Virus record (IMG/VR): IMGVR_UViG_3300044470_000379
Coordinates: 1 to 64,000 of that record
Length of the DNA stretch: 64,000 nt
Source of the DNA: a virus
Direction: 5' to 3' (one strand)
Part shown: positions 1 to 64,000 of the stretch, in pieces
Position numbering within the stretch: the stretch's first letter is position 1
Layout: every line of letters starts with the position of its first letter
The notes under the pieces: generated by a model
Databases searched by the model: none
What the model was told of the DNA's origin: nothing
What the model saw: only the letters and a program-made list of their open reading frames with translations
Made by a program: the position numbers and the translations under genes

Positions 1-170
1 CGGACATTGTGCTGGGCGGAACAAGCTCGATTGCCTGAGCCTTTCCCTGCGTAGTAGGGAGTTCCAGCGGGGGCGAAGCCGGCCTTGCTGCGGAGCCAAA
101 GATAGGAATAAAACGTCGTCGTCGTCGGGTTCCCCTTGAGTGCTGGATTGTGTACTACGGTGTTGGGCAT
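1..170 (-). CDS. GIY-YIG homing endonuclease, N-terminal part (truncated by window edge)
   Basis: The frame opens at an ATG at 170 and runs off the left edge, giving about 56 residues. It contains the block FYSYLWLR followed by PYYAGKGSG, a GIY-YIG-type nuclease start in which YAGKGSG takes the place of the usual YIGKT. The same pattern (YTYMW, then PYCAGKGSG) occurs in the endonuclease at 57759-58331, and a nearly identical first 20 residues occur in the remnant at 37189. It would be a site-specific DNA endonuclease spreading its own gene. The promoter-like element at 191-215 lies directly upstream, suggesting transcription of its own. Confidence 0.75.
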   Translation of the reverse strand, partial: MPNTVVHNPALKGNPTTTTFYSYLWLRSKAGFAPAGTPYYAGKGSGNRACSAQHNV

Positions 171-190
171 CTTGTCTTGTCCTCAATTCA

Positions 191-215
191 AGTATACAGG
201 GGTCTGGGGATTTTC
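191..215 (-). promoter_or_regulatory. Candidate promoter with TGTATACT core
   Basis: On the minus strand, TCCCCA is followed by CCCCTGTATACTT, ending about 20 bases before the ATG at 170. The same arrangement (C-rich block, then CTGTATACTA) occurs on the plus strand at 37158-37188 and 55811-55838. TATACT fits a -10 box; no good TTGACA box is present. The remaining part of 171-301 holds a 12-base palindrome (GTACTTAAGTAC at 221-232) and no gene that I can support. Confidence 0.45.
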
Positions 216-301
216 GTTAGGTACTTAAGTACTGCTGGTTAAGATGTTGATTCGTTGTAGGTTACAGACTTTGTGGAGTCAACTGGATAATTCCCGAAAC
301 T

Positions 302-481
302 TTAGGCCAACTCTGACTTCGAGGTGGCATTTTCAGTCGCCATCCTCGGCTCCGGCTGTCCCCACTTGTCGCGGGCGAAGGCCTTGGCGGTCGCCTCGTC
401 GTCGTATGTGTAGTTCGTGGCTTCGGTCACCACGTACCCTTCGGCGGTCTTGACTATAAAAAGCGTCCCCTCAGATATCAT
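302..481 (-). CDS. Small hypothetical protein (59 aa)
   Basis: I do not recognise this protein. The frame stays open up to an ATG at 523, but the ATG at 481 has AGGAGG five bases ahead of it (AGGAGGATCGCATG), while the one at 523 has no ribosome binding site, so 481 is chosen. The protein is polar, with a short beta-rich start (GTLFIVKTAEGYVVTEA) and an acidic middle. It is one of a series of small minus-strand accessory genes typical of phage early or host-takeover regions. Confidence 0.6.
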   Translation of the reverse strand: MISEGTLFIVKTAEGYVVTEATNYTYDDEATAKAFARDKWGQPEPRMATENATSKSELA

Positions 482-571
482 GCGATCCTCCTCTATGACT
501 ACTTTCGGTCGAGCATAGACCATTGTACCGCGAAAACCGCCCCGCCGAGCGCATTCGAAGCGGGGTTGTCG

Positions 572-1081
572 TTAGAATGTTGAAGGTTTCCCACCGCAGA
601 GTTCGACCGCGTGCTTCATCGCTTTGGCAAATCGTTGAGCATTTCCATATGTGTCAATGTTCACTTGCCAGTTGCTTACACAGAAATCAAATCTGTAGTT
701 GCAGGTTGATTCACCCGAAGGACTGATCTTGTCTTGTGCATTTGTAGTCTCGAATGACACAAGTGGAAAATTCTCCGATTCACCCTTGTAGCCTGAATAG
801 GCTTTAATGGATGTTGGGTCTATATCAGCCAAAGAGAACATTGTAGTGGATGCCTTTTCATCATCACCAGTGACGGGCTTGCCTAATTCATTATGCATGG
901 TTTGTCTTACCGTGCAGCCAGTGATTTTAATGGTATCATGCAACACCTTACCATCAGCGTTAGACCAATACGCATGGGTTGTACCGAATGCTTCTAGCCA
1001 TTGAGCTGTTTGTTTTAGGGATTGAGCCGTAACCGACGTGCACAGAACCAGCCCGAGGATCGTTGCGATTGCGATTTTCAT
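572..1081 (-). CDS. Secreted protein with signal peptide, unknown function
   Basis: The 169-aa protein starts MKIAIATILGLVLCTSVTAQ, a clear signal peptide (charged start, hydrophobic core, likely cut after VTA or TAQ), so it should be exported to the periplasm or outside. The mature part has four cysteines (TGC, STC, FDFC, ELCGG) that could form two disulfides. GGAGG precedes the ATG at 1081 with good spacing; a TTG four codons earlier contains that site and is rejected. I do not recognise the family. An exported accessory protein in a phage could alter the envelope of the infected cell, but that is inference. Confidence 0.7.
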   Translation of the reverse strand: MKIAIATILGLVLCTSVTAQSLKQTAQWLEAFGTTHAYWSNADGKVLHDTIKITGCTVRQTMHNELGKPVTGDDEKASTTMFSLADIDPTSIKAYSGYKGESENFPLVSFETTNAQDKISPSGESTCNYRFDFCVSNWQVNIDTYGNAQRFAKAMKHAVELCGGKPSTF

Positions 1082-1121
1082 CTTTCCTCCCAAATCTGCT
1101 TCCGATCAAGCATGGGCTATC

Positions 1122-1361
1122 CTATGTGTTTTTGTCAACGATTATCTTGCGAATTACGAAGCTAAAGACACAGCCAAACTGCTCTTCCACCACCTCTGCG
1201 GGTTCCAGTAGGTTTTCCACTATTGAGTCTGCCTCTTCTTTTCCAAATCGAGTAGCCTCGCTAACATCTGACACCCAAGTGCAGTGCCAGTGCAATCCTG
1301 CCACAAAACGAGATTGCGTGAGGAACATCTCCGGGTTTTCTTCTTGTTTAAGAAACATCAT
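1122..1361 (-). CDS. Small hypothetical protein (79 aa)
   Basis: The frame starts with tandem ATGs and a weak AGAAGAG ribosome site. The protein has an acidic helix-like centre (rich in Glu between residues 35 and 60) and ends in TAG. No family is recognised. It lies between the CTA tRNA gene and the secreted protein gene, with a gap of 40 bases to the latter. Confidence 0.45.
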   Translation of the reverse strand: MMFLKQEENPEMFLTQSRFVAGLHWHCTWVSDVSEATRFGKEEADSIVENLLEPAEVVEEQFGCVFSFVIRKIIVDKNT

Positions 1362-1462
1362 TTCTCTTCTATCAGGGTTTGGCTAAGAACAAAATCAGTA
1401 AACCAGCCAATTTGGAGCGTCCCATAACGTTAGATTACGTTGACTACGCCGTCTGCAAATCT

Positions 1463-1535
1463 TGGGACCCCGGACGGGATATGACCCGCATCCCCGCTTC
1501 TAGAGAGCGATGCTCTGTCATTGAGCTACCGGGGT
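1463..1535 (-). tRNA. tRNA with CTA anticodon (amber suppressor type)
   Basis: Folding the minus strand gives a cloverleaf. The 7-bp acceptor stem is ACCCCGG with CCGGGGT, perfectly paired. The D stem is GCTC/GAGC. The anticodon stem is TCGCT/AGCGG with loop CTCTAGA, so the anticodon is CTA (1503-1501), which reads UAG. The T stem is GCGGG/CCCGT, and the discriminator is C followed by an encoded CCA. Odd points are a T loop of only six bases (TCATAT, one T short of the consensus), a D loop lacking GG, and a four-base variable loop. It may be a functional suppressor or a degenerate tRNA. The rest of 1362-1575 shows nothing else. Which amino acid is charged cannot be read from sequence. Confidence 0.65.
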
Positions 1536-1575
1536 GCCGATGAAAATTAATACCGCACAAACCCCCGCACGACGC

Positions 1576-1717
1576 CTAATCGATGATGGAAATAATGTCC
1601 TTGCCCTCTTCATCGACGACGAATGCCCGCACGCGCCGCCGGGCGGTCGCGGTAGTTCTTCACCATGTTGTTCTCAAGGTCCTTGCCGACGCTAAGGAGA
1701 CACTGGCAGTCATGCAT
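1576..1717 (-). pseudogene. Small ORF broken by a +1 frameshift
   Basis: An ATG at 1717 overlaps the end of the gene at 1710-1868 and opens a frame beginning MHDCQCLLSVGKDLENN that stops at 1610. A second frame, offset by one base at a run of three C, continues with a plausible end (RAFVVDEEGKDIISIID) to a TAG at 1576. The two halves together would make a protein of about 46 residues. A programmed frameshift, a sequencing error or decay are all possible; the first frame alone would give 35 residues. Confidence 0.35.
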
Positions 1718-1868
1718 TCTCGTCCTCGTTCGCGAGCACGGCATCGTAGTGCTCGGCGCACAGCCACTCTTCTTCGAGCTTTATGGGTGCCGGGCGGTCG
1801 CAGTAGATCGGGTCGCCGTCCTCGCCCGGCTCATCGTGCCAGCCCACTACGTACTCACAATTGTGCAT
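1710..1868 (-). CDS. Small cysteine-containing protein (52 aa)
   Basis: This short frame starts at ATG 1868, inside the last codons of the gene at 1855-2091, with GGAGG somewhat far upstream (13 bases). It is very acidic and has Cys4, Cys22, Cys37 and a following CAEH, which could bind one zinc ion. The context (overlapping small genes on the same strand) supports it as real. No family is recognised. Confidence 0.5.
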   Translation of the reverse strand: MHNCEYVVGWHDEPGEDGDPIYCDRPAPIKLEEEWLCAEHYDAVLANEDENA

Positions 1869-2091
1869 GGGGCCTGAAATCCTCCAGGTCGATGGCGGCG
1901 GGGCACTCCTCGGGCTTGACCGGGAACATGGCTTCCGCGAATCTGGACTGCATCGAGACGATGGCCCCCGTGTCGTCCTTGAACACCGTCTTCCCGTGGG
2001 AATCCTCGGAATACATCACCCGGAAATAGGCGGCATACACGGTCCCGTCTTTCCGAGTGACGAACAGCCCGTAATAGTCTCCTCGGTTCAA
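1855..2091 (-). CDS. Hypothetical protein (78 aa)
   Basis: The only usable start is a TTG at 2091 with GAGGGG ahead of it; the frame is closed just upstream by the stop of the previous gene. The protein reads like a small beta-rich domain (YYGLFVTRKDGTVYAAYF) with an acidic end. I do not recognise it. It is separated from the upstream gene by nine bases and is presumably cotranscribed. Confidence 0.55.
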   Translation of the reverse strand: MNRGDYYGLFVTRKDGTVYAAYFRVMYSEDSHGKTVFKDDTGAIVSMQSRFAEAMFPVKPEECPAAIDLEDFRPHAQL

Positions 2092-2100
2092 AGCCGCCCC

Positions 2101-2418
2101 TCATTCCTCGCGGGCCACTTCCCCCTGCAATTCCTGCTTGAACATGAAATTCCAAAAGACCCGATCAATGCCAATCGGATTACCCGCGTCATCAAGTTCA
2201 ACAGTTCCTTCCCAATAGACCGTCTTGTCCGGATTGAACACCTTGAGGCGGTCCCCGGTCTTCAGCGGGAAAAGCCCCTCGTAGGACCACCGCTCCTTGG
2301 GCGGGGGCGAGATGAAACGCTCGTCCTGGAGGGCGTATACTCCGGGGATGCCCGTCTCCGTCCAGAAAAACAGCGTGCCTTTGATGACTAGGGGTGCCTC
2401 TGCGGTGAACTCTATCAT
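2101..2418 (-). CDS. Hypothetical protein (105 aa)
   Basis: The frame starts MIEFTAEAPLVIKG and ends in TGA. Alternating hydrophobic and polar residues suggest a small beta-barrel fold, with a segment KTVYWEGTVELDD typical of a strand pair. No ribosome site is obvious. The family is unknown; codon use matches the neighbouring genes. Confidence 0.55.
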   Translation of the reverse strand: MIEFTAEAPLVIKGTLFFWTETGIPGVYALQDERFISPPPKERWSYEGLFPLKTGDRLKVFNPDKTVYWEGTVELDDAGNPIGIDRVFWNFMFKQELQGEVAREE

Positions 2419-2475
2419 GATGTCCGGGGCCCGAGCGCCTTCCCGGCCCCGAGGTCGAACCGTTCCCCAAGAATG

Positions 2476-2676
2476 CTAGCAACTACCACTGGTCGGTATC
2501 CCATGGAAAATCCTCGATGTGTAAGAAGAAGGAATATAATTCGGCGGAAAGGTGGCATACAGAACCGCCCATTCGTCGCCCTCGCGCGCTAAAAAGAGGC
2601 AGCTTCCCGAATGCGCCTCAATGCCGTATCTCTCCCTCAGGTACGCGGTCTCAGCCTTTGCTTGTTGGAGAGTCAT
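2476..2676 (-). CDS. Hypothetical protein (66 aa)
   Basis: A strong ribosome site (GGAGG, seven bases before the ATG at 2676) marks the start. The protein starts MTLQQAKAETAYLRERYG and continues with a small beta segment. Its start lies within the 3' end of the upstream gene (26-base overlap). No family is recognised. Confidence 0.6.
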   Translation of the reverse strand: MTLQQAKAETAYLRERYGIEAHSGSCLFLAREGDEWAVLYATFPPNYIPSSYTSRIFHGIPTSGSC

Positions 2677-2863
2677 AAATTCCTCCGGCGATCCTGCCGC
2701 ATCCCTCGCACGGGTGGGTAATGTGGTGGAGGCGGCCCGGATGGTTGCACGGCTCGCCTATGCGCCATTTCGGGCGCTCCTCAAGGCTCCAGTCGAGGAG
2801 TCCCGGTCGGCCGGGAATGCTTTCAGGGAGGCTTTCGGAAATTGGAATCCTCTTCTTGCTCAT
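2651..2863 (-). CDS. Small zinc-binding-like protein (70 aa)
   Basis: The frame from ATG 2863 follows the stop of the YacG-like gene by five bases. The second half carries CNHPGRLHH and HPCEGCGR, a Cys/His-rich pattern consistent with a single zinc site. The longer open frame up to 3184 runs antiphase through two other genes and is rejected. Function unknown; it is one of several zinc mini-proteins in this cluster. Confidence 0.5.
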   Translation of the reverse strand: MSKKRIPISESLPESIPGRPGLLDWSLEERPKWRIGEPCNHPGRLHHITHPCEGCGRIAGGIYDSPTSKG

Positions 2864-2868
2864 GCTAC

Positions 2869-3045
2869 CTAATACTCTGGATCGGGCTTGTATGTTTCTT
2901 CTTCGCCAGCGGGAGCGGGCACCACGTACTTGTCCGACGCCCAAGCGCCCAAGTCCAGCAGTCGGCAGCGTTCGGAGCAGAAGGGAAACTCCGCGTCCTT
3001 CTCGGAGTCGGTCGGCTTCTTGCATGCGGGGCAAATGTGTTTCAT
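2869..3045 (-). CDS. yacG: YacG-family DNA gyrase inhibitor homologue
   Basis: Starting at ATG 3045 the 58-residue protein begins MKHICPACKK and contains PFCSERCRLLDLGAWASDKY. This is the YacG signature: a CxxC pair, FCSxRC, then DLGxWaxxxY. In bacteria YacG is a zinc protein that binds the GyrB subunit and blocks DNA binding by gyrase. A phage copy could protect or steer topology of replicating DNA or hinder the host; that is inference. The start follows the upstream gene as TGACCATG, so translation is probably coupled. A longer in-frame extension to 3171 lacks any family similarity and is dropped. Confidence 0.8.
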   Translation of the reverse strand: MKHICPACKKPTDSEKDAEFPFCSERCRLLDLGAWASDKYVVPAPAGEEETYKPDPEY

Positions 3046-3047
3046 GG

Positions 3048-3221
3048 TCAGTCGCCAAGGACGCGGCCGAGGCTGTCGGTGTAATTGTACCAGATTTCCC
3101 TGAGATGCCGGGGGGCGAACACGAGGTAGACGAGAAACCAGAAGGACCAGATAAGGGTGAGGACGCCCCACGCCAGCGGAGCAAACAGGATTTTTACCGT
3201 GCGCTCGGCATCCATGGTCAT
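3048..3221 (-). CDS. Small membrane protein (57 aa)
   Basis: The frame from ATG 3221 (or ATG 3215) encodes a short charged start, one long hydrophobic helix from about residue 10 to 35 (rich in Leu, Trp and Phe), and a positively charged tail, so it should span the inner membrane once. The upstream extension to 3362 is a low-complexity shadow of the neighbouring gene and is not included. Small single-helix proteins next to phage accessory genes are often lysis or exclusion factors, but nothing here proves either role. Confidence 0.5.
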   Translation of the reverse strand: MTMDAERTVKILFAPLAWGVLTLIWSFWFLVYLVFAPRHLREIWYNYTDSLGRVLGD

Positions 3222-3246
3222 GGAACGCGTATCGGAAATTCTCGTT

Positions 3247-3558
3247 TTAGAAATCTTCGTCGACGACTTCGATGTACTCGGACGGGACCGGGGTGCCGAC
3301 CACGATTTCGTAGTCGGCGGTCGAGGGGAGGATTTTGGCGTCCGATGGAAGCGTGACCTCAAGGAGGGCCAACGGTTCCGCCTCGTTGAATTCGTCCCCG
3401 AGCCAGTTGGCGACCACGTTCTCGGCGTCTTCCAGCGTCTTGAAGAGATAGATGCCGTCTTCCTGCTCCATGACCCCGGCCCGCTCGCCGGTCCGGGGCC
3501 GGAGCCCCTCCTTCATGACACGATAGACGTTGGACGCGGGCGTGACGTGGAATGGCAT
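3247..3558 (-). CDS. ADP-ribosyltransferase-like fold protein (103 aa)
   Basis: From ATG 3558 the protein starts MPFHVTPASNVYRVMKEGL and continues with GIYLFKTLEDAENVV and PLALLEVTLP. The order H-x-T, a helix ending in GL, then a YLF strand and a helix is typical of small proteins with the ADP-ribosyltransferase / RNA 2'-phosphotransferase-like fold seen in phages and toxin systems. Activity is not shown: the late acidic residues (SEYIEVVDED) might serve as the catalytic glutamate region. It follows the 373-aa gene by four bases. The frame open to 3672 is ignored because its extra 38 residues overlap that gene. Confidence 0.45.
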   Translation of the reverse strand: MPFHVTPASNVYRVMKEGLRPRTGERAGVMEQEDGIYLFKTLEDAENVVANWLGDEFNEAEPLALLEVTLPSDAKILPSTADYEIVVGTPVPSEYIEVVDEDF

Positions 3559-3562
3559 GGTC

Positions 3563-4684
3563 TCAATTCGTACGCCAAAAAACCCCGCCACCTGGCAGGT
3601 CGTGGGTGTCGCTGTCGTAGGACGACAGGAAACGCCCCATGCCATCAGCCGCAACGACGTCAGTAGCCGCATCTTCCTCGTTGATCCCGGCGATCTCGAT
3701 GGCCCGCTTCGCGGTCTCGTCGCCGTAGATGTCCTTCAGGTACTCCATGGGGTCTTTCAGAAGCTCGTCAACCTTCTCCTCGATCCACTCGTCGGAAGGC
3801 TCGGTCTCTTCTTTCTTGTCCCCGATCAATTCATGGCCCCCAGAATCGAACTTGCCCTCTTCGTCTTCTTCGCCTTCCCCGTTGTAGCGGGCAATCTCCC
3901 CCGGCTCCCAGCCGTAGGAATCCGGGGATTCCCTAATCATCCCCTCGACATCGGGGCGCAACCGCGCTTCAAGCGCCTCCTTGTCGATATATCCTTCAAG
4001 CCAACTCTGCGTGAACGAGTCGGGCTCGTCCCTCAACTGCTCCCGCACCAGCGCTGTGGCGAACTCCTCGGCCGCATCGTAGGTGGGGGCGACCACGTAT
4101 TCCTTGCTTCCGAAGCTGATCGTGGCGAAATTGGAAGCCTCATGCCAACCCCACATTCCTTCCTTGATTTCGAATCCGTGGGCGTGGAGGGGGTCTTCTT
4201 TCTCTAGGAACTCCATGACGGCCTCGACGGTCTTCGGGTCCGTGATCTCCGCTTCCACTTCCCTGCGGACTTCGGATTCGTCGGTTTCCATGCGAAGCTG
4301 CTCTCCCGGTTCCGGCTCCTCGGCCGGAACGGGCTCGGGCGTTTCAACCGCTTCTGGCGCTTCTTCGATCTCGGCCGGGGGAGGCTCCACGGCCGGGGGC
4401 GGGGCGGTGATGTGCGGGGCTTTTGCGGCGGGCTCGTCGCGCTTCACTTCCACGGGCTCCGGCGACGGCTGCTCGGTCGGGGCTGGTTCTGGTTCTGGTT
4501 TCTCATCAGGCGGCGCGGCGGTCTTAGAGGCGGCAGCTTTTTCTGCGAGGTACTCCTCCTCAAGCTCATCCTCGTACGAGGCGAGGTTCTCATGGAGGGC
4601 GACAGCGTCGAGGGCGGCGTTCTTGACAGAGCGGAACTTGAACTGATCGGCGGCTTCTAGCGCCTCTTTCTTGATGTCGGCCAT
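3563..4684 (-). CDS. Acidic Pro/Glu-rich hypothetical protein (373 aa)
   Basis: The protein has a helical start (residues 1-45), a long Pro/Glu/Ala linker (about 50-130), and a folded acidic C-terminal half with segments such as GMWGWHEASNF and EYVVAPTYDAAEEFA. AGAGGT lies before the ATG at 4684. I do not recognise a named family. The tmRNA terminator is directly upstream, so it probably has its own promoter or receives read-through. The linker suggests a flexible tether, perhaps of a virion or scaffold protein. Confidence 0.7.
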   Translation of the reverse strand: MADIKKEALEAADQFKFRSVKNAALDAVALHENLASYEDELEEEYLAEKAAASKTAAPPDEKPEPEPAPTEQPSPEPVEVKRDEPAAKAPHITAPPPAVEPPPAEIEEAPEAVETPEPVPAEEPEPGEQLRMETDESEVRREVEAEITDPKTVEAVMEFLEKEDPLHAHGFEIKEGMWGWHEASNFATISFGSKEYVVAPTYDAAEEFATALVREQLRDEPDSFTQSWLEGYIDKEALEARLRPDVEGMIRESPDSYGWEPGEIARYNGEGEEDEEGKFDSGGHELIGDKKEETEPSDEWIEEKVDELLKDPMEYLKDIYGDETAKRAIEIAGINEEDAATDVVAADGMGRFLSSYDSDTHDLPGGGVFWRTN

Positions 4685-4724
4685 GGGGATTACCTCTATC
4701 TAAAGGCATTGGGAAGCCAAAGAA

Positions 4725-4746
4725 AACGCCCGCTTGCGCGGGCGTT
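4725..4746 (-). terminator. Rho-independent terminator of the tmRNA gene
   Basis: A perfect 9-bp stem (AACGCCCGC with GCGGGCGTT, loop of four) is followed on the minus strand by TTTTCTTT. It directly follows the tmRNA coding piece and precedes the 373-aa gene. Confidence 0.85.
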
Positions 4747-4749
4747 CTC

Positions 4750-5062
4750 GAACCCATGCTTCTGTTACTAGGCGCACGGATAAAGCCCTAGCTACGGTCA
4801 GCTTTATGCTGCCGCGGCAAAAGCCATTGCTTTAGGAGCAGTGACAGTTATAGGTTCTGTGCCTGTTTTGCGGGTAGCCACAGCGGCCCGGTCCGTAAGC
4901 ATTCGCAACGATCCTCCGTCGAAAGGCAATTTTCGGCCCCACAGATTGACGGTAATACTGCCGTCAATTGGTGGAGCCGGGGGGTCGCCATCCCCCGTCC
5001 GAACTGATTATCACGGTGCTTGTTTTCTCTTACGAGAGATTTCCGAACAACCTCTATAATAC
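4750..5062 (-). ncRNA. ssrA: Circularly permuted (two-piece) tmRNA
   Basis: Reading the minus strand, the acceptor piece comes first. It has a T-arm-like GGGGG/CCCCC stem and ends CGGCTCCACCA (3' end at 4969). A spacer with the hairpin ATTGACGG/CCGTCAAT follows. The coding piece then begins at 4940 with GGGGCCGA and, shortly after, TTTCGACGG, the standard 5' start of tmRNA. GGGGCCG pairs with CGGCTCC over seven bases with a G3-U70 wobble, the alanine identity element. The tag frame ends GCT CCT AAA GCA ATG GCT TTT GCC GCG GCA GCA TAA (stop at 4806-4804), giving APKAMAFAAAA, a normal hydrophobic degradation-tag end. The exact 5' end (about 5062), 3' end and resume codon are estimates. The T loop (ATGGCGA) departs from the consensus. 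It would rescue stalled ribosomes with SmpB. This segment explains the gene-free stretch 4685-5114. Confidence 0.85.
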
Positions 5063-5114
5063 GCTGGAAAGTCCGAAAAAGCTATAGTTTTGTGTTCAAA
5101 GGACGCAGAGTAAG

Positions 5115-7112
5115 CTAGTCCTCCACCAAAAAATCTCGTTCCTGTCCTACCTGCATCGGTGAGTCGGATGCCATTTTGGATGCCCCAAAGAGTTTCAATT
5201 CGTCCTCGATCTTCGCCTTGCGGATTAGCGGGTTCTTCCAGCGGTTCAAATAGTCCTCGTCCCCGAGCAGCCCGCGGCCGATTTCGGCTGCAACTTGCTT
5301 ATGACCGGTATCCAGCTTGACCCCATGGGCTGCAAGGAAAACCATGACGCCGAAGGCGCGTTCCAGATCATCCGTATTGTGGATGCCGGGAATCCACTGG
5401 TCCATGCCTTCCAGCAGGGCTTTGACCTCTTCCGCTGGCACGGGCTCCTCGAAGCCCTTGCCCAGCCCCCCGAGGAACGGCGTGCGGTATGAGTCGAGAA
5501 TGTCGTGGGCGGAGTCGTTGTCGTACGACCTTTCGCCCCATGCGCCCGCAACCTTCACCTTGCCTTTTATCAGGGGACCGATAGGGGTCTTCGGATTGAC
5601 CCGCAGTATCTTGGCGACGTTCTTCGCCCAGTTCGGGTCTCCGTTGCTGTAGATCAGGCCCGCCTTCTCAAGGCTCATGTCGGGCTTGAAGTTCGGGTTC
5701 TGCCCGTCAGCGATCCGGTTCAGCGCCTTCTTGAGGGCGCGCTCGCCCAGAGCTTCAGTCTCGAACCGCATGATTCGGCCGGAATGGAACCCCACGAGGT
5801 TGCCGGGGTTGTGAAGCTCGGGATCGGCTCCTTCGGTGCGGCAGATCGCATCCACAAACTCGTCAAGACCTATCCGCTTCTCTTCCACAATGGCTGCTGG
5901 CGAGTACCTTGTTGGGGCGGCGGGGTCTACAGCGCCGGGCATCAATGCTAAAAGCGCAGCGGGGAGCAGCGCCCGGTTCAACGGTCCTGCCGTCTTTTCC
6001 GTGGCTCCGTGGCAGCCGCAGCCGCCATCGGGATCGTTCTCGTGCGGGCAGCCAAAGTCCGGTGGGTGGGTGTGAATCTCGAACGGATGCCCGCAGGTGC
6101 ACATAGCAGCGGCCTTGCTCAGGCTGGCTTCGAGTTCCAAGCTTGCCGCCTTGTGCTGCCTCATTTTCTCTTCGCAGTCGGGGCAGATGCCGTGGGAGAC
6201 GGGCTCGACGCCCTCCCGCATTACCTTCCCGCACCAAGCGCAGACTTCCTTGTGCTGCTCGGCGAGCTTCGCCTTGATGCCCATCCGCTTCAGTTCCGCT
6301 ATGTCGTCGGTCAGTCCCGGCTTTACGGGCGCTGCTGGGGTGACTACGCGGACGGACGCCTCGTCGGCGGTGAAAATCTCAAGCTGCTCGGTGGTACGCC
6401 CCTCATCCACCAGCTTTCCGTTCTCCTCGTGGACCGAGAAAAACGGTTCGCCTTCCGGCGCGTGGTCGATCACGATGTAATAGTCAACCCCGGATTTCGT
6501 CCAGCGCTCCTCCGTCGCGCCCGAGGGGTACCAACCGTGGGTGGAAAGAATTTCGCGCCACTCGTCGTCGATGAAACCCTTGGCGGTCTTCGTGCTGGAA
6601 ACCTTGGCGATGCCGGACGGGAACAAGTCGGCGGCGGCCTTCTTGCATTTGGACATCGCCCTGACGGCTTCCTTGAGTTGGTAGGGGTTGAGTTGGTTCC
6701 TAAAGGCCCACGCTTTCACGCAGCGTGCGGTGTTCCCGAACTTTTGCAGGTAATCTACGGCGTGCTTCGCATAGCCGTTCGCATAGGCGGCAGACAAACT
6801 GTCCGTGGTGATCTTGCCTGCGTCGGTGAACAGCGGTTGCTGCTCCTCCACAAGATCGATGGATGCCGGAGCCATGTCTACGGTTGTGCCGTTGTCCCAC
6901 TTGACCCCTATGCGAACGCGGGTCTCGGGGAATGACCTGTCAATGCTGGGAAACGTCACATCGACGCTCTGCACTGTGCCGAGTGCTGCGCCGGGGTGAA
7001 AGTGGCGAACTCGGGAACCGATGGGGAACTCCTTGAGCATGTAGGCCTTGAGTTCGCGAAGGTCACGTGGTTCTTTAGGATTGGAACCGCTTTTTAGGAG
7101 AGAATCGCGCAT
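5115..7112 (-). CDS. Multidomain protein: lysozyme-like NPGNL domain, zinc ribbon, DUF4259-like end
   Basis: The 665-aa protein starts at ATG 7112 (GAGG six bases before). Around residue 290 it has CAWCGK and later CPDCEEK, a four-cysteine zinc ribbon, followed near residue 340 by a second Cys/His cluster (CTCGHPFEIH, GCGCHG). Residues about 410-510 carry RTEG and HNPGNL, the pattern of phage lysozyme-like domains with a catalytic glutamate. From about residue 525 the stretch GERSYDNDSAHDILDS matches the start of DUF4259. It may be a virion-carried or ejected wall enzyme with regulatory parts. The tmRNA gene lies downstream. It ends in TAG. Confidence 0.65.
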   Translation of the reverse strand: MRDSLLKSGSNPKEPRDLRELKAYMLKEFPIGSRVRHFHPGAALGTVQSVDVTFPSIDRSFPETRVRIGVKWDNGTTVDMAPASIDLVEEQQPLFTDAGKITTDSLSAAYANGYAKHAVDYLQKFGNTARCVKAWAFRNQLNPYQLKEAVRAMSKCKKAAADLFPSGIAKVSSTKTAKGFIDDEWREILSTHGWYPSGATEERWTKSGVDYYIVIDHAPEGEPFFSVHEENGKLVDEGRTTEQLEIFTADEASVRVVTPAAPVKPGLTDDIAELKRMGIKAKLAEQHKEVCAWCGKVMREGVEPVSHGICPDCEEKMRQHKAASLELEASLSKAAAMCTCGHPFEIHTHPPDFGCPHENDPDGGCGCHGATEKTAGPLNRALLPAALLALMPGAVDPAAPTRYSPAAIVEEKRIGLDEFVDAICRTEGADPELHNPGNLVGFHSGRIMRFETEALGERALKKALNRIADGQNPNFKPDMSLEKAGLIYSNGDPNWAKNVAKILRVNPKTPIGPLIKGKVKVAGAWGERSYDNDSAHDILDSYRTPFLGGLGKGFEEPVPAEEVKALLEGMDQWIPGIHNTDDLERAFGVMVFLAAHGVKLDTGHKQVAAEIGRGLLGDEDYLNRWKNPLIRKAKIEDELKLFGASKMASDSPMQVGQERDFLVED

Positions 7113-7122
7113 CTGTGCCTCT

Positions 7123-7152
7123 ATTAAAAGCAAACAAAAACAGTAAACTCAA
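7123..7152 (-). promoter_or_regulatory. Candidate promoter for the 665-aa protein gene
   Basis: On the minus strand TTGAGT (7152-7147) and TTTAAT (7128-7123) are 18 bases apart in an AT-rich stretch just before the ribosome site of the gene starting at 7112. Confidence 0.4.
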
Positions 7153-7202
7153 AAGGCAACTGTTGAACTCATTGAAAAGGACTACCCACGAGGAGCTTTT
7201 TA

Positions 7203-7751
7203 ATGAATAAGAACGATGCCCAAAATAGCAGACGAGCAAAAGCTAAAGCCGAAGGGAAATGCAGAACATGCGGGGTTAAGCCCACCCCAGTGGGATACGC
7301 CACATGCGATTCTTGCAGAGCCACCACCAAAAATTATTATCAACGCCACAAAGATAAGATGAAAGCCTATTACCAACGCAACAGGCAAAAAATCATCGAA
7401 AGAACCAAACAATATGATGAGGCCCATCCCAGCGAACGAAGAAAGCGACTGAACAAACGACGCCGACAGAAAAGAATGAAAGCCATAAAACTTCTTGGAG
7501 AACGGTGCCGTGGGGTGACTTCTGCTGGTTGCCGTTGGGTCAACGAGGACGGAACCTACGGATGCACCGATGTCCGCATACTCCAGATCGACCATGCGAA
7601 GGGAGGAGGAGCCGATGAACTAAAGCATGGACGAAAAGCCTTCATCGGTAGCGATGGAGTAGTGATAAAAATCTTACGCGGAGAAACCAACACCTATCAA
7701 CTTTTATGCCCTAATTGCAATTGGCTAAAACGGGTTTTGGGAACTGCCTAG
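7203..7751 (+). CDS. HNH homing endonuclease
   Basis: This 182-aa protein is on the opposite strand to its neighbours, with GAGGAG before the ATG. It starts with a zinc module (CRTCG, then CDSC), continues with a long basic helix rich in Lys, Arg and Gln (residues 45-100), and ends with an HNH-type site: a short Cys-flanked strand (CRGVTSAGC), LQIDHAKGGG, and LLCPNCNWLK. The layout equals that of the gene at 30846-31475. It is more AT-rich than the flanking genes, a sign of recent arrival. Its stop shares CTAG with the stop of the converging gene at 7748. Confidence 0.8.
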   Translation: MNKNDAQNSRRAKAKAEGKCRTCGVKPTPVGYATCDSCRATTKNYYQRHKDKMKAYYQRNRQKIIERTKQYDEAHPSERRKRLNKRRRQKRMKAIKLLGERCRGVTSAGCRWVNEDGTYGCTDVRILQIDHAKGGGADELKHGRKAFIGSDGVVIKILRGETNTYQLLCPNCNWLKRVLGTA

Positions 7752-8005
7752 TTTATCCTGATTTTGTCGATTGGCCTGTCTTGGGGCGTCTCGACCAGGC
7801 CGTCGTTGACCTTCTGGTCGATGAGGTCGGCGTACAGGTGGAACAGGCGGGCGAGGTCATGCCCTCGCTCCTTGCAGTTGCCGAGGGCGTATGCGCCCGG
7901 AGGGTCGAGGCTGATCGCCATCCCGGCGAAGCTGACGCCGTGATTCGTGCAGAGGAGCGTGAAAGTTTCGTACGCACGCCTCAGATCATCTGGCATGTCA
8001 GGCAT
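7748..8005 (-). CDS. Hypothetical protein (85 aa)
   Basis: The start at ATG 8005 overlaps the previous stop as TAATG, so translation is coupled. The open frame continues upstream to 8167 but there overlaps a better gene. The protein starts MPDMPDDLRRAYETF and contains helices and GNCKERGHDLARLFHLYADL. The family is unknown. It shares its last bases with the convergent HNH gene. Confidence 0.55.
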   Translation of the reverse strand: MPDMPDDLRRAYETFTLLCTNHGVSFAGMAISLDPPGAYALGNCKERGHDLARLFHLYADLIDQKVNDGLVETPQDRPIDKIRIN

Positions 8006-8238
8006 TAGTATCCCCTTCGCATCGGGCAGTTCAGCTTGTGGGGAAATGGTTTCTCCATCGGCTTGCCCACCCGGCCGCACTTGTTGCATTGGAATTCGCC
8101 GGTCAACTTCCCATCCTTTTCGAGCATCAGGTAGGAGAAGCCGTCGTGCATATCCTGCATGGCGCATTTGAGCTCGGCTTCCATCTCCGGCGTCAACTCA
8201 AAATCGGAATCGTCAAATTCATCGAAGTCGTCTGGCAT
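8005..8238 (-). CDS. Small zinc-finger protein (77 aa)
   Basis: Starting at ATG 8238 (TAATG overlap with the upstream gene), it has an acidic start (MPDDFDEFDDSDFEL) and a C-terminal zinc site CNKCGR ... HKLNCP. The pattern suggests a single zinc ribbon for protein or nucleic acid contact. Function unknown. Confidence 0.6.
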   Translation of the reverse strand: MPDDFDEFDDSDFELTPEMEAELKCAMQDMHDGFSYLMLEKDGKLTGEFQCNKCGRVGKPMEKPFPHKLNCPMRRGY

Positions 8239-8579
8239 TAGCCCCACCCGGTCCCGCCGCAGTCGTCGCAGCCCTTGCCGCCGCATGCCTTACATTGCAG
8301 CATCTTTTCAAGCTCCGGGTGCTCTTTAACGATCTTCATGCACTTCTCGGCTTTCGCCTTGTGGAACTCCTCGATGAGCCGCTGGCCCTCCGGCGTCTTT
8401 TTGAGCCCCGCCGTGAAGCTCGTCTTGAACACCGTCCAGGACTGCTCGGACCATGCGTCCCAGAGCTTCTTTAGCAGCCAAGTCGCAGCCGCAGCGAGCG
8501 CCGCCCAGAAGACCTGGCTCCACGAGATGCGCGGCCAGAAGGTCACGAAATAGAGCATGGTCGGGAAGCGGAAAAGCAT
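8238..8579 (-). CDS. Membrane-anchored protein with DnaJ-type zinc motif (113 aa)
   Basis: The chosen start is ATG 8579, right after the endonuclease stop (TGACATG), with GAGGG at suitable distance. Residues about 5-35 are hydrophobic and aromatic (one membrane helix), followed by a helical segment, then CKACGGKGCDDCGGTGWG at the C-terminus, the CxxCxGxG repeat of DnaJ-type zinc domains. It may hold partner proteins at the membrane. Family unknown. Confidence 0.6.
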   Translation of the reverse strand: MLFRFPTMLYFVTFWPRISWSQVFWAALAAAATWLLKKLWDAWSEQSWTVFKTSFTAGLKKTPEGQRLIEEFHKAKAEKCMKIVKEHPELEKMLQCKACGGKGCDDCGGTGWG

Positions 8580-8580
8580 G

Positions 8581-9309
8581 TCAAATACCCTCACTACAGA
8601 GGTTGCAAGTCGAGTTCTTAAGCCCCCGGTTGACATGCCAACGCTTGTGGCAGGACCGTTTGAAGGCTTCACTTATCGCAATACTGCCACTTGAAGACAT
8701 CTGATGCTTTTTGCCCCGATGCGCGTTAGCACAACGACGATGATACTCAACAGCATCCCTCTTGTACCATTCTTCCCAAGAGGCCTTGCGTTGAGATTCA
8801 TCCTGTTGGGCTCTGGCCTTTTTGATTTTATCTACGGCTTCTTGAGAACCGTGGTACGAACCGCTGGCGATGCGCTCCTTGACAGAGGCACGGAAGCCAG
8901 CGAGACGACATGCTTCTTGTTCTGGAGCGAGCGGTTTGCGCTTCTTGCCTTTGTTGGAGGCGCTGATCTTAGCGCGGGTCTCCGCCGAAGGCTTCCAGCC
9001 GGTGGCACCTCGTCCTCCCGCGCAAATGTTATAGCCACATTTTTGAGCGGCCAGCATCCTCACCATTATTTGCTCCCATGCTAAGCACTCTTCTTCGGAA
9101 GCAAAATCGGAGCGCAGAGAGCGGATAGTGAAATTTTCCCATCCGTATTTACGGACAGCGTTGTACAAGTGGGGCTTGCTAGCACAGGATTTCTCAGGAT
9201 GAAAAATACGATACTTCTGGTTCGACCAATACCGGGCTAAGTCGGATTCTTTGGTTTTCCCGATGTAATACTTCCAGTTAAGGTTGTTCAGAATGAAGTA
9301 AACATGCAT
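8581..9309 (-). CDS. GIY-YIG homing endonuclease (242 aa)
   Basis: The N-terminus MHVYFILN followed by YYIGKTKESD is the GIY-YIG nuclease core, and RKYGWENF is the usual following helix. The mid part has NUMOD3-type DNA-binding segments (KPSAETRAKISASNKGKK). AGGGAG precedes the ATG. The end carries a short Cys pair (CNLC). It sits between the tail gene at 9397 and small accessory genes. Confidence 0.85.
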   Translation of the reverse strand: MHVYFILNNLNWKYYIGKTKESDLARYWSNQKYRIFHPEKSCASKPHLYNAVRKYGWENFTIRSLRSDFASEEECLAWEQIMVRMLAAQKCGYNICAGGRGATGWKPSAETRAKISASNKGKKRKPLAPEQEACRLAGFRASVKERIASGSYHGSQEAVDKIKKARAQQDESQRKASWEEWYKRDAVEYHRRCANAHRGKKHQMSSSGSIAISEAFKRSCHKRWHVNRGLKNSTCNLCSEGI

Positions 9310-9357
9310 GAAAATGGCTCCCTGTTTAGGGGAACCATGGTCGTGAATCCTTTTGCT

Positions 9358-9390
9358 ATTATACGTAAGTACTTAATAATAAAGGACTTA
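9358..9390 (-). promoter_or_regulatory. Candidate promoter with TATAAT box
   Basis: The minus strand has a perfect TATAAT at 9363-9358, about 49 bases before the ATG at 9309, with no clear -35. A 10-base palindrome TAAGTACTTA lies next to it (9365-9374), resembling the GTACTTAAGTAC palindrome at 221-232. Confidence 0.45.
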
Positions 9391-9396
9391 TACTCG

Positions 9397-10047
9397 TCAA
9401 AACCTAACTATCCATTCAAAAATTATATTGACTCCGGCCGGGAGCAATAATGGGGGTAAAGTAACGTAGTTCACAAGTACAACGCTACTGGGGTTCGGCC
9501 CCTGCCCTGGTCCGCTAGTATCAGTCGGATCGAAGTACGGCGCGGTAAGCATGTTCGTCGGCCCGCCGTTATTGATCGTGCCGCCGCCGATCAGCCCCAT
9601 CTCGCGAATGCCCTGCGTGATGTTATCCGTCGTGGCGTTCACCGTGGTCTGGAAGCTGACCGTGGTGGAAAACGCGGCAAGAGGGTTGTAACTGGAATCC
9701 GTGTACTGAATCTTGGAAAGCGGCTTGCGGAGGATTTCCTGGATGATCGCCGTCTGCACAGGGGTCGGGTCCGGCTGCGTCTCCGGAGCCCATGACGGGT
9801 CTCCAGCGCCCAGCGCCAAGCCCCATATGCCGTAAAGCGGATCGGCGTTCGTGTCCGTCGTTTCCCCGAGCGGATAGGGCGGATTGGCCGCGTTGGGGTA
9901 GGAGTTCGCCATGAGCCGGGCGAACAGGAATTTCACGCCATTGACAATGACGTTGGGGCTCCGATAGAGGACTTCGCCCGTGTCCGTCCGGTACACACGG
10001 ATTTTGCCGCTCGGCTTGTACTGCGTCAAATCTTCCTTGAATTGCAT
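9397..10047 (-). CDS. Virion structural (tail/baseplate) protein, 216 aa
   Basis: AAGGAA stands before the ATG. The protein starts with a beta-rich region (GKIRVYRTDTGEVLYR) and NVIVNGVKFLFARLMAN, then long Thr/Pro/Asn-rich strands and an end ILLP-type beta segment (VNIIFEWIVRF). This composition is that of tail-tip or fibre-attachment proteins of large myoviruses. It is the most downstream gene of the tail operon. The exact role is unknown. Confidence 0.6.
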   Translation of the reverse strand: MQFKEDLTQYKPSGKIRVYRTDTGEVLYRSPNVIVNGVKFLFARLMANSYPNAANPPYPLGETTDTNADPLYGIWGLALGAGDPSWAPETQPDPTPVQTAIIQEILRKPLSKIQYTDSSYNPLAAFSTTVSFQTTVNATTDNITQGIREMGLIGGGTINNGGPTNMLTAPYFDPTDTSGPGQGPNPSSVVLVNYVTLPPLLLPAGVNIIFEWIVRF

Positions 10048-10125
10048 TTTTATTCCTTCACTACGCTCTGGGTAGTCTGATTCTCGGGTTTCGGTGCCGT
10101 CCCCTGACCAACCTTTCCTACAATC

Positions 10126-11130
10126 TCAAGACCTGACTAACTCTTCAAGCTCAATACTCTCTTCGGGCTCCGGAGGAGGCGGAGGCAGGATCGTCCACTT
10201 GAAGCGGTTGCGGGGAACCGGGAAATTCAGCCGCCGCATGAGCCGGAACGTCGGGCGTCCGGGGAAAATCGCCGAGCGGCCGTCCGGAAACTTCACGAGG
10301 TAGTCCTGAGGCCCGTGGTAGAGCGCGATGTCGGGCACCGCCACGCCCTCCGGCAGGTATGTCATGTTGCCCACGGAAATCGTCTTCGGGATGCCCGGCG
10401 GGAGCAGCCCGGCCTTCAGCGTTTGCTCATCCGGGAAGCTGACCGGAGGAATGAACTCGACCGCGCCCTTCTTCGTAAGTTGAAGAAGCCGATTCTTGAA
10501 TCCCGGGCCGATTGCCAGCGTCCCCGTGGGCTTTCCCTGCATGTTGTAAACGATCACGTACATCGGGCGGCCTTGCTGCTTCAGGCTGCGGCTGCGGTAC
10601 TGGCGGATGACCCTGGCCGTGTCGTCCACCGTGGTCTTGGGCTTCGGGCTGTAGGTCAGTTCGATGTGGCGGACCTTCGGGGCGCGCTTGATCTTGGTCG
10701 CCCCCGTGACCACCTTCTTCTGCGTCTCGTTCACGAACGACATGGGCAGGTTGAACGTGCCCTCGAAGGTTTTCACGGTCGGGTCCGCCCCGGTCTCGTC
10801 CTGCTCCTTCGAACTGTCGGCTTCGCTTGACATCCCCTTGAACGCGGCGAGCACGGTCGCGTAAATTTGCACGATTATCTCTTCGGAAAATTCCACACTC
10901 AGCATGAAGGACGCCACCTCGTCCAAAAGTGCGTGGACAGCCTCGGCTATTAAACCGGACATCGCTTTTGGCTGGTCTTCCACAAGCGGAATCTTCATGG
11001 AAAACACAGTAAAATTGGGAATTCCGAGGTCAAGGTTGAGGGACACACGGGGATTGGCGTCCCGAATCGTCGTAATTTCTAAGATTCCAGTTGGCGGGCT
11101 GACATACGAATTTTTGGCGAGTTCACTCAT
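10126..11130 (-). CDS. Hypothetical structural protein (334 aa)
   Basis: The protein has a beta-rich start, a helical stretch (residues 50-100), an acidic Ser/Glu linker, and a long C-terminal half with TYSPKPKTTVDDTARV and a Pro-rich end (LPPPPPEPEE). It lies downstream of the IscB insertion and presumably belonged to the same tail operon as the baseplate I gene. Ribosome site weak (AAGTAG). Family not recognised. Confidence 0.6.
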   Translation of the reverse strand: MSELAKNSYVSPPTGILEITTIRDANPRVSLNLDLGIPNFTVFSMKIPLVEDQPKAMSGLIAEAVHALLDEVASFMLSVEFSEEIIVQIYATVLAAFKGMSSEADSSKEQDETGADPTVKTFEGTFNLPMSFVNETQKKVVTGATKIKRAPKVRHIELTYSPKPKTTVDDTARVIRQYRSRSLKQQGRPMYVIVYNMQGKPTGTLAIGPGFKNRLLQLTKKGAVEFIPPVSFPDEQTLKAGLLPPGIPKTISVGNMTYLPEGVAVPDIALYHGPQDYLVKFPDGRSAIFPGRPTFRLMRRLNFPVPRNRFKWTILPPPPPEPEESIELEELVRS

Positions 11131-11169
11131 CTACTTATGAAACCCCTAGCTGACAAAGATCACCAGAGC

Positions 11170-11205
11170 CCCCGCGGGAAGCCCCTGCCTTCAGGCATGG
11201 GGATG
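11170..11205 (-). repeat. Right-end hairpin of the IscB element
   Basis: CCCCATGCC and GGCAGGGG form a stem with one bulged T and loop TGAA, followed by CCCGCGGGGG. This is the usual right-end fold of IS200/IS605-like elements. Confidence 0.6.
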
Positions 11206-11217
11206 AATGCGGGGCAA

Positions 11218-12486
11218 TTAGGTGCCGTATGCATAACCGTCTCTCCTTTGAATTATCTGAACGTACTTGGCTGAGATTCCATCTGTCTTTCCAACCTTGA
11301 AGGAAGGTTTGGCACGAACAACTACCCGTCCTACGTGGGTGCCTTTGTTCTTTCCGGTTGGAACAACAGCGCGAACAACATCTCCAGTCTCAAATCCGAA
11401 ATGCTTTTTGACACCAGAACGATGACGAGTTGGGAAACCAAATTTATCCGTGCCGCACATTTGACGAGAGCCGTGTCCCGTGGCGCGAATCAACAGCGGC
11501 TTCGCGTCTTCAGGCACGATAATCTTTGTGCCGGAGACGCCGACACACGCGGCGTCAATCCCATGTGCCTTCGGCAGTCCTTGCTTAACACGATTGAACT
11601 TTGTTCTACCGCCTGTGCCAACTTCGACAGGCAGCCCGGTTGCCTTGAGAGCGTTGAATAGTGCCCAGCGGGTTGCATTAACAGCAGCGGCGTCTTTGAG
11701 CGGAGCCTTCACTTGAGTTAAAATCTTCTTCAAGCGGTCGGGGTCTTTAGCAAGAAACTTCTCGATGCTGTCTGTGTTCTTCTTGGGATTGCACTTTTCG
11801 CAAGCCAAACACAGGTTAGAAATGCGGTCTGAGCCGCCTTTAGCTTTTGGATGAATGTGCTCGATTTGCAGCGGCACATCTTTGGCATCGCAGTACGAGC
11901 ACTGACGGTTCCATTTCTCCAACAAGTACTCCCGAACCTCGTATCCTTCGAGTGTGCCCTGCTGGTATTCAACACCGGCAATCTCGGGATTTTCAATCTT
12001 TTGCATGTCGAAGCGAACTAATTCTTGCGACAGTGTTTCGACAGGAGCCAAGCGGCGAAACCGATTAACCCAAGTCGTGGTGGTGAGCACGCGGTGCATC
12101 AATGACGGGGCAAGCCAGCCCTCGGGTTTGGTGCGGTTGAGAAAGCGTGCTTGCCGATACCGTGTCTTGCGATTGCGCCGCCCTCTGCGAAGTGCGGCAC
12201 GAGATTCCAACGAGTTCTTTATTTCCTGTCCTCGGTGCTGCAACTCTGCACGAGAGACAACCAAGCCAGCGTTGTTGACCAACGCAATGCCTGTGACCTT
12301 TGAGCCGGGGTCAAGCTTCAACCGCAAGGGCTGAATGACTCCGTCCGAAGGTGGACGTTTAAGAATGATGGTGAATGGATAGCGACGAAAAACAGCCGCG
12401 TCTCCCGCACTCAACAGCAAGCGTGCGCGTGCCGGTGTAGTGCAGGAGAGCGGCGTCTTATCTTGTGCTAAAACAAAAACTGACAT
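11218..12486 (-). CDS. iscB: IscB RNA-guided nuclease (422 aa)
   Basis: The N-terminus (FVLAQDKTPL, PARARLLL, VFRRYPFTIILK) is the PLMP domain specific to IscB. RuvC-I is LKLDPGSKVTGIAL (Asp59). It is followed by an Arg-rich bridge helix (residues 95-120), RuvC-II in SQELVRFD (Glu155), an HNH domain with CSYC, IEHIHP (His210) and CLACEKCN, and RuvC-III in HGIDAACVG (Asp311). All catalytic residues are present, so it is predicted active. IscB proteins use an omega RNA encoded just upstream to cut DNA next to a target-adjacent motif. GAGAGG precedes the ATG. The length fits the family (about 400-500 aa). Confidence 0.93.
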   Translation of the reverse strand: MSVFVLAQDKTPLSCTTPARARLLLSAGDAAVFRRYPFTIILKRPPSDGVIQPLRLKLDPGSKVTGIALVNNAGLVVSRAELQHRGQEIKNSLESRAALRRGRRNRKTRYRQARFLNRTKPEGWLAPSLMHRVLTTTTWVNRFRRLAPVETLSQELVRFDMQKIENPEIAGVEYQQGTLEGYEVREYLLEKWNRQCSYCDAKDVPLQIEHIHPKAKGGSDRISNLCLACEKCNPKKNTDSIEKFLAKDPDRLKKILTQVKAPLKDAAAVNATRWALFNALKATGLPVEVGTGGRTKFNRVKQGLPKAHGIDAACVGVSGTKIIVPEDAKPLLIRATGHGSRQMCGTDKFGFPTRHRSGVKKHFGFETGDVVRAVVPTGKNKGTHVGRVVVRAKPSFKVGKTDGISAKYVQIIQRRDGYAYGT

Positions 12487-12716
12487 CTAAATGTCCTCTC
12501 GGATTGCTCCGGTAAAGTTTGCCTCGACAATGTTTCTCAGGTTTGTGTATCAGCGACCTTCCCTGCTTTATCTTTCAGGAGCATGATTGCTGAAGACAGA
12601 GCCAAAAACTGGCAAGCATTCTTGGGTGTCGTGGCCTGTGAAACGTAGTTGGTTAGAACTTAGTCTGGTCAATGTGCTCGGTGGAACTCACCAAGCCCCG
12701 CCCTTTAGGGCTGGGG
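12487..12716 (-). ncRNA. Probable omega RNA of IscB with left-end hairpin
   Basis: This 230-base gap holds no gene. In the IscB family the guide-bearing omega RNA lies immediately upstream of the gene and starts at the element end, so the guide would correspond to the sequence just outside the element (3' end of the 685-aa tail gene). The hairpin CCCTAAAGGG within CCGCCC-rich arms lies at the outer end. Exact ends and fold were not computed. Confidence 0.6.
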
Positions 12717-12724
12717 ATTATTGA

Positions 12725-14782
12725 CTACGATAACCCGTAAATGAAATACTCATCTCCGCCAGAAATCTCCCATGTTTGACTCAAGCGGGGCGCAACAAGC
12801 CCCGCCGGGTGGGTGATGTCCCAGTTCGCCACTTCGCCCGAAGGATAGGGATTCAGCGGCGTGTTAGTCGCCTTATCCACGCCGATGACCGCAATCCACC
12901 TTGTCGGCGGATTGAGCGTCGGGTCGCTGAGTGGCGGCAAGGAAGCGTCCTGCAAGAGGACGTATTGGCCGCCCTGAAGCGCATAGGCGCTCTGTAATGT
13001 CGGGGTAACCGTGCCGCTGCCTGTCTCTGTCGCCAAAGCAATCGTCTGAGCCAACGGGATTTGGAACGTGGTGCTGGTCACGTTTTGAATCTTGCCCGTG
13101 GTGTTGAACGGCGACTGTAGCGACGAACCTGTCAAACCGTTCGTGCAGCCCACGATGGTGACCCGCATGCCTTCGTGCAGGTCCAGATTCGGCGGGACGA
13201 CGGTAAGCCCCCCAGCCAAATTGTCGAATGTGTAAGTTGCATTGATTCCGTCTGCAACTGTCTTTATGACGTTGAACGTGATGGTCGGCAACAGACCCCA
13301 GTCATGCACCGAAAGGGCCGGGGACAACACCTCGCCCCAAGCCGTGACCGTCGTGGTGGGGTTGGTCGGGTCAAGCACGGGGGCTTGGATGAGCATCGGG
13401 GTTTCCGGAGGCTCTTCAACCAGTCGGATGAATATGCGCAATGTGTCCTCGATCCCGCTTGACGAGCAGTTTGTGTTCGTGTACTGCTGCTGGTAGAGCG
13501 GTTGCAACACGGACGGAAGGTCGCTATAGGTTAAGAGGTTGATGGAAGCGGAAGGCAAGTAGCCCACTGTGCCCGCCAACTGTGCCACGGAAGCCGTGGG
13601 GGCGTGCGTAAAACCGAGGGCGGCGGTGAAAGTCGTGGATGTGGAAGTCAGGACGCTAAGCTGCACGCCGTTCAGGAACGTGAAGTTCGGATCGGTCAAA
13701 CCGATGAGCTTGACCTGCTGCAAGATAGTAAATGTCGGCGCATACTTCGGAGCGAAAGTCACAGTAACCGTGGTTGGTATGGCTGGGCTTAACGACGCTG
13801 CATTTACAACAAGGTTGGTCACCGCGGGGGAAATGTTGGTCCATGTGATGGGGTTGGCGATGGGGGGGCTGCTTATACTGTCAACAGTCTCGCCATCGGA
13901 TGCTGTATTCCACACCGGTTCAACCGTGCCAGGCTTTCCCGCCGTCGTCACCATCTGGAGGTTGCCGTTGGTGTCCCGCAGGAACGTGTACAGGTTGAAC
14001 GGGTTCGAGGTGGGCGTGCTCGCCTGCCAGAAGACCGGAGGATTGACGAGCACGTATCCCGTCAGGGAATATAGCGACTGCTGCGTCGGGGTGAGGGTGA
14101 TGTACTGCTGTTGCGTGACGTACGCCGGGCTGATGAAGCAGTCGATGTCCTCGTCTTCGCCGAATATCGTGGTGAATTCCAGCCCGACGTGGGCTGGCTT
14201 GGCAAGGTCGATTGCGCCGTAGAGGCTCTCCACGATCTGCTGAAGCTGGGTGAGCGTGGCGATCTCGCTGAGCGAGTTGTTGCCCACGCTGACGCTGACC
14301 TTGATGGCGTTGCGGTCGGACTGGTCGTAAACTCCGTTGCCGATCTCCTTGTAAAGCTCCTGCACCTGTATGTTGATGCCCGTGTAGGCATGGATCACGT
14401 CCTGTATGCCCTTGGCCGTGGAGCCCTCGCGGTATGCCGAGATCAATTCGATCAGCATCGTCTTGAAGTCGGTGTCGAATTGCGTCTTGCTCGGCCAGTT
14501 GGAACTGATGTAAAGCGGATCGTTCCAGCGGCGGCGGATGTCGGGCGGCGTCAGATAGCTCGGGTTCTTGTTGACGATGTCATAGGAATAATAGTAGTCG
14601 AGCTTTCCGAGTTCCTGCGCGAGGGCGCGGAGGAAGTTCCCCCAAATTGATTGATCGTTTCTTGTTGTATAATAGTTCGCCATGCCCTGAATCAGCGAGT
14701 TCATCCGGGCATCTTCGTATTGCAAAAGTTGCTCGCGGCTTTTCAAGTACAGTTGGTCGGGAGAGATTTTATTGTTAACCAT
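12725..14782 (-). CDS. Baseplate protein I-like (P2 gpI family type), 685 aa
   Basis: The first 220 residues are helical with NFLRALAQELGKLDYYYSYD and later EGSTAKGIQDVIHAYTG, the pattern of P2-type baseplate/tail protein I which joins baseplate and fibres. Residues 300-430 contain a beta module with VKLIGLTDPNFTFLNGVQL, related to modules in the neighbouring J protein. The C-terminal third is Thr/Pro-rich beta structure. It directly follows the endonuclease at 14775-15467 (8-base overlap). It ends in TAG at the left edge of the IscB element. Confidence 0.75.
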   Translation of the reverse strand: MVNNKISPDQLYLKSREQLLQYEDARMNSLIQGMANYYTTRNDQSIWGNFLRALAQELGKLDYYYSYDIVNKNPSYLTPPDIRRRWNDPLYISSNWPSKTQFDTDFKTMLIELISAYREGSTAKGIQDVIHAYTGINIQVQELYKEIGNGVYDQSDRNAIKVSVSVGNNSLSEIATLTQLQQIVESLYGAIDLAKPAHVGLEFTTIFGEDEDIDCFISPAYVTQQQYITLTPTQQSLYSLTGYVLVNPPVFWQASTPTSNPFNLYTFLRDTNGNLQMVTTAGKPGTVEPVWNTASDGETVDSISSPPIANPITWTNISPAVTNLVVNAASLSPAIPTTVTVTFAPKYAPTFTILQQVKLIGLTDPNFTFLNGVQLSVLTSTSTTFTAALGFTHAPTASVAQLAGTVGYLPSASINLLTYSDLPSVLQPLYQQQYTNTNCSSSGIEDTLRIFIRLVEEPPETPMLIQAPVLDPTNPTTTVTAWGEVLSPALSVHDWGLLPTITFNVIKTVADGINATYTFDNLAGGLTVVPPNLDLHEGMRVTIVGCTNGLTGSSLQSPFNTTGKIQNVTSTTFQIPLAQTIALATETGSGTVTPTLQSAYALQGGQYVLLQDASLPPLSDPTLNPPTRWIAVIGVDKATNTPLNPYPSGEVANWDITHPAGLVAPRLSQTWEISGGDEYFIYGLS

Positions 14783-15467
14783 GGTTAACTCGCCCCCGAG
14801 TCCAATTTTTGCTTATTTTGTTGGGGTATATTAGCTTGCTTACACCCTCAGGACTAGTTGCCCAAATCCGCCCAATCAGTGGGCTAATCCTAGTTCGGTT
14901 GTACGCTGCCATTCTCAAGCTGTATGCTCTGGGTTTGGGCTTGCCTTTGAAACGAACTGAAGTGAGCGTCCGCAATTTTTCTCTGAAAAGTCGCCCTTCC
15001 GGGGTTTGAAACCTTTTCTTCGCTGCCCTACTCAAACTAGTTCGATGTGCTATCGATTTTGGTCTGCCCATCTGCGCTACGCTTTGTAGTTTTTTCGTCT
15101 CCTTAGAGTGCTTTTTGCCTCCAAAACCAGCACGGCCGTACATATGGTTTTTCTTTCCCGTACGATACCGCATGATATTATCTTCGCCACCCAGTGTCAT
15201 ATTGTATCCGTTTTCTGGCTTATAGGACTGATACAAAAGAATGAAGTGGGTTTCCATCGCATTCAACTCGTCAAGAGTCTGGGCTTGATGAAGCACTTCA
15301 ATCCTGAAATTTTCTCGACCGTATTTACGAATAGCGTGTGAAAGATGCGAATGATTGCCAGCTTTTGCAGACCTATAATGGCCTCCCCAACGTTGTTGTA
15401 TAGATTGCATAGTTTGACCGATGTACACTTTGCTGTTAACCGTATTTGTTATTTTGTAGTCCAACAC
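14775..15467 (-). CDS. GIY-YIG homing endonuclease (230 aa), in frame after the J gene stop
   Basis: The sequence YKITNTVNSKVYIGQT is a textbook GIY-YIG start, followed by AIRKYGRENF and NUMOD-type repeats (GKKHSKETKKLQSVAQ). The first start codon is GTG 15467 (then TTG), with no clear ribosome site. It lies one codon after, and in the same frame as, the TAG that ends the 1559-aa baseplate gene. Independent initiation at GTG and read-through of TAG are both possible. It ends in TAA, overlapping the next tail gene. Confidence 0.85.
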   Translation of the reverse strand: MLDYKITNTVNSKVYIGQTMQSIQQRWGGHYRSAKAGNHSHLSHAIRKYGRENFRIEVLHQAQTLDELNAMETHFILLYQSYKPENGYNMTLGGEDNIMRYRTGKKNHMYGRAGFGGKKHSKETKKLQSVAQMGRPKSIAHRTSLSRAAKKRFQTPEGRLFREKLRTLTSVRFKGKPKPRAYSLRMAAYNRTRISPLIGRIWATSPEGVSKLIYPNKISKNWTRGRVNHG

Positions 15468-15470
15468 AGG

Positions 15471-18400
15471 CTAACTCGCAGATGTAACGTAGTTGATTGT
15501 GATACGCCCGTTCGACAAATATTCAGTAGACGATACCGTCACGTCCTTGGCTCCGCCCTCGTTGAACACTTGATAGGTGCAGAGATACGACAAATTGCCG
15601 GGATTCACCACATCTTGTGGCACGACCAGCATGACCTTCTGCCAGTAGGCGGACGCCAGCGGGGTGCTTGAGTTGATCCGGTCGTTAGTGCCGATGATGT
15701 AGAAGGAGCCCGGCGTCGCCGTGGAAGCGATGTGGGCTGCGGGAATGCTGTTCGTGAGGAAATCCTGCACGGATGTGGCGCGGCGGAAAATCTGCCCCTC
15801 GTAGAGGAAGTCCACGACGGCGATTGCCTCTCCGCCGGAAGGCACAGTGCTGTCCGGCAGCACTTGCGACGTGCTGATCCAGCTATTTTGCGGAACAGTC
15901 AGGCCTGAGAAAGCCGGGTCGTTGCGCAGCGGCGTCCACGATGTTCCGGTCGGGATGACGACGCCGATGTCATACGACCCGTCGCTCTTGGCGCACTTGA
16001 TAAGCGGAATCTGAACGCTCTGCACGCCCGTAATTGCCTGTATCTGGCCGATGAGTTCCGACTGGTACAGCGTGGTCTCCGCATTATCAAGCACGATGTT
16101 GGCCACCGTGCGGATGGTCGAGTCCACCGCCTCGGGCGATGCATTGGCATCCAAGGTGACGGCCAAGGTGATGTCCACCGGGTTGGCTGTCATGGCCTTG
16201 ACGAGCACGTCCGCGGCGGCGTGCTTCGTCGCCGCAAGCTCGTTGACCAATATCTGCACGTAGGCGGGGTACTGGGTCGAAAAGTCGAACGGCTCAGCGT
16301 AGAAGTAGCTGACATTCACCGTGCCCCCGTCCGGTATGGTGCCCGTGAGGATGCGGGCGATGGTCGCCGTCCCCGATACAGGATCAACCGTCAGGGTAAA
16401 GTCAATGCCTTCTTTCTTCACCACGTCAATCACGTCGTTATTGTACGTGACCTTGATGTAGCGGCTGGCGTACGGAATTTGAGCGCCGACCAGCCCAGCC
16501 GAGCCCGCGACATCCAGCCCACCGTCCGCGCCGTACAACCCGTCCCACCCATCAAGAATGAGGGCGAGGTACGGATCGTTCACGGGATACGTCCATGCCT
16601 GGCTGCTGCTGTAGCTTGCTGGCAACCACACATTGTTCACGAACCCGTTATTGTCCAGCGTCGTCGGCAAGGTGCCGTTCAGGACTTGCGTTTCAGGCAC
16701 AGTAGTGAGAGTTTGACCAACATATGTCAAACGCTCGTACAGCGCGAACTTGTTGTACGCCACGACGACCGATTGGCTGTTCCGTATGGCGCTGCCCGTT
16801 GCTAGTCCGTTATCGGCGGTTGTCGGATAGGATGATGTAGACAAAGAAATAGTAAATTGGGTCGGAGTGGCGGATGCCACAGGCACATTTGTCTGACTGT
16901 TCAAAAATAGGTTGTTAGGATTAACAAATCCGCTAAAGCTGACTAAAGACCCAGCACCAAACTCATTATTCGCCACAAGAGTAACGGTGCTGCCGGTTGC
17001 GCTGACACTGGTCACTAACACGGACGAAGCAAGAATCTGCAAGCCGTAAGTATGATACGTGCCGAGGGCGAGGTCTGCCACTGGTACGATCTTGTAATCG
17101 ACACCCACCTTGTACAGGGTGGACAGGTCAGCGCTCCGCACGGAGAGAACGTCGATTGGATTCCCGTTCGGATCGAGCGGAACGTCCATGCCAGTATCAA
17201 TCGTGACTGCGTTGGCGGACAAAGCCGTGACCGTGCCCTGCGCCGGAGAGCTTACGATGTTGACCTGAACCGTGTCCCCGGCGGCATTCGACCCGCCGTC
17301 GAGCAAAAAGTCCGAGGTGTGGATCAGTTCGATGGCTGAGCTTGGAACCATGCCCGTCAGGTCGGATTGCCCGACGATGGAGTAGATGTCCAAGACCGGC
17401 TGGAGCGTGGGCACCAAGGTGAACGGCGATTCGTAGCGCGCGAACATCGTGATGGCGTATGTGCCGCCCACAGCGCCCGTGAGGGCCGCCGCCGCGGCTT
17501 GGTTCGTCGCCGGAGTGCCGTTAAGAAGCAGGGGTATCCTAGCTTGAGTGACCGTGGAGCCCGCATACTGGTACGCCATGTCGTTGGGGTTCAAAATAAC
17601 GTCCCCGTTGACGTTGTCGAACTGCGCCCGTTCCGTGCCGAGATAGAAGGTGCTTCCCAGACGGGTGACCGCGATCTCCACCGCATCGTAGAGCGGGTAG
17701 GGGAGCCCGCTGAACCCCGTGATCTGGAACTTCAGCCCGCTTACCGGAAGGAGCGGCAGGTAGGTGCTGGTCTGCCCGTAGGTGCCCGTGTTCTGGTACT
17801 CAAAGAACGCCGTCTCGTCCTGCTGGGAAAGCGTCGTTCCGCGGGTATAGATATCCACGCAGCCGAAGACGTGCTTCTGGCGGATCGGGTCCCAGTCCCG
17901 TATCATTTCGAGGTCGCCAGCCGCCACGACCTGCGCCCCGATGATCCCCGGCGTGCTCAATGCCGTGCCGAGGTACCCGTGGCGGGTCCCGGTGTCCACG
18001 CCCGTCACCAACCGTGCTTGGATGCGGGCGGCAAGATGGGAATTGGATTCGTTGTCCGTGCCGTAGGCCGCCGGGACGAGGTTCGTGACGTTCAAGCCCG
18101 AAGGCACGCCGCTCACGACCTGCCGGATCGTTCCCGCCCCGACGTTGCCGTTCGAGCCCATGGCGCTGCACTGCGCCGGGACGCTGACCGCCCACCAGCC
18201 GTATTCGGAATTGTAGAACGAAGACAAGTTGGAGATGTTGACCGTCGCTTGCCCCTGCGTGACGAAGTTCAACGCCGGGGTATTGGCGTCCGCCACGGTC
18301 GCCACCACGGCTCCCTGCGGCACCGTGAAGCTGGACTGCGGCTGCTGGTACGTGTAGAACGTCAGCACGCCGGTGGATTGGCTGGCCGCCAAGGGGATCA

Positions 18401-20150
18401 ACCCGGCCTGCTCGCCGAGGATGACGAATTGCCCGTTGATGAGGGTCTGGGTGTCCTGCGGGCTCAGCCCGTATGCGCGGGCGATCTGCTGCTTGTAGGG
18501 ACTGGACTGGAACGGATCACTGACCCCAGTGCCCGTGGTGTCGTCTACTTGCGAGATGGCAGAAATGGACGTGCTAACGCGGGCGAACCATTCGCGCACG
18601 CTCATGTTCGCGCACTCGATGGAGAACGGGTCGATGAAGATGTCGCGGATTTCCGAGCGGGGCGACAGGTCCAAGGTCGGAATCTGGCGTACGATCTGCC
18701 CGATAAGCCGTCCGGCGATGTCCTCCTTGCGCTGGAGCGCGGGGACGAAATCCGTGGGACTGACGACCCTCAGGTTGACGAAGCCGCAAAGCAGCGGCCC
18801 GTTCTGCACGGACTCGTAAAGGACGTTGGTGCCCATAGTGTCCTGAATGACCGTCGAGAACAGGGCATAGAACGTGTCTTGGTTGATGAGGCTGCTGGGG
18901 ATGTCCACGGAACTGAAGTTCGCGGCCATGACCGTTTGCTTGCTGGTGACGGTGTTGGTCGAGATCGTGCTCGTCGCCGTCCCGGTGTTGGGTGCCGATG
19001 GATAATCCTGCGCGACCACATGGGCGGTGAACTGCGTGCCAGTGGCGGTGTTCGCCGTGACGATTTCGTCGTTCAAAAACACGGCGTTATTCAAGCCCGT
19101 CAGGACGAGGACGGTGCCGGGAACAAAGCTGTTGATGGCCGTGACGGTCAGGGTGCCGTTGCTGATTTCCACGTTCGTGATGACCGCCGTGGGCACGTTT
19201 ACGGCCGTGTTGGTCACCGTATTGATGACCGTCTGTTCCGTGTTGCTGACGGTTGTGACGAGGTCGCCGAACTGGGTGTAGGGCGGACTGATCCCGGCTC
19301 GGTCCGTAGAGATCATCACCCGCACGCCGATGAAGCCCGGATAGTCCGGCGTGACCCATTGCAGGATGCAGTCGGTCTGGTTCTTCTCCGCCGTGATGCC
19401 CGAGGGGGGAGCGATGGCGACCGCGAGGCCGCTCTCATACGCCAGCAGGGTGAACTGGATCGTGGGAGTGATGGCGATGACGCCGTAGTTGGCCCAGAGG
19501 ACACCGCCGTCCGTCGTGACGGCATTGGCGGTGCCCGTGTCGGCAGCAGACAGATAATCGGCATGAATGTATGTAACGGTAAATGCCACGCCGGGAGTCA
19601 CAACCGTCACGATCAATCCGTTCAGGAACGTAGCGTTCGTGAGCCCCGTCAGGTACACCTGCTTCCCGGCTGTGAGGGTGTTGCCCGGAGAAGTGATTGT
19701 GAGGGTGTTGCTGCTTAGTTGAATGTTGGTGATCGTCGCCGGGGTATTGGTGATCCACGTCGGCTGGAGCGATCCGGAGATGCCCGCCTGCACCGCGACT
19801 TGCACGTTCCCGTTCGTGTCGGCGTACCGATAACTAGCGGCATACGTAGTCAAGGGATTCCATGCGGCATTCGGATCGTAATTGCGCCCGATCAACTGGA
19901 CGGCGGTTTCGAGTACGGTCTGGTCGATAGCGACGCTGGTCGTGAAAATGTTTCCATTGGAAGATGCCGTGTACGTGGTGATCGGCGTCGTCGTGTTGTA
20001 CAGTGAAAGCTCGATTCGGGTTGTCTTCGCGTCCGCCAACACAGTGACGGGCAGAACAGTGGAATCCACCGACATCGTGGTAGTGCTTGGAGGCAGGACC
20101 GGAGTCACCAGTTGCAACGGGGATAGAAGTGTTTGTGGGGTGGTAGCCAT
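15471..20150 (-). CDS. Baseplate J-like protein, very large (1559 aa)
   Basis: The central part (about residues 500-1000) carries baseplate J features: FTVPQGAVVATVADANTPALNF, VPAAYGTDNESNSHLAARIQ, and TPGIIGAQVV. J proteins form the baseplate wedges around the hub. The N-terminal 450 residues and a later insertion add beta modules. Two tandem modules (about 138-210 and 321-393) share TGLTNATFLNG / TGLNNAVFLND and a closing Y..A.DTGTA; a third copy is near 1040-1110. Normal J proteins are about 300-400 aa, so this is much extended. The start codon overlaps the endonuclease stop as TAATG. It ends in TAG, followed in frame by a GIY-YIG gene. Confidence 0.85.
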   Translation of the reverse strand: MATTPQTLLSPLQLVTPVLPPSTTTMSVDSTVLPVTVLADAKTTRIELSLYNTTTPITTYTASSNGNIFTTSVAIDQTVLETAVQLIGRNYDPNAAWNPLTTYAASYRYADTNGNVQVAVQAGISGSLQPTWITNTPATITNIQLSSNTLTITSPGNTLTAGKQVYLTGLTNATFLNGLIVTVVTPGVAFTVTYIHADYLSAADTGTANAVTTDGGVLWANYGVIAITPTIQFTLLAYESGLAVAIAPPSGITAEKNQTDCILQWVTPDYPGFIGVRVMISTDRAGISPPYTQFGDLVTTVSNTEQTVINTVTNTAVNVPTAVITNVEISNGTLTVTAINSFVPGTVLVLTGLNNAVFLNDEIVTANTATGTQFTAHVVAQDYPSAPNTGTATSTISTNTVTSKQTVMAANFSSVDIPSSLINQDTFYALFSTVIQDTMGTNVLYESVQNGPLLCGFVNLRVVSPTDFVPALQRKEDIAGRLIGQIVRQIPTLDLSPRSEIRDIFIDPFSIECANMSVREWFARVSTSISAISQVDDTTGTGVSDPFQSSPYKQQIARAYGLSPQDTQTLINGQFVILGEQAGLIPLAASQSTGVLTFYTYQQPQSSFTVPQGAVVATVADANTPALNFVTQGQATVNISNLSSFYNSEYGWWAVSVPAQCSAMGSNGNVGAGTIRQVVSGVPSGLNVTNLVPAAYGTDNESNSHLAARIQARLVTGVDTGTRHGYLGTALSTPGIIGAQVVAAGDLEMIRDWDPIRQKHVFGCVDIYTRGTTLSQQDETAFFEYQNTGTYGQTSTYLPLLPVSGLKFQITGFSGLPYPLYDAVEIAVTRLGSTFYLGTERAQFDNVNGDVILNPNDMAYQYAGSTVTQARIPLLLNGTPATNQAAAAALTGAVGGTYAITMFARYESPFTLVPTLQPVLDIYSIVGQSDLTGMVPSSAIELIHTSDFLLDGGSNAAGDTVQVNIVSSPAQGTVTALSANAVTIDTGMDVPLDPNGNPIDVLSVRSADLSTLYKVGVDYKIVPVADLALGTYHTYGLQILASSVLVTSVSATGSTVTLVANNEFGAGSLVSFSGFVNPNNLFLNSQTNVPVASATPTQFTISLSTSSYPTTADNGLATGSAIRNSQSVVVAYNKFALYERLTYVGQTLTTVPETQVLNGTLPTTLDNNGFVNNVWLPASYSSSQAWTYPVNDPYLALILDGWDGLYGADGGLDVAGSAGLVGAQIPYASRYIKVTYNNDVIDVVKKEGIDFTLTVDPVSGTATIARILTGTIPDGGTVNVSYFYAEPFDFSTQYPAYVQILVNELAATKHAAADVLVKAMTANPVDITLAVTLDANASPEAVDSTIRTVANIVLDNAETTLYQSELIGQIQAITGVQSVQIPLIKCAKSDGSYDIGVVIPTGTSWTPLRNDPAFSGLTVPQNSWISTSQVLPDSTVPSGGEAIAVVDFLYEGQIFRRATSVQDFLTNSIPAAHIASTATPGSFYIIGTNDRINSSTPLASAYWQKVMLVVPQDVVNPGNLSYLCTYQVFNEGGAKDVTVSSTEYLSNGRITINYVTSAS

Positions 20151-20512
20151 TATTGCCTGGACTCCTCATCAAGAATGAGCGGTTTGAGTTCTTTTACAGT
20201 AGCGTCTGACCTAAGCCGATTAGCTCGATTTGAAATCACTCTTACATTTCCTTTTGTGTAGCCAAGTTCCCGTCGTATCCGATCAACACTTGGAGAATTG
20301 TCAGTCGGTCCTGCCTTATCTTGATGGTTGAACTCAAGTCTTGTTCCAAATACCGGAAAAAATTCTGGCACCATAAGGTCTGCATCCGTAATGTCTAATG
20401 CCAGTCCCATCTCTTTGGCCCTTATTTTGGCTCTGGACACCGCCAGATACATAGGACGAGTACGTATCCAAGCGTCTCTCTGTTCTTTGCGATTTAAGTA
20501 TTTTCGTTTCAT
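20150..20512 (-). CDS. Small HNH-like endonuclease (120 aa)
   Basis: The end of the protein has PSVDRIRRELGYTKGNVRVI and SNRANRLRSDAT, the typical second half of small phage HNH nucleases, preceded by LEFNHQDK, where the histidine would be catalytic. The start is basic (MKRKYLNRKEQRDAW). It is coupled on both sides: ATGA with the upstream gene and TAATG with the J gene. It lies between two baseplate genes, as expected of a homing gene. Confidence 0.7.
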   Translation of the reverse strand: MKRKYLNRKEQRDAWIRTRPMYLAVSRAKIRAKEMGLALDITDADLMVPEFFPVFGTRLEFNHQDKAGPTDNSPSVDRIRRELGYTKGNVRVISNRANRLRSDATVKELKPLILDEESRQ

Positions 20513-21309
20513 GAATTCATCCGTAAAGTAAATCCTAGCGGCGAAGCAGTCCCGGCGTACGACGACACCGTCGCCGACACTCTCACAACGGTCGGATCAT
20601 TCGGATCGAGCGTGACGGTTATGCCGATGATATCCTTCAAAATCTCGGCCGGGTCCAACGACTGCACGGTGGACTGGGCCTGCTGGACCCGCTGCATCTG
20701 CGTGAGGGCGTTCACGATCTGTGTCTGGATGTCGGTCTCCGTGATTTGGATGCCGATCTTCCGCCCGATGTACGACTTCAACGCGCACACAAAGTTGGGA
20801 TAGAACGGGCACGCGGATGTCAAAATCCACTTGAGGGCTCTTTGCACGAGCTTCGTGTTCCGAGTAGCTTGCAAGAATCCTCCGGACGACAGCTTGAAAT
20901 CGTTCAAGGAGCCCAAGGCACTGCACTTCAGACAGAGCCCCTGCCGAGTGATGTAGGAGACCTCGATCAGGGGAACAACCAAGCGGATCGCCTTGTTGAA
21001 CATGATCTTGTAGAAGATGTCGCTTTCCTCGACACGGTTGGTGTCCACGACCACCTGCCAGCCGTATGCCGGGTCGTCGGAGTAGACCTCCTCGCCGGAA
21101 ATCCACATCCGCACCATGTCCGCGCCGTTGATCGGGGCCCGCATGTTGATGCTCGGCAGGCTGGCGTAGTTCAGCGTGCGGTGGTCGTTCTGGTTCACTA
21201 CATATCTTTCAAAACTTATGTCATGCGAGCAGGCTCCTATAGGCAGTCTAGTCACCGGATCGACCGTAAGAACGTTGTAATCGTAACTAATGTTACACCC
21301 CCGCTCCAA
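20509..21309 (-). CDS. Baseplate wedge-like protein (about 266 aa), unusual start
   Basis: The protein has DISFERYVVNQNDHRTLNYASL at the start and ends with ITVTLDPNDPTVVRVSATV, resembling the C-terminal strand pair of GPW/gp25-type baseplate proteins; its place before the J gene agrees with this. Two cysteine pairs (LCLKC, CPF...C) are near residues 125-170. No ATG exists near the start. The frame opens with TTG 21309, inside the previous gene, without a ribosome site; an ATT at 21291 lies six bases after GGGGG. The start codon may have been changed when the upstream module gene inserted. Confidence 0.65.
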   Translation of the reverse strand: MERGCNISYDYNVLTVDPVTRLPIGACSHDISFERYVVNQNDHRTLNYASLPSINMRAPINGADMVRMWISGEEVYSDDPAYGWQVVVDTNRVEESDIFYKIMFNKAIRLVVPLIEVSYITRQGLCLKCSALGSLNDFKLSSGGFLQATRNTKLVQRALKWILTSACPFYPNFVCALKSYIGRKIGIQITETDIQTQIVNALTQMQRVQQAQSTVQSLDPAEILKDIIGITVTLDPNDPTVVRVSATVSSYAGTASPLGFTLRMNS

Positions 21310-21565
21310 GTTTTAACTGTTGCTTTCTGAACTTCCTTAGGGTTTTTCCAACCTCAACCCACTCTTCATAACTAAAATGCTTTCCCTTGCCTTTATTGCA
21401 ACCACAACTGTTCGTTTTATTTCTTTTCAAGTTACCAGCGCGAGCCGTACTCTGATTTCCGCATTCACATTTACACACCCACATCGCCCGACCTTTATGA
21501 GATGGAGCGGCAGATATTACTGTCAGCTTTCCAAATTTCTGTCCGATTAAGTCTTCTTTTCGCAT
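21293..21565 (-). CDS. FGKL/CxCxCG zinc module protein, endonuclease relic (90 aa)
   Basis: It starts IGQKFGKLTVI and continues with WVCKCECGNQ and NSCGCNKG. This is the DNA-binding zinc module that begins the HNH nucleases at 36016, 37576 and 58912, but here no HNH half follows. It may be a decayed endonuclease or a free DNA-binding protein. The start overlaps the upstream stop as TAATG. Confidence 0.65.
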   Translation of the reverse strand: MRKEDLIGQKFGKLTVISAAPSHKGRAMWVCKCECGNQSTARAGNLKRNKTNSCGCNKGKGKHFSYEEWVEVGKTLRKFRKQQLKLGAGV

Positions 21566-22236
21566 TACTGCTGAATCTCCTGCTTGATATTGACCGCCGC
21601 GCCCGGTGCTGAAGCACGTCCGAGTTGCTCAAGCTCCCACTGCGTCGGGGCATCAAGCTGGTGCACACGGAACCTCGGCTGGGACGACCCTGCGGGGTAC
21701 ACATCAACGGTGTCCTTCACTAGAACAGCGTCATATTCCGGCTTGTTGAAATAAGTGTTGATCTGGGCGAGAAGCTGCGTGATGCTGCGCAACGGATGGT
21801 TGAGCGCCTCGTTGGCCCTTTGAGCCTTATCTTCTTGTTTTTCAACAAGATTGCGAATATGATTCATGTGGAATACGGCCTCGTCCTGCCGCTGCAACTG
21901 CTCCCGCATGTAGTCCTTGATTTGCGCCATGGCGACCATCGGCAGATGATCCTCGCGCCAAACATACGAAAAATGCCCCTGCGGGCCGGGCTGCCAAGTC
22001 TCCTTCTGGAAAGTGGGAGCCAATTTTTCATCGTTGACGGCCTTGTAATACTGCTCCAGCACCCCGGCTGTCTTGCGCAACTGGGCGGCCCGGATTTGGT
22101 AGAACTGCTGGACCGCCGCCAGCTTGCCCGTCCGGGCGTTGATCCACGAGGCGAACGCGTTCTGCTGCGTCTGGGAGTGATGCCCAAGAAAGTTGAACGG
22201 CGGTCCGGGATAAGAATAAATGCGCCCGTTAGGCAT
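21565..22236 (-). CDS. Helical structural protein (223 aa)
   Basis: A strong ribosome site (GGAGG) precedes the ATG. The protein is largely helical with long amphipathic stretches (residues 30-165, rich in Gln, Ala and Arg) and a beta C-terminus (VDVYPAGSSQPRFRVHQLD). It could be a coiled-coil connector between baseplate and fibres, judging from position only. No family recognised. Confidence 0.6.
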   Translation of the reverse strand: MPNGRIYSYPGPPFNFLGHHSQTQQNAFASWINARTGKLAAVQQFYQIRAAQLRKTAGVLEQYYKAVNDEKLAPTFQKETWQPGPQGHFSYVWREDHLPMVAMAQIKDYMREQLQRQDEAVFHMNHIRNLVEKQEDKAQRANEALNHPLRSITQLLAQINTYFNKPEYDAVLVKDTVDVYPAGSSQPRFRVHQLDAPTQWELEQLGRASAPGAAVNIKQEIQQ

Positions 22237-22298
22237 GTTTTTCCTCCGTTTTCAAAGGTGTAAGCGTGCCAAACTTCTTGCCGGTTAAATCCTCATGT

Positions 22299-23528
22299 CT
22301 AGTATTCGCCATAGGTCTTTGCCGCCTCGAAAACGGAAGGCCAAGCTGCCAGAAGCTCGCCGTACTTTTCAATCGGGAAAGCCGGTATTTCATACGGGGC
22401 TGCTGCACGATATGCCCGCTGCACCTTTTGACTTTCCCGTGCTATAAACTCCGGCAACCCCCCTGCACGGGCGGAAAAAAGCCCGATGGCTCTTTTACGC
22501 CAATCATCAACGACAGCCACTTTGAACTTTTCATCATTGGCTATTTGCCTGAGAACCTGACCAAACTCACCCAGACTTTGCGGATTGATCTGGCACACTA
22601 AGATGTAAATGAATTCGGGAAAAGTGGGAAAGGCTATCGTCTCCAAGTCACGAACTAAATCGGCTTTTCGAGCGGACGTATGCCACATCGCATAATTGCA
22701 GTATGCTGATGGCTTCTTAAGACAATTCATTAGCATCGTCCCGAACAGGACATCTTCCCCACGTCCCATAGGAAAAAACGGGGGGAGAAGCGTACTCGCA
22801 TCCAGTCCCAGGCTCATTCCCGGACAGATCACCCAGTTAACTATTTGTGGGTTAGTCGTTGACCGGAGTACTTGTCGATTGCAAAGCACCTGTAGCATGC
22901 GCTCATAAGAGTCGAGCTTTGACACGACTTCCGGAGCGATCAGTCCGTAATAGGCGTTTGTAGCCCCCGAATCCCCGACCGAGCCACCCGCAACAAGAGA
23001 GGGTTTAACCGCGGCGTTAAACAATTGCTCGTGCTTGCCAATGAAATCTTCGTCGCTTAGACTCTTTTCATCAACTCCATCGATGATCCAACACGTTTGG
23101 AATTCCCGGGTAGGCTTGAGCGAGTAGATAATCTCGTCGCTAGAGCCGGGAACCGCAGCGAATTTGCATACCATGTCGTCATCGATCGTGATGAATTGTT
23201 GTCCCGCCAGAACCAGAGTCAAAAAATTGCGCACCGCACCCATCGCCACATCGCCGTCGGGCAGCAAGGCATAGCGAAGAAGCTCTTCTGGGCATCCGGA
23301 TCGGCGTCCCAAATCCTGAATAAATCCTTCCCGGCATGCGCGGTCCAGATGCGTGAAACTAACACCAACTTCTTCAAGCGTCTGACGATTTGGCGTTGGG
23401 TCAGTCGAGTCGTCCGCCACAACAAATCGGACATCGTGGCCGAACTCCTCGGCATTATCCCGAAGCGTCACAAGGCAACGCCTAAAAGACGCTGCCTTGT
23501 TCTTCGTTAGAATCGCTAGGGTGTTCAT
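22299..23528 (-). CDS. Glycosyltransferase, GT-A fold (409 aa)
   Basis: The protein begins MNTLAILTKNKAASFRRCL, followed by VRFVVADDSTD and FITIDDDMVCK (DDD at about 116-118), the nucleotide-sugar and metal site of GT-A glycosyltransferases (family 2-like). Later GRGEDVLFG is the usual GED acceptor-site motif. It would transfer a sugar from a nucleotide donor. It follows the Hint-domain fibre gene by two bases, so modification of virion fibres or of host glycans is the obvious guess. The frame open to 23666 overlaps that gene and is not used. Confidence 0.8.
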   Translation of the reverse strand: MNTLAILTKNKAASFRRCLVTLRDNAEEFGHDVRFVVADDSTDPTPNRQTLEEVGVSFTHLDRACREGFIQDLGRRSGCPEELLRYALLPDGDVAMGAVRNFLTLVLAGQQFITIDDDMVCKFAAVPGSSDEIIYSLKPTREFQTCWIIDGVDEKSLSDEDFIGKHEQLFNAAVKPSLVAGGSVGDSGATNAYYGLIAPEVVSKLDSYERMLQVLCNRQVLRSTTNPQIVNWVICPGMSLGLDASTLLPPFFPMGRGEDVLFGTMLMNCLKKPSAYCNYAMWHTSARKADLVRDLETIAFPTFPEFIYILVCQINPQSLGEFGQVLRQIANDEKFKVAVVDDWRKRAIGLFSARAGGLPEFIARESQKVQRAYRAAAPYEIPAFPIEKYGELLAAWPSVFEAAKTYGEY

Positions 23529-23530
23529 GT

Positions 23531-25876
23531 TTATTTCACATACAGGAGGTTGTGTGTGTAAATGTACTTGCCTGGCTGTCTTCCGGCTGCAAAGTTCCTG
23601 CCTCCGCAGTGCAAGCGGCACACGCGGCGCATACCGATGGCTACAGTCTCGGTCAACATCGACCATTCAAGCCCGTTACCCACGTCGGTAATGACGTGCA
23701 TCCCCGCACGCACCTGATTGGCATAGACTGGGATTTCATCGATTGACGCTCCCTGAGCGATGATGATGATTGCTTCACGAGTCGGGACCGGGGTGCTGTC
23801 GGAGACAATAATCTCGGCGCTGTTCTCCGCTATGAGGTGGTAGCAGGGCTGGGTGCTGTAATCCATATGGATGATCTCGGCGTCCTCGGTAAGAGGCAAG
23901 CCGTTCACATAATCTTCCGCCTCACCCGCAAGAGTGTTCACGGCAAAACCGAGAATTGCATCGCAGACACGATGCGTGCCGTCGAGGAACATCTCGACCG
24001 CCGGGCATCCACCCCCGCCGCCCCCGCCGCCACCTGTGATTTCATAATAGGAACCGGACGTAAGGAACGTGACGCTCAAGCCGCTAGTGGAGTCCGTCGC
24101 CCTGAACCCGAGGTTCACGCCGGGGGATGCCGGAAGATACGAAGACGATGTGAAGGAGGGACCCGCGAACGTAGTGATCCAGCCGGAGTTGCCTCCGAAC
24201 GAACCCGTCGCGCGGTTTGTTTGCGTGCCTGCAACAATATTGCCTGTTGAGGAAATGAATTCCATCGTGATCGGGTTGTTCTGCTGCTGGAACACGACAC
24301 CTGTGGGGGTAATCGCGATGGCTCCCGTGTAAGAGGGACCAGCGGGAGACACAGAGAACGAATACGCCTGCGGCGCTGTGAATCCCAAGCCCGTCGTGGT
24401 GATGGTGGCGATAGCTCCGGTGATATACGTGACTCCCGCCCCAATTGCGAATGAGGTGCCGTTCAAGTACGTGAGCGTCCCGGTGACGCTCGCGCTCAGC
24501 GTGGCGGTGCCGTTGGACGAGGACGAAGGAATCGTGGCCGTCACTGTCCATCCGGTGAGCCATCCGCTTCCATTATAGATAGCTACCCCATTCGGGGTTG
24601 TTACTGTGCCACCAACCATGCTGAACGAAGACGAAATACTGTTGCCCGTGGCGTACTGCGTGCCAAGCTGGCGAGGCCCGATGGGGCTCGATAGGGTCAC
24701 GGTGAACGTCTGGGACGTGCCGTTGGCGAGCGCCGTCGTGGGGCTGACCGAGGCGACCGTTGGCTCAACCAGCCAGTTTACCAGGATGGAATCCGTCACG
24801 CCCCCGGCCGTTCCTTGCACGGCGAACAGGTCGAACGTCTTGGGCGTGGCATTGTACCATGCGATGTCGTCCGCGATGATCGTGAGATTCGTGGTGTCCA
24901 CGCCGCTCGCCGGGGCGCTTCCGTTGTAGCTCAGGTTGAAGTTCGTGCCGTCGTAAGCCACGGACGTGCGTCCCTGCCAGTAGGTGTTGTCGCCCGACAG
25001 CGACCATGCGCTGCTCACCGCCGTGGCCTTGTCCACGGGGCTGCCGTTGTAGGTTTGGTACGCGAAGACGTTGCTGCTCGGATTGTTGTACAGCGGCAAA
25101 GTGCCGGAGACCCCTTGGTACAGCGGAATGTACGGGACCGACGTGTAGACGATGCCGCTCACGTTGACGGTCAGGGTTTGAACACCGCCAACGACAAGCG
25201 CGGAACCCGAGGGAATGATCGTCAGCTTGCCGGAAGGCGTTGCCAGACTCGGAGCGAGCATCGTCGTGTTGGTGGCCGGAGGAGCGGAGCCGTCTCCACG
25301 ATATGGAAACATCGCGCCGTCGTCCATCCACATCTGGGTAAACGAGGGCGGGAAATTGGGACCACCACCGGCGCGAGTGCTGCTGTTGTCGCCGCCGTTG
25401 CCCGAGCCTACGCCGTGCAGCAAGCCCACGGTCGCCGACAGCCCCCCGGCTTGGCCTTGTATCGACGACGTGCAATACACATTGTAGTAGCTGACGCCCG
25501 GCACGGCGTTCCATGAGAGGTAAAAGTGGGTGTAGTTGATCGTGACGGAGTGGCTGGACCCGGTGTGCGTGCCGTCCGGCATGACGCCGATCACGACGAA
25601 CGTCCAAAAGGTGGTGCTGCTCGGGCCGCCGGATGCGCCCGAGGAGTTGAATACGGGGACGATATCGGCATAGCCCCAGCGGGTCTGGGCCGTGTTGGAG
25701 GTCAGGCCCGACCCCGTGATCGTGGCAGACGCCGAGATGCTGTCCAAACCGAAGTTGGCACCGGTCCAGCTAATGGGGACGGTGCCCGTCCCCAGCGATG
25801 CACTCACGTTAACCGTGCGGGTTAACGTTTGCGGGTTGACCCCCGATATGTTTACAGTTACAATTTCATTCGGCAT
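23531..25876 (-). CDS. Tail fibre/adhesin with C-terminal Hint (autoprocessing) domain, 781 aa
   Basis: The first 620 residues are Thr/Ser/Gly-rich beta repeats with Ig-like patterns. A run of nine glycines ends at residue 623 and is followed by Cys624 (CPAVEMFLDGTHRV). The last 158 residues have the order of a Hint domain: a Cys start, SDSTPVPT in place of the B-block, YANQVRAGMHVIT, LHCGGRNFAAG, and IYTHN near the end. Hint domains cut or splice peptides at such a Cys. The block-B histidine is not obvious, so activity is uncertain. GAGGAA precedes the ATG. Confidence 0.75.
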   Translation of the reverse strand: MPNEIVTVNISGVNPQTLTRTVNVSASLGTGTVPISWTGANFGLDSISASATITGSGLTSNTAQTRWGYADIVPVFNSSGASGGPSSTTFWTFVVIGVMPDGTHTGSSHSVTINYTHFYLSWNAVPGVSYYNVYCTSSIQGQAGGLSATVGLLHGVGSGNGGDNSSTRAGGGPNFPPSFTQMWMDDGAMFPYRGDGSAPPATNTTMLAPSLATPSGKLTIIPSGSALVVGGVQTLTVNVSGIVYTSVPYIPLYQGVSGTLPLYNNPSSNVFAYQTYNGSPVDKATAVSSAWSLSGDNTYWQGRTSVAYDGTNFNLSYNGSAPASGVDTTNLTIIADDIAWYNATPKTFDLFAVQGTAGGVTDSILVNWLVEPTVASVSPTTALANGTSQTFTVTLSSPIGPRQLGTQYATGNSISSSFSMVGGTVTTPNGVAIYNGSGWLTGWTVTATIPSSSSNGTATLSASVTGTLTYLNGTSFAIGAGVTYITGAIATITTTGLGFTAPQAYSFSVSPAGPSYTGAIAITPTGVVFQQQNNPITMEFISSTGNIVAGTQTNRATGSFGGNSGWITTFAGPSFTSSSYLPASPGVNLGFRATDSTSGLSVTFLTSGSYYEITGGGGGGGGGCPAVEMFLDGTHRVCDAILGFAVNTLAGEAEDYVNGLPLTEDAEIIHMDYSTQPCYHLIAENSAEIIVSDSTPVPTREAIIIIAQGASIDEIPVYANQVRAGMHVITDVGNGLEWSMLTETVAIGMRRVCRLHCGGRNFAAGRQPGKYIYTHNLLYVK

Positions 25877-25886
25877 TTCTTCCTCT

Positions 25887-28800
25887 TTATGGCGTCGTCA
25901 ACTGCGTCGGCAAAGTAGCGCCGATGCGAAGGGTTCCGTCGTTGTAAACCACCCACGTAAAGGTGCCCGTAACCGTCGTGCCGGAATCCGTTACCGAGAC
26001 CGACAAGGGGTTGCTTCCCAGAGACCCGGCAGCGAAGCCCGTCCCCGTCAGGCTGATCTGGGCGATCCCGCCGCCGAGCGAGGCCACCGCGCCAGTGATA
26101 TTGGCGTTGCCCGTGGACACGGACATCTGGGCAGGCGATGTGCTCTGCACCCCGGTGGCCACGACATAGAAGGACAAATTCGGGCGCGGATTGATCGAGC
26201 TAACTTGGCCCTGGTCGATGTACCCGAGGATTCCGGTGCTGATGCTGTCCTCATAGTCGATCCCCGAGTACAGAGTCAGGGCGGACCCCACGGACACTGT
26301 CAGCGCCTTAGTCGCGTAGGCCCCGATGCTGTCCGTGACCCGGAAGGTGATCGACTGGCTGGACCCGACGGCCGTCGAGGTGCCGCTGATGATGCCTTGG
26401 TTGGCGGAGGTGCTGAGGCTCAGCCCAGTGGGGAGCGAGCCGCTGTCGATGCTCCATGTGTACGGGGTGTTCGCACTGCCGGACGCAGCCAGTGCGAATG
26501 TGTAAGCCTGCCCGGAGATCGCCGGGGTGATTGACGTGGTTGTAATCGTCAAACCAGTCGCTTGCGATGTTAAGCTCAGCGTGGCTCGCGCAAAATTCGG
26601 AATGCCGCTGAGGCTGTCCGTGACGCGGAAAATAATAGAATCAGAAAAAATAGTGCCTGCTGGGCCTGTGATCGCTCCGGTGCTACTATTCAAACTCAGC
26701 GATGCGGGCAAGGAAGAGGGAACCGAAGTCGGATCAACCATCCATGTGTACGGCGGCACACCGCCCGATGCGGCAAGAGTGCAGTTGTACGATCCGCTGA
26801 CTATGGCGTTGGGCAGACTTGTCGTAGCGATTATCAAATCTGTTCCGGTGTTGAGATAGACAGGGGCCAAAAACGCAGACTGCCCTATCGAGTCCACCGC
26901 CAGAACCTGGATCGGATACAGGTCGGTCGCGACCGTGGCGGTTCCGGTGGTTTCCGTCCCTACGACGCTGGAAGAGTATGTGAAGCTGCTGTAATCGCCA
27001 GCGACCGATGCGACGGCATGGGCACCATTGAAATTGACAGTGCCGCTGATGACAACCGTATTGGTCGCGACGAAACCAATTGCATCCTGCGTCGTCACAG
27101 TGACGGTCGCACCGCTACCCGTGATCTTGGCAATACTGTAAGGCTGGTACGGCGTGCCGGAATACGTGCCGCCGACAATGGCGTTCACGCCCTGCGTTGC
27201 ACCGTCCGCCTGAAACGCCAAGCCGGACAAAATCGCATTCCCCGAGGGGGCGACCTGCCACTGGATCGGGGGCACATAATTGCTGGTTCCGTTCTCAAGG
27301 GTCAATGTGCCCTGATACGGCACGCCACGGTCAATGACGCCAACCTTGCTTTGGTCAATGTTCAAAACAGCGGGACCGGTTTGGATCAAAAACAGAGCGC
27401 CGGATGGGTACAAGCCTGTCCATGTATTGGCGGCACTATCGGTGACCGTAATCGGGAATGACGAGCTATACGGAGTCGGCGGCGACGGCACCAGCGCTGT
27501 CCCGGAGAAAACGCCAGAGCTACTGAAGGAAATGCCTGTAGGCAGGGCGGCTGTCGGCGAGCCCGTGCCGATTGACCAGGTGTATCCGATGCCCGTGCCG
27601 CCCAAGGCCGACATGGCAAAACCGTAGACCGTGAGGTCCACGATTGTCGGAATTACCGTGGTTGTGATTCGCATAATGTTGTTGTAGTTCCAGGAGAAGT
27701 TCTTGGATACGGTCGCACCACGGCTGTCGGTCAAGGTGAACGTGATCGGACTGCCAACAGTGAACAGCGGCGTCGGGCTGCTTCCCGGAGGCGAACTCAA
27801 CGTTCCGGCAATGATGCCTGTGTTCGTCGCGAGCGTCAAGCCAACAATCGGAGCCGCACCCGAGCCGCTCGGGAACTGCGGAGAGGACCACGCGTAGGGC
27901 GGCACTCCGCCGAAGCCCTGCAAGGTTATTCCGTTCGATGGGAACTGCGTCGTAAGCGGGGCGGCGGAGATATCCGGCAAGCTGGAAGTCAGGATGATCA
28001 TCGGCTTTGCGTAGCCGATGACCACGCGCTGGTAGACATACGAGACTTGGGAAGCGTTGTTTCCCTGCACCTGAAGCCAGATGTCGAAGTAGCCCGCCTC
28101 CGTGGGCGTGCCCGTCAACCGCACCATTGTGTTCGTGACATCCAAGCCCAACAAGAGTCCCGGAACCCCGTAGGCGACGTTGTTGGACAACGGATAAATG
28201 ATCATAGGATTCGCTAGGGTGATGCCCGAAGGCGCGGTGAAGAGCGTGAGGGTGGCGGCGACGCCCATCGATCCTGCGACCGAATTTCCGGGATTGGTGG
28301 ATTGGAACGTGCTCTGGTAGGTGGCCCAATTGATCGTGATGGTGCCGTGGATCGTGCCGCCAGCATCCGTGTATTCGACGATGCTGCTGCCCGTTGACAG
28401 CCCGACCAGCGTGCCGTAAATCAAACCCGTGTTGGCGTCCAGCGAAAGCCCCGGAGGAAGCGAGGAGCCGCTTTGGACCCGCGCCGTGAGTAGGGGTTCC
28501 GGAGGCGAAACGCTGCCAGCGAGGGAAGCGGGGACTGTGGCGGTTGAGTTGAAATACGGTTTCCGTGGGTTCAGCCCAACCGCGTCCCCAATGATATAGG
28601 GGCGTGGGTAGGCCGTGAATGTCCCGATGTCGCCCGTGCTCGCCTTGTCGTTGTGCGCCGAGAACGTGTATTCGCGGGACACGCTTCCGAACGCCTGCCC
28701 GGACTGGGTCAGCACGAGCGGGATTCGAAGCTGGGCGTTATTATAGGTGGTCGCCGGGCCGGTGGCATCCACCTGCGGCACGGTTGCATCGATAGCCAAG

Positions 28801-30842
28801 ACGATGCCGTTCGAGAGGTCGGGGGAGAGGGTTCCGCCTTGCAAGGTGTATCCGGTCAAATTGCCGCGGATAGGCAAGGTCTTTGCCGTGCTGTCGGCAT
28901 AGTCCCAGTAGTGCTCCGGGTCCGCCTGCACGATGCGAATGTCGCTGATTTCGCCGATAGGCGGTGTCGCGCTCGGCACTCCGACTTGGAAGTTGACAGA
29001 AACATTCCCCGTAGTTTTGGTCGGGCTGGAAGAATCCGACACGCTCAGGACGAACTGGTGGCCGCCTATGGATGTAGTCGGAAACCCGCCGCTGCTGACT
29101 GGCACTTCAACACGTCCGTCTATCAGCGCGACCGTGCCATAATACGAACCATCGCTCGGGGGTGCCGTGAAAACCAAAGAGTTGTAAGGAGACTGCCCGC
29201 CGAACACAGGAACATCCAGATTGAATTCTTGTAGGGAGAAAATGAGCGACTGGTCAATTGGACCGAATTGCAGGGCGGCGGCGATCAGCGACATCGTGTA
29301 CGTCTGGGTCGCCTTGGCCCCGATAGCGTCTGTGACCTGCACAACAGCGGTATAGGTCAGACTGTAATCCGTCGTGGAATTGTAAGTGCAGGGACGGCCG
29401 CTGATGATGCCCGTGTTCGGATCGATGCTCAGCCCGATGGGAAGAGCGCCAGCAGGGATGCTCCACTGGTACGGGGGCAGTCCGCCCGCCGTGGCGGCCG
29501 AGGCGTTGATGTTGCCCACCTGCATCTGCACCGTGTACGGAGTCCCAACCTGCGCAATGCCAAAAGTAGTGCCGAGCGGAGCCAGTGCATTGCCCTTTGC
29601 ATCCGTCTGTCCGGTCGCAATTTGCACAAGAAGATCAGTAATGACCGTTACGTTCAGCGTGGCTTCATCGATGGAGAATGGAATGCTGGAATCCTGCACC
29701 GCGAACGTCGGGGTGAATGCGCCAAGCTCAAGCGGGATGCCATTGATGACGCCGCTGCTGCTCATCGACACACCGGCGGGGAGCTCCGTGGCGGTCCACA
29801 GGAACGGCTGGATGCCCGTGCCCGACTTAACCGTCAGGGCCAGCGTCCCGCCGAGCGCCTGCGATATGGATTTGCCGACGATGAGATTCGGGAGGGTGCT
29901 CGTTTGGATTTTCACCGGCACCGATCCGGTGGCGGATGTGGTTGTCAACTCGTACACGGGCACAATCAGTTCCAACGAGTGCGGACGGCCCTCAACGGGG
30001 AACACGTCGATGGCCATGGTGCCGAGCAACGAGCTTGCGTTGGAGAAGCGCGTGGTGGCAACAAGCAGCTTCAATTCGTTGGTAATGGTGTCCCGCACAA
30101 AGGCGCGGGCAATAATCTCCCAAGGATTGGGAACGGCTGTCGGGCTCGACGCGTCCACGATCTCGAAGCCCTGTTGGCCGCCGATGCCGAGGTCGCCCGT
30201 GAGCCCGCCCGTGGTCGGGGTGGTCCCCGGAGCCTGCTGGTCGATGACGAAAATCTGCTGGGCGATCTGGCGGATCAACGAGGCTGGCGGAACATACTGG
30301 TTCCCGCTGTAGTCCTTGCGGACTTGAACGACGATATTCTGAGCGCCGGGGACGGAGAAGGACTTGGCGACCACGCCGGCGGAAAGAGGCAGCCAGCCCG
30401 TGGCGGTGTTGTCGGGCCAAAGAACCTGCCACTGGTCCGCGCCCGCGTAAAGCGAAGACAGGGTGAGCGTAAGCGTTTGGCCGAGCAACACAGATGCGAG
30501 GCTGAGCGCGACAGAGGATGGGGCAAAAACAGCCGGAAACGTGCGGGCGGTGGGGACATTGTTCGTTTCCCATGGGTCGGTGACCGCAACGCTCGAACTG
30601 TTGAACCCCTGCATCGTAATTGCGTGACTGCCAGAGTTCAAAATCTGCGTGAATGTCTGCGTGCTAAGATTCCCAGTGAGCGGAACGCGTTGGACGGTAT
30701 AGGGCGTCGAATCAACGGTGATGACCCAATGGTCATACTGGGAGAACAACCCGCTGCCATCCGGATAGGGGGTCCAGCTAAACGTCAAGTTATTGCTAGA
30801 ATCTAAAATCCCGACCGCTGGAGCGCTGGCATAAACTGACAT
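25887..30842 (-). CDS. Giant Ig-repeat adhesin/fibre protein (1651 aa)
   Basis: From about residue 300 to 1550 the protein holds at least seven copies of a putative-Ig repeat (He_PIG type): PPYxWS, then LPxGLSxxxxTGxISG, then a V.D strand. Examples are LPIGLSIDPNTGIISGRP, LPPGLSLDANTGLIYG and LPTGLSLSTSANQGIISG. Such repeats build long surface-exposed rods. The N-terminal 280 residues are different and could anchor it to the virion. It has neither a membrane segment nor a signal peptide. GGAG lies before the ATG. Function as a host-binding fibre is inferred from repeat type and place. Confidence 0.75.
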   Translation of the reverse strand: MSVYASAPAVGILDSSNNLTFSWTPYPDGSGLFSQYDHWVITVDSTPYTVQRVPLTGNLSTQTFTQILNSGSHAITMQGFNSSSVAVTDPWETNNVPTARTFPAVFAPSSVALSLASVLLGQTLTLTLSSLYAGADQWQVLWPDNTATGWLPLSAGVVAKSFSVPGAQNIVVQVRKDYSGNQYVPPASLIRQIAQQIFVIDQQAPGTTPTTGGLTGDLGIGGQQGFEIVDASSPTAVPNPWEIIARAFVRDTITNELKLLVATTRFSNASSLLGTMAIDVFPVEGRPHSLELIVPVYELTTTSATGSVPVKIQTSTLPNLIVGKSISQALGGTLALTVKSGTGIQPFLWTATELPAGVSMSSSGVINGIPLELGAFTPTFAVQDSSIPFSIDEATLNVTVITDLLVQIATGQTDAKGNALAPLGTTFGIAQVGTPYTVQMQVGNINASAATAGGLPPYQWSIPAGALPIGLSIDPNTGIISGRPCTYNSTTDYSLTYTAVVQVTDAIGAKATQTYTMSLIAAALQFGPIDQSLIFSLQEFNLDVPVFGGQSPYNSLVFTAPPSDGSYYGTVALIDGRVEVPVSSGGFPTTSIGGHQFVLSVSDSSSPTKTTGNVSVNFQVGVPSATPPIGEISDIRIVQADPEHYWDYADSTAKTLPIRGNLTGYTLQGGTLSPDLSNGIVLAIDATVPQVDATGPATTYNNAQLRIPLVLTQSGQAFGSVSREYTFSAHNDKASTGDIGTFTAYPRPYIIGDAVGLNPRKPYFNSTATVPASLAGSVSPPEPLLTARVQSGSSLPPGLSLDANTGLIYGTLVGLSTGSSIVEYTDAGGTIHGTITINWATYQSTFQSTNPGNSVAGSMGVAATLTLFTAPSGITLANPMIIYPLSNNVAYGVPGLLLGLDVTNTMVRLTGTPTEAGYFDIWLQVQGNNASQVSYVYQRVVIGYAKPMIILTSSLPDISAAPLTTQFPSNGITLQGFGGVPPYAWSSPQFPSGSGAAPIVGLTLATNTGIIAGTLSSPPGSSPTPLFTVGSPITFTLTDSRGATVSKNFSWNYNNIMRITTTVIPTIVDLTVYGFAMSALGGTGIGYTWSIGTGSPTAALPTGISFSSSGVFSGTALVPSPPTPYSSSFPITVTDSAANTWTGLYPSGALFLIQTGPAVLNIDQSKVGVIDRGVPYQGTLTLENGTSNYVPPIQWQVAPSGNAILSGLAFQADGATQGVNAIVGGTYSGTPYQPYSIAKITGSGATVTVTTQDAIGFVATNTVVISGTVNFNGAHAVASVAGDYSSFTYSSSVVGTETTGTATVATDLYPIQVLAVDSIGQSAFLAPVYLNTGTDLIIATTSLPNAIVSGSYNCTLAASGGVPPYTWMVDPTSVPSSLPASLSLNSSTGAITGPAGTIFSDSIIFRVTDSLSGIPNFARATLSLTSQATGLTITTTSITPAISGQAYTFALAASGSANTPYTWSIDSGSLPTGLSLSTSANQGIISGTSTAVGSSQSITFRVTDSIGAYATKALTVSVGSALTLYSGIDYEDSISTGILGYIDQGQVSSINPRPNLSFYVVATGVQSTSPAQMSVSTGNANITGAVASLGGGIAQISLTGTGFAAGSLGSNPLSVSVTDSGTTVTGTFTWVVYNDGTLRIGATLPTQLTTP

Positions 30843-30845
30843 AAG

Positions 30846-31475
30846 TTAAGCTCCTACCCCAGCTTTTCGACTCATAGCTGGCAATATTTCATTGCGAAGT
30901 GTCATCATTCGTTTTTTCCATTGATGGTTCCAGCAAAGTATTTGGTAAACCGCAGAAAATCTACTATCAATGGCACGTTTCCAACTGTGGTTCTTAAACT
31001 TTTTGCGTTCTTCCTTGCCGTCATTGTTTATGTGGTCTACAGTCAACAAATCGTAGTCGGTGACATTGCAGTTTGGCCATATACACATTTGTCCGTAATG
31101 ATCCAAGACTTGCTGTTTTTGTCTTTGTTTTGCCGTCGCAGAATTATCAAGACATCGCTGGCATCTTTTCTTACCAGCGATTATTTCTCCTTTTCCGCAG
31201 GCCCCGCACGCGCCCCGTTCTACATTTGCAGCGTAAAGTTCTTTGAATCTATCCATACAAATTTTGCAACACCTATGCCCTGTTGCGATCTTTCTTACCG
31301 AACACGACAAACAATTCCCCTTCGCTACTCGCTTCTTCCGTGCCTCTTTATTGGCATCTCTAAAATAAACCGTGCATTTCTCACACATTTTCTTGCCCGC
31401 TATTGGGGATTGTCCACAACCGCAAAGTCCCATTTCTCTATTCTTTTGTGCAAAAGTCTTCACCTTGGTTGCCAT
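30846..31475 (-). CDS. HNH homing endonuclease with zinc repeats (209 aa)
   Basis: Three zinc units of the form CGCGQS...CEKC, CLSC...CKIC and CGACGKG...CQRC fill residues 15-110, followed by a helix (AKQRQKQQVLDHYG) and an HNH site: MCIWPNC, LLTVDHINNDG, and QILCWNHQWKK. It resembles the plus-strand gene at 7203-7751. It is AT-rich compared with the flanking fibre genes. AGGTAGGG precedes the ATG. It sits between two fibre genes with gaps of 2-3 bases. Confidence 0.85.
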   Translation of the reverse strand: MATKVKTFAQKNREMGLCGCGQSPIAGKKMCEKCTVYFRDANKEARKKRVAKGNCLSCSVRKIATGHRCCKICMDRFKELYAANVERGACGACGKGEIIAGKKRCQRCLDNSATAKQRQKQQVLDHYGQMCIWPNCNVTDYDLLTVDHINNDGKEERKKFKNHSWKRAIDSRFSAVYQILCWNHQWKKRMMTLRNEILPAMSRKAGVGA

Positions 31476-31477
31476 GT

Positions 31478-34400
31478 TTACCCTACCTGTGTTACTACCG
31501 AAGAGGACGCATCTACCGTGACTCCGCCCAAGAACGGATTGATGCTGACCGTCTGGAGAATAACGCTGTTCGCTGTTATCGAAGCGCTGCCCGCGCTCTG
31601 GAATGTGCTATTGACCGCGATGCTGGAGTTAAGCTGGGCGGCAGCCACGACCGTAGTAGCCGAGATATTAGTTTCGTCCAGCGTACCCGTGCCGTGCTGC
31701 TGCAAAGTCATTGTCGAGCCGCGGGTGGCAACGAAGAACGCACTTTGCGGCGTCACCCCGACCGGGACAATCAGTGCGTGGGCCGACACGGTGAGGTTCG
31801 ACTGTGAAAGCACGTGCCCCGTGCTTTGCGCCGACAGCGAGATCGATCCGCCGTCGAGGATGACGCTGTCGCAGCCGACGTACGCGCCCGCCTGCACGTT
31901 GTTCACCCACGAACAGGCAACCATGTCGATGTCGCTGTTGTACGCCATGATCGCGGGGTTGGTGAATCCTTGGAATTGCAAGCCGTTCAGGATCACGCGG
32001 CTGGTGTCGATGTAAAACGCCGCGGTCGGCCCGTCGCCGAATCCCGTGAAGCCCGTGGCGTCGATGATGGCCGGATTCGTCGCCGTGGCTTCTCTGGTGA
32101 TGACCAGACGCCCCTCGTCCTGTATGACTCGGGACAAATTGCCCAAGGCGTACTGCTTGGCGCTGCGGATGTCCCCGTCCCCGAGGGCGATGATCTCCAG
32201 GCTGGACTGCAAGTTCTGGATGGAAAACGGCACTCCGGTGTCCCGTATGACGATCGAGCACGGATGGCGGAGAACCGGGGGCAGTTCGGACAGCGCCGCG
32301 CCGATGGTCGCTTTGGCGGTGCCGAGCGTCAATCCGGTGTTCAAATCGCTGCCGTTCACGTTGTCTACGTACAGGATGATCGATGCCTGCGTGGACTGGA
32401 GGTTCTGCCCCAATACTGTGCGGGCGGTTGGCGGGGCGATGGCGTATCCAAGATGCGGAGTTGCCAAGGAGAAGCCTCGTTGTCCCGTGGCAAGGAATCT
32501 GACCGTCTTGCGGGTGTCCTTGTTGATCGGCGGGATGAAGTCGTTTGTGTGCAGCGGGGCGTCGAACGTGTGCTCCACGTTGTTCGCGCGCATCGCCACG
32601 TAGTTGGAGTCGAAGAGGGTCGCCACCGGAGAATTTTCCAAAGTGGTGTCGTTCCAGCTAAGCTGCGCCGGAAGCATAGTGACGATGGGAAGCTCCCGAT
32701 TGTACGGGTAGACATCCGAAAGCCCGATGACCGGGGCGGCACCCGTTCCGTTTGTCGTGATCAGGGCACTATCTTCCGAATGCAGGATTTCATAATCCCG
32801 GTTGATCACGCCCTCGCCTTGATACGGCACGTACTGGACCTGCAACGCGAGGGTCGAAGCCGGGATAAACGCCGGAAGGATCGAGCCGATCAACAGAAAG
32901 GGCGTAGTCGTCAAATTGACCGTCCCGCTGTTGCCCGGAACTATGATCGTCAATGTGCCGCTGCCAAAAACCGCCGAAGAAACGTTGTAAGCCGTGAGGC
33001 CGCCGAGACCGTTCTTGGTCCATATCAGGCGCACGGTGTCATCCCCGGAGATGCCCTTGATCTGGCATCCGTTGGCTCCGAACACAACTGTGTTGGCGTC
33101 GGATGCCGTGTCGTAGGATACGGATTCGATGACCACGCGGGGGTCCATGGGGAAGTTGGTGTCGGACGTGTAGTTGCCGAACAAAACCGTCTCCTCGATC
33201 TGCGTGGCTCCCTTGACCGGGGCATTATAGGCAAGCTGCACGGTGTCCTGCGCCAAGACGGAGAATACGACCATGGAACTGGGCTGCACCGCGCCGCTGA
33301 GCACGACGGTGTGCTGGACGCCATTGGACACGGAGAGCATCTGCCGGGCCACGACGTTGTAGAAATTGCCCGTCGCTAGGTCCCAAGCCCGCGTGACATA
33401 GAGCCCGTTGAGCTTCTCGTTCAGCCCCTTGCAAAGGATGGTGAATGTAGTGATTTGCGCACCGCTCACGGTCGTGACCGCGCCGCTTGAGCCCGAAACC
33501 TGAATCCAAACCTTGGTGCCAAGGATGATGTCCGAATACTCGGGGTTGACCGCCCAGATTTGGTAGGCTTCCAAGGCTGCCTGCTGGCTCTGGACCTCGT
33601 ACTCCGATATGCCGTAGACCGGGAGCACCCGGCCGGAGCTTGCATCGTAAAGAACGCCGCCCTCGATCAAGGATGGAATCTTGCGGGTATCCAGACCGAT
33701 GTCCGCGGGATAGGTGACCCCTATGGTCGCGTAGATTCCGTTCGATCCGGGATCGAACGCCGTGGCGGAAAGGTTCTTGGCGAGCACCACGGTGGCCGTG
33801 GTGGAGTTCAGCCCGTTGATCTGGACCTGTCCTTGGAGCAGGGAGGCGGGGGTCACGGTGCCAGCCGAGAAATTGCTGACCAAGGCGGTCACGCTTACCT
33901 CGGTGATGGTCGCCTTCGAGGATTGGGGGAGGGAGATTGCGAACGAGTCCCCCACGGCCCATGCGCTCCCGTTCGTCCCGGTGGCCTTCTGGCCGATGGT
34001 GATCTTCCGGGTCGAGTAGAATGTGCGCAGGTCGCTGCTGAACCCGTTGGAAAACCCGTCGAACGTGCCGATGGTGGACACGTTGGCGATCGACAGGGGA
34101 TTCACCCCGAGATAGTAGTCGAGCAGCGAGCCGACGGCCTCCGTCTTGTTCCCCTGCGGGTCGCCGAAGCGGCTGATCGCAAGGCTGGTCCTGCCCGTGA
34201 TCAAATCCGCGAAGCCCTTCCGCATCAGGTCGTCCGTGTCGATGCCGGAGAGGTCGATAGTCGTGCGGGTGTCAACGACCTCGGACGGGAAAACCTGGTC
34301 GGCGAGCTTTTGGTCGTAGCGGCCGGAGATGCGCGTGGCGAGCGTCCCGGTGCTGGACACGCCCGAGGAAGAGTCGGCGCAGCCGAAAATGTTGCTCGCA

Positions 34401-35335
34401 ACGTCGAAGCTGCCCGTGTTGCGCTGGAAGACGACCGCTACCGGCATGGCGTAGCTGTAGCCGTCCATGGTGCCGAGGGAGTTGTTGACGTTCCCGTCGC
34501 CGCAGCGCCACAGGCCCGTGTCGCCGTTGACGCCGCCCATGCTTGTAAATTCGTAGATGGGCAAGCCGACAAGCGGGGAGACGCCTAGCGTAGTGCTGGG
34601 CCGGGACGCCTGTCCGTAGACGATCTGGCCCGGATCGCCCGTACCATTCGTGATGTAATTGCTGCTGGGAACTCGGGCGGTGGCATACCAGAATCCGAAG
34701 GTCTCCTGCGTGAAGTCGTAGTCGAGCGCCACCCGCTGGACGTTGATGCGCCACTGGATTTGCGCGCGTTCGGTCGTGAACAGCCCTTGGAACGGATCGA
34801 CCGAATCGTCCGGCACGAGCTTGGCGTTCGACGGGTCGGGCAGGATGCCGCCGTAGGGGAAGAAATATTTCGGGCCGGGACTCAGCGGGTCTTGGTAATA
34901 ACCAGAATTGGACGAAGCGATGGGATTGAGCGCCTGATACCAAAGTTCAAGGAACACGATGTACAAGCAGGCGTCCTCATTCCCCGACACGAGGGCCGGG
35001 GGCAAGGGAAGCTGCACGCGGTTCAGAGTCAGGTCCGAGGAAAGCTGCCCCTCAATAGTGACGACTTGCCCGTTGAAAAGTGTGTCGAATGATGGGATAA
35101 AGAACGTGTTCGGATTGTTGATGTTGAACTGGAACGGCGCATACGTGGTGCTGCCAGAGGTCACGCCAAAATTGGCAACAAGCTTGCCCCGTTTATAATC
35201 CTGAAGCTGCTGGATCAAGTTCAAATCGGCATCGGTGACTTCGTGATCGTGGAGGGCGATTATCGATAACAGGGCCTTATTGGACGGATCAAGCGTGCGG
35301 CTCACGAGGGTGGGGTACTGGAATGTGCTGGCCAT
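31478..35335 (-). CDS. Large tail fibre/appendage protein with beta-helix C-terminus (1285 aa)
   Basis: The start is ATG 35335 (TAATG with the previous gene); an in-frame extension to 35368 lies inside that gene. Residues 1-60 (TLDPSNKALLSIIALHDHEVTDADLNLIQQ) resemble the virion-attachment ends of large-phage tail proteins. The middle is long beta structure. Residues about 1000-1280 read like a parallel beta-helix (ILNGLQFQGFTNPAIMAY, DMVACSWVNNV, SVILDGGSISLSA), common in fibre receptor-binding or depolymerase parts, with VDNVNGSDLNTG as its entry motif. No catalytic residues can be named. Confidence 0.75.
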   Translation of the reverse strand: MASTFQYPTLVSRTLDPSNKALLSIIALHDHEVTDADLNLIQQLQDYKRGKLVANFGVTSGSTTYAPFQFNINNPNTFFIPSFDTLFNGQVVTIEGQLSSDLTLNRVQLPLPPALVSGNEDACLYIVFLELWYQALNPIASSNSGYYQDPLSPGPKYFFPYGGILPDPSNAKLVPDDSVDPFQGLFTTERAQIQWRINVQRVALDYDFTQETFGFWYATARVPSSNYITNGTGDPGQIVYGQASRPSTTLGVSPLVGLPIYEFTSMGGVNGDTGLWRCGDGNVNNSLGTMDGYSYAMPVAVVFQRNTGSFDVASNIFGCADSSSGVSSTGTLATRISGRYDQKLADQVFPSEVVDTRTTIDLSGIDTDDLMRKGFADLITGRTSLAISRFGDPQGNKTEAVGSLLDYYLGVNPLSIANVSTIGTFDGFSNGFSSDLRTFYSTRKITIGQKATGTNGSAWAVGDSFAISLPQSSKATITEVSVTALVSNFSAGTVTPASLLQGQVQINGLNSTTATVVLAKNLSATAFDPGSNGIYATIGVTYPADIGLDTRKIPSLIEGGVLYDASSGRVLPVYGISEYEVQSQQAALEAYQIWAVNPEYSDIILGTKVWIQVSGSSGAVTTVSGAQITTFTILCKGLNEKLNGLYVTRAWDLATGNFYNVVARQMLSVSNGVQHTVVLSGAVQPSSMVVFSVLAQDTVQLAYNAPVKGATQIEETVLFGNYTSDTNFPMDPRVVIESVSYDTASDANTVVFGANGCQIKGISGDDTVRLIWTKNGLGGLTAYNVSSAVFGSGTLTIIVPGNSGTVNLTTTPFLLIGSILPAFIPASTLALQVQYVPYQGEGVINRDYEILHSEDSALITTNGTGAAPVIGLSDVYPYNRELPIVTMLPAQLSWNDTTLENSPVATLFDSNYVAMRANNVEHTFDAPLHTNDFIPPINKDTRKTVRFLATGQRGFSLATPHLGYAIAPPTARTVLGQNLQSTQASIILYVDNVNGSDLNTGLTLGTAKATIGAALSELPPVLRHPCSIVIRDTGVPFSIQNLQSSLEIIALGDGDIRSAKQYALGNLSRVIQDEGRLVITREATATNPAIIDATGFTGFGDGPTAAFYIDTSRVILNGLQFQGFTNPAIMAYNSDIDMVACSWVNNVQAGAYVGCDSVILDGGSISLSAQSTGHVLSQSNLTVSAHALIVPVGVTPQSAFFVATRGSTMTLQQHGTGTLDETNISATTVVAAAQLNSSIAVNSTFQSAGSASITANSVILQTVSINPFLGGVTVDASSSVVTQVG

Positions 35336-35757
35336 TATGCTGAGACTCCTATTGCGGCGGCGCTGCATTCGCCGCAGCTTTGCTTTCCATCGCGAAGCGC
35401 CCTAGCGGAGACTTTCACCAGCCTTCCGCATTTGCACTTGCATTCCCAAACAGCGCCCGTCCCGGTCCCCTGCTTTCTCGACCCGGCACGCCAAACCACC
35501 CAAAGGTCGCCGAACCGCTGATTCACGAGGCTGTAATGCTTTTCCATCTTTGTGCGCTTGAGTCGGCTCCGGGCGCAACCACAGCTTTTAGCCGATCCGT
35601 CCAACAGACTTTCGCTGCGGATGGGTTTTCTGACCCCACACTCACACTTGCACAGCCAATAGGTCTTGGAGCACCTTGACTCTGCCCGGCCTTCTACATA
35701 GAGAAATCCGAAAGTCAGTCCTTTCAAGTCCTTAAAGGTTGTTCCCGGCTTACCCAC
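35335..35757 (-). CDS. Double FGxL/CxCxCG zinc module protein, endonuclease-derived (140 aa)
   Basis: Two copies of the zinc module are visible: LTFGFLYVEGR...WLCKCECGVRK...SCGCA and QRFGDLWVVWR...WECKCKCGR...SCGEC. No HNH half follows. The start is GTG 35757 with a poor ribosome site. It is likely the DNA-binding half of a former homing nuclease. It is coupled to the fibre gene by TAATG. Confidence 0.6.
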   Translation of the reverse strand: MGKPGTTFKDLKGLTFGFLYVEGRAESRCSKTYWLCKCECGVRKPIRSESLLDGSAKSCGCARSRLKRTKMEKHYSLVNQRFGDLWVVWRAGSRKQGTGTGAVWECKCKCGRLVKVSARALRDGKQSCGECSAAAIGVSA

Positions 35758-35821
35758 CTATGGTTACGCCCCCGTCCTCGTTTAAGGAAACCGTAGTCGG
35801 CTAACCTCCGGGCATTGATTT

Positions 35822-36516
35822 TCAAAGGGCGTCAACGCGGTCTTTTTGATTGGTGTATATTTTACCGATGCGGGTTAGGAATTCTTTGGGCAACATGCTG
35901 CCCTTCATCAAGTTGCAGGGGTAGCAACACGATACTGTATTATCCTTCGTATATCCGAGTTTGCTGTCTTGGCGGTCAATGCCGCTGTAGGTAAGTCCCC
36001 CGCCGCTCCGAGTTTTCAATGTGTTGGATGGAACAGCATTACAGTAAAAGCAGCCTGACTCAATAAGTTGCTTAATTTCATCCGTTTAGCGGTTAGCTCT
36101 TTTTGCAAGCAGCCACAGCTTTGTGTCATTCCATTTCGCAAGGCTTGACTTCTGATGATTTTTATAGCGCCGCAATCACATTTGCATATCCATGTCGTTA
36201 CGGCCCAGCCCGTTGCATAACAAATCGTCGAACCACGTTCTATCACGGACAAACGTCCAAACCTTCTTCCGGTGAGATCGATCAAGCTCGGATTGCCTTG
36301 TCTGTTAAGATTCGCCATGCGTTGGGACGCCGATTCCCTACTTAAACATCCGCAGCTTCTCGTATTTCCGCTACGTAGACTGCCTCTTCGCACTACAACA
36401 ACATTTCCGCAATCGCACTGAGCTTTCCACATAACTTCTTGCTTATTGTTTGCGGTTTGTTCAAGAACTGTCAAACGTCCAAATCGTTTTCCAGCCAAAG
36501 CAATTATGTTTCCCAA
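35822..36516 (-). pseudogene. HNH homing endonuclease broken by a frameshift
   Basis: From TTG 36516 (GAGGGGG upstream) the first frame has two zinc modules (KRFGRLTVLEQ...CDCG...SCGC and RRFGRLSVIERG...CKCDCG...SCGC) and stops at 36016. The HNH half continues in another frame: IESGCFYCNAVPS, YSGIDRQDSKLGYTKDN, CCYPCNLMKG, ending at 35822. The break lies near 36075-36085, where one base is gained or lost. The intact relative is at 58912-59631. The gene is therefore probably inactive unless a frameshift event restores it. Confidence 0.75.
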
Positions 36517-36556
36517 TTAAGTCCCCCTCTAATAGAAGGAGTTCAATAGTCATAAC

Positions 36557-37102
36557 ATGGGTGGATACAATTTTTTAGACCAGCCGATTGTCGCAAGTCG
36601 GCTAATACAGCCGACCGATGACGACAGTTTTTATACGCCGGGGCCTAACAACCATTACGGATACGCCTGCGACGGGAATTTTTACTTGGACGGGGTCTTG
36701 CAGGCGGGGCATCCGCAGGCGTCGTGGTTCACGGAAAGCCCCAACGCCTACCGGGGAGACGGAGCGCCGTTTCCCACGGCCGGGCTGATTTTGCTTTCCC
36801 CCGTGGCCCTAACGATACTGGACCAGGGCACGCCGACGCTCGACGCCACGAAGCTGCCCCTATGGATGCTGTTTCTTTTGTCGGATTTCTATGCGCTCGG
36901 CAACAATTTTGATAGCGGATTAAACGGCTGGACGCCCTCCGGGCTGGCGTACGCCGACGGCGTGATCAGCGTGATCTATTCTCCGGACTCCGGCAATATC
37001 TCGCCCGCTTCACCCCCGATTACCCCGCCCCCGATAGACACCGCGATGGTTGTTACTTTAGATTTCTCCCAGGACACAGTTTATTTGGATGTGGCTCTAT
37101 AA
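36557..37102 (+). CDS. Plus-strand structural-like protein (181 aa)
   Basis: This is one of few plus-strand genes in the tail region. The protein starts MGGYNFLDQPIVASRLIQ, has Pro/Gly/Asn-rich beta sequence, a short hydrophobic stretch (LPLWMLFLLSDFYALG) and a Pro-rich linker before the last strand. AAGGAG stands 15 bases before the ATG, rather far. No family recognised; it may be a small tail or head decoration protein. It starts divergently from the broken HNH gene, 40 bases away. Confidence 0.6.
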   Translation: MGGYNFLDQPIVASRLIQPTDDDSFYTPGPNNHYGYACDGNFYLDGVLQAGHPQASWFTESPNAYRGDGAPFPTAGLILLSPVALTILDQGTPTLDATKLPLWMLFLLSDFYALGNNFDSGLNGWTPSGLAYADGVISVIYSPDSGNISPASPPITPPPIDTAMVVTLDFSQDTVYLDVAL

Positions 37103-37157
37103 TTCTTTGGAAACCGTACCTTTAAGTATATTATACTCAATAGTTTGAGCGGGTAGC

Positions 37158-37188
37158 CATTTCCCCACGCCCGCTGTATACTAGGGGT
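37158..37188 (+). promoter_or_regulatory. Candidate promoter, TGTATACTAGGGG type
   Basis: TTCCCCACGCCC is followed by GCTGTATACTAGGGGT, ending directly before the ATG at 37189. The same element is at 55811-55838 and, inverted, at 191-215. If it is a promoter, the transcript start would lie close to the ATG. Confidence 0.45.
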
Positions 37189-37314
37189 ATGGAGTTCTAC
37201 TCCTATCTTTGGCTCCGCGGCAAGGATGGTTTCGCCCCCGCTGGCACTTTAAGAGCCAGCCTGCTGCGGGACTGCGTCCTGCTTCCCAGTGTAGAAATGT
37301 TTCATGATGTCTGA
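37189..37314 (+). pseudogene. GIY-YIG endonuclease remnant (N-terminal 20 residues)
   Basis: The 41-codon frame begins MEFYSYLWLRGKDGFAPAGT, nearly the same as the start of the endonuclease at 1-170, then turns into unrelated sequence that overlaps, antisense, the end of the HNH gene at 37249. Nucleotide similarity with the left-end gene is also high. It looks like a GIY-YIG gene cut off by insertion of the HNH gene. Confidence 0.65.
37241..37261. repeat. Inverted repeat at the GIY-YIG remnant / HNH gene junction
   Basis: GCTGGC and GCCAGC frame a nearly self-complementary centre (one mismatch), giving a stem of about nine pairs. The stop codon of the HNH gene lies inside. It may be a weak terminator without a T run or an insertion scar. 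Confidence 0.4.
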
Positions 37315-37842
37315 AAGCCAACCCTTAAATTCATCAATGGCCATATCGGCCTTAGCCTGGTTGCAACGCTTACAGCAAGGCACCGCGTTATCTGGCAGGT
37401 AGCCTCTCTCGTTGTCTATACGGTCTATCCCGTTGTATATATAGTCGGTTCCGCCGTGGGCTTTCTTTGGTCGAGTAGGGTATACCATGATTTGCTTTGG
37501 AGATGTTCCGCAATAATAACAGTTGGAACTCGTCAGACTTTTGAACAATTCTAGATTGAGAGCAAACTGTCTGCCCTATTTTGATGCTCGATGCTTGTAG
37601 TTGTCATACAACTTTCGCAAAGCCACAGTATCCCCGCCTCTATGCACGATACAGCCACAACTCAAAGTTGGACGAGTGATAGTCAGGCTTGATCCCGGCA
37701 CAAGCTTTTCATTACCGCAATCACAGCGGCAAAGCCAATAAACAGTTTTGCTTCCGCTTGGAAAGTGTCGGACTTTGTCAGTCAGGGCAATTACAATCAA
37801 TCTGCCAAACCGTTTTCCTATCAAATTTTGTCTGTTTCTCAT
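37249..37842 (-). CDS. HNH homing endonuclease interrupted by a single in-frame amber codon
   Basis: From ATG 37842 the protein begins RQNLIGKRFGRLIVIA, has the zinc module WLCRCDCGNEK...SCGC, then YKHRASK and a TAG (37578-37576, codon 89 of 198). The same frame then continues GRQFALNLELFKSL, SNCYYCGTSP, YNGIDRIDNERGYLPDN, CCKRCNQAKADM to a TAA at 37249. Aligned with the intact gene at 58912 (KNTAKRKGYIWAL), the TAG stands without any gap where that protein has lysine, one base from AAG. An ATG at 37548 would start a separate HNH half. The gene is either a fresh nonsense mutant or is read through with the CTA tRNA at 1463. Confidence 0.8.
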
Positions 37843-37857
37843 TATTTCTAATACACA

Positions 37858-38277
37858 TCATACGTAAAAGTCGTGTCTTCCGATCTTAACGGTGTGCGGA
37901 TGGTCGGTGGGATTGTTCACGATGTTGCGGAAGAACCAGCCAGAGGTTGTGTACTGTAAGTCGGCGTAGTAGTGGGCACCTTGCGTGCAGTCGGCGGGGT
38001 CGGTTTGAAAGCTTTGGGCCGTGGCGACGCAGAACGCGTACTGTGAGTCGCCGTCTTTCGGCTCAAGGTTGAACTCAGGGTCGGATGGTACGCTCATACT
38101 CGTGAACTGGTTCTTGCCATAGATCACATCGTGGAGTGCGTGGGCAAAGCCGGGCGCGCCCACACGGTTCACGATGACGTGCATCACAGCGTCCATTCCT
38201 TCGTCACCCTCGCCTCGGGCTTCCTTCCAAGCCACGAGCGCAAGGCTTTGTATGTCGTTGTCGTCTAAGGTAATCAT
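37858..38277 (-). CDS. Cell wall hydrolase, SleB-like (probable endolysin), 139 aa
   Basis: The protein has SLALVAWKEARGEGDEGMDAV (Glu19 the probable catalytic residue), HVIVNRV, and DVIYGKNQFTS, the motifs of the SleB/Hydrolase_2 family, which cleaves peptidoglycan glycan strands. It has no signal peptide, so release would need a holin or it acts from the virion. GGGAG precedes the ATG. It is the first of a group with the RlpA-like gene at 39039. No certain holin is seen beside it. Confidence 0.8.
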   Translation of the reverse strand: MITLDDNDIQSLALVAWKEARGEGDEGMDAVMHVIVNRVGAPGFAHALHDVIYGKNQFTSMSVPSDPEFNLEPKDGDSQYAFCVATAQSFQTDPADCTQGAHYYADLQYTTSGWFFRNIVNNPTDHPHTVKIGRHDFYV

Positions 38278-38310
38278 GAATGAAATCTCCCATAATAGGG
38301 GGTCGGAAAG

Positions 38311-38643
38311 CTAATTCGGCTCGATCGGCGCGTTCAGGCTGATCATGCGGATGTCCAGCACGCCGATGCCACCCTCTGCCAAAGACATCATGCCGTTGAG
38401 TTCGGCTTCCGAAAGCTCGCATCTGGCCCCGAGCTCCCTCAGGGTGCCGCATTCCTCCTCCGTGAGCGGCTTGTTGGCCAGCAGGTACTCGTTGGCCCAT
38501 TGGGTCAGAACGACGATGTCGTCCTCGCCGTGCTCGTCGGTGGGAACCTCCGTCTTCCCGTTCTCGTCGGCTCGGGCGGCAAGGGACATGAAAAGGCAAA
38601 ACCCCGCCAGCACGTGGGTCGTCGGGGTCTCGCCGTCTTCCAT
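38311..38643 (-). CDS. Hypothetical acidic protein (110 aa)
   Basis: ATG 38643 has GAGGA at good distance; the frame open to 38694 would need TTG and overlap the upstream gene. A slightly hydrophobic helix (LAGFCLFMSLAARA, residues 12-26) is followed by acidic helices. It is not hydrophobic enough for a clear membrane span. Function unknown. Confidence 0.55.
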   Translation of the reverse strand: MEDGETPTTHVLAGFCLFMSLAARADENGKTEVPTDEHGEDDIVVLTQWANEYLLANKPLTEEECGTLRELGARCELSEAELNGMMSLAEGGIGVLDIRMISLNAPIEPN

Positions 38644-38660
38644 GTCTTCCTCGAACACGG

Positions 38661-39026
38661 TTACCTCGGAGGATTGGCTTTCGATTCTGTCCAAGAAACG
38701 GGGATGGGGGGATCACAGGTCGGGCAGCCCTTGGAGGTGACGCCGCGGTTGCATTCTTCCGAATGGCGGGGCGTGTCCGGCTCATGAGGATCGGCAGCGG
38801 AATGAATGCGGGGAGCCGATGGCGGATCGCCCGGAACCGGGGGAGTCCCGGCTTTCACCATCTTTTCGATCTCGGCGTCGGGAATGGTCGTTGCGCGGTT
38901 GTTGACGCAATCCCACAGGCGGGCGATTGCCATGCCCTCCTCGGGATGGATGCCGCGGGCGGCATGGGTCTCAAGCAGATGGATCAGATATTCGTGCAAA
39001 ACGTCGGGGAGATTGAGTATCTTCAT
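38661..39026 (-). CDS. Hypothetical protein (121 aa)
   Basis: AGGGGAG precedes the ATG at 39026. The first 60 residues are helical (LPDVLHEYLIHLLETHAARG), followed by a Pro-rich tail with two cysteine pairs-like elements (ECNRG, CPTCDPP). No family is recognised. Confidence 0.55.
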   Translation of the reverse strand: MKILNLPDVLHEYLIHLLETHAARGIHPEEGMAIARLWDCVNNRATTIPDAEIEKMVKAGTPPVPGDPPSAPRIHSAADPHEPDTPRHSEECNRGVTSKGCPTCDPPIPVSWTESKANPPR

Positions 39027-39038
39027 ACTCCCCTAATA

Positions 39039-39653
39039 CTAGTCCCGTCCAGAAATCGGCGATACGGCGAGCGACACGGCCTCCAAAGCCAACGGGGATT
39101 CAAGCTCGATCAGATCGGCCTCAAGGACCGCGGATTCAGGCTCCACATCCACAATGACCTGAATCAGAACCGTAGCGGTTCCCTGTTGAATATAATCCAG
39201 TTGTTCGGCTGCGGCTTGGGAAAGGTCTGCGACCCTATGGAGAGAATGTGCTGGGCCGCGATCGGTGATCTCCACGATGACCGATTTCCCGTTGCCAAGA
39301 TTGGTGATCTGGACCATGGTGCCAAGGGGAATACCCCACGTAGCTGCGGTCGGCTTGCGGTAGTCGAAACGGTTGCCATTGGCCATTCGTCTTCCCTGCC
39401 AATAATGGCGTCCATAGAATGATGCCTTTCCCAACCAATGGGGCTTCTCGTCCCTACATACGTGCCAATCGCAATAGACCAGCTTGACGTGACTTGCCGG
39501 GTGTTTCTTGTGAGACGCAGTGCCAATTGAACCGTGGTTACTATGAACCGTGTCCTTCTGCGCCTTAGTTCTGTGAGTCGCTGCGAACGTTGGGGGCGTC
39601 CACAGCAGGGCCGCCATGAGTGTCATACCGACCACCCGAAGTAGTGTCTGCAT
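39039..39653 (-). CDS. RlpA-like double-psi beta-barrel protein, secreted (204 aa)
   Basis: A signal peptide occupies residues 1-25 (cut after FAA or so). The mature protein has KASFYGRHYWQGRRMANG, PLGTMVQITNLGNGKSV and EITDRGPAH, then DLSQAAAEQL: the RlpA motif set, including the Asp in TDRGP. RlpA proteins are lytic transglycosylases or bind denuded glycans. Exported by the host Sec system it would act in the periplasm, likely in lysis or entry control. AGGAG stands before the ATG. Confidence 0.85.
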   Translation of the reverse strand: MQTLLRVVGMTLMAALLWTPPTFAATHRTKAQKDTVHSNHGSIGTASHKKHPASHVKLVYCDWHVCRDEKPHWLGKASFYGRHYWQGRRMANGNRFDYRKPTAATWGIPLGTMVQITNLGNGKSVIVEITDRGPAHSLHRVADLSQAAAEQLDYIQQGTATVLIQVIVDVEPESAVLEADLIELESPLALEAVSLAVSPISGRD

Positions 39654-39720
39654 GTGTTCTCCTAAGGTTTCAGTTTTCCCGAGCTAAGGCTGCCAATCTC
39701 GCGCCATACCTCCTCAAAAC

Positions 39721-39750
39721 ATTATAGGATACTCAGGGGTAAAAAGCTAC
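39721..39750 (-). promoter_or_regulatory. Candidate promoter with perfect TATAAT
   Basis: In the 180-base gap between the 1063-aa gene and the RlpA-like gene the minus strand has CCTATAATG (TATAAT at 39726-39721), about 70 bases before the ATG at 39653. The -35 region is poor. It would start transcription of the lysis-type genes on their own. Confidence 0.5.
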
Positions 39751-39833
39751 TCCTTTTGTATCCTAGTTCTATCTAATACTCGATAGCGGAAAAAGTTGAG
39801 GAAAACTCTAATAATGCCAGTGGTTTCAAAGCT

Positions 39834-42800
39834 TTACGACAGGCTCACGATTCGCTGCGGCAGGTGCGGCTCGTAGATGAATGTGTCCGATGCCATCGCC
39901 CGACCGACGCAAATGATCCATTGGACCGGACCTACACTAGCATCAGGCGAGCCCGTTATCAATGATGAGTAGTCTTGGGTTAAAATTCCACCTTTACCAA
40001 CATAAAGCAGCCCGCCGACCGTGAAGCTCGCCCCGGCGGCTTGAAACGCCCCGCCGTAGGTGGTGCCGCATTCCGCGGTGCCGCCCGCGGAAACCGCGGT
40101 CAGGGTCGCCCCATCGACGAACGGGAAAAGGACCGTGCCGCTGTTCGCCACGCCCGTGGTCTCCGGGGTTGGCGGATAGTCCGTGGGCGGGGAGTCCGTG
40201 TAGGCGAAGTTCGCCGTGAACTGGGTGGGGCTGGCGGTAACAATTACGGCCGACTGCCCGTTGAGGAACGCCGCCCCGGTAAGCCCGTAGAAGAAAGCGG
40301 TCTGCCCGGCTGTGAAGCTGTTAATGCAAGTGACCGTCAGGACATCGCTTATCACCGAGACTTCGGTGATCGGGGCGGTGAGGTGCCCCCGCACGATTGT
40401 GGGGTCGATGGGGGCGATCCCGCCGTCCGGCTGGATGCTGAAGGCCGTCAGCGCCGACATGCTGCCATCCGCCGTGAATTGCTTGGTGTTGTTCGTCGCG
40501 CTTGACGGCACCTGCAAGGAGGGAGCCGCAGGCCCGGATTGGATCATGGTGAACGAGCTTCCCGCCCCTACTGTCTCCGTCGAGGAGAACGAATGGCTCG
40601 CGATGACCTGCACCACGTCTCCCTCGGCGAAGTTGCCGTAGCCCGTGAACGACTGGCTGATCGGAGGCGTAAAGGACGGATCGGTGGACTCGGTCAGGAT
40701 AGCCACGCTGTTTTGCAGCACGGTCACCGTGTAGAGTTCTCCTGAGTCCGTGCCCTCCCAATTGAGCGTCCCGGCGTAGGTGTATTCCCCGGTCGCCCGG
40801 ATCGTGAAGGTGGTCTGGTTGGTCACATTGCCCGTGAGGTCGAAGTCCGCTTGGTCGAAAGCCACGGGGACGCCGGGAGAGCCCGCAGGCACGACCGTGG
40901 CGACGGACACCGACTCGACCGCGAAGCCAAGCTGCTGCGCCAGCGCCAACAGGCTGTTGGCGGTATTGATCTGATCATTGATCGCGTTGACTGCCTGTTG
41001 CTGATATTGCATGAGCGCGGCGTAGCTGATGTTCGTCCGCAGCATGGCCATCTGCACGGGAATCGGCTGCCCTTGTACATCCGGACGGGCTAGGAACGCG
41101 TTCGGGTCGAAATTGATGCCGGACCACCCGCTCGCCCCGGCTCCCGGCGCGCTGTCGTTCGCGTAGGTGACAACAGGGGCTACAGGAATGGCGAGCAACG
41201 GCGTGCCGGGCGTCCAAGCACGGTTGCGGATCGCCACATCCGCTTTCAGCGCCGTGTAGGCGGTCTGGTCCCCGAGGGGATTCAGCGCCCCGTTCAGCGT
41301 CCCGAAATAGGTGACGGCGAATTGGACGAGGTAGGGGTCTTGCGCCAGCAGGGAGACCGTGTTGGTGTTGAAGTCCCGCCAGAACTGCGTGAAGCGGTCC
41401 ACGAGGGTCGCTTGGGCGAACTGATCGTACACGAAACGGTTCCCGAGGCGCGGAGATTCGTACGTCACATCGTTCCGGATGTCCAAGGTTGCCTGCGCCA
41501 CGACCTCGTTGAAGATGGCGGCGATGGCGGTCGGGTATGTGCAAGGCGTCGGATATTCAGCGGTTCCCGTTCCAAGCGTGGCGGTAGTTGTGCTGGCGTA
41601 GTTGACGCTGGTCGGTTTGTAGTCGAGGTCGGAGCCTGTCGTGCCGCTGAGGTAATTGGCATCCTGATAGGCATCCCACGTCTTGGACCTCGTGTAACCG
41701 AGCAAGGCGGCCTCCACGTAGGACAGCTTCCACAGGGTAAGCTGCTGCTGCGCGGTCGGCATCGCTTTCAGCGTGTCGGTGAACGGGATATCCTTCGGCG
41801 TATCGCTCACGCCGGTTCCGCCGAGCACGTTGTTCCACGGCACGGCGTTGGCCGCCAAGCTCGCCATGGACGGCTGGATGTACGTCGTGAACGCGTTCTG
41901 GTATTGGGGCAGCCAATTGCCAGCGCGGCCGTTGCGGCAGATGTCGATGTAGAACAGCCATGCGGACGTGACATACGGATCAAAGCCGGAAGAAACTACG
42001 GAATCGAGATTGATGTAGTGGATCAAATCCTTCTGAAGGTTCGGCTGCCGCACCAAGAGATTGGGATTGCTGTAATCCGCGTCGCCGGGCTCCACGGTGT
42101 TGCCGGTGAGCGACGGGACGATGCTCACGATATTGCTTTGGTACGTCTGCGCGGGCATCTGGTAATCCGAGATGATCGTGCTGGGATCGGGCACCGCGCC
42201 GATCATGGAGGAATTCGGATTGAACGCCGGGCCGTAGACCGGGGTGGTTGTCGATTGCATCTGGGCGACATACAGCGGATCGGTCAAGCTCTGTCCCGCG
42301 GGCGGGACCGTCCCATCGAGGGGCGGAACGATTTGCTGCGTGCCGAGAGTGTTGCCGCTGTAGCCCGTAATGGACGCCGGGGGATTGGCCGCCGGGTTGC
42401 CGAGGTTGGGCAGCCCAAGACTGCATTGGCTGAACGAGAAGTTTGCGTTGAAATTCAGGTTGGGCTTGAGCGCCGCGAACGCCGCCAAGGAGGAGAAATT
42501 GAAGCCGTTCCAGTTGAACATGCCGTCCGGCAGCAAGTTCGGGAGCGACGGAAGCTTGGGCAGGTTCCAGTTGCAGACTTGGTTCAGCAGGAGCGCCAGC
42601 GAGTTCAGAACGGACTGCACCATCTTGAGGAGGTTCTGCTCCATCGCCGCGAGCAGGGCGATGTTCTGCGTGGTCGCTTGGACCAGCGCAACGACATCTT
42701 TCTGGAACTGGTTGACTTCCTGCAAGAAAGCGAGCGAGTCGGCGATGTACTTGAACTTGCGGGGATTGCGCTTAAGCTGCCCGTCCACGGCCAGCTTGTT

Positions 42801-43025
42801 CATGTCCGTGTAGGTCTTGATCTTGGCTAGGACAAGCTGCTGCTTCTGGAGCAGCCAGTGGTTGGCTTCCGCGATGTTCCGTTCCAGCCAGCGTCCGTCT
42901 TCCAGCGCTTTGTGGTAGTACTTCTCGATTGTGGGATCGCCGAGCGGGTTGTGCCGATTGATCGCGCCCTTGGCCGTGATCGGCCACATCAGCACGCTTG
43001 ACGGAATGATGGGAGGGGTAGACAT
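39834..43025 (-). CDS. Large virion structural protein (1063 aa)
   Basis: The N-terminal 150 residues are helical (long Gln/Leu/Ala helices, QKQQLVLAKIKTYTDMNKL), followed by Asn/Pro-rich beta sequence, a helical middle (about 480-600), and beta-sandwich modules at the end. Near residues 905-975 is YGLTGAAFLNGQSAVIV, the module shared with the J and I proteins. Position between spike and lysis genes suggests a baseplate or fibre-base protein. AAGGAG lies before the TAATG junction. No family recognised. Confidence 0.65.
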   Translation of the reverse strand: MSTPPIIPSSVLMWPITAKGAINRHNPLGDPTIEKYYHKALEDGRWLERNIAEANHWLLQKQQLVLAKIKTYTDMNKLAVDGQLKRNPRKFKYIADSLAFLQEVNQFQKDVVALVQATTQNIALLAAMEQNLLKMVQSVLNSLALLLNQVCNWNLPKLPSLPNLLPDGMFNWNGFNFSSLAAFAALKPNLNFNANFSFSQCSLGLPNLGNPAANPPASITGYSGNTLGTQQIVPPLDGTVPPAGQSLTDPLYVAQMQSTTTPVYGPAFNPNSSMIGAVPDPSTIISDYQMPAQTYQSNIVSIVPSLTGNTVEPGDADYSNPNLLVRQPNLQKDLIHYINLDSVVSSGFDPYVTSAWLFYIDICRNGRAGNWLPQYQNAFTTYIQPSMASLAANAVPWNNVLGGTGVSDTPKDIPFTDTLKAMPTAQQQLTLWKLSYVEAALLGYTRSKTWDAYQDANYLSGTTGSDLDYKPTSVNYASTTTATLGTGTAEYPTPCTYPTAIAAIFNEVVAQATLDIRNDVTYESPRLGNRFVYDQFAQATLVDRFTQFWRDFNTNTVSLLAQDPYLVQFAVTYFGTLNGALNPLGDQTAYTALKADVAIRNRAWTPGTPLLAIPVAPVVTYANDSAPGAGASGWSGINFDPNAFLARPDVQGQPIPVQMAMLRTNISYAALMQYQQQAVNAINDQINTANSLLALAQQLGFAVESVSVATVVPAGSPGVPVAFDQADFDLTGNVTNQTTFTIRATGEYTYAGTLNWEGTDSGELYTVTVLQNSVAILTESTDPSFTPPISQSFTGYGNFAEGDVVQVIASHSFSSTETVGAGSSFTMIQSGPAAPSLQVPSSATNNTKQFTADGSMSALTAFSIQPDGGIAPIDPTIVRGHLTAPITEVSVISDVLTVTCINSFTAGQTAFFYGLTGAAFLNGQSAVIVTASPTQFTANFAYTDSPPTDYPPTPETTGVANSGTVLFPFVDGATLTAVSAGGTAECGTTYGGAFQAAGASFTVGGLLYVGKGGILTQDYSSLITGSPDASVGPVQWIICVGRAMASDTFIYEPHLPQRIVSLS

Positions 43026-43801
43026 TAGCTGTTCTCCTTACAGCTTTGCCATCTACGTCGTGAAGCGCACGATTTAGAGCAATAAATTCTTCTATTACGC
43101 TCTTTGAATTTTATGAAGAATGTCTTCATGCAAGTCGGGCATGTTTTTTCAAGGAGCGGTTTACTCTTGGCTTTTTTGGAGGCGCTAATTCGTTGTGCCC
43201 GTAACAAGCGGGCTCCGCAATTAGTTGGGTCGTGATGCCATCGTAAGGCCCGCTTAGACTGCCCTTGTTTCCACTGTTCGGTATGTTCTATTGGGGAATG
43301 TGTCAATCTCCATGCTTGAGCCACCTTCCTGTTTTCCTTTGCAGACGATGTAGCAAAAGCGAGAGCGTGTTTCTTGCGATTCTCCGGATTTGCAAACCTC
43401 TTTCGTTGGGCGGCCGAAACATTGGTTTTAGTACTTGGACGATTCATAATTATTTTCATCAGCCCACTCATTTTCAAACAATGCTCCGAAGAATAGGAGC
43501 CCCCAACCCCGCCATCACGAATGTTATACCCGACAACCGGATTCTGACTGGCTGTAGCCTTAACAAGCAGTTTTTCGTGGGCGCAAATTTCCACATCAGT
43601 CTGTCCTTGGAAGAGCGGATGAATCGACCAAACTGTGGAGGGATATTTCTGCATCGCCGCAAAAAGGCGAGAACGTCCTCGGTATTTTTCGGTCTGAGCA
43701 CACCAAACCTTTTCTCGAAGATACTTGTCCAAATCCGACCTTATCGTCTTGCCTATATAAAGCTTTAGGTTTTGAGAGTTTACAATCGCGTAAACGAACA
43801 T
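43025..43801 (-). CDS. GIY-YIG homing endonuclease with C-terminal zinc ribbon (258 aa)
   Basis: From ATG 43801 it reads MFVYAIVNSQNLKLYIGKT, the GIY-YIG core; Arg and Glu follow in SRLFAAMQKY and CAHEKLL. The middle holds basic DNA-binding helices, and the end a zinc ribbon (CPTCMKTF...YCSKSC). AGGAG is 13 bases upstream, slightly far; a TTG at 43840 is the alternative. It lies between the spike gene and the 1063-aa gene, coupled to the latter by TAATG. Confidence 0.85.
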   Translation of the reverse strand: MFVYAIVNSQNLKLYIGKTIRSDLDKYLREKVWCAQTEKYRGRSRLFAAMQKYPSTVWSIHPLFQGQTDVEICAHEKLLVKATASQNPVVGYNIRDGGVGGSYSSEHCLKMSGLMKIIMNRPSTKTNVSAAQRKRFANPENRKKHALAFATSSAKENRKVAQAWRLTHSPIEHTEQWKQGQSKRALRWHHDPTNCGARLLRAQRISASKKAKSKPLLEKTCPTCMKTFFIKFKERNRRIYCSKSCASRRRWQSCKENS

Positions 43802-43905
43802 GCCAGAAACACACTCCTGTAAGTGCTTTTGGTGGTTCAAAAAGTGGAGGCTGCTGTTTTTCCGGTTTGCTGGAAATATACTGTATCATGTTCATATGTT
43901 TGATA

Positions 43906-46281
43906 CTAGCTGTTTTCATCGCCGGGAACGGGTTGCTGAGAGCCTTGATTTGAAACAATATCCGGTGCCTCGATGGTGTGCCGCACAAGGGACATCTCGA
44001 TGGACTTCTGCTGCGTGAAAATCTTGTCCACCTTGGTGACGTGCCGCCAATTGGTGCATTCGGTGATGAAATCGCCCGTGCAGTTGTATTGGAGGTTCCC
44101 CTTGTGGGTGATGTCGATGTCGCCCTCAAGCTCTATGCGCAACGCCTTGTACTGCTTGTTCGGCCTTATGACGATCTCGCAGCCGCCGAGCAACGTAGCT
44201 GTGACCGAGCGCCCCTGCTTGTCAGCGCCAATGACTGCGACCAATCCGCCGTCCGTGTCGAGCAAAATGGATTGGCCGGAAACCGGGTTCGACCCTACGC
44301 GCACAAGGATGTCCCGTGTGGAATGCAGGTCGAGAGACAGCCCGTGCTGGTCCATCGCCGTGTTGCCTGTAGTGCTGGGATCGCTCGGGACTGGCGTGCC
44401 GCTCCACGCGGCCGTGTTGAACGGAAGCATGTTGAGAGTCGGCTGCCCCGCTACCGTAAGGTTGTTGAAAGCATAGATGCTGTCGCCAGCGCCATAGTTG
44501 GGGCGTCCCGGCGAATAGGCGTCCTTGCGACTTGTATCGCCCACAGCGTAAGCCGTTTTGCCCGGGCCATCCTGATAGCCGTTTATGAGATGGCGGCGTT
44601 TGGCGGCGGGGTTCCTAGCGCCGAGGCGCACGGCGGCGGAGCCGTCGAGCGCAGCGCGAAGCGAGACATTCTCCGCTCCTGTCTTGTTGTAGCCCTGCGT
44701 GTCCACGCCGGAGTCTCCGGGCTTCAGCTTGACGCCGCTGGCGGTCCAGTACTGGAGCGTGCGCGCAGCGGGGGCATCGCTCTTGCTTCGGATTTGCGTC
44801 TGCACCGTGCGGCGGGCGTTCGGCAATCCCGTATCGTCCGCGCCGAGCCGGATCACGGCCTGACCCAACGCCTGAACATCCAACGCCTCTTCCTCGTCGC
44901 GGTTCTTGCCGACGACCAGCTTGGCCGATCCCACGAGATGGGCTTCCAAGGAGCGCCCGGCTCCGTGCGGGTGCTCGTAATTTCCGGCCAAGGGGATATT
45001 TTCCTTCGGCAGCGTCGAGCCGATCTCGAAGCTCGTGAAGCCTTCCTTGGTCACGTCCAAGCGGGTCGTGTTGTACTCGTAGGGGAAGCGGATCGCCATG
45101 CAGGAGGCGGCCAAGCGCGCTTCGGCATGGTCTGCGGAATCAACCACGGGGAAATACGCCGACTCCACGTCCGCTCCGAAGCGTCCGTTAGCTGAGGTGC
45201 TGTTAGGACTGATGAACAGGCTCGGCTTGAGGACCTTGCCGTATGTCAGCTTGTCGAAGCGGTTGTACCCGACCAGCGTGCCCGCCGCTTTTTCGAGGAT
45301 GAAAGCCCGCCGTGCCGGGGTCACGCCTTCTGCCAATGCGGGGCCTACCGGCTTTTGGCTGGTGTCGTCCGGGTGGTCCCAGCCCTGCATGACCGTGAAA
45401 GTTTCGCTGTCGTACGCCACTTGGCCGCTGGGGCTGACGACCGTGGTACGACCCCACGGATCGGCATTCGTGCCGAGGATCGTGTCCTGCAAGTCCGTCT
45501 GGATGGTTTCTATCGGCGGAACGTAATCCAGCGAGTATTCCTGCACCAGCTCGGTGTTTTCCGCGAACGGGATCACGTCCTGCTTGCCGCTGACATAGCG
45601 ATCCGACGGCTGCGCGCCGGGCTGCAAGTAGGCGATATATTCTTGAGAGCCGTCCGGAAGGGTGACAGGTGCCAAACCGGGCGCATTCGGGCGATTGATC
45701 GGGCCTTGGTACGACAAGCCGCCGCCGGTCACCGTGACTTTGCGTGCGGCTATCTGCGTCCAGGTGCGGCGGTCGGTGTCGAGCTTGTCCCTGCTGAAGT
45801 CCGAGCCCAATCGGTCCCAGCCCTGGTCGATCTTTTCCGAGTAGCCCCCGGTGAACGACGATGTCTTCTGCCCCGGAAACGCCTTGCGGTACGTGCCGCG
45901 GAGGCGGTCGCTGTATCCCTGAAGCTCCGAGCCCTCGACGAAACGCTGGGAGATGGCGTCCATGTGCCGTATCGTGTCGCTGTTCACCCAGCTTAGGATA
46001 ACGGTGTCGCTGAAGCCGCCGGTATAGTCGATATTGGCAGCCACGCACACGGAGGATTGCTCCGGCATGTACACCTCGCCGCCTGTCGCCGAAGAAGACG
46101 AGGCGGGGAACCACTGCACTTCCTTGTAGATGATCGCGGTGCCGACTTCTTCAAGGGTCAGGACATGCCGCTCATAGTCCACTGTGAGGACGCGCGCGAT
46201 GAACGGCTTGAACTTGACATCGTCGCGCCGCCTGTCCACCAGCGATTCCCTGTAGAGTCTCCTGTTGTCCTCGACTATCAT
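43906..46281 (-). CDS. Baseplate spike protein, gp5/gpV-like (791 aa)
   Basis: Residues 20-110 look like the OB-fold at the start of spike proteins (FKPFIARVLTVDYERHVLTLEEV and GGEVYMPEQSSVCVAANIDY). The C-terminal 200 residues read as a beta-prism/helix (LSLDLHSTRDILVRVG, SVTATLLGGCEIVI, DITHKGNLQYNCTGDF), the needle shaft. It follows the hub gene by a TAATG overlap, the normal order for hub and spike. It would form the membrane-piercing tip of the contractile tail. Confidence 0.75.
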   Translation of the reverse strand: MIVEDNRRLYRESLVDRRRDDVKFKPFIARVLTVDYERHVLTLEEVGTAIIYKEVQWFPASSSSATGGEVYMPEQSSVCVAANIDYTGGFSDTVILSWVNSDTIRHMDAISQRFVEGSELQGYSDRLRGTYRKAFPGQKTSSFTGGYSEKIDQGWDRLGSDFSRDKLDTDRRTWTQIAARKVTVTGGGLSYQGPINRPNAPGLAPVTLPDGSQEYIAYLQPGAQPSDRYVSGKQDVIPFAENTELVQEYSLDYVPPIETIQTDLQDTILGTNADPWGRTTVVSPSGQVAYDSETFTVMQGWDHPDDTSQKPVGPALAEGVTPARRAFILEKAAGTLVGYNRFDKLTYGKVLKPSLFISPNSTSANGRFGADVESAYFPVVDSADHAEARLAASCMAIRFPYEYNTTRLDVTKEGFTSFEIGSTLPKENIPLAGNYEHPHGAGRSLEAHLVGSAKLVVGKNRDEEEALDVQALGQAVIRLGADDTGLPNARRTVQTQIRSKSDAPAARTLQYWTASGVKLKPGDSGVDTQGYNKTGAENVSLRAALDGSAAVRLGARNPAAKRRHLINGYQDGPGKTAYAVGDTSRKDAYSPGRPNYGAGDSIYAFNNLTVAGQPTLNMLPFNTAAWSGTPVPSDPSTTGNTAMDQHGLSLDLHSTRDILVRVGSNPVSGQSILLDTDGGLVAVIGADKQGRSVTATLLGGCEIVIRPNKQYKALRIELEGDIDITHKGNLQYNCTGDFITECTNWRHVTKVDKIFTQQKSIEMSLVRHTIEAPDIVSNQGSQQPVPGDENS

Positions 46282-48989
46282 TAATCGTCCGCTCCCTTGA
46301 ACTGGTCAAGCTCCGTCGAAGTGTTCGGCGTTGCACCAGCCCCCGGCGCAATTGTCGGGGGCGTGTTGGCGAACTGGGCCGCCGTCTTGCCCGGCCCGGC
46401 TCCGGCCGCTGGCGAAGGCGGCGTTGAGTTTATATTCTGCATCACTTGACGGGCATTCTTGACCGGAGAGACCGCCCCAGTTACTAATACGTCGATCAAT
46501 TGATTCCCGGCATTTTGTGTCTGGCTTGCTAGCGATGCATCAAGCTGCCCCTGTATGTCGGGCTGCATAGTATTGAGCAGTTGCGTATCGTTGCTGGTCT
46601 GGCTGCCGGAATAATCGAGGACTATCACCGTATCCGTGTCCGCTTCGTTCTGTATCTGGGCCAAGGCGCTGATAAGCTGGCTGGACGGACTCGACGTGGC
46701 CGTAGGCGTGCCGAGGCCCGCGAACAGGAAGGAGTTAGTGGCGTTCAGGACATTGATGTCCTGCTGGCTCTCCTGTGCGTTTCCGCTCACATCAGTAGGT
46801 TGGGCGACGTAACCCAGTTCCGTGACATCCTTGATAACCGTGCGGAGGTCTTTGTAGCGGCCCCACGGGAAAGGAGCCAGTACTTCGTATCCCTTGCCGT
46901 CCGTGTACGGGATGACGCTGCTTGTGCCGCCGTCGCCTCCCCAAACGTCCCTGAAATACTGATTGTCTACAAGCCGCGCATTGACATAATACGAAGTGTC
47001 CTGCTTCACGACATAGCTGGCGCTTGCTGTGTCGGGCTGGAAAACCCAAGTCGAAGCGAGGCGCTGCGAGGTCAAGGTCCGCAGGATATAGTCATCGGCA
47101 GTCGGCTGCACTTCCGGCGTAGCGGGCAGGGAGCCCGGCTGGTTCGTGGGTATAGCGGGGGAATCCTGGGACTGGCTGCCGCTGGATGTGCCGCCTTGCG
47201 CGAGCGAGGCAAAATAGCTCTGGTAAAACTGGAGGCTGTTTCCGGGGGACTGCTCGGGATTCGGGCCTGTCGAAGCGTTCGAAGAGTTGTCCTTTGTCCA
47301 TTGGTACACAAGATTCGGGGCGCTGTAGAAATACGTGTAGGGCGCTCCGTTGGAATCCGTCGCCTGCGCGGGGATCAAAACCCTGCGGCGGATAGAGTCG
47401 CACATGATTGTCATGGTGGCGTTGCCGCCCACCTGGTACTGGATGCTGAGGCTCTTGACGTACCCGTAGAAATCCTTGTGCGGGAAATAGATCGGAAACC
47501 CGAGCTTCAGTTCCGGGCGCAACGGTATAGTAACCGTGTAGGTGCGGTACCCGCGATTGGCCCTGACAGTCTCCACCACGGCATGGATGCTGAGAGCTAG
47601 CTTGTCATCCCCGATCCATGGCACCTTGATCGTGGGCTCCTCGCGCAGCCCGAATTTCTTGAGCTTGTCGATGTCGATCCATTCGCCCACGGAAAGAAGC
47701 ACATCGTTATACGCAATCTGCATGCCGGGATTGAAGTTCCCCATGCAGGTCACGCGGGTTTTACGGATTGCCGCTTGGTCCTCCGTCTCGTTTTCCGTGA
47801 GGATTTCGGACAAGAAAACAACAAACGGATTGGTCTGCTCCTGGATTTCCGTCAGGGGATTAGAGGCGCTGGAATATGCATCTCCGGACCCTTGCGCGGT
47901 TTGCGAAGTTTTTTGATTCATCGGACCAAGGTTTGTCACGTCAAGGTTGTACAGAGGCGGCTTGATGATGATCTTGCCGTCCACGTCCTGATAGCCCTCA
48001 AACTCTATGGCTTGGATGAGTTGGCGGATGTTCTCCAGCCGAGACACGATCTTGTTGTTGAATTGATTAAAGCCGGTCATCGTCGCGTCCGGATGGTATC
48101 CCCTGATCATGCCGTAGTATATGTCCGCCTGCTGGTCGGGCGTAGCCTTTGTCGGCGACGCTACCGACTGCGCCGGAAGCGTGTTCTTCGCCCTGCTGTT
48201 TATGACATCGGAAAGTTTCACCTGCGATTTGTCGAGGACATCCTTGTACGAAACCCCGTAAATGTGGACATCCTTGGCAATGCCCGACAAAATCGCCTGC
48301 CACTTGGCGATGTAACCGGCGGAGACCGCCGCAGAGTATCTGTCGGACTGGAGGGACGGCGAGTCCTGGTTCAAGTTAGTTTGCTGGAATCCCGCCGTGT
48401 TGAGCCCGTAGACGAACATCGCCGCGAGGATCAAATAGGGGTTTTTGAAAGCGAAGATGGTGCTCCAGTTTACAGCCTCCACATGGCTGTCTATCGCGGT
48501 CTGTATGGAGGGGCTCAAGTTGATCTGCATCAATTCTAGGAAGTGCAGCGTGCCGTGGCACTGCACGGATATCTCAAGGAGTCTGCCGTTGTCCGAATAT
48601 CCGATATGCGATACCAAGCCCTTGAAGACGCGGCGGTACACCGTGTCGCCGTTGCTGGCGAGAAAGTACCCCTTGGCAAAGATTTGCACCTCCATCATCG
48701 TCTGGATGAGGTTGTTGCCGCCCGGCATCATGTACAGGTTCTTCAGATAGTTGGGCACCTGAAGGCCGAAGGACGCCTGCGGAACCAAAGCCTCCGTGTC
48801 GTACCCGGCATTGAACGAGGTCACATGGTCGTTGAAGTTCACGATGCTGTAGTGCGCTTTCGTGTTGGGATCGTCGATGAAATAATTCAGCAGGTAGGGC
48901 AGACCCTCAAGGTACACGACAACATCGGGGGCGGTCTTGATTATTTCCCGCTCCTGCACCGTCTGCGAAATGTTGCGGATCGTCGACAT
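46281..48989 (-). CDS. Baseplate hub protein (902 aa)
   Basis: The first 170 residues have strands PDVVVYLEGLPYLL and MEVQIFAKGYFL with RRVFKGLVSHIGYSDNGRLLEISVQCHG, the pattern of hub proteins of the gp27/gpD type. The middle includes PLYNLDVTNL and YTVTIPLRPELKLGFPIYF and a late insertion rich in Ser, Gln and Pro. GGAGGTGG leads to the TAATG start. Family size is normally 350-450 aa, so this is extended by about 400 residues. Confidence 0.7.
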   Translation of the reverse strand: MSTIRNISQTVQEREIIKTAPDVVVYLEGLPYLLNYFIDDPNTKAHYSIVNFNDHVTSFNAGYDTEALVPQASFGLQVPNYLKNLYMMPGGNNLIQTMMEVQIFAKGYFLASNGDTVYRRVFKGLVSHIGYSDNGRLLEISVQCHGTLHFLELMQINLSPSIQTAIDSHVEAVNWSTIFAFKNPYLILAAMFVYGLNTAGFQQTNLNQDSPSLQSDRYSAAVSAGYIAKWQAILSGIAKDVHIYGVSYKDVLDKSQVKLSDVINSRAKNTLPAQSVASPTKATPDQQADIYYGMIRGYHPDATMTGFNQFNNKIVSRLENIRQLIQAIEFEGYQDVDGKIIIKPPLYNLDVTNLGPMNQKTSQTAQGSGDAYSSASNPLTEIQEQTNPFVVFLSEILTENETEDQAAIRKTRVTCMGNFNPGMQIAYNDVLLSVGEWIDIDKLKKFGLREEPTIKVPWIGDDKLALSIHAVVETVRANRGYRTYTVTIPLRPELKLGFPIYFPHKDFYGYVKSLSIQYQVGGNATMTIMCDSIRRRVLIPAQATDSNGAPYTYFYSAPNLVYQWTKDNSSNASTGPNPEQSPGNSLQFYQSYFASLAQGGTSSGSQSQDSPAIPTNQPGSLPATPEVQPTADDYILRTLTSQRLASTWVFQPDTASASYVVKQDTSYYVNARLVDNQYFRDVWGGDGGTSSVIPYTDGKGYEVLAPFPWGRYKDLRTVIKDVTELGYVAQPTDVSGNAQESQQDINVLNATNSFLFAGLGTPTATSSPSSQLISALAQIQNEADTDTVIVLDYSGSQTSNDTQLLNTMQPDIQGQLDASLASQTQNAGNQLIDVLVTGAVSPVKNARQVMQNINSTPPSPAAGAGPGKTAAQFANTPPTIAPGAGATPNTSTELDQFKGADD

Positions 48990-50116
48990 TAGCCACCTCC
49001 GGTTGGTGGCGGGGGCGGAGACGTAGGAGCGAACAGCCCCGTCTGGTACACCGTATTCATTATGGGCGACGAATCCACCGTGGTCGTGTCAAGACTCGGC
49101 AGCAAAGCGTTCTGGGTCTCGACCTGTATCGCCGGAGACACAACCGTAGCCGATGGCTGTACTGGTTCAGGCTGGGTCGGAGGCAAGTACTGTGCCGGGG
49201 TAGCGGCGTTCGCCGGAATCCCCTGCGAGGAGCTAGCTGTCGAAGACAACCAAGCGGCGTAGGAATGCCCCCTTTGTACACCGCTCGAAAGCTGGTTCTG
49301 GTACGGGGAGCCGCTGCGGAACCGCTCGATCCATGCTACGAATTGGATGTTGAACGACGCCAGCCACGGCTCGTCGGCGTTCTGGGTGATCGTCAGGGTG
49401 TCGAACATGCCGAACCAGTCGAAGTTCCCGACGATAAGCTCCACGTCCGCGTGCATCTTGATCCTGCGGCGTGCAAAGTCCGCCGCCAGCGGACCCTCGG
49501 CTACCTGCTCGCCCTCGAACCAGTAGCCGTTGTTCTCGAATACCATCTGAAGCTGCTCAAGGTTGCGGTACGATTCCGAGAATTGCTGGTACTTGTCCGT
49601 GATGCCGAAGGCGAAATACTGCCCGGCCGTCTTGCCGCTCAGGTTGACATTGACGGAGTCCTCGCCCCATACGCCGATCTGCCATCCGGCGCGGGTCATC
49701 GCCTGCCCGTCGAGGGTCGTGCGCGAAATTGCCACCTGCGCGGGATTGATGAGGAACCTGTACACCGCCGGGACGTTATTGCTAGTCTGCTGGTTCGCAG
49801 AGGTGGACCCCCGGTTCTGGAGCCGGATGATCACGTAGTCGATGTATGGCTCCATGGCCGCCGCGACGTAGAAGTCGCTTTGCTCAACAAGGGCTGTGCG
49901 TGTCGAGCCCGGAGCATACCCTTTCTGGTCCGGAGACTGCTGTCCACCGGCGGTCCATGCGCTCTGAAACTGGGTCGCCTCGCCCGCCGGGTTCACCGGG
50001 GTGGGGATGATCCGTTTCTCGCCGCGGATGGGAATCTGCGTGGGCGATACGGTAGCGTTGTCATTCACGCCGCTCGGCCTTACGTCGCTGATATCATTAG
50101 CGGGCTGGTTTGCCAT
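48989..50116 (-). CDS. Tail/baseplate protein (375 aa)
   Basis: The core (residues 75-285) has YRFLINPAQVAISRTTLDGQ and TRAGWQIGVWGED, then LEQLQMVFENNGYW and WFGMFDTLTITQNADEPW. This resembles the C-terminal part of the transglycosylase gene next door (NQDAEKPFSWSF), so the two share a tail-associated domain linking tube and hub. Both ends are Pro/Gln/Thr-rich and probably flexible. It is the gene between the tail lysozyme and the hub. Confidence 0.65.
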   Translation of the reverse strand: MANQPANDISDVRPSGVNDNATVSPTQIPIRGEKRIIPTPVNPAGEATQFQSAWTAGGQQSPDQKGYAPGSTRTALVEQSDFYVAAAMEPYIDYVIIRLQNRGSTSANQQTSNNVPAVYRFLINPAQVAISRTTLDGQAMTRAGWQIGVWGEDSVNVNLSGKTAGQYFAFGITDKYQQFSESYRNLEQLQMVFENNGYWFEGEQVAEGPLAADFARRRIKMHADVELIVGNFDWFGMFDTLTITQNADEPWLASFNIQFVAWIERFRSGSPYQNQLSSGVQRGHSYAAWLSSTASSSQGIPANAATPAQYLPPTQPEPVQPSATVVSPAIQVETQNALLPSLDTTTVDSSPIMNTVYQTGLFAPTSPPPPPTGGG

Positions 50117-50119
50117 GGT

Positions 50120-51631
50120 TTATCCGTATGTGCCCTCGCTTGTTGCGGGTCCGGCTGCCTGCAAGGTGCTCGGCAGGCTGCTCGAAGTCGTCTGTTGCGG
50201 CTGAGAAGTAATCGGCGTAGGAACATACAGCGCTGTAAACGTCCTTTCTACTTGAAATACAAAGTTAAAAGACCAACTAAAAGGTTTTTCTGCGTCTTGG
50301 TTCCAGCTTAGGGCCTTGAAATAGCCAAGATAGACGTTGTTCTTGAATTCCATGGCCACCCAGCCGCGACTGAACACGTCGTTGTTCCGGGCGTTCTGCT
50401 GGAACGTGCTGAGTCCTGTTTGCGTTGACCAAGTCGTCGTACTGGTTTGCTGCTGCCCCGTGTGATAGCTCGCATAGTTCGGGTTGTAGAACCAGACGTT
50501 GCCGTTCATCTGGAACATCTTCAGGAATTCCACGAAGCAGTCCTGAGCCGCCACCCGCATGGCGTTGGGCTGGGCGATGAGCGCCAAGTCCTGAGCGTAG
50601 TCCCCCACGGTTTTTCCCTTTCCGGTCGTGAACGCCTGAGTAACAAGGGTGGTGACATCGGACGGTATGCTGGCGACGCTGAACCAGTCGGTCAAGCCGT
50701 ACTGGTTCATGAACACGCCCGTGCTGCCCGTGCCGCTGATAAGGTCCGGCTGCATGCCCCAGAACGTCACGTGCTGCCCGGTGCGGGACGGCGTGCGGAC
50801 GTAGACATGCTTGCTCATAATTTCGAGAGTTTGCAGCCCCGTGTTCAGTTGCAGGACTATGGGCTGGCCGGTATTCGCCGGGTTCTTCAGGAACTCCCCC
50901 GTCTGCTGGTTCAGGTAAATCTTGAACGCCACGGGCTGCACCGTCTTGCGGATGCGGGAATTCCCGGTGACCAAAGTCGTGTCGTCGTACCAAGCGGTCG
51001 CGCTCAGGCTGCTGTCGGCGATCTGGAGCGCCGTGACGACAGGCTCTTGGGAATCGGGCGGCGGCGCGGGAGCCAGCAACTGCGCGGAAGTCGATGCGGG
51101 GGACGTGGCCTGCCCCGCCGAGTTCATGGTGTTTTGCAGCGCTGGCGAGGCGAGCGTGTCCGATGTGCTCCCTGCGTTTGCCGCCAGCTTGGAGACGTTG
51201 TAAACATAGTTTTGCGTCTCGTTGTACGGCGGGATGCCGCCGTATTTGTTGACAGCGCCCGGCCCGGCGCTGTATGCCGCCAAGGCGGTCGGATAGTTCC
51301 CGTATGTGCTGTACTGCTGGGACAAGTAGTACGTGCCCGCCTCCATGTTCTGCTGCGGGTCGTTGATGTCCGTGAAATACGGAAGCCCGGTCGATTGGAA
51401 AACCTGTCCTGCGGGCGCGGTGAGGCCGTTGAATGTGCTCGGCTCCACCTGCATGATTCCCACTGCGCCAGCGGGGGATGTCAAGGGTGCACCGGATCGG
51501 TCGTACTGGTTCCCGCTTGATTCGACTTGGGCGACCGCCTGTACGACGTTCGAGTCGAGCCCGTATTGATTCGCAAACGACTGCAAACTCTGCGACACGG
51601 ATGAAGGAAGGTTGATCGTTGTAACAGGCAT
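50120..51631 (-). CDS. Tail protein with N-terminal lytic transglycosylase (SLT) domain (503 aa)
   Basis: Residues 10-150 are an SLT domain: VVQAVAQVESSGNQYD (Glu37 catalytic), SPAGAVGIMQVEPST, and TALAAYSAGPGAVNKYGG. It cleaves the glycan backbone to let the tail pass the wall. The remainder (about 200-480) is a structural domain with YVRTPSRTGQHVTFWG and FKALSWNQDAEKPFSWSF, alike to the next gene. The start is coupled to the tape measure stop as TAATG. Confidence 0.88.
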   Translation of the reverse strand: MPVTTINLPSSVSQSLQSFANQYGLDSNVVQAVAQVESSGNQYDRSGAPLTSPAGAVGIMQVEPSTFNGLTAPAGQVFQSTGLPYFTDINDPQQNMEAGTYYLSQQYSTYGNYPTALAAYSAGPGAVNKYGGIPPYNETQNYVYNVSKLAANAGSTSDTLASPALQNTMNSAGQATSPASTSAQLLAPAPPPDSQEPVVTALQIADSSLSATAWYDDTTLVTGNSRIRKTVQPVAFKIYLNQQTGEFLKNPANTGQPIVLQLNTGLQTLEIMSKHVYVRTPSRTGQHVTFWGMQPDLISGTGSTGVFMNQYGLTDWFSVASIPSDVTTLVTQAFTTGKGKTVGDYAQDLALIAQPNAMRVAAQDCFVEFLKMFQMNGNVWFYNPNYASYHTGQQQTSTTTWSTQTGLSTFQQNARNNDVFSRGWVAMEFKNNVYLGYFKALSWNQDAEKPFSWSFNFVFQVERTFTALYVPTPITSQPQQTTSSSLPSTLQAAGPATSEGTYG

Positions 51632-54600
51632 TATTGGTTACCGCCCATCGCAATTCCGTGCGGCCCCAGACGCCTGGCTGGCCTTCCCGTGATGGTGTTG
51701 GGATTTTCGCCTGCCCCGCTACCGGTCACACTGTTTTGCGCTTCCTGCCTCTGGGTGACCTCCGCCAAGTAGTAGTTAGTTGTGAGCGTGATAGTACCCG
51801 CTTGCTTATCTTCTGTCTTCCACGCAGCGCCAGACTGAACCAGCGAGTTCAACTTGCTGGCGCTCTTATCGAAATCCGCCAAGGAGTAGGTGACCGAGCC
51901 CTTAGTCATGTCCGCCGTTCCCCCGGCGGCCATCAGGTTGGCCATGACCCCTCCGGCGTTCCGCTGGAGCGTCTCGGTAACGGCTTGGTTGCTTTTGGCG
52001 GCGGCGGCATATAGCTGATACATCCTGCCTTCCTCGCCGATGTCCCCGGCCGTGATCGGCTTTCCGGCACCCGTGTACTTTTGCAAGATACCGTCTATGG
52101 AATCGGAAAGGGTTTTCACATCCGCCGCGTTTTGGGGCGTGGTTTCCAAGCCCCGTCGTTTCCTCTGTATGGCTTCGAGCCTGACCGATGCTGCCTCCCT
52201 TTCGTCGGCGGTTTTGGCCGAATCCATGGCTTTCATTTGCTCGTTTGCCTGCTTGTCCAGGCTTTCCGTGGCTGCGATCAGTTTCTTGTGGAATTCGGGC
52301 GTGCTTATTGCCGCTTGGGCTGCCGCCCTGGACCCCGGGCTGGTGCCCGTGATCCGGTCCATGATCTTGGTTGTTATGCTGATGAGGTCGTTGAACCACT
52401 TGCTGAACGCGTTGGCGATTATGTCCCCGGTCGTCTGCGTGCGCAAGCCCGCCATGCGCGCCTTCTCCATCGCCTCGGACCGGTCTTTATTGTCCACCGT
52501 CTGGTTCCATTGGAACATTTTTACGCTGTATTCGCCGGTGGTATCGGTGTTGGCGGCAATGCCAGCCAGATAGGTGTGGTTCTCCTTGATGGCGTCTACT
52601 ACCTCGTCGGGTGTCAGCGCGTCTATGTCCTTGTCGGCGAGTCCGACCTTTCCGTTCTTCATGGTCATCTTCAGCCCGTCGGGAAACTTTTTGGCTTCCT
52701 TCAAGAGCGTCCTAGACAGCATGATGTAATCGTTTCTCTTCTGGTTGTCGGTCTCCCCCATCGCCCCTTCCATGCCTGCGAGCATTCCCGGCACGAGCTT
52801 GGGGCGCTGCAAGGCTATGTCATTCATGGTCTGTTCGGTGAAGCCCTCGAATCCCGGTATTTGCAGGGCGGCCGTCATTCTAAGCCTCTGCTCGTCAGAA
52901 AGCCCCTGCGCCCCTCCCTTCCTCATAAACTCTTCCGGTGTCGTCTTAGCTATCCGCATCACCATTTCCGCTGCCGCTTCGTTTCTTGCCGCCAGTCCGG
53001 CCGGGGTCTGACCGTAGTTCAAGCCGGAAGCCAAGCCGAGGGCGGTGGGGCTTTGGGCTCCGGCATAGCGCATCGTCGACATGCGCAGGAGCGTGATGGC
53101 TTTTTCCCTGCTGCTCCTGTCGCTTTCGCTCAGGGTGTTCAACCACGGGGTCAAAGCGTCTTCCAATTGATTGAGGGTCTTTTGGGCGTCAGGCCCCTGT
53201 AATTGCTCTAGCCCAGGTAACTTGTCCGCCATGGGACCGAGTTCTCCCCTTGCGGCTGCAAGGGTTTGGGTCAGGTCCGCTGTAGCGCCCGACTGGATGT
53301 TTTCCCTGAGCGCGGGCATGTGCTGCAAAAGGAAGGTGTTCATCGGCAGCGCTTGCATGCCCTTGGCGGGACCGCCAGCCGTCAAGAAATTCATGTACGA
53401 TTTCAAGTCCTCTGCACCGAAGCGCCCGGTCTTGCTCATTTCCGCAAGCGCCCCCAAGGCTCCGTCGAGCCCCTTGTTCATGCGGCCGAAGGCGTTGGTG
53501 ATTTCATCTACGATTTCGATGTATTTTGTGGTGGACAACCCGGCGGCAGAGGAGGCCTTGGCTACCCTGATGAAAAAGTCCTCGCTCTGCGACAAGGTTT
53601 GCGCGTATTGGTCCGCGAGCTTTACGGTTTCCTTGATGCCCTCCACATCGGTCATTCCCGCCACGCGCCCCGCGCCCACGGCGATCCGTTGGTAGCGCCC
53701 GAACCCGCCGACGCCGAAATCTTCCCCGCCTTCGACTCCCTCGGCCGCTGGCCTGCCGCCTTCGCCTGTAACAAGCTCACGCATGCCGACACCGCCCTCT
53801 TGCAGCGCTTGGGCGATCTTGACGTTGCGATCAAAGCTCAATCCGAGACGCGTGAAAGGGGTTGCGGGCGTGAGATTGTGGCGGGCTTCGTCGAATCCCG
53901 CGATGCCCGGCTGGGCGAACAACCCCGCCTTGCCGAGGGAGGATTCCATGTCCTTGTTCTGCTGGGCCTGCTTGTCGAAGCCCTCGCGGAGAAGCTCTAT
54001 GACGCCCGCCGCGGCGGCGAGCGGGAGAGCGGCTGCGGCCAACCCCCCGGCGGCTTCGCCGACTCCGCCTTCCACGGCTCCGGCAACCATAGAAGCTCCG
54101 GTCTTGAGCATGCCGCCTCCGCCATGCTTGAACGCCTCATCTTCGCCACCTACACCACTAAGAAACACTTTTCTTGCTGCTCCGCCAAGCCCCATTCGCT
54201 CGGCGACTGCCTCGCGCGCTGGGCCTTTAGCGAAATCCAGCGGTCCCTCAAGCTTCAGGCGTCCAGCGTTTTGTCTGACCCATTCTTGGGCTTGAACTTT
54301 TTTCTCTTGGGCTGCGGCGATGTTTCCGTCAACACGGGCCTTTTTATACTCAGCAACTCGGCCTTTGATCTCCGCCCCGGCCGCGTATTTATCCATCCTT
54401 GCGGCGAAGCCCTTGCCGATACCGATCTCCGCAAAAGCCTTGGACATGCTGTGGACTTGCCGGGTCATGTGGCCGATATTCGTGCTGCGCAAGCTGCGGT
54501 TCAAGTTGTTCCAGTTCCCAACCGTTTCTTCAACCATCTTGGAGAATTTCTTCATTTGCTCGGTGTTCATCTCGATGGCTTTTCCGCTCGCGTCGATGGA

Positions 54601-55047
54601 TTTTTCGTTCTCCTTTTGCCAGCGCGTAAGCTGCTCCAAAGCGCGCCCGGCTTTCTTGTACTCATCTGTGTTCTTGCCAGTGAGTTTCAGTACTTTCTCT
54701 TGGCCTGCTTTGATTTCCTCTACGATTTTCGAGGCACGGTCCAAGCTCTTCGTGTCGAACATGCCGCCCTTGGTCTTGCGGGCAAACGACTGGATGGCCT
54801 GCATCGCTTCTTTCGCGTCCGTCAAGTACTCAAGCGAAGCTTTCAGTTCAAACGAGAGGTTCTCGAATTCCCGCGCGGCGTGCTGCGCGTACGAAGGCGT
54901 CTTCTGGAGTATCTCGTCCAAAGCCACGAGCAGGGCTTTGTTGTCCTTGGCCATCTGGGACATGGTAGACACAGCCTCGTTTAGCTGCTGGTTGGCTTGC
55001 GGCTGCTGCTCGGATACGCCTTGCGGGATGTTGGGTACGTTTGGCAT
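51631..55047 (-). CDS. Tape measure protein (1138 aa)
   Basis: The protein is long and mostly helical, with coiled-coil-like heptads in residues 1-250, a hydrophobic Ala/Gly-rich segment near 320-355 (GGLAAAALPLAAAAGVIELL), further helices, and a beta-like C-terminus. Its size, the hydrophobic centre, and place between assembly proteins and the hub genes fit a tail tape measure, which sets tail length and enters the cell envelope. At about 1.5 angstrom per residue the tail would be roughly 170 nm; this is a rule of thumb. The ribosome site is weak, so coupling with the upstream gene is likely. Confidence 0.85.
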   Translation of the reverse strand: MPNVPNIPQGVSEQQPQANQQLNEAVSTMSQMAKDNKALLVALDEILQKTPSYAQHAAREFENLSFELKASLEYLTDAKEAMQAIQSFARKTKGGMFDTKSLDRASKIVEEIKAGQEKVLKLTGKNTDEYKKAGRALEQLTRWQKENEKSIDASGKAIEMNTEQMKKFSKMVEETVGNWNNLNRSLRSTNIGHMTRQVHSMSKAFAEIGIGKGFAARMDKYAAGAEIKGRVAEYKKARVDGNIAAAQEKKVQAQEWVRQNAGRLKLEGPLDFAKGPAREAVAERMGLGGAARKVFLSGVGGEDEAFKHGGGGMLKTGASMVAGAVEGGVGEAAGGLAAAALPLAAAAGVIELLREGFDKQAQQNKDMESSLGKAGLFAQPGIAGFDEARHNLTPATPFTRLGLSFDRNVKIAQALQEGGVGMRELVTGEGGRPAAEGVEGGEDFGVGGFGRYQRIAVGAGRVAGMTDVEGIKETVKLADQYAQTLSQSEDFFIRVAKASSAAGLSTTKYIEIVDEITNAFGRMNKGLDGALGALAEMSKTGRFGAEDLKSYMNFLTAGGPAKGMQALPMNTFLLQHMPALRENIQSGATADLTQTLAAARGELGPMADKLPGLEQLQGPDAQKTLNQLEDALTPWLNTLSESDRSSREKAITLLRMSTMRYAGAQSPTALGLASGLNYGQTPAGLAARNEAAAEMVMRIAKTTPEEFMRKGGAQGLSDEQRLRMTAALQIPGFEGFTEQTMNDIALQRPKLVPGMLAGMEGAMGETDNQKRNDYIMLSRTLLKEAKKFPDGLKMTMKNGKVGLADKDIDALTPDEVVDAIKENHTYLAGIAANTDTTGEYSVKMFQWNQTVDNKDRSEAMEKARMAGLRTQTTGDIIANAFSKWFNDLISITTKIMDRITGTSPGSRAAAQAAISTPEFHKKLIAATESLDKQANEQMKAMDSAKTADEREAASVRLEAIQRKRRGLETTPQNAADVKTLSDSIDGILQKYTGAGKPITAGDIGEEGRMYQLYAAAAKSNQAVTETLQRNAGGVMANLMAAGGTADMTKGSVTYSLADFDKSASKLNSLVQSGAAWKTEDKQAGTITLTTNYYLAEVTQRQEAQNSVTGSGAGENPNTITGRPARRLGPHGIAMGGNQ

Positions 55048-55052
55048 TTAGG

Positions 55053-55703
55053 TTACTTCGTCTCGGCCTCGGGCTTCATCGTCACTGAGTCATAAAGCTC
55101 GGCGACCGATTCGTCGATGATCGCTTGGCTGGCCGCTTCGATTTGCTGCGCGGCGTTCTCGAAGAGACGTTTCTCGATCTCGGTCATGACGGTGCTGTCG
55201 GGAAATTCCTTCCTGAGACGGTCCTCGATGTTCTGCGCGTGCGTCATCACGACCTTCCAGAGGAGCTCCATCACTTCCTGACCCCAACTCAGGATCAGGT
55301 TGCGGAACACCACCTGCAAATCGCGCACGGACTTCTGCGGGTCGGTCGGATCGGCGACGAACCGCTTCTCCGGGGGGAGCTTGCGGATGTCGATCCCGTC
55401 GATCCAGCTAATGGCGCGAGAAAGGATTTCAGCCTTCACCCGCTTGACCCATAGGTAACCCTTGAATTCATCCGACGCCTGAATCGAGAGCATCTCGTCC
55501 GAGGTTGGGATGTTCGAAATCTTCAGGCGCACCGTCTTGCCCTTCGACCGGAGCGTGAGGATTTCCTCCAGCTCCTCGATACCGAAGCCTTTGAGCCCGG
55601 CGATCACTTCTTCAATAGATTGGGGGACCGCTTCCCCGTCGCCCGAGGGGGCGATCACTTCCATCTCTTCCTTGGCTGTTTGCACTGAGTCTTTGTCTTC
55701 CAT
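55053..55703 (-). CDS. Tail assembly protein upstream of the tape measure (216 aa)
   Basis: ATG 55703 has AGGAAGGG before it; the longer frame to 55943 covers the promoter region and the plus-strand gene and is dropped. The start is acidic, followed by IEELEEILTLRSKGKTVRLKI and helices with VVFRNLILSWGQEVMELLW. Being the last gene before the tape measure it may be a tail assembly chaperone. No slippery frameshift pair could be recognised. Confidence 0.6.
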   Translation of the reverse strand: MEDKDSVQTAKEEMEVIAPSGDGEAVPQSIEEVIAGLKGFGIEELEEILTLRSKGKTVRLKISNIPTSDEMLSIQASDEFKGYLWVKRVKAEILSRAISWIDGIDIRKLPPEKRFVADPTDPQKSVRDLQVVFRNLILSWGQEVMELLWKVVMTHAQNIEDRLRKEFPDSTVMTEIEKRLFENAAQQIEAASQAIIDESVAELYDSVTMKPEAETK

Positions 55704-55810
55704 ATGTCCCTTCCTGTTAATCGGTCTCGCAGGCGAAAAAGCCGATTTCGTTGTACGTGCTGCGAAATATATTGTATTGCCTTTGTTTTCAACACTATAC
55801 AGATAGCTGT

Positions 55811-55838
55811 TTTCCCCCCAGCGCTGTATACTAGGGGT
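55811..55838 (+). promoter_or_regulatory. Candidate promoter, TGTATACTAGGGG type
   Basis: TTTTCCCCCCAGC is followed by GCTGTATACTAGGGGT, then a GGAGG ribosome site and the ATG at 55852. It is the third copy of this element. The stretch 55704-55810 between the divergent genes is AT-rich (with TTGAAA on the minus strand) and probably also holds the minus-strand tail promoter. Confidence 0.5.
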
Positions 55839-55851
55839 GGAGGCAGACACC

Positions 55852-56046
55852 ATGGAGATCATCAAGGACAGAAACGGGAAACCCGAAGGGGTTATTCGCA
55901 AGTTGGCCGGAGACCGAGAAGTGCTGACTAGCAACTCCGGCAACCAAAAGGCCTACTACGATCCCAACACGAATGCCACATACACGCCCGGCGGCAGCAA
56001 GATCGGAACCGGAAACCGCCTAGTCGGCATGGCGGGGAGAAAGTAA
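55852..56046 (+). CDS. Small conserved-type phage protein (64 aa)
   Basis: The start MEIIKDRNGKPEGVI at ATG 55852 has GGAGG eight bases before; the codons from 55837 precede it and are not used. The body has GNQKAYYDPNTNATYTPGG and ends TGNRLVGMAGRK. Proteins with this layout (IxDRNGK start, GxGN end) are common small genes of unknown role in tailed phages. It is followed after one base by the membrane protein gene. Confidence 0.65.
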   Translation: MEIIKDRNGKPEGVIRKLAGDREVLTSNSGNQKAYYDPNTNATYTPGGSKIGTGNRLVGMAGRK

Positions 56047-56047
56047 A

Positions 56048-56698
56048 ATGAACCCGCAAACAGAACAAGACATCCACCTGATAGCAGCGCCGTTCCGCTT
56101 CGTCAAGGCTTGGTTGCAGATTCTCCTGTTCATCATCGTCGCGCCTATCGTCTTCATCGTCTGTCTCATCAAGTGGATGCTTACGGGCGAGCCCATTATG
56201 AGTCCTGATGAGATCATCCTGGCGAAGTGGGCTATTATTCTTCTCTCCCCCGTATGGATTCCGCTGCTCGGCATAATCATCTGGGTGGTTTCAAAACGCC
56301 TCAAGGAAAGAGAAGCAGAAAAGCTGCGTGCAAAAGAAGTCGCAGAAGAACTCCACGCAGAAGGCCTAGATGACATCAACATCCATGACCTAGCAGCCGT
56401 TGCAACAGAGAGAGAGCTTGACCTTGAGGACTTGATAGATGCCCGGTACGTACTCTGGTGCAAAAGGAGCGTGGAAACCCTTGCTTCTCCGAAGGCTGAT
56501 CTCAGCAAAATGTGTCTAGGAAAATGCGCTTTTTGCCAAAAACAGGTTCCGGCAATCGGTGGCGATAACCAAAACGATTGGACGACACTCACTGCGTATC
56601 ACGATGCGTCTTGCCGATGGATTGAAATGCAGGGGGAGGCGTTAAACATGTACAGGAGCACACCACTTTATCGGTGGCCGATGTATCGGTCCTCCTAA
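56048..56698 (+). CDS. Two-helix membrane protein with cysteine tail (216 aa)
   Basis: GGGGAG lies before the ATG, which directly follows the previous stop. Two hydrophobic helices are evident (about residues 21-45 and 58-82), then a basic coiled-coil (KRLKEREAEKLRAKEVAEEL) and a C-terminal part with CLGKCAFCQK, and a later Cys. A holin or an envelope-associated exclusion protein would fit the topology but neither is shown. Its last codons overlap, tail to tail, the minus-strand gene at 56695. Confidence 0.6.
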   Translation: MNPQTEQDIHLIAAPFRFVKAWLQILLFIIVAPIVFIVCLIKWMLTGEPIMSPDEIILAKWAIILLSPVWIPLLGIIIWVVSKRLKEREAEKLRAKEVAEELHAEGLDDINIHDLAAVATERELDLEDLIDARYVLWCKRSVETLASPKADLSKMCLGKCAFCQKQVPAIGGDNQNDWTTLTAYHDASCRWIEMQGEALNMYRSTPLYRWPMYRSS

Positions 56699-57762
56699 CG
56701 GTACTTCCGCATCTTCTCCAAGTGCAGGTTGATCGGGTCGAACTCGAAATCGTCCCGCACCTTCGTCGCACCCGGCAGCGGCTTCCTGCCCAACCGCAAG
56801 GCCTGCTGCCGAGCCCTGATTTGCGCTTCCGTGAAAATCTCGTACCGCTCGTCCACGATGCCGGGCTTGTCGGTGCCCCGCTCCTTCCGCAGCTTCTCAA
56901 GCTTGCGCTTCTGCGCCTCCGCCTCGGCTTCCATCTGCCTCTGCCAAGCGTCCATGAGGCGCTCGTGCTTGTCGCCTTCCAGCATGCCCTTGAGTTCCCG
57001 TTTCAGGTCGGTGATGCTGTCTCCCGCATGCGCCCATCCGTCGCCCGCATCATGGGCAGCCACCGTGGCGGACACGATTTTTTCCCACGGCTCCATCGAA
57101 TCGGTCTCCAGCGAGCGTGCCACGCCCTTTAGCTCGTTGCCGATGGGGTCGGCGGACCTTCCGGCCCACGGGCGGACGATGAACAGCGAGTTGAAGTTCT
57201 CCTCCAGCCTGCGCTTCGCCTGCTCCCGGTACGTGCACAAACTGGCCCAAGCCCTGGCGTGGTTGGGCGGTGCCATGATCTTCACCTGCTTGCCGTCCGG
57301 CATGCTGACGATCTTGTTCTCATACGAAGTCAGCCTCTCGCCCTTGCCGAACCACAGGTTCTCGGAGGATTGCGTCGTCACATAAGCCGACAAATACGGG
57401 TAAAGCGATACATCGTATTCGCTCATGCGCTTCACGACCTCGGCGAGCGAGCGGATTTCCGCAGCGGACATGCCCTCGATCTCCTTTGCGGCGAAGGACG
57501 TGGACAGCAGGAGGGAGTTCAGGATGAAGTCGCTGGGGTCCTTGATCCACCGCTTCAGGGCGAGGCGCTCCTGCGGGTGCAAGCCGCGGACCCAGCCGAC
57601 TTGGCCGCCATCGACGAGCAGCGGGCGTATCCGGGCTCCCACCTCGACAAGCTCCTCGCAATTGTCAACGATCTCTTTCTTGACCCGCTCGATCTCTTCT
57701 ATCGGGGCCTTCTGCAACTCGCCGCTGTGGATTCGATTCATTAACTCCGCCCCAAGGCTCAT
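56695..57762 (-). CDS. Hypothetical tail-operon protein (355 aa)
   Basis: A very good ribosome site (GGGAGGAATT) precedes ATG 57762. The protein is helical throughout, with ALKRWIKDPSDFILNSLLLSTSFAA cut by charged turns, a central segment ENLWFGKGERLTSYEN, and a long charged coiled coil at 285-330 (MEAEAEAQKRKLEKL). It lies two genes upstream of the tape measure. It could be a tail or head assembly factor; no family recognised. Confidence 0.6.
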   Translation of the reverse strand: MSLGAELMNRIHSGELQKAPIEEIERVKKEIVDNCEELVEVGARIRPLLVDGGQVGWVRGLHPQERLALKRWIKDPSDFILNSLLLSTSFAAKEIEGMSAAEIRSLAEVVKRMSEYDVSLYPYLSAYVTTQSSENLWFGKGERLTSYENKIVSMPDGKQVKIMAPPNHARAWASLCTYREQAKRRLEENFNSLFIVRPWAGRSADPIGNELKGVARSLETDSMEPWEKIVSATVAAHDAGDGWAHAGDSITDLKRELKGMLEGDKHERLMDAWQRQMEAEAEAQKRKLEKLRKERGTDKPGIVDERYEIFTEAQIRARQQALRLGRKPLPGATKVRDDFEFDPINLHLEKMRKYR

Positions 57763-58331
57763 AATTCCTCCCTTGACCAGCGGCGGGCATTAAGGAGCCG
57801 CATTAACTCAGACTGGGCGGCCCGTCTGGCTTTTGACTTATTCCAAGCCTTTTTTTGAGATTCACTCATTCGATTGCGAGTTTCCGTTGAGTGGTGTTTG
57901 CCAAACATCGAGTTCTCTTCGCCGAATCTTGGAAGGGGCGCGAATGTTGTCTTTTTTCCTTTCCGTTGTTTGGACATTTTCTCTCTGGTTTTGGCGGATG
58001 CTTTAGTGCCGAGACGGTGCCGACGTAAGTTTTCTTTGGCCTCCATAGTAACTCGGTACCCCGAGGTGCCTTCACCTCCGTCCGTTCTATTGCGGAGAAT
58101 GCCTGTGCCGTTGTCCTTGCGCCCAAAAAGATCGATGAGAGCCTTTTCGGACTCAAAAGCCAAAACCTCAGAATCCATGGGGAAGACTACAATTCGCGAA
58201 CGGTCATCGGGTATTTGGCACGGGCGACCCCTGTTCCTAAACAGCCTTGGCCCACTGCCCTTCCCGGCGCAATAAGGCGTGCCGTCTTTACGAAGCCACA
58301 TATACGTGTAAAACTGTTGCTGTTTAATCAT
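57759..58331 (-). CDS. GIY-YIG homing endonuclease (190 aa)
   Basis: The start QFYTYMWLRKDGTPYCAGKGSGP cut at YAGKGSG-type is the same variant GIY-YIG core as at 1-170; ESEKALIDLFGR supplies the later glutamate. NUMOD3-like repeats follow (SAKTREKMSKQRKGKK and GKHHSTETRNRMSESQKKA). It is coupled by TAATG upstream and ATGA downstream between two tail-assembly genes. Confidence 0.85.
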   Translation of the reverse strand: MIKQQQFYTYMWLRKDGTPYCAGKGSGPRLFRNRGRPCQIPDDRSRIVVFPMDSEVLAFESEKALIDLFGRKDNGTGILRNRTDGGEGTSGYRVTMEAKENLRRHRLGTKASAKTREKMSKQRKGKKTTFAPLPRFGEENSMFGKHHSTETRNRMSESQKKAWNKSKARRAAQSELMRLLNARRWSREEL

Positions 58332-58924
58332 TAGACATACTTCCTGACCGCGTTCTTGGGATCGGCCTTGGACGGCCTTTTCTCGGCGGCTTCGACCGTC
58401 TTCGGATCGATCTTGACTTCGTTCGCGGGGGGAGGCGCAGTCGGCGGAAGCCCCTCGGGAGAAGCCGGGGTCAGCCCCCGTCCTCGGGAATTCCTGAGCA
58501 TTTCCTGCTCGATCCTGCGGGTTTCCAGCAGCTCCTGTCGGCCGAATTTCGTCTCCATCTCCTGCTCCACTCGGTCCATGATGCGTTCGCGCTCCACCTC
58601 GGCCTCCTGTATCCTCCGGACCATCCTGCTGGGTTCCGGGGCTTTATAGAGACCGACGGTCTTGAACAGGCGGGAAGCCGGGAGGCTGCCCTTGTAGATC
58701 AGGAAAACACGGTAAATAACGGTCAAAGGGATGGCTTTCAGCACGCGCATGGCGTCCTCGGGCGAGGAAATCTTCAGTCCCGACACTTCCGTGAGGGCAC
58801 GCGAAAGTACCGCCCTCAGGCGGTCGTCATCCTTAGGCCCTACGTCGATCTTGAACTCTTCCCGCCACTTCACATCACGAAAAACAAACACATACTGTAG
58901 TAGCTTTACTTCTACTTTTGCCAT
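58331..58924 (-). CDS. Tail assembly-type protein (197 aa)
   Basis: GGAG precedes ATG 58924. The protein has a beta start (VKLLQYVFVFRDVKWREEF), a helical middle (PEDAMRVLKAIPLTVIYRVFL), a charged coiled coil at 110-150 and a Pro-rich tail. Its first 11 bases overlap the end of the HNH gene. Possibly a tail chaperone or tube-related protein; unrecognised. Confidence 0.55.
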   Translation of the reverse strand: MAKVEVKLLQYVFVFRDVKWREEFKIDVGPKDDDRLRAVLSRALTEVSGLKISSPEDAMRVLKAIPLTVIYRVFLIYKGSLPASRLFKTVGLYKAPEPSRMVRRIQEAEVERERIMDRVEQEMETKFGRQELLETRRIEQEMLRNSRGRGLTPASPEGLPPTAPPPANEVKIDPKTVEAAEKRPSKADPKNAVRKYV

Positions 58925-59631
58925 ATTTTGAACTCCGCCACTCGCTGCAAATGCGATAAGAAGTCGTCATGGGGCAAATCGCGCTTGGCATACTGACAGA
59001 ATTGGCAGCACGAAACAACATTTGAAAAAAGGTACCCCCTTGTGTTGTCCTTGCGATCTACCCCGTTGGCTTGTAACACACCATCTTTATCCGCTCGGCT
59101 GGCGCTGGGCTCCTTGCCACAGTAGTAACACGGCTTGCTAATGAGTGTGTAAAACAGGTCATTTGTTAGTGCCCATATGTATCCCTTCCGTTTGGCGGTG
59201 TTTTTGTATTTTTCAAGGATGCTGTGTTTGGCTGCGTCTCCGGGTTGGCACCCTCGTCTGGCCTTTTCTCGCTGTAAACACCCACAACTTTGTGTATTTC
59301 CGGTCACTAAATTGCTGCTGCAAACTTCACATTCTGTCCCACATTCGCAGCGTACTTTCCAAGGTACGCCGTTCGTTTTAGCTGGCTTGCCTGTATCTCC
59401 CACAACCACAAGTCTCCCAAACTTACGCCCCAGCAAATTCTTACGCCTATTTTCACGTGTCCTTTCCCTTTGCCAGCATCCACAACTTTGCGAGCGGCCC
59501 TGTAATAGGTTTCCAATACGGACACTGCGCTCATTACCGCAGTCGCATCTCACTATTGCGTATGCTCGGGTTAAAGCCTTCGGAGGAAGCCCCACAACCG
59601 TTAAACGCCCAAATTTCTGGTTTAATTTCAC
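58912..59631 (-). CDS. HNH homing endonuclease with two zinc modules (239 aa)
   Basis: From GTG 59631 (GAGAGG upstream) it shows NQKFGRLTVVG...CDCGNE...SCGC and RKFGRLVVVGD...CECGTE...SCGC, a linker (KYKNTAKRKGYIWAL), then PCYYCGKEPS, ANGVDRKDNTRGYLF and CCQFCQYAKRDL. This is the intact reference copy for the broken genes at 35822 and 37249. It is AT-rich relative to the tail genes. It is the first gene of the minus-strand block and is divergent from the primase gene. Confidence 0.85.
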   Translation of the reverse strand: MKLNQKFGRLTVVGLPPKALTRAYAIVRCDCGNERSVRIGNLLQGRSQSCGCWQRERTRENRRKNLLGRKFGRLVVVGDTGKPAKTNGVPWKVRCECGTECEVCSSNLVTGNTQSCGCLQREKARRGCQPGDAAKHSILEKYKNTAKRKGYIWALTNDLFYTLISKPCYYCGKEPSASRADKDGVLQANGVDRKDNTRGYLFSNVVSCCQFCQYAKRDLPHDDFLSHLQRVAEFKIWQK

Positions 59632-59777
59632 CGTGAACTACCTCTCTATACAAAACTAAAAATCATCAAACCGCATTTAACTATCAGATTGCTGCTCATC
59701 TTAAATACCGTAAACCAAGCTCTCCATAGTATTAGTCAGCAGCAAGTGCCCTTCTGGCTTGATCACCAGAAGTTTGC

Positions 59778-59802
59778 GGGGGTTGGCCTCTCCCCAACCC
59801 CC
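59778..59802 (+). promoter_or_regulatory. Leader hairpin before the primase-helicase gene (possible attenuator)
   Basis: GGGGGTTGG and CCAACCCCC form a perfect 9-bp stem with a seven-base loop, followed by TTTCTC and directly by the AGGAG ribosome site of the gene at 59818. It may act as an attenuator or shield the ribosome site. The remaining part of 59632-59777 is AT-rich and should hold the divergent promoters, but no clean box pair is seen. Confidence 0.5.
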
Positions 59803-59817
59803 TTTCTCAGGAGAGTA

Positions 59818-62787
59818 ATGGAAAATCAGATCGAAACCATCACACCCGCCGACAAGCAGTTGGAAGAGATAAAGTCCGGTGCGCGAATCCTTTTCAATCC
59901 CAAGCAACTGGTTGAGGTGCGAATACGTCTCTGGGACGGCTATTGGCGCGGGTTCTATTTTAACGACCATGAACGCATGGCACAAGTTGTCTATCAACTT
60001 GATCAAGACTCCCGAATTCAAAGCATCTATTACGTTTTCAACGAAATCGACCAAAAGCTGGCCGAGTATCGGCAAAAATGCGGGTGTGACAAGTGCATCC
60101 GCGGCGGGCTGATCGTTGCCAATCCCACAGACGAACAGGTCGAGAAAATCCTCACCGGACCCACGCAGCACCTTACGGAAAATGATGATGTGAAGAATAT
60201 TCGATGGATATTCATCGACGTGGACACCATGAGAGCCAAGGGCTTCGAGCATGAAAGCTCCACGGCAGAAGAAAAGCGGGAAACCCAAAAAGTAGCGCAG
60301 CGAATCATTAAATACCTTGACTCCAAGGGCTGGCCGAACGCCTTGCTGGCGGATAGCGGCAACGGATACCATATCCTGCCGAGGATCAATCAGGGCAACA
60401 CACAGACCAACATTGAGTTGCTGGTGGATTGCCTAAGGGCCTTGACTAAATTCAACAGCGACGCCGCCAAGGTTGACGATGCGGTTTTTAACCCGGCGAG
60501 ACTGACTCGTGCCTATGGCACAACCACGCGCAAAGGCACAAGCACTGAACAGCGGCCGTATCGCCGCAACCGCATAATTCCCCCTCAGGGGGCAATTTCG
60601 GTTGTACAGTTCGACCAGATTTTGGAGCTTGGCGGGTGCGCCCCCAAGGCGGAAAAGGCCCGTGGAGAAATGCCGCTTGTCCTCCCGGATTTCGACCCGC
60701 AAGACTTTTTTGACTACTACGCCAAACTGAACGCCTTCCATATCACGGGCGAAACCACCTGGCAGGGCAAGCCCATCAAAGTCACTGACATATGCATTAC
60801 CGCTGGCCACAAGCACACGGGAAGCGGCCTTACGGGCTTCATCATTGGGGACACCTTCGGTTACCATTGTTTCAGCGACGACTGCACGGGCGTCACAATT
60901 GCTGATGTACTGCGCAGGCTGAACGAGGAATACGACCCCTACCCCCACTCGATCTGGCCGGACGACAGCCTCAACTGGGCGAACATCGACGCTGCGGAAG
61001 AAGCGGTAATAGAAGACGCAAAAACGTTTGCGGCGGAGGAGATATCGGATGAGCCCGATAAGCCCGCCCTCGCCACGCCTTCCCGGAGCGAAGACACGGA
61101 AGAGGTGGAGATTAGCAACCAAGCCGTAGCCGGAGACGCCAGTGACGAGGCTGTCATCAAGATTGCTCCCCCCCAAAAAGACAAGAAAAAGAAGAAACTC
61201 AAGCCCGGCGAGAAAAAGCGCCTCAAGAGCGCGCTTCCCAATGAATTGACATGCCAGATCATCGCGATGGTTCTGGAAGACCCCGTGAATACTGCACCTG
61301 ATTTTCTTGCCGTCATCGAAAAGTTGCGCCAAGTGGAAAGTCTCGTCAAGATTCGCATCGCGGCGGTGCTGGATGCGATCTTCCAGTACTACGGGGCCTA
61401 TAAGAAGCTTCCGAATAGGGTGCAACTCAAAGACTACCTCCTCAATGACACGGATTTCTCCAACGCGAGTGGCATGAAGGAGCTATTGGAGTTCGTTGAT
61501 GGGGTGAAATTCGACCCCGGCCGGACCTTTGCGGTCACGGCCCGAAGACTGTTTCAAGAAATCGACTATATCGACGAAAAGGTCGCTTGGCTGACAGGCT
61601 GGGACTACCTCAAAAACGAAGAGTTGGCTGTCGCCGACCGCATGGATATAGCCAAGCAAATCATGGTGGGGCGCTGGCAGTCCACCATCAATACAAGCCC
61701 CGAACTTCGTGCCGAACCTTGGCAGCGTTCCGCTTATGAAATCTTCGAGAGCTTCCAGTTGGATGTGCGGGGAAGCAATGATAGGCGGAAATTCAAAACC
61801 GGATTTCCCACCATCGACAACTCAGGCATGAACGTTGGGCTCGATGGTGAGCGTTTTATCGGTGTCTATGGCCCCGCGGGGAGCCGCAAATCGACCACGG
61901 TCCTGTCCTTGGCGATGAACTTCGCCCGGCAGGGGAAGCACGGGTTGTTTCTCGCCGGGGAGCATCTGCGCATGAAAGTCCTAAAGAGGCTTACTTTGAT
62001 GTACGCCTACCATCTCCGGGACAATCCGGAGGTGGGCCTGCTTCCTACCCTCTCGGGCTGGGAGGGGTTGAACTGCGTTGCGACAGAAGATGATCTGGTA
62101 AAGCTGAACATCGTCCTTAACGAACTCTACAACATGACCGCGGTGCCGGGGCTTCTGCAAGTCCAGAACATCAACAACCTAACTCGTGGATCGGAGGATA
62201 AGTGGGCGGCCATTGAGGGTTATATTGAAGCCTCTTTCCAAAAAATGCCCTATGACTTCGTTGTGATTGACCCCCTCGACAGCGTTATGCCAGTAAGCGG
62301 CTTGGGAGAAAGCCACTGGATCGAATGTGCGGAAATGCTGGAGCGGCTGTTTGACTTTAGCCGAGACTTTCACGGAAACGAAGAGCGCGGCAGGGGCATG
62401 CTGATTTTGGGCACAGCCCAGTTTAATTCCAAGGCACGCCGAGAGATTGAAAAAGTCCAACAGAAGAACGAAGGCCCCGATAAATACTACGACGATCTTG
62501 AGGCTTTGATGAAGCAGGACAGCTTCATCCAGTATTTCACCACCATAGGGCAGAAATGCGACCTAGCCATTGGCGTCTGCCCGTATATTAAAAATGGCAG
62601 CCGTGGCATGCTTATACAGGGTCGCCAGCGGGACGGCGGGAATTTTAACAGCCTAGAGTTTCAAATTGACGAGAACTCCAACTTAATGATCGAAGCCGAA
62701 GACGGTTTTCTGGTGAAAAGGGTCAATCCCGAGCAGCTTGTTCAGGAACGGATCATGCCGCTGGATTCCTATGATGAAGGGCTATGA
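59818..62787 (+). CDS. Primase-helicase fusion (989 aa)
   Basis: ATG 59818 has AGGAG seven bases before it; the frame open from 59689 runs through the leader hairpin and is dropped. Residues 80-320 are an archaeo-eukaryotic primase-type domain: RWIFIDVDT (Asp134, Asp136) and LADSGNGYHIL (180-187). A zinc-like CGCDKC lies at 88-93. After a charged linker (about 400-470) comes a RecA/DnaB-type ATPase with GPAGSRKST (Walker A near 684-692) and DFVVIDPLDS (Walker B near 812). It would unwind and prime phage DNA. Confidence 0.82.
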   Translation: MENQIETITPADKQLEEIKSGARILFNPKQLVEVRIRLWDGYWRGFYFNDHERMAQVVYQLDQDSRIQSIYYVFNEIDQKLAEYRQKCGCDKCIRGGLIVANPTDEQVEKILTGPTQHLTENDDVKNIRWIFIDVDTMRAKGFEHESSTAEEKRETQKVAQRIIKYLDSKGWPNALLADSGNGYHILPRINQGNTQTNIELLVDCLRALTKFNSDAAKVDDAVFNPARLTRAYGTTTRKGTSTEQRPYRRNRIIPPQGAISVVQFDQILELGGCAPKAEKARGEMPLVLPDFDPQDFFDYYAKLNAFHITGETTWQGKPIKVTDICITAGHKHTGSGLTGFIIGDTFGYHCFSDDCTGVTIADVLRRLNEEYDPYPHSIWPDDSLNWANIDAAEEAVIEDAKTFAAEEISDEPDKPALATPSRSEDTEEVEISNQAVAGDASDEAVIKIAPPQKDKKKKKLKPGEKKRLKSALPNELTCQIIAMVLEDPVNTAPDFLAVIEKLRQVESLVKIRIAAVLDAIFQYYGAYKKLPNRVQLKDYLLNDTDFSNASGMKELLEFVDGVKFDPGRTFAVTARRLFQEIDYIDEKVAWLTGWDYLKNEELAVADRMDIAKQIMVGRWQSTINTSPELRAEPWQRSAYEIFESFQLDVRGSNDRRKFKTGFPTIDNSGMNVGLDGERFIGVYGPAGSRKSTTVLSLAMNFARQGKHGLFLAGEHLRMKVLKRLTLMYAYHLRDNPEVGLLPTLSGWEGLNCVATEDDLVKLNIVLNELYNMTAVPGLLQVQNINNLTRGSEDKWAAIEGYIEASFQKMPYDFVVIDPLDSVMPVSGLGESHWIECAEMLERLFDFSRDFHGNEERGRGMLILGTAQFNSKARREIEKVQQKNEGPDKYYDDLEALMKQDSFIQYFTTIGQKCDLAIGVCPYIKNGSRGMLIQGRQRDGGNFNSLEFQIDENSNLMIEAEDGFLVKRVNPEQLVQERIMPLDSYDEGL

Positions 62788-64000
62788 GTAGAGAGAACAA
62801 AGACGAAGGATTTGCAAAAATCCGGAACGGCATAAATAAGCATATCAAGGAAGGCAAGCTTCATCCCTTTGATCTTGGCATCTATCTCTGGCTGCACCTG
62901 AACTGCAACTGGAAGACTGGGGTGTGCCGACAAACGGCCCTTGGTATCGCGCTCAATGGATTCAACGACGCGGGCTTAAAAGAGACAATTCAAAAGTCAC
63001 TCCGCAGGCTCCGGAAGCACGGATACATCAACTACCCGAAGGGGGTTGGTAAGCGGGGTGGATACCTAATCGTAATTCATAAATTTGAACCCTCGGCACT
63101 GAGGGGATACCGCATAAACGCTTGGTTCTACACGGATAAAGTGGAACCACGGTTGGAGGAAATAAACGGTGGCAGCCACGGTAAAGCAGACGGTGAAGCC
63201 GCGGTCGAAGCAGCGGTGGATGCGCTAGTGGAGGAACAGCAGAGACACAGTGAGGACACAGTGGAGGCACCTATTCCAGACGTTCCAGACCTCCAAACTT
63301 CCAGACCGGCCAGACCTGCCACACTCCCCGTTGTTGTTGAGAGTGAAAATTCCCCCGAGGAAACAACGGATCAACCGATGGAATCTCAAAAGCCAGAAAC
63401 CGTTCAATGGTCGGACGATAGGTGGGTCGATCCAAAAGCTGGGAAGTTCCAAGACCGTAAAGCAATTCCCTATAGACCCAACCGGCGGGCAACCGAGGAG
63501 AAAAAGCAGCCCATTCACACCCCCCTGTCGGCGCGTAGGGATGCTTGGACACCCGCGGATCGCCTCGCGGACCAGTTTTTCGACCAACTAGGTAAGTTGA
63601 GCAAGTTCAAGGATGATTTTGAGAATGGTCTTTGGTCGGTCCCGCTGAGGGACTTGCTCAACAAAGGCACAACCTATGAACACATTTCCCAGTGCATTAG
63701 GTGGGCCTTGCTGGATTCCGCCTTTTGGGTGGAGGCCGTCAACAAAGCCGTGAGTAAAGGCCCCGTAAAGATGTTTGTCGATAACTTCTCCAAGATCGAA
63801 AGCGCCCGCGAGGGGGAGTCCAAGGCTGGTGCCCTGCGCAAAAAGAAGATCGCGGAAATCAAAAACGAGGGCAAGGCCCAGTACCGTCAAGATGGCGGAG
63901 CATTCAAGACCGGAGACGAGGCCGTATGCTGCGACTGCGGCAAGACCGGGGCCAACGCCGAGGGGTTCCCCCGGTGCCAAGACTGCTTGAACAAGTTCGG
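62784..64000 (+). CDS. Winged-helix replication protein, partial at window end (at least 405 aa)
   Basis: The frame starts at ATG 62784, overlapping the helicase stop (ATGA) with GAAGGG before it, and remains open to the window edge. Residues 15-110 look like a winged helix: LHPFDLGIYLWLHLN, CRQTALGIALN, and LKETIQKSLRRLRKHGYI. A long acidic, Pro-rich linker follows, then a helical domain and a zinc knuckle (CCDCGKTG...CQDC). The layout (winged helix, linker, C-terminal domain) fits a replication initiator or helicase loader acting with the upstream gene. Confidence 0.65.
   Translation, partial: MSRENKDEGFAKIRNGINKHIKEGKLHPFDLGIYLWLHLNCNWKTGVCRQTALGIALNGFNDAGLKETIQKSLRRLRKHGYINYPKGVGKRGGYLIVIHKFEPSALRGYRINAWFYTDKVEPRLEEINGGSHGKADGEAAVEAAVDALVEEQQRHSEDTVEAPIPDVPDLQTSRPARPATLPVVVESENSPEETTDQPMESQKPETVQWSDDRWVDPKAGKFQDRKAIPYRPNRRATEEKKQPIHTPLSARRDAWTPADRLADQFFDQLGKLSKFKDDFENGLWSVPLRDLLNKGTTYEHISQCIRWALLDSAFWVEAVNKAVSKGPVKMFVDNFSKIESAREGESKAGALRKKKIAEIKNEGKAQYRQDGGAFKTGDEAVCCDCGKTGANAEGFPRCQDCLNKF

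Follow-up and report, generated by a model that had tools for sequence, protein, structure and literature searches.

A probable circularly permuted tmRNA gene in a jumbo phage, with counterparts in related phages

Results

Organization of the locus

The window analyzed here comprises bases 1–64,000 of a 100,724-base virus record. The same phage is represented by a second IMG/VR record (G001; 155,256 bases), which is identical to the first over 100,720 bases and contains the same tmRNA gene. In the window, the permuted gene occupies the minus strand at approximately 5061–4722 (Table 1): the acceptor 3' strand with its encoded CCA lies 5' of the acceptor 5' strand, with a spacer between the two, which constitutes the permuted order. 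The elements named in the first-pass annotation, where no strand was given, are all present on this strand, including the tag frame ending AMAFAAAA-stop and the seven acceptor pairs, GGGGCCG/CGGCTCC, with G3-U70 among them.

Table 1. Features of the tmRNA locus and its neighboring genes (window coordinates)
Feature	Position	Strand	Basis
Candidate -10 box TATTAT of the tmRNA promoter (probable)	5056–5061	-	By-eye reading
Acceptor piece, 5' part	4997–5049	-	RF04321 match from 5033, RF01849 match from 5088; putative end
T arm: stem GGGGG 4996–4992 / CCCCC 4984–4980, loop ATGGCGA 4991–4985	4980–4996	-	5 of 5 pairs
Acceptor 3' strand CGGCTCC + ACCA	4969–4979	-	7 of 7 pairs with 4940–4934, G3-U70 kept
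Intervening 28-nt spacer, expected to be excised	4941–4968	-	8-bp hairpin ATTGACGG/CCGTCAAT in sequence and fold
Acceptor 5' strand GGGGCCG, opening the coding piece	4934–4940	-	Covarying pairs, 8 distinct sequences
Remainder of the coding piece: TTTCGACGG motif after GGGGCCG, resume region, tag, 3' end CCTAGTAACAGAA at about 4760	4760–4933	-	RF04321 and RF01849 alignments
Tag reading frame VTAPKAMAFAAAA-stop, 13 residues, TAA 4806–4804	4804–4845	-	GTC as resume codon, from comparison
Intrinsic terminator-like hairpin, 12 pairs, loop of 4	4722–4749	-	Terminator scan
Downstream gene, 373 aa	3563–4684	-	No Pfam or PHROG match at E 0.001
Upstream gene, 672 aa	5115–7133	-	No Pfam or PHROG match at E 0.001

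A consensus promoter scan found no promoter at the TATTAT box; stretches resembling CTTTCTGG..TATnAT precede the tmRNA gene in four of the relatives described below (G030, G022, G034, and G019). RNase P would be expected to cut the precursor before position 4940. The resume region reads ATAACT-GTC, and AACAGAA is found 3' of the tag also in three of eight relatives (G022, G030, and G033). The strong terminator of the first-pass annotation corresponds to the hairpin at 4749–4722, but the scan that detected it, with two terminator-like sites per 1001 bases against 1.7 expected, is not significant by itself. As judged by comparison with shuffled sequences, the fold of the precursor beats 98 of 100 shuffles (z -2.96). 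When the acceptor and T stems were forced in constrained two-piece folds, the second helix was inconsistent, ranging from 5 to 38 pairs over nine phages, and one second helix shared by the folded two-piece molecules of these nine phages was not obtained.

Detection by covariance models and ARAGORN

The first-pass annotation proposed to run covariance models and ARAGORN on the locus. In a cmscan of positions 4650–5250 (601 bases), RF04321 scores 43.4 bits (E 2.4e-7, gathering cut-off 47) and RF01849 (alpha_tmRNA) 29.4 bits (E 8.4e-7, gathering cut-off 50), the latter reaching E 3.4e-8 when the 100,724-base record is searched; both models match with low E-values, but both scores stay under the curated cut-offs. 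RF01850 (beta) gives 14.9 bits at the locus and RF00023 (one-piece) only 10.4 bits, and the one-piece order of the full model is not found. ARAGORN called no tmRNA at the locus at default settings; relaxed settings produced 636 and 639 tmRNA calls in one genome and were set aside. Matches at the gathering level in the window are limited to a HEARO RNA and one tRNA. A nucleotide search of the phage collection with the tmRNA returned only short matches at the terminator end (six records, best E 0.1). Taken alone, the sequence of the window would make a good case for a permuted tmRNA, yet not a closed one; it is the related phages that settle it.

Permuted tmRNA genes in related phages

In the phage collection, the nearest portal protein is that of Tunturiibacter phage Tunturi_5 (53% identity over 75% of the protein), and the nearest DNA polymerase is from the same phage (45% identity over 79% of the protein). 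Tunturi_5 is a 308,711-base myovirus-like phage with an Acidobacteriota host (PMC11924767), and because of this kinship in both proteins the host of the present phage is probably an Acidobacteriota as well. Alignment of the portal brought 33 loci and yielded a phage clade. RF04321 was run on 17 and 21 records, corresponding to 36 distinct records, of which two are the present phage, two (G015 and G016) entered via another gene, and many are fragments.

Over these 36 records, a full-length permuted tmRNA gene scores above the RF04321 cut-off in eight other phages: G011 (51.6 bits), G033 (64.8), G019 (69.6), G034 (69.7), G030 (73.4), G022 (78.8), G024 (85.1), and Tunturi_5 (86.4). Both records of the present phage remain below it, and because all eight relatives pass, we take the cut-off as a detection threshold rather than a defining feature of the molecule. 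The gene of Tunturi_5 (PP885688.1, 157899–158195, minus strand), with a tag of 34 residues by hand reading, falls between gp218 and gp219, where no feature is annotated, and tmRNA is not mentioned in the main text of the corresponding paper (PMC11924767). Among the relatives' best clan matches, the alpha model exceeds its cut-off only in G033 (61.6 bits). RF00023 identified a one-piece tmRNA above its cut-off in three of 17 records, G004, G006, and G008 (L135, L136, and L134, respectively); in another 18 records the sole match above it was in G024, where the model hit the tRNA-like portion of the permuted gene.

We also built a hold-out covariance model from five relatives, excluding the present phage. 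It matches 5022–4895 with 33.7 bits (E 4.9e-7, in 175,493 bases), and is unspecific, as judged by 32.9 bits for the one-piece gene of G008, values up to about 23 at tRNA places, and only 16.9 bits for the permuted gene of G033. Over 20 whole records, the model found G024, G011, and the present phage and no further permuted gene, and missed the known G033 gene at E 0.01. Outside its alignment were G011, whose acceptor strand was misaligned by MAFFT on long stretches, as well as G024 and G033, which have long spacers. What the hold-out result supports is that the tRNA-like part is homologous, more than that the order is permuted.

Conservation of the acceptor and T stems

The first-pass annotation had set failure of the two pieces to pair in homologous phages as a refutation test. 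The homologous phages do not show this failure: across the nine phages, which have eight distinct sequences because the stems of G030 and G019 are alike, all 96 cells of the acceptor and T stems are paired, a percentage that leans upward because the stem stretches were picked by a script seeking paired strands, with the G033 loop set at 8 nt according to the Rfam alignment. Eight of the 12 pairs have changed on both sides, and the covariation score of 0.655 is reached by none of 500 shuffles, with slid structures scoring at most 0.143. Neither these two-sided changes nor the RF04321 matches, which are independent, depend on the pairing-based picking alone. The present phage forms all seven acceptor pairs, and the G3-U70 pair is U-G in all eight distinct sequences. 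The central claim of the first-pass annotation, a circularly permuted tmRNA that is carried by a phage and has a tag of its own, is borne out by the RF04321 and RF01849 matches, the eight related phages, and the covariation.

The T loop, which the annotation had flagged as unusual, is indeed so: the complete 5-bp stem encloses a 7-nt loop, ATGGCGA, that matches neither TTCGANT, present in seven of nine clade phages, nor GGC[A/G]GTA. The permuted tmRNA of G033 (L176) has an 8-nt T loop, TAGCATAG, which is a second departure from the usual loop in the clade. No other viral contig contains the pattern CGGAC-5-ATGGCGA-8-CTCCACCA, which relatives with GTCCACCA would escape. Among genome contigs, it matches one Mesorhizobium locus (L098), which we take as chance because it lies inside a histidine kinase-like reading frame without the tmRNA layout. 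In a rigid count over viral contigs, 29 unique loci distribute as GGCAGTA (16), GGCGGTA (10), GGCGGGA (1), TTCGATA (1), and the present loop (1); this count omits 18 of 47 unique sequences that fail the pairing test, some of them genuine genes whose loops differ in length, and one locus out of 81 was excluded for its terminal position.

The tag peptide

The tags of the relatives read ANAPKAMAMAAAA (G022), ATAPKALAMAAAA (G030), AEAPKAFAAHA (G034), ANAPKAMAAHA (G019), and ANSNVALPIAA (G024), and G011, G033, and Tunturi_5 have longer tags ending AMAAAA or AMAA. ARAGORN called the tags of G024, G030, G034, G019, and G011 with that reading and started the G022 tag six codons earlier; those of G033, Tunturi_5, and the window are manual readings. 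Compared with G022, the tag frame of the present phage shows 13 nucleotide differences, with seven codons silent and three with a changed residue, where the null mean is 7.7 changed codons (P 0.00025); against G030, three changed codons compare with a null mean of 6.7 (P 0.002). Over eight codons, P is 0.009 against G034 and 0.17 against G019, where differences are few. All P values refer to a uniform substitution null and to a comparison outside which the longer, unlike tags stand. The excess of silent over changed codons indicates that the frame is read as a peptide, with GTC as the resume codon by alignment.

Eight of the nine clade tags lack the usual [L/I/V]AA end, the exception being G024. 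In other viral contigs, 17 of 18 ARAGORN tags of permuted genes finish with [L/I/V]AA; these 18 include some repeats, ARAGORN may favor such ends, and the program was given 38 of the 81 fetched loci.

SmpB and RNase P RNA

A search for smpB in the rest of the genome had also been suggested. SmpB was found in none of 23 records and, in a separate search, in neither of two records, and 10 of 14 control genomes were positive. Because none of the 23 records has SmpB, host SmpB would have to serve the phage tmRNA, unless unseen parts of the genomes encode one. Class A RNase P RNA exceeds its cut-off in 10 of the 23 related jumbo-phage records. In the present phage it lies among tRNA genes at 75454–75778 of the record (plus strand; L083:11454–11778) with 209 bits, and it is also found in G004, G006, G011, G019, G020, G022, G024, G030, and G034; it was not found in Tunturi_5. 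Both searches covered the larger records, 23 of the 36. The ribozyme that matures the phage tmRNA could, as far as gene content indicates, be the phage's own RNase P RNA. ARAGORN identifies 27 tRNA genes in the present phage.

Neighboring genes and history of the gene

A relative of the 373-aa downstream gene directly follows the tmRNA gene in G022 and G034 (46% identity over 245 aa and 40% over 380 aa; tblastn), and the C-terminal part of the 672-aa upstream gene has a relative before the tmRNA gene in G019 (40% over 133 aa). In the flanks of the other five relatives, searched over approximately 1,500 bases on each side, the neighbor genes have no match. From viral contigs, the upstream gene retrieved its own phage plus two short, incomplete hits (L095 and L096), and it had no match in the phage collection; a 782-aa protein retrieved only the same phage from viral contigs and only partial matches from the phage collection (615 records).

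In a portal tree whose root was set by Bacillus phage G and LR745208, a single change suffices to account for nine phages with permuted and three with one-piece genes. The one-piece phages form one branch (100/100) beside G024 (94/96), in a tree whose backbone is partly open and in which Tunturi_5 and the outgroup sit on long branches; a quick unrooted portal tree agrees with the rooted one. Because the one-piece phages constitute a single nested branch, the permuted form looks older in the clade, and the simplest reading is that the clade had a permuted gene from early on, which on one occasion gave way to a one-piece gene. The one-piece tmRNA genes of G006 and G008 stand among tRNA genes.

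Discussion

Based on comparison with the related phages, we consider it highly probable that this jumbo phage has, at the locus, a functional tmRNA gene of the permuted, two-piece type. In the mechanism that we propose, a precursor would be transcribed from the minus strand, from approximately 5050 to the terminator at 4722, and matured as follows: (i) RNase P, either that of the host or one with the phage RNase P RNA, would cut before GGGGCCG and (ii) other RNases would trim the acceptor piece to its CCA. The two RNAs would then be held together by the acceptor stem and a second helix, and alanyl-tRNA synthetase would charge the molecule via G3-U70. Delivered by host SmpB to stalled ribosomes, it would let the ribosome resume at GTC and append VTAPKAMAFAAAA. 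During infection, such a tmRNA would keep ribosomes free while mRNAs get cut up, and its phage-specific tag end would differ from the usual [L/I/V]AA degron. It might perhaps, as the first-pass annotation proposed, replace the host tmRNA or steer tagging.

A broader proposal, which we regard as speculative and probably not correct, is that Acidobacteriota jumbo phages carry a self-contained rescue kit consisting of a permuted tmRNA with private tags, often an RNase P RNA, and dozens of tRNAs. In a host with a one-piece tmRNA, as Acidobacteriota probably have, the phage RNA would take over host SmpB, and tags such as APKAMA..AAAA or AAHA would be read poorly or differently by host ClpXP, uncoupling rescue from host-type degradation. 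If the rescue-kit proposal holds, the phage RNase P RNA could cut the tmRNA and the phage tRNAs apart.

Rather than rescuing ribosomes, the RNA might be an impaired tmRNA acting as a decoy, binding SmpB or alanyl-tRNA synthetase and mainly blocking host trans-translation, like the tag-less form of mycobacteriophage DS6A; a DS6A-like molecule inhibits tmRNA (PMC4131195). The T loop, which in its exact setting occurs in no other viral contig, would fit this, in a pattern that required CTCC before ACCA, absent in half the clade, as would an RF04321 score that is the lowest among the permuted genes of the clade. However, the tag is conserved in its frame, stop codon, and residues, for which a decoy would have no need, and the acceptor and T stems are intact; we consider the decoy an improbable account.

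A separate matter is where the permutation came from. A fourth, independent origin inside phages, instead of capture from a permuted bacterial lineage, would agree with the TTCGANT T loop of seven of the nine clade members, which is not the alpha-type GGC[A/G]GTA, with the one-piece genes in the same phage clade, and with the variation in the best older model: alpha for G033 and the present phage, one-piece for G024 and G019, and beta, under its cut-off, for G022, G034, G030, G011, and Tunturi_5. We nevertheless judge such an origin unlikely: four of nine phages have the alpha-type AACAGAA 3' end, the TTCGA T loop is also found in other viral permuted loci (L002, L013, and L050), and the permuted form looks older than the one-piece form from its position in the portal tree.

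Loss of function in the present phage alone, leaving a recent pseudogene that is now drifting, could explain the divergent T loop and D region and the scores under the Rfam cut-offs, and the nearby amber-reading tRNA likewise has a short T loop (6 nt, by eye). Against it stand the excess of silent over changed tag codons, the complete acceptor and T stems, and the retained terminator and resume region, and we give it little credence. Contamination or chimeric assembly with an alphaproteobacterial gene, suggested by the resemblance of the AACAGAA 3' end to the alpha_tmRNA consensus, is practically negligible given the same gene in the second, 155,256-base record, the neighbor genes shared with other phages, and the permuted tmRNA of the cultured phage Tunturi_5.

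The first-pass annotation listed known phage tmRNAs as one-piece, and the novelty this implied does not hold: PMC9004378 describes a two-piece tmRNA in phage Melnitz and gives 53 of 133 unique phage tmRNA structures as two-piece by ARAGORN assignment, 50 of these 53 coming from marine or aquatic phages. Elsewhere, 79 phage tmRNA sequences were counted (PMC11915505), and huge phages with both tmRNA and SmpB have been reported (PMC7162821). Like the genes of Methylophilales phage Melnitz and related marine phages, the present one is phage-borne, permuted, and complete with a tag; no integrase was found in Melnitz, a marine phage whose tmRNA is associated with a glutamine riboswitch and has its closest counterparts in SAR11 (PMC9004378). 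In contrast, the present clade comprises jumbo phages, one relative of which is cultured on Acidobacteriota, and has APKA-type tags and, in many genomes, RNase P RNA.

With RF01849 and RF04321 the locus shares the gene order, the G3-U70 acceptor pairing, the TCGACGG motif, a tag with stop, and the AACAGAA 3' end (alpha), but it differs in its T loop ATGGCGA, its scores under the curated cut-offs, and a tag ending AAAA. The RF00023 tmRNAs of the sister jumbo phages G004, G006, and G008 belong to the same clade and would be expected to have the same function, whereas their gene is one-piece, and the ARAGORN tags of G006 (AKPLAMYAMA) and G008 (AEPLSMYAMA) both end YAMA. The tmRNAs of mycobacteriophages and Bacillus phage G are likewise phage-encoded, and the word "permuted" is absent from the main text of PMC4131195. 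Sinorhizobium soil jumbo phage AP-J-162 similarly combines a tmRNA with many tRNAs but infects a different host phylum, and the available text of PMC11242549 does not state whether its tmRNA is one- or two-piece.

Among the matches listed in searches of the open-licence literature, we found no paper on a permuted tmRNA in the present clade and none on a phage-encoded RNase P RNA, which does not by itself show absence. Phage-borne permuted tmRNA genes as such are thus already known, here from a phage family with its own tags and often its own RNase P RNA; what is new is that a jumbo-phage clade, with hosts that are probably Acidobacteriota, has kept the permuted tmRNA, one branch having a one-piece gene instead, together with the rarity of [L/I/V]AA tag ends (1 of 9), the RNase P RNA of 10 of 23 records, and the lack of any SmpB match. 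Because one soil phage with the two-piece form, Tunturi_5, is in culture, the old question of why phages carry tmRNA is testable with a culturable phage–host pair. Private tags alongside an RNase P RNA gene also suggest that these phages supply their own tmRNA as well as a ribozyme by which it could be matured. The locus also illustrates that a gene under the thresholds of Rfam and ARAGORN can be confirmed by comparison within its family.

Other features of the phage genome

At 11218–12486 and 12512–12725 of the window (both minus strand), a protein with RRXRR and HNH domains, which we take to be IscB-like, is encoded directly after the HEARO RNA (120 bits). The family A DNA polymerase (1353 aa; L092:7371–11432, plus strand) contains a weak LAGLIDADG-like stretch (21 bits against a cut-off of 22.5), which is perhaps an intein. 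A tRNA with an amber (CUA) anticodon, the one with the 6-nt T loop, lies at 1463–1535 of the window (minus strand), near the tmRNA gene and off the main tRNA clusters; because 43 of 140 reading frames picked by length end in TAG, general amber recoding in the phage is unlikely. Finally, the 155,256-base record contains three perfect copies of a 37-nt repeat, of which one lies a short distance upstream of the tmRNA gene (window 5115–5151) and two lie at 100747–100783 and 126729–126765 of G001. The repeat holds TTTTTTGGTGGAGGACTAG, and its TTGGTGGAG is complementary to CTCCACCAA of the tmRNA, which may be chance.
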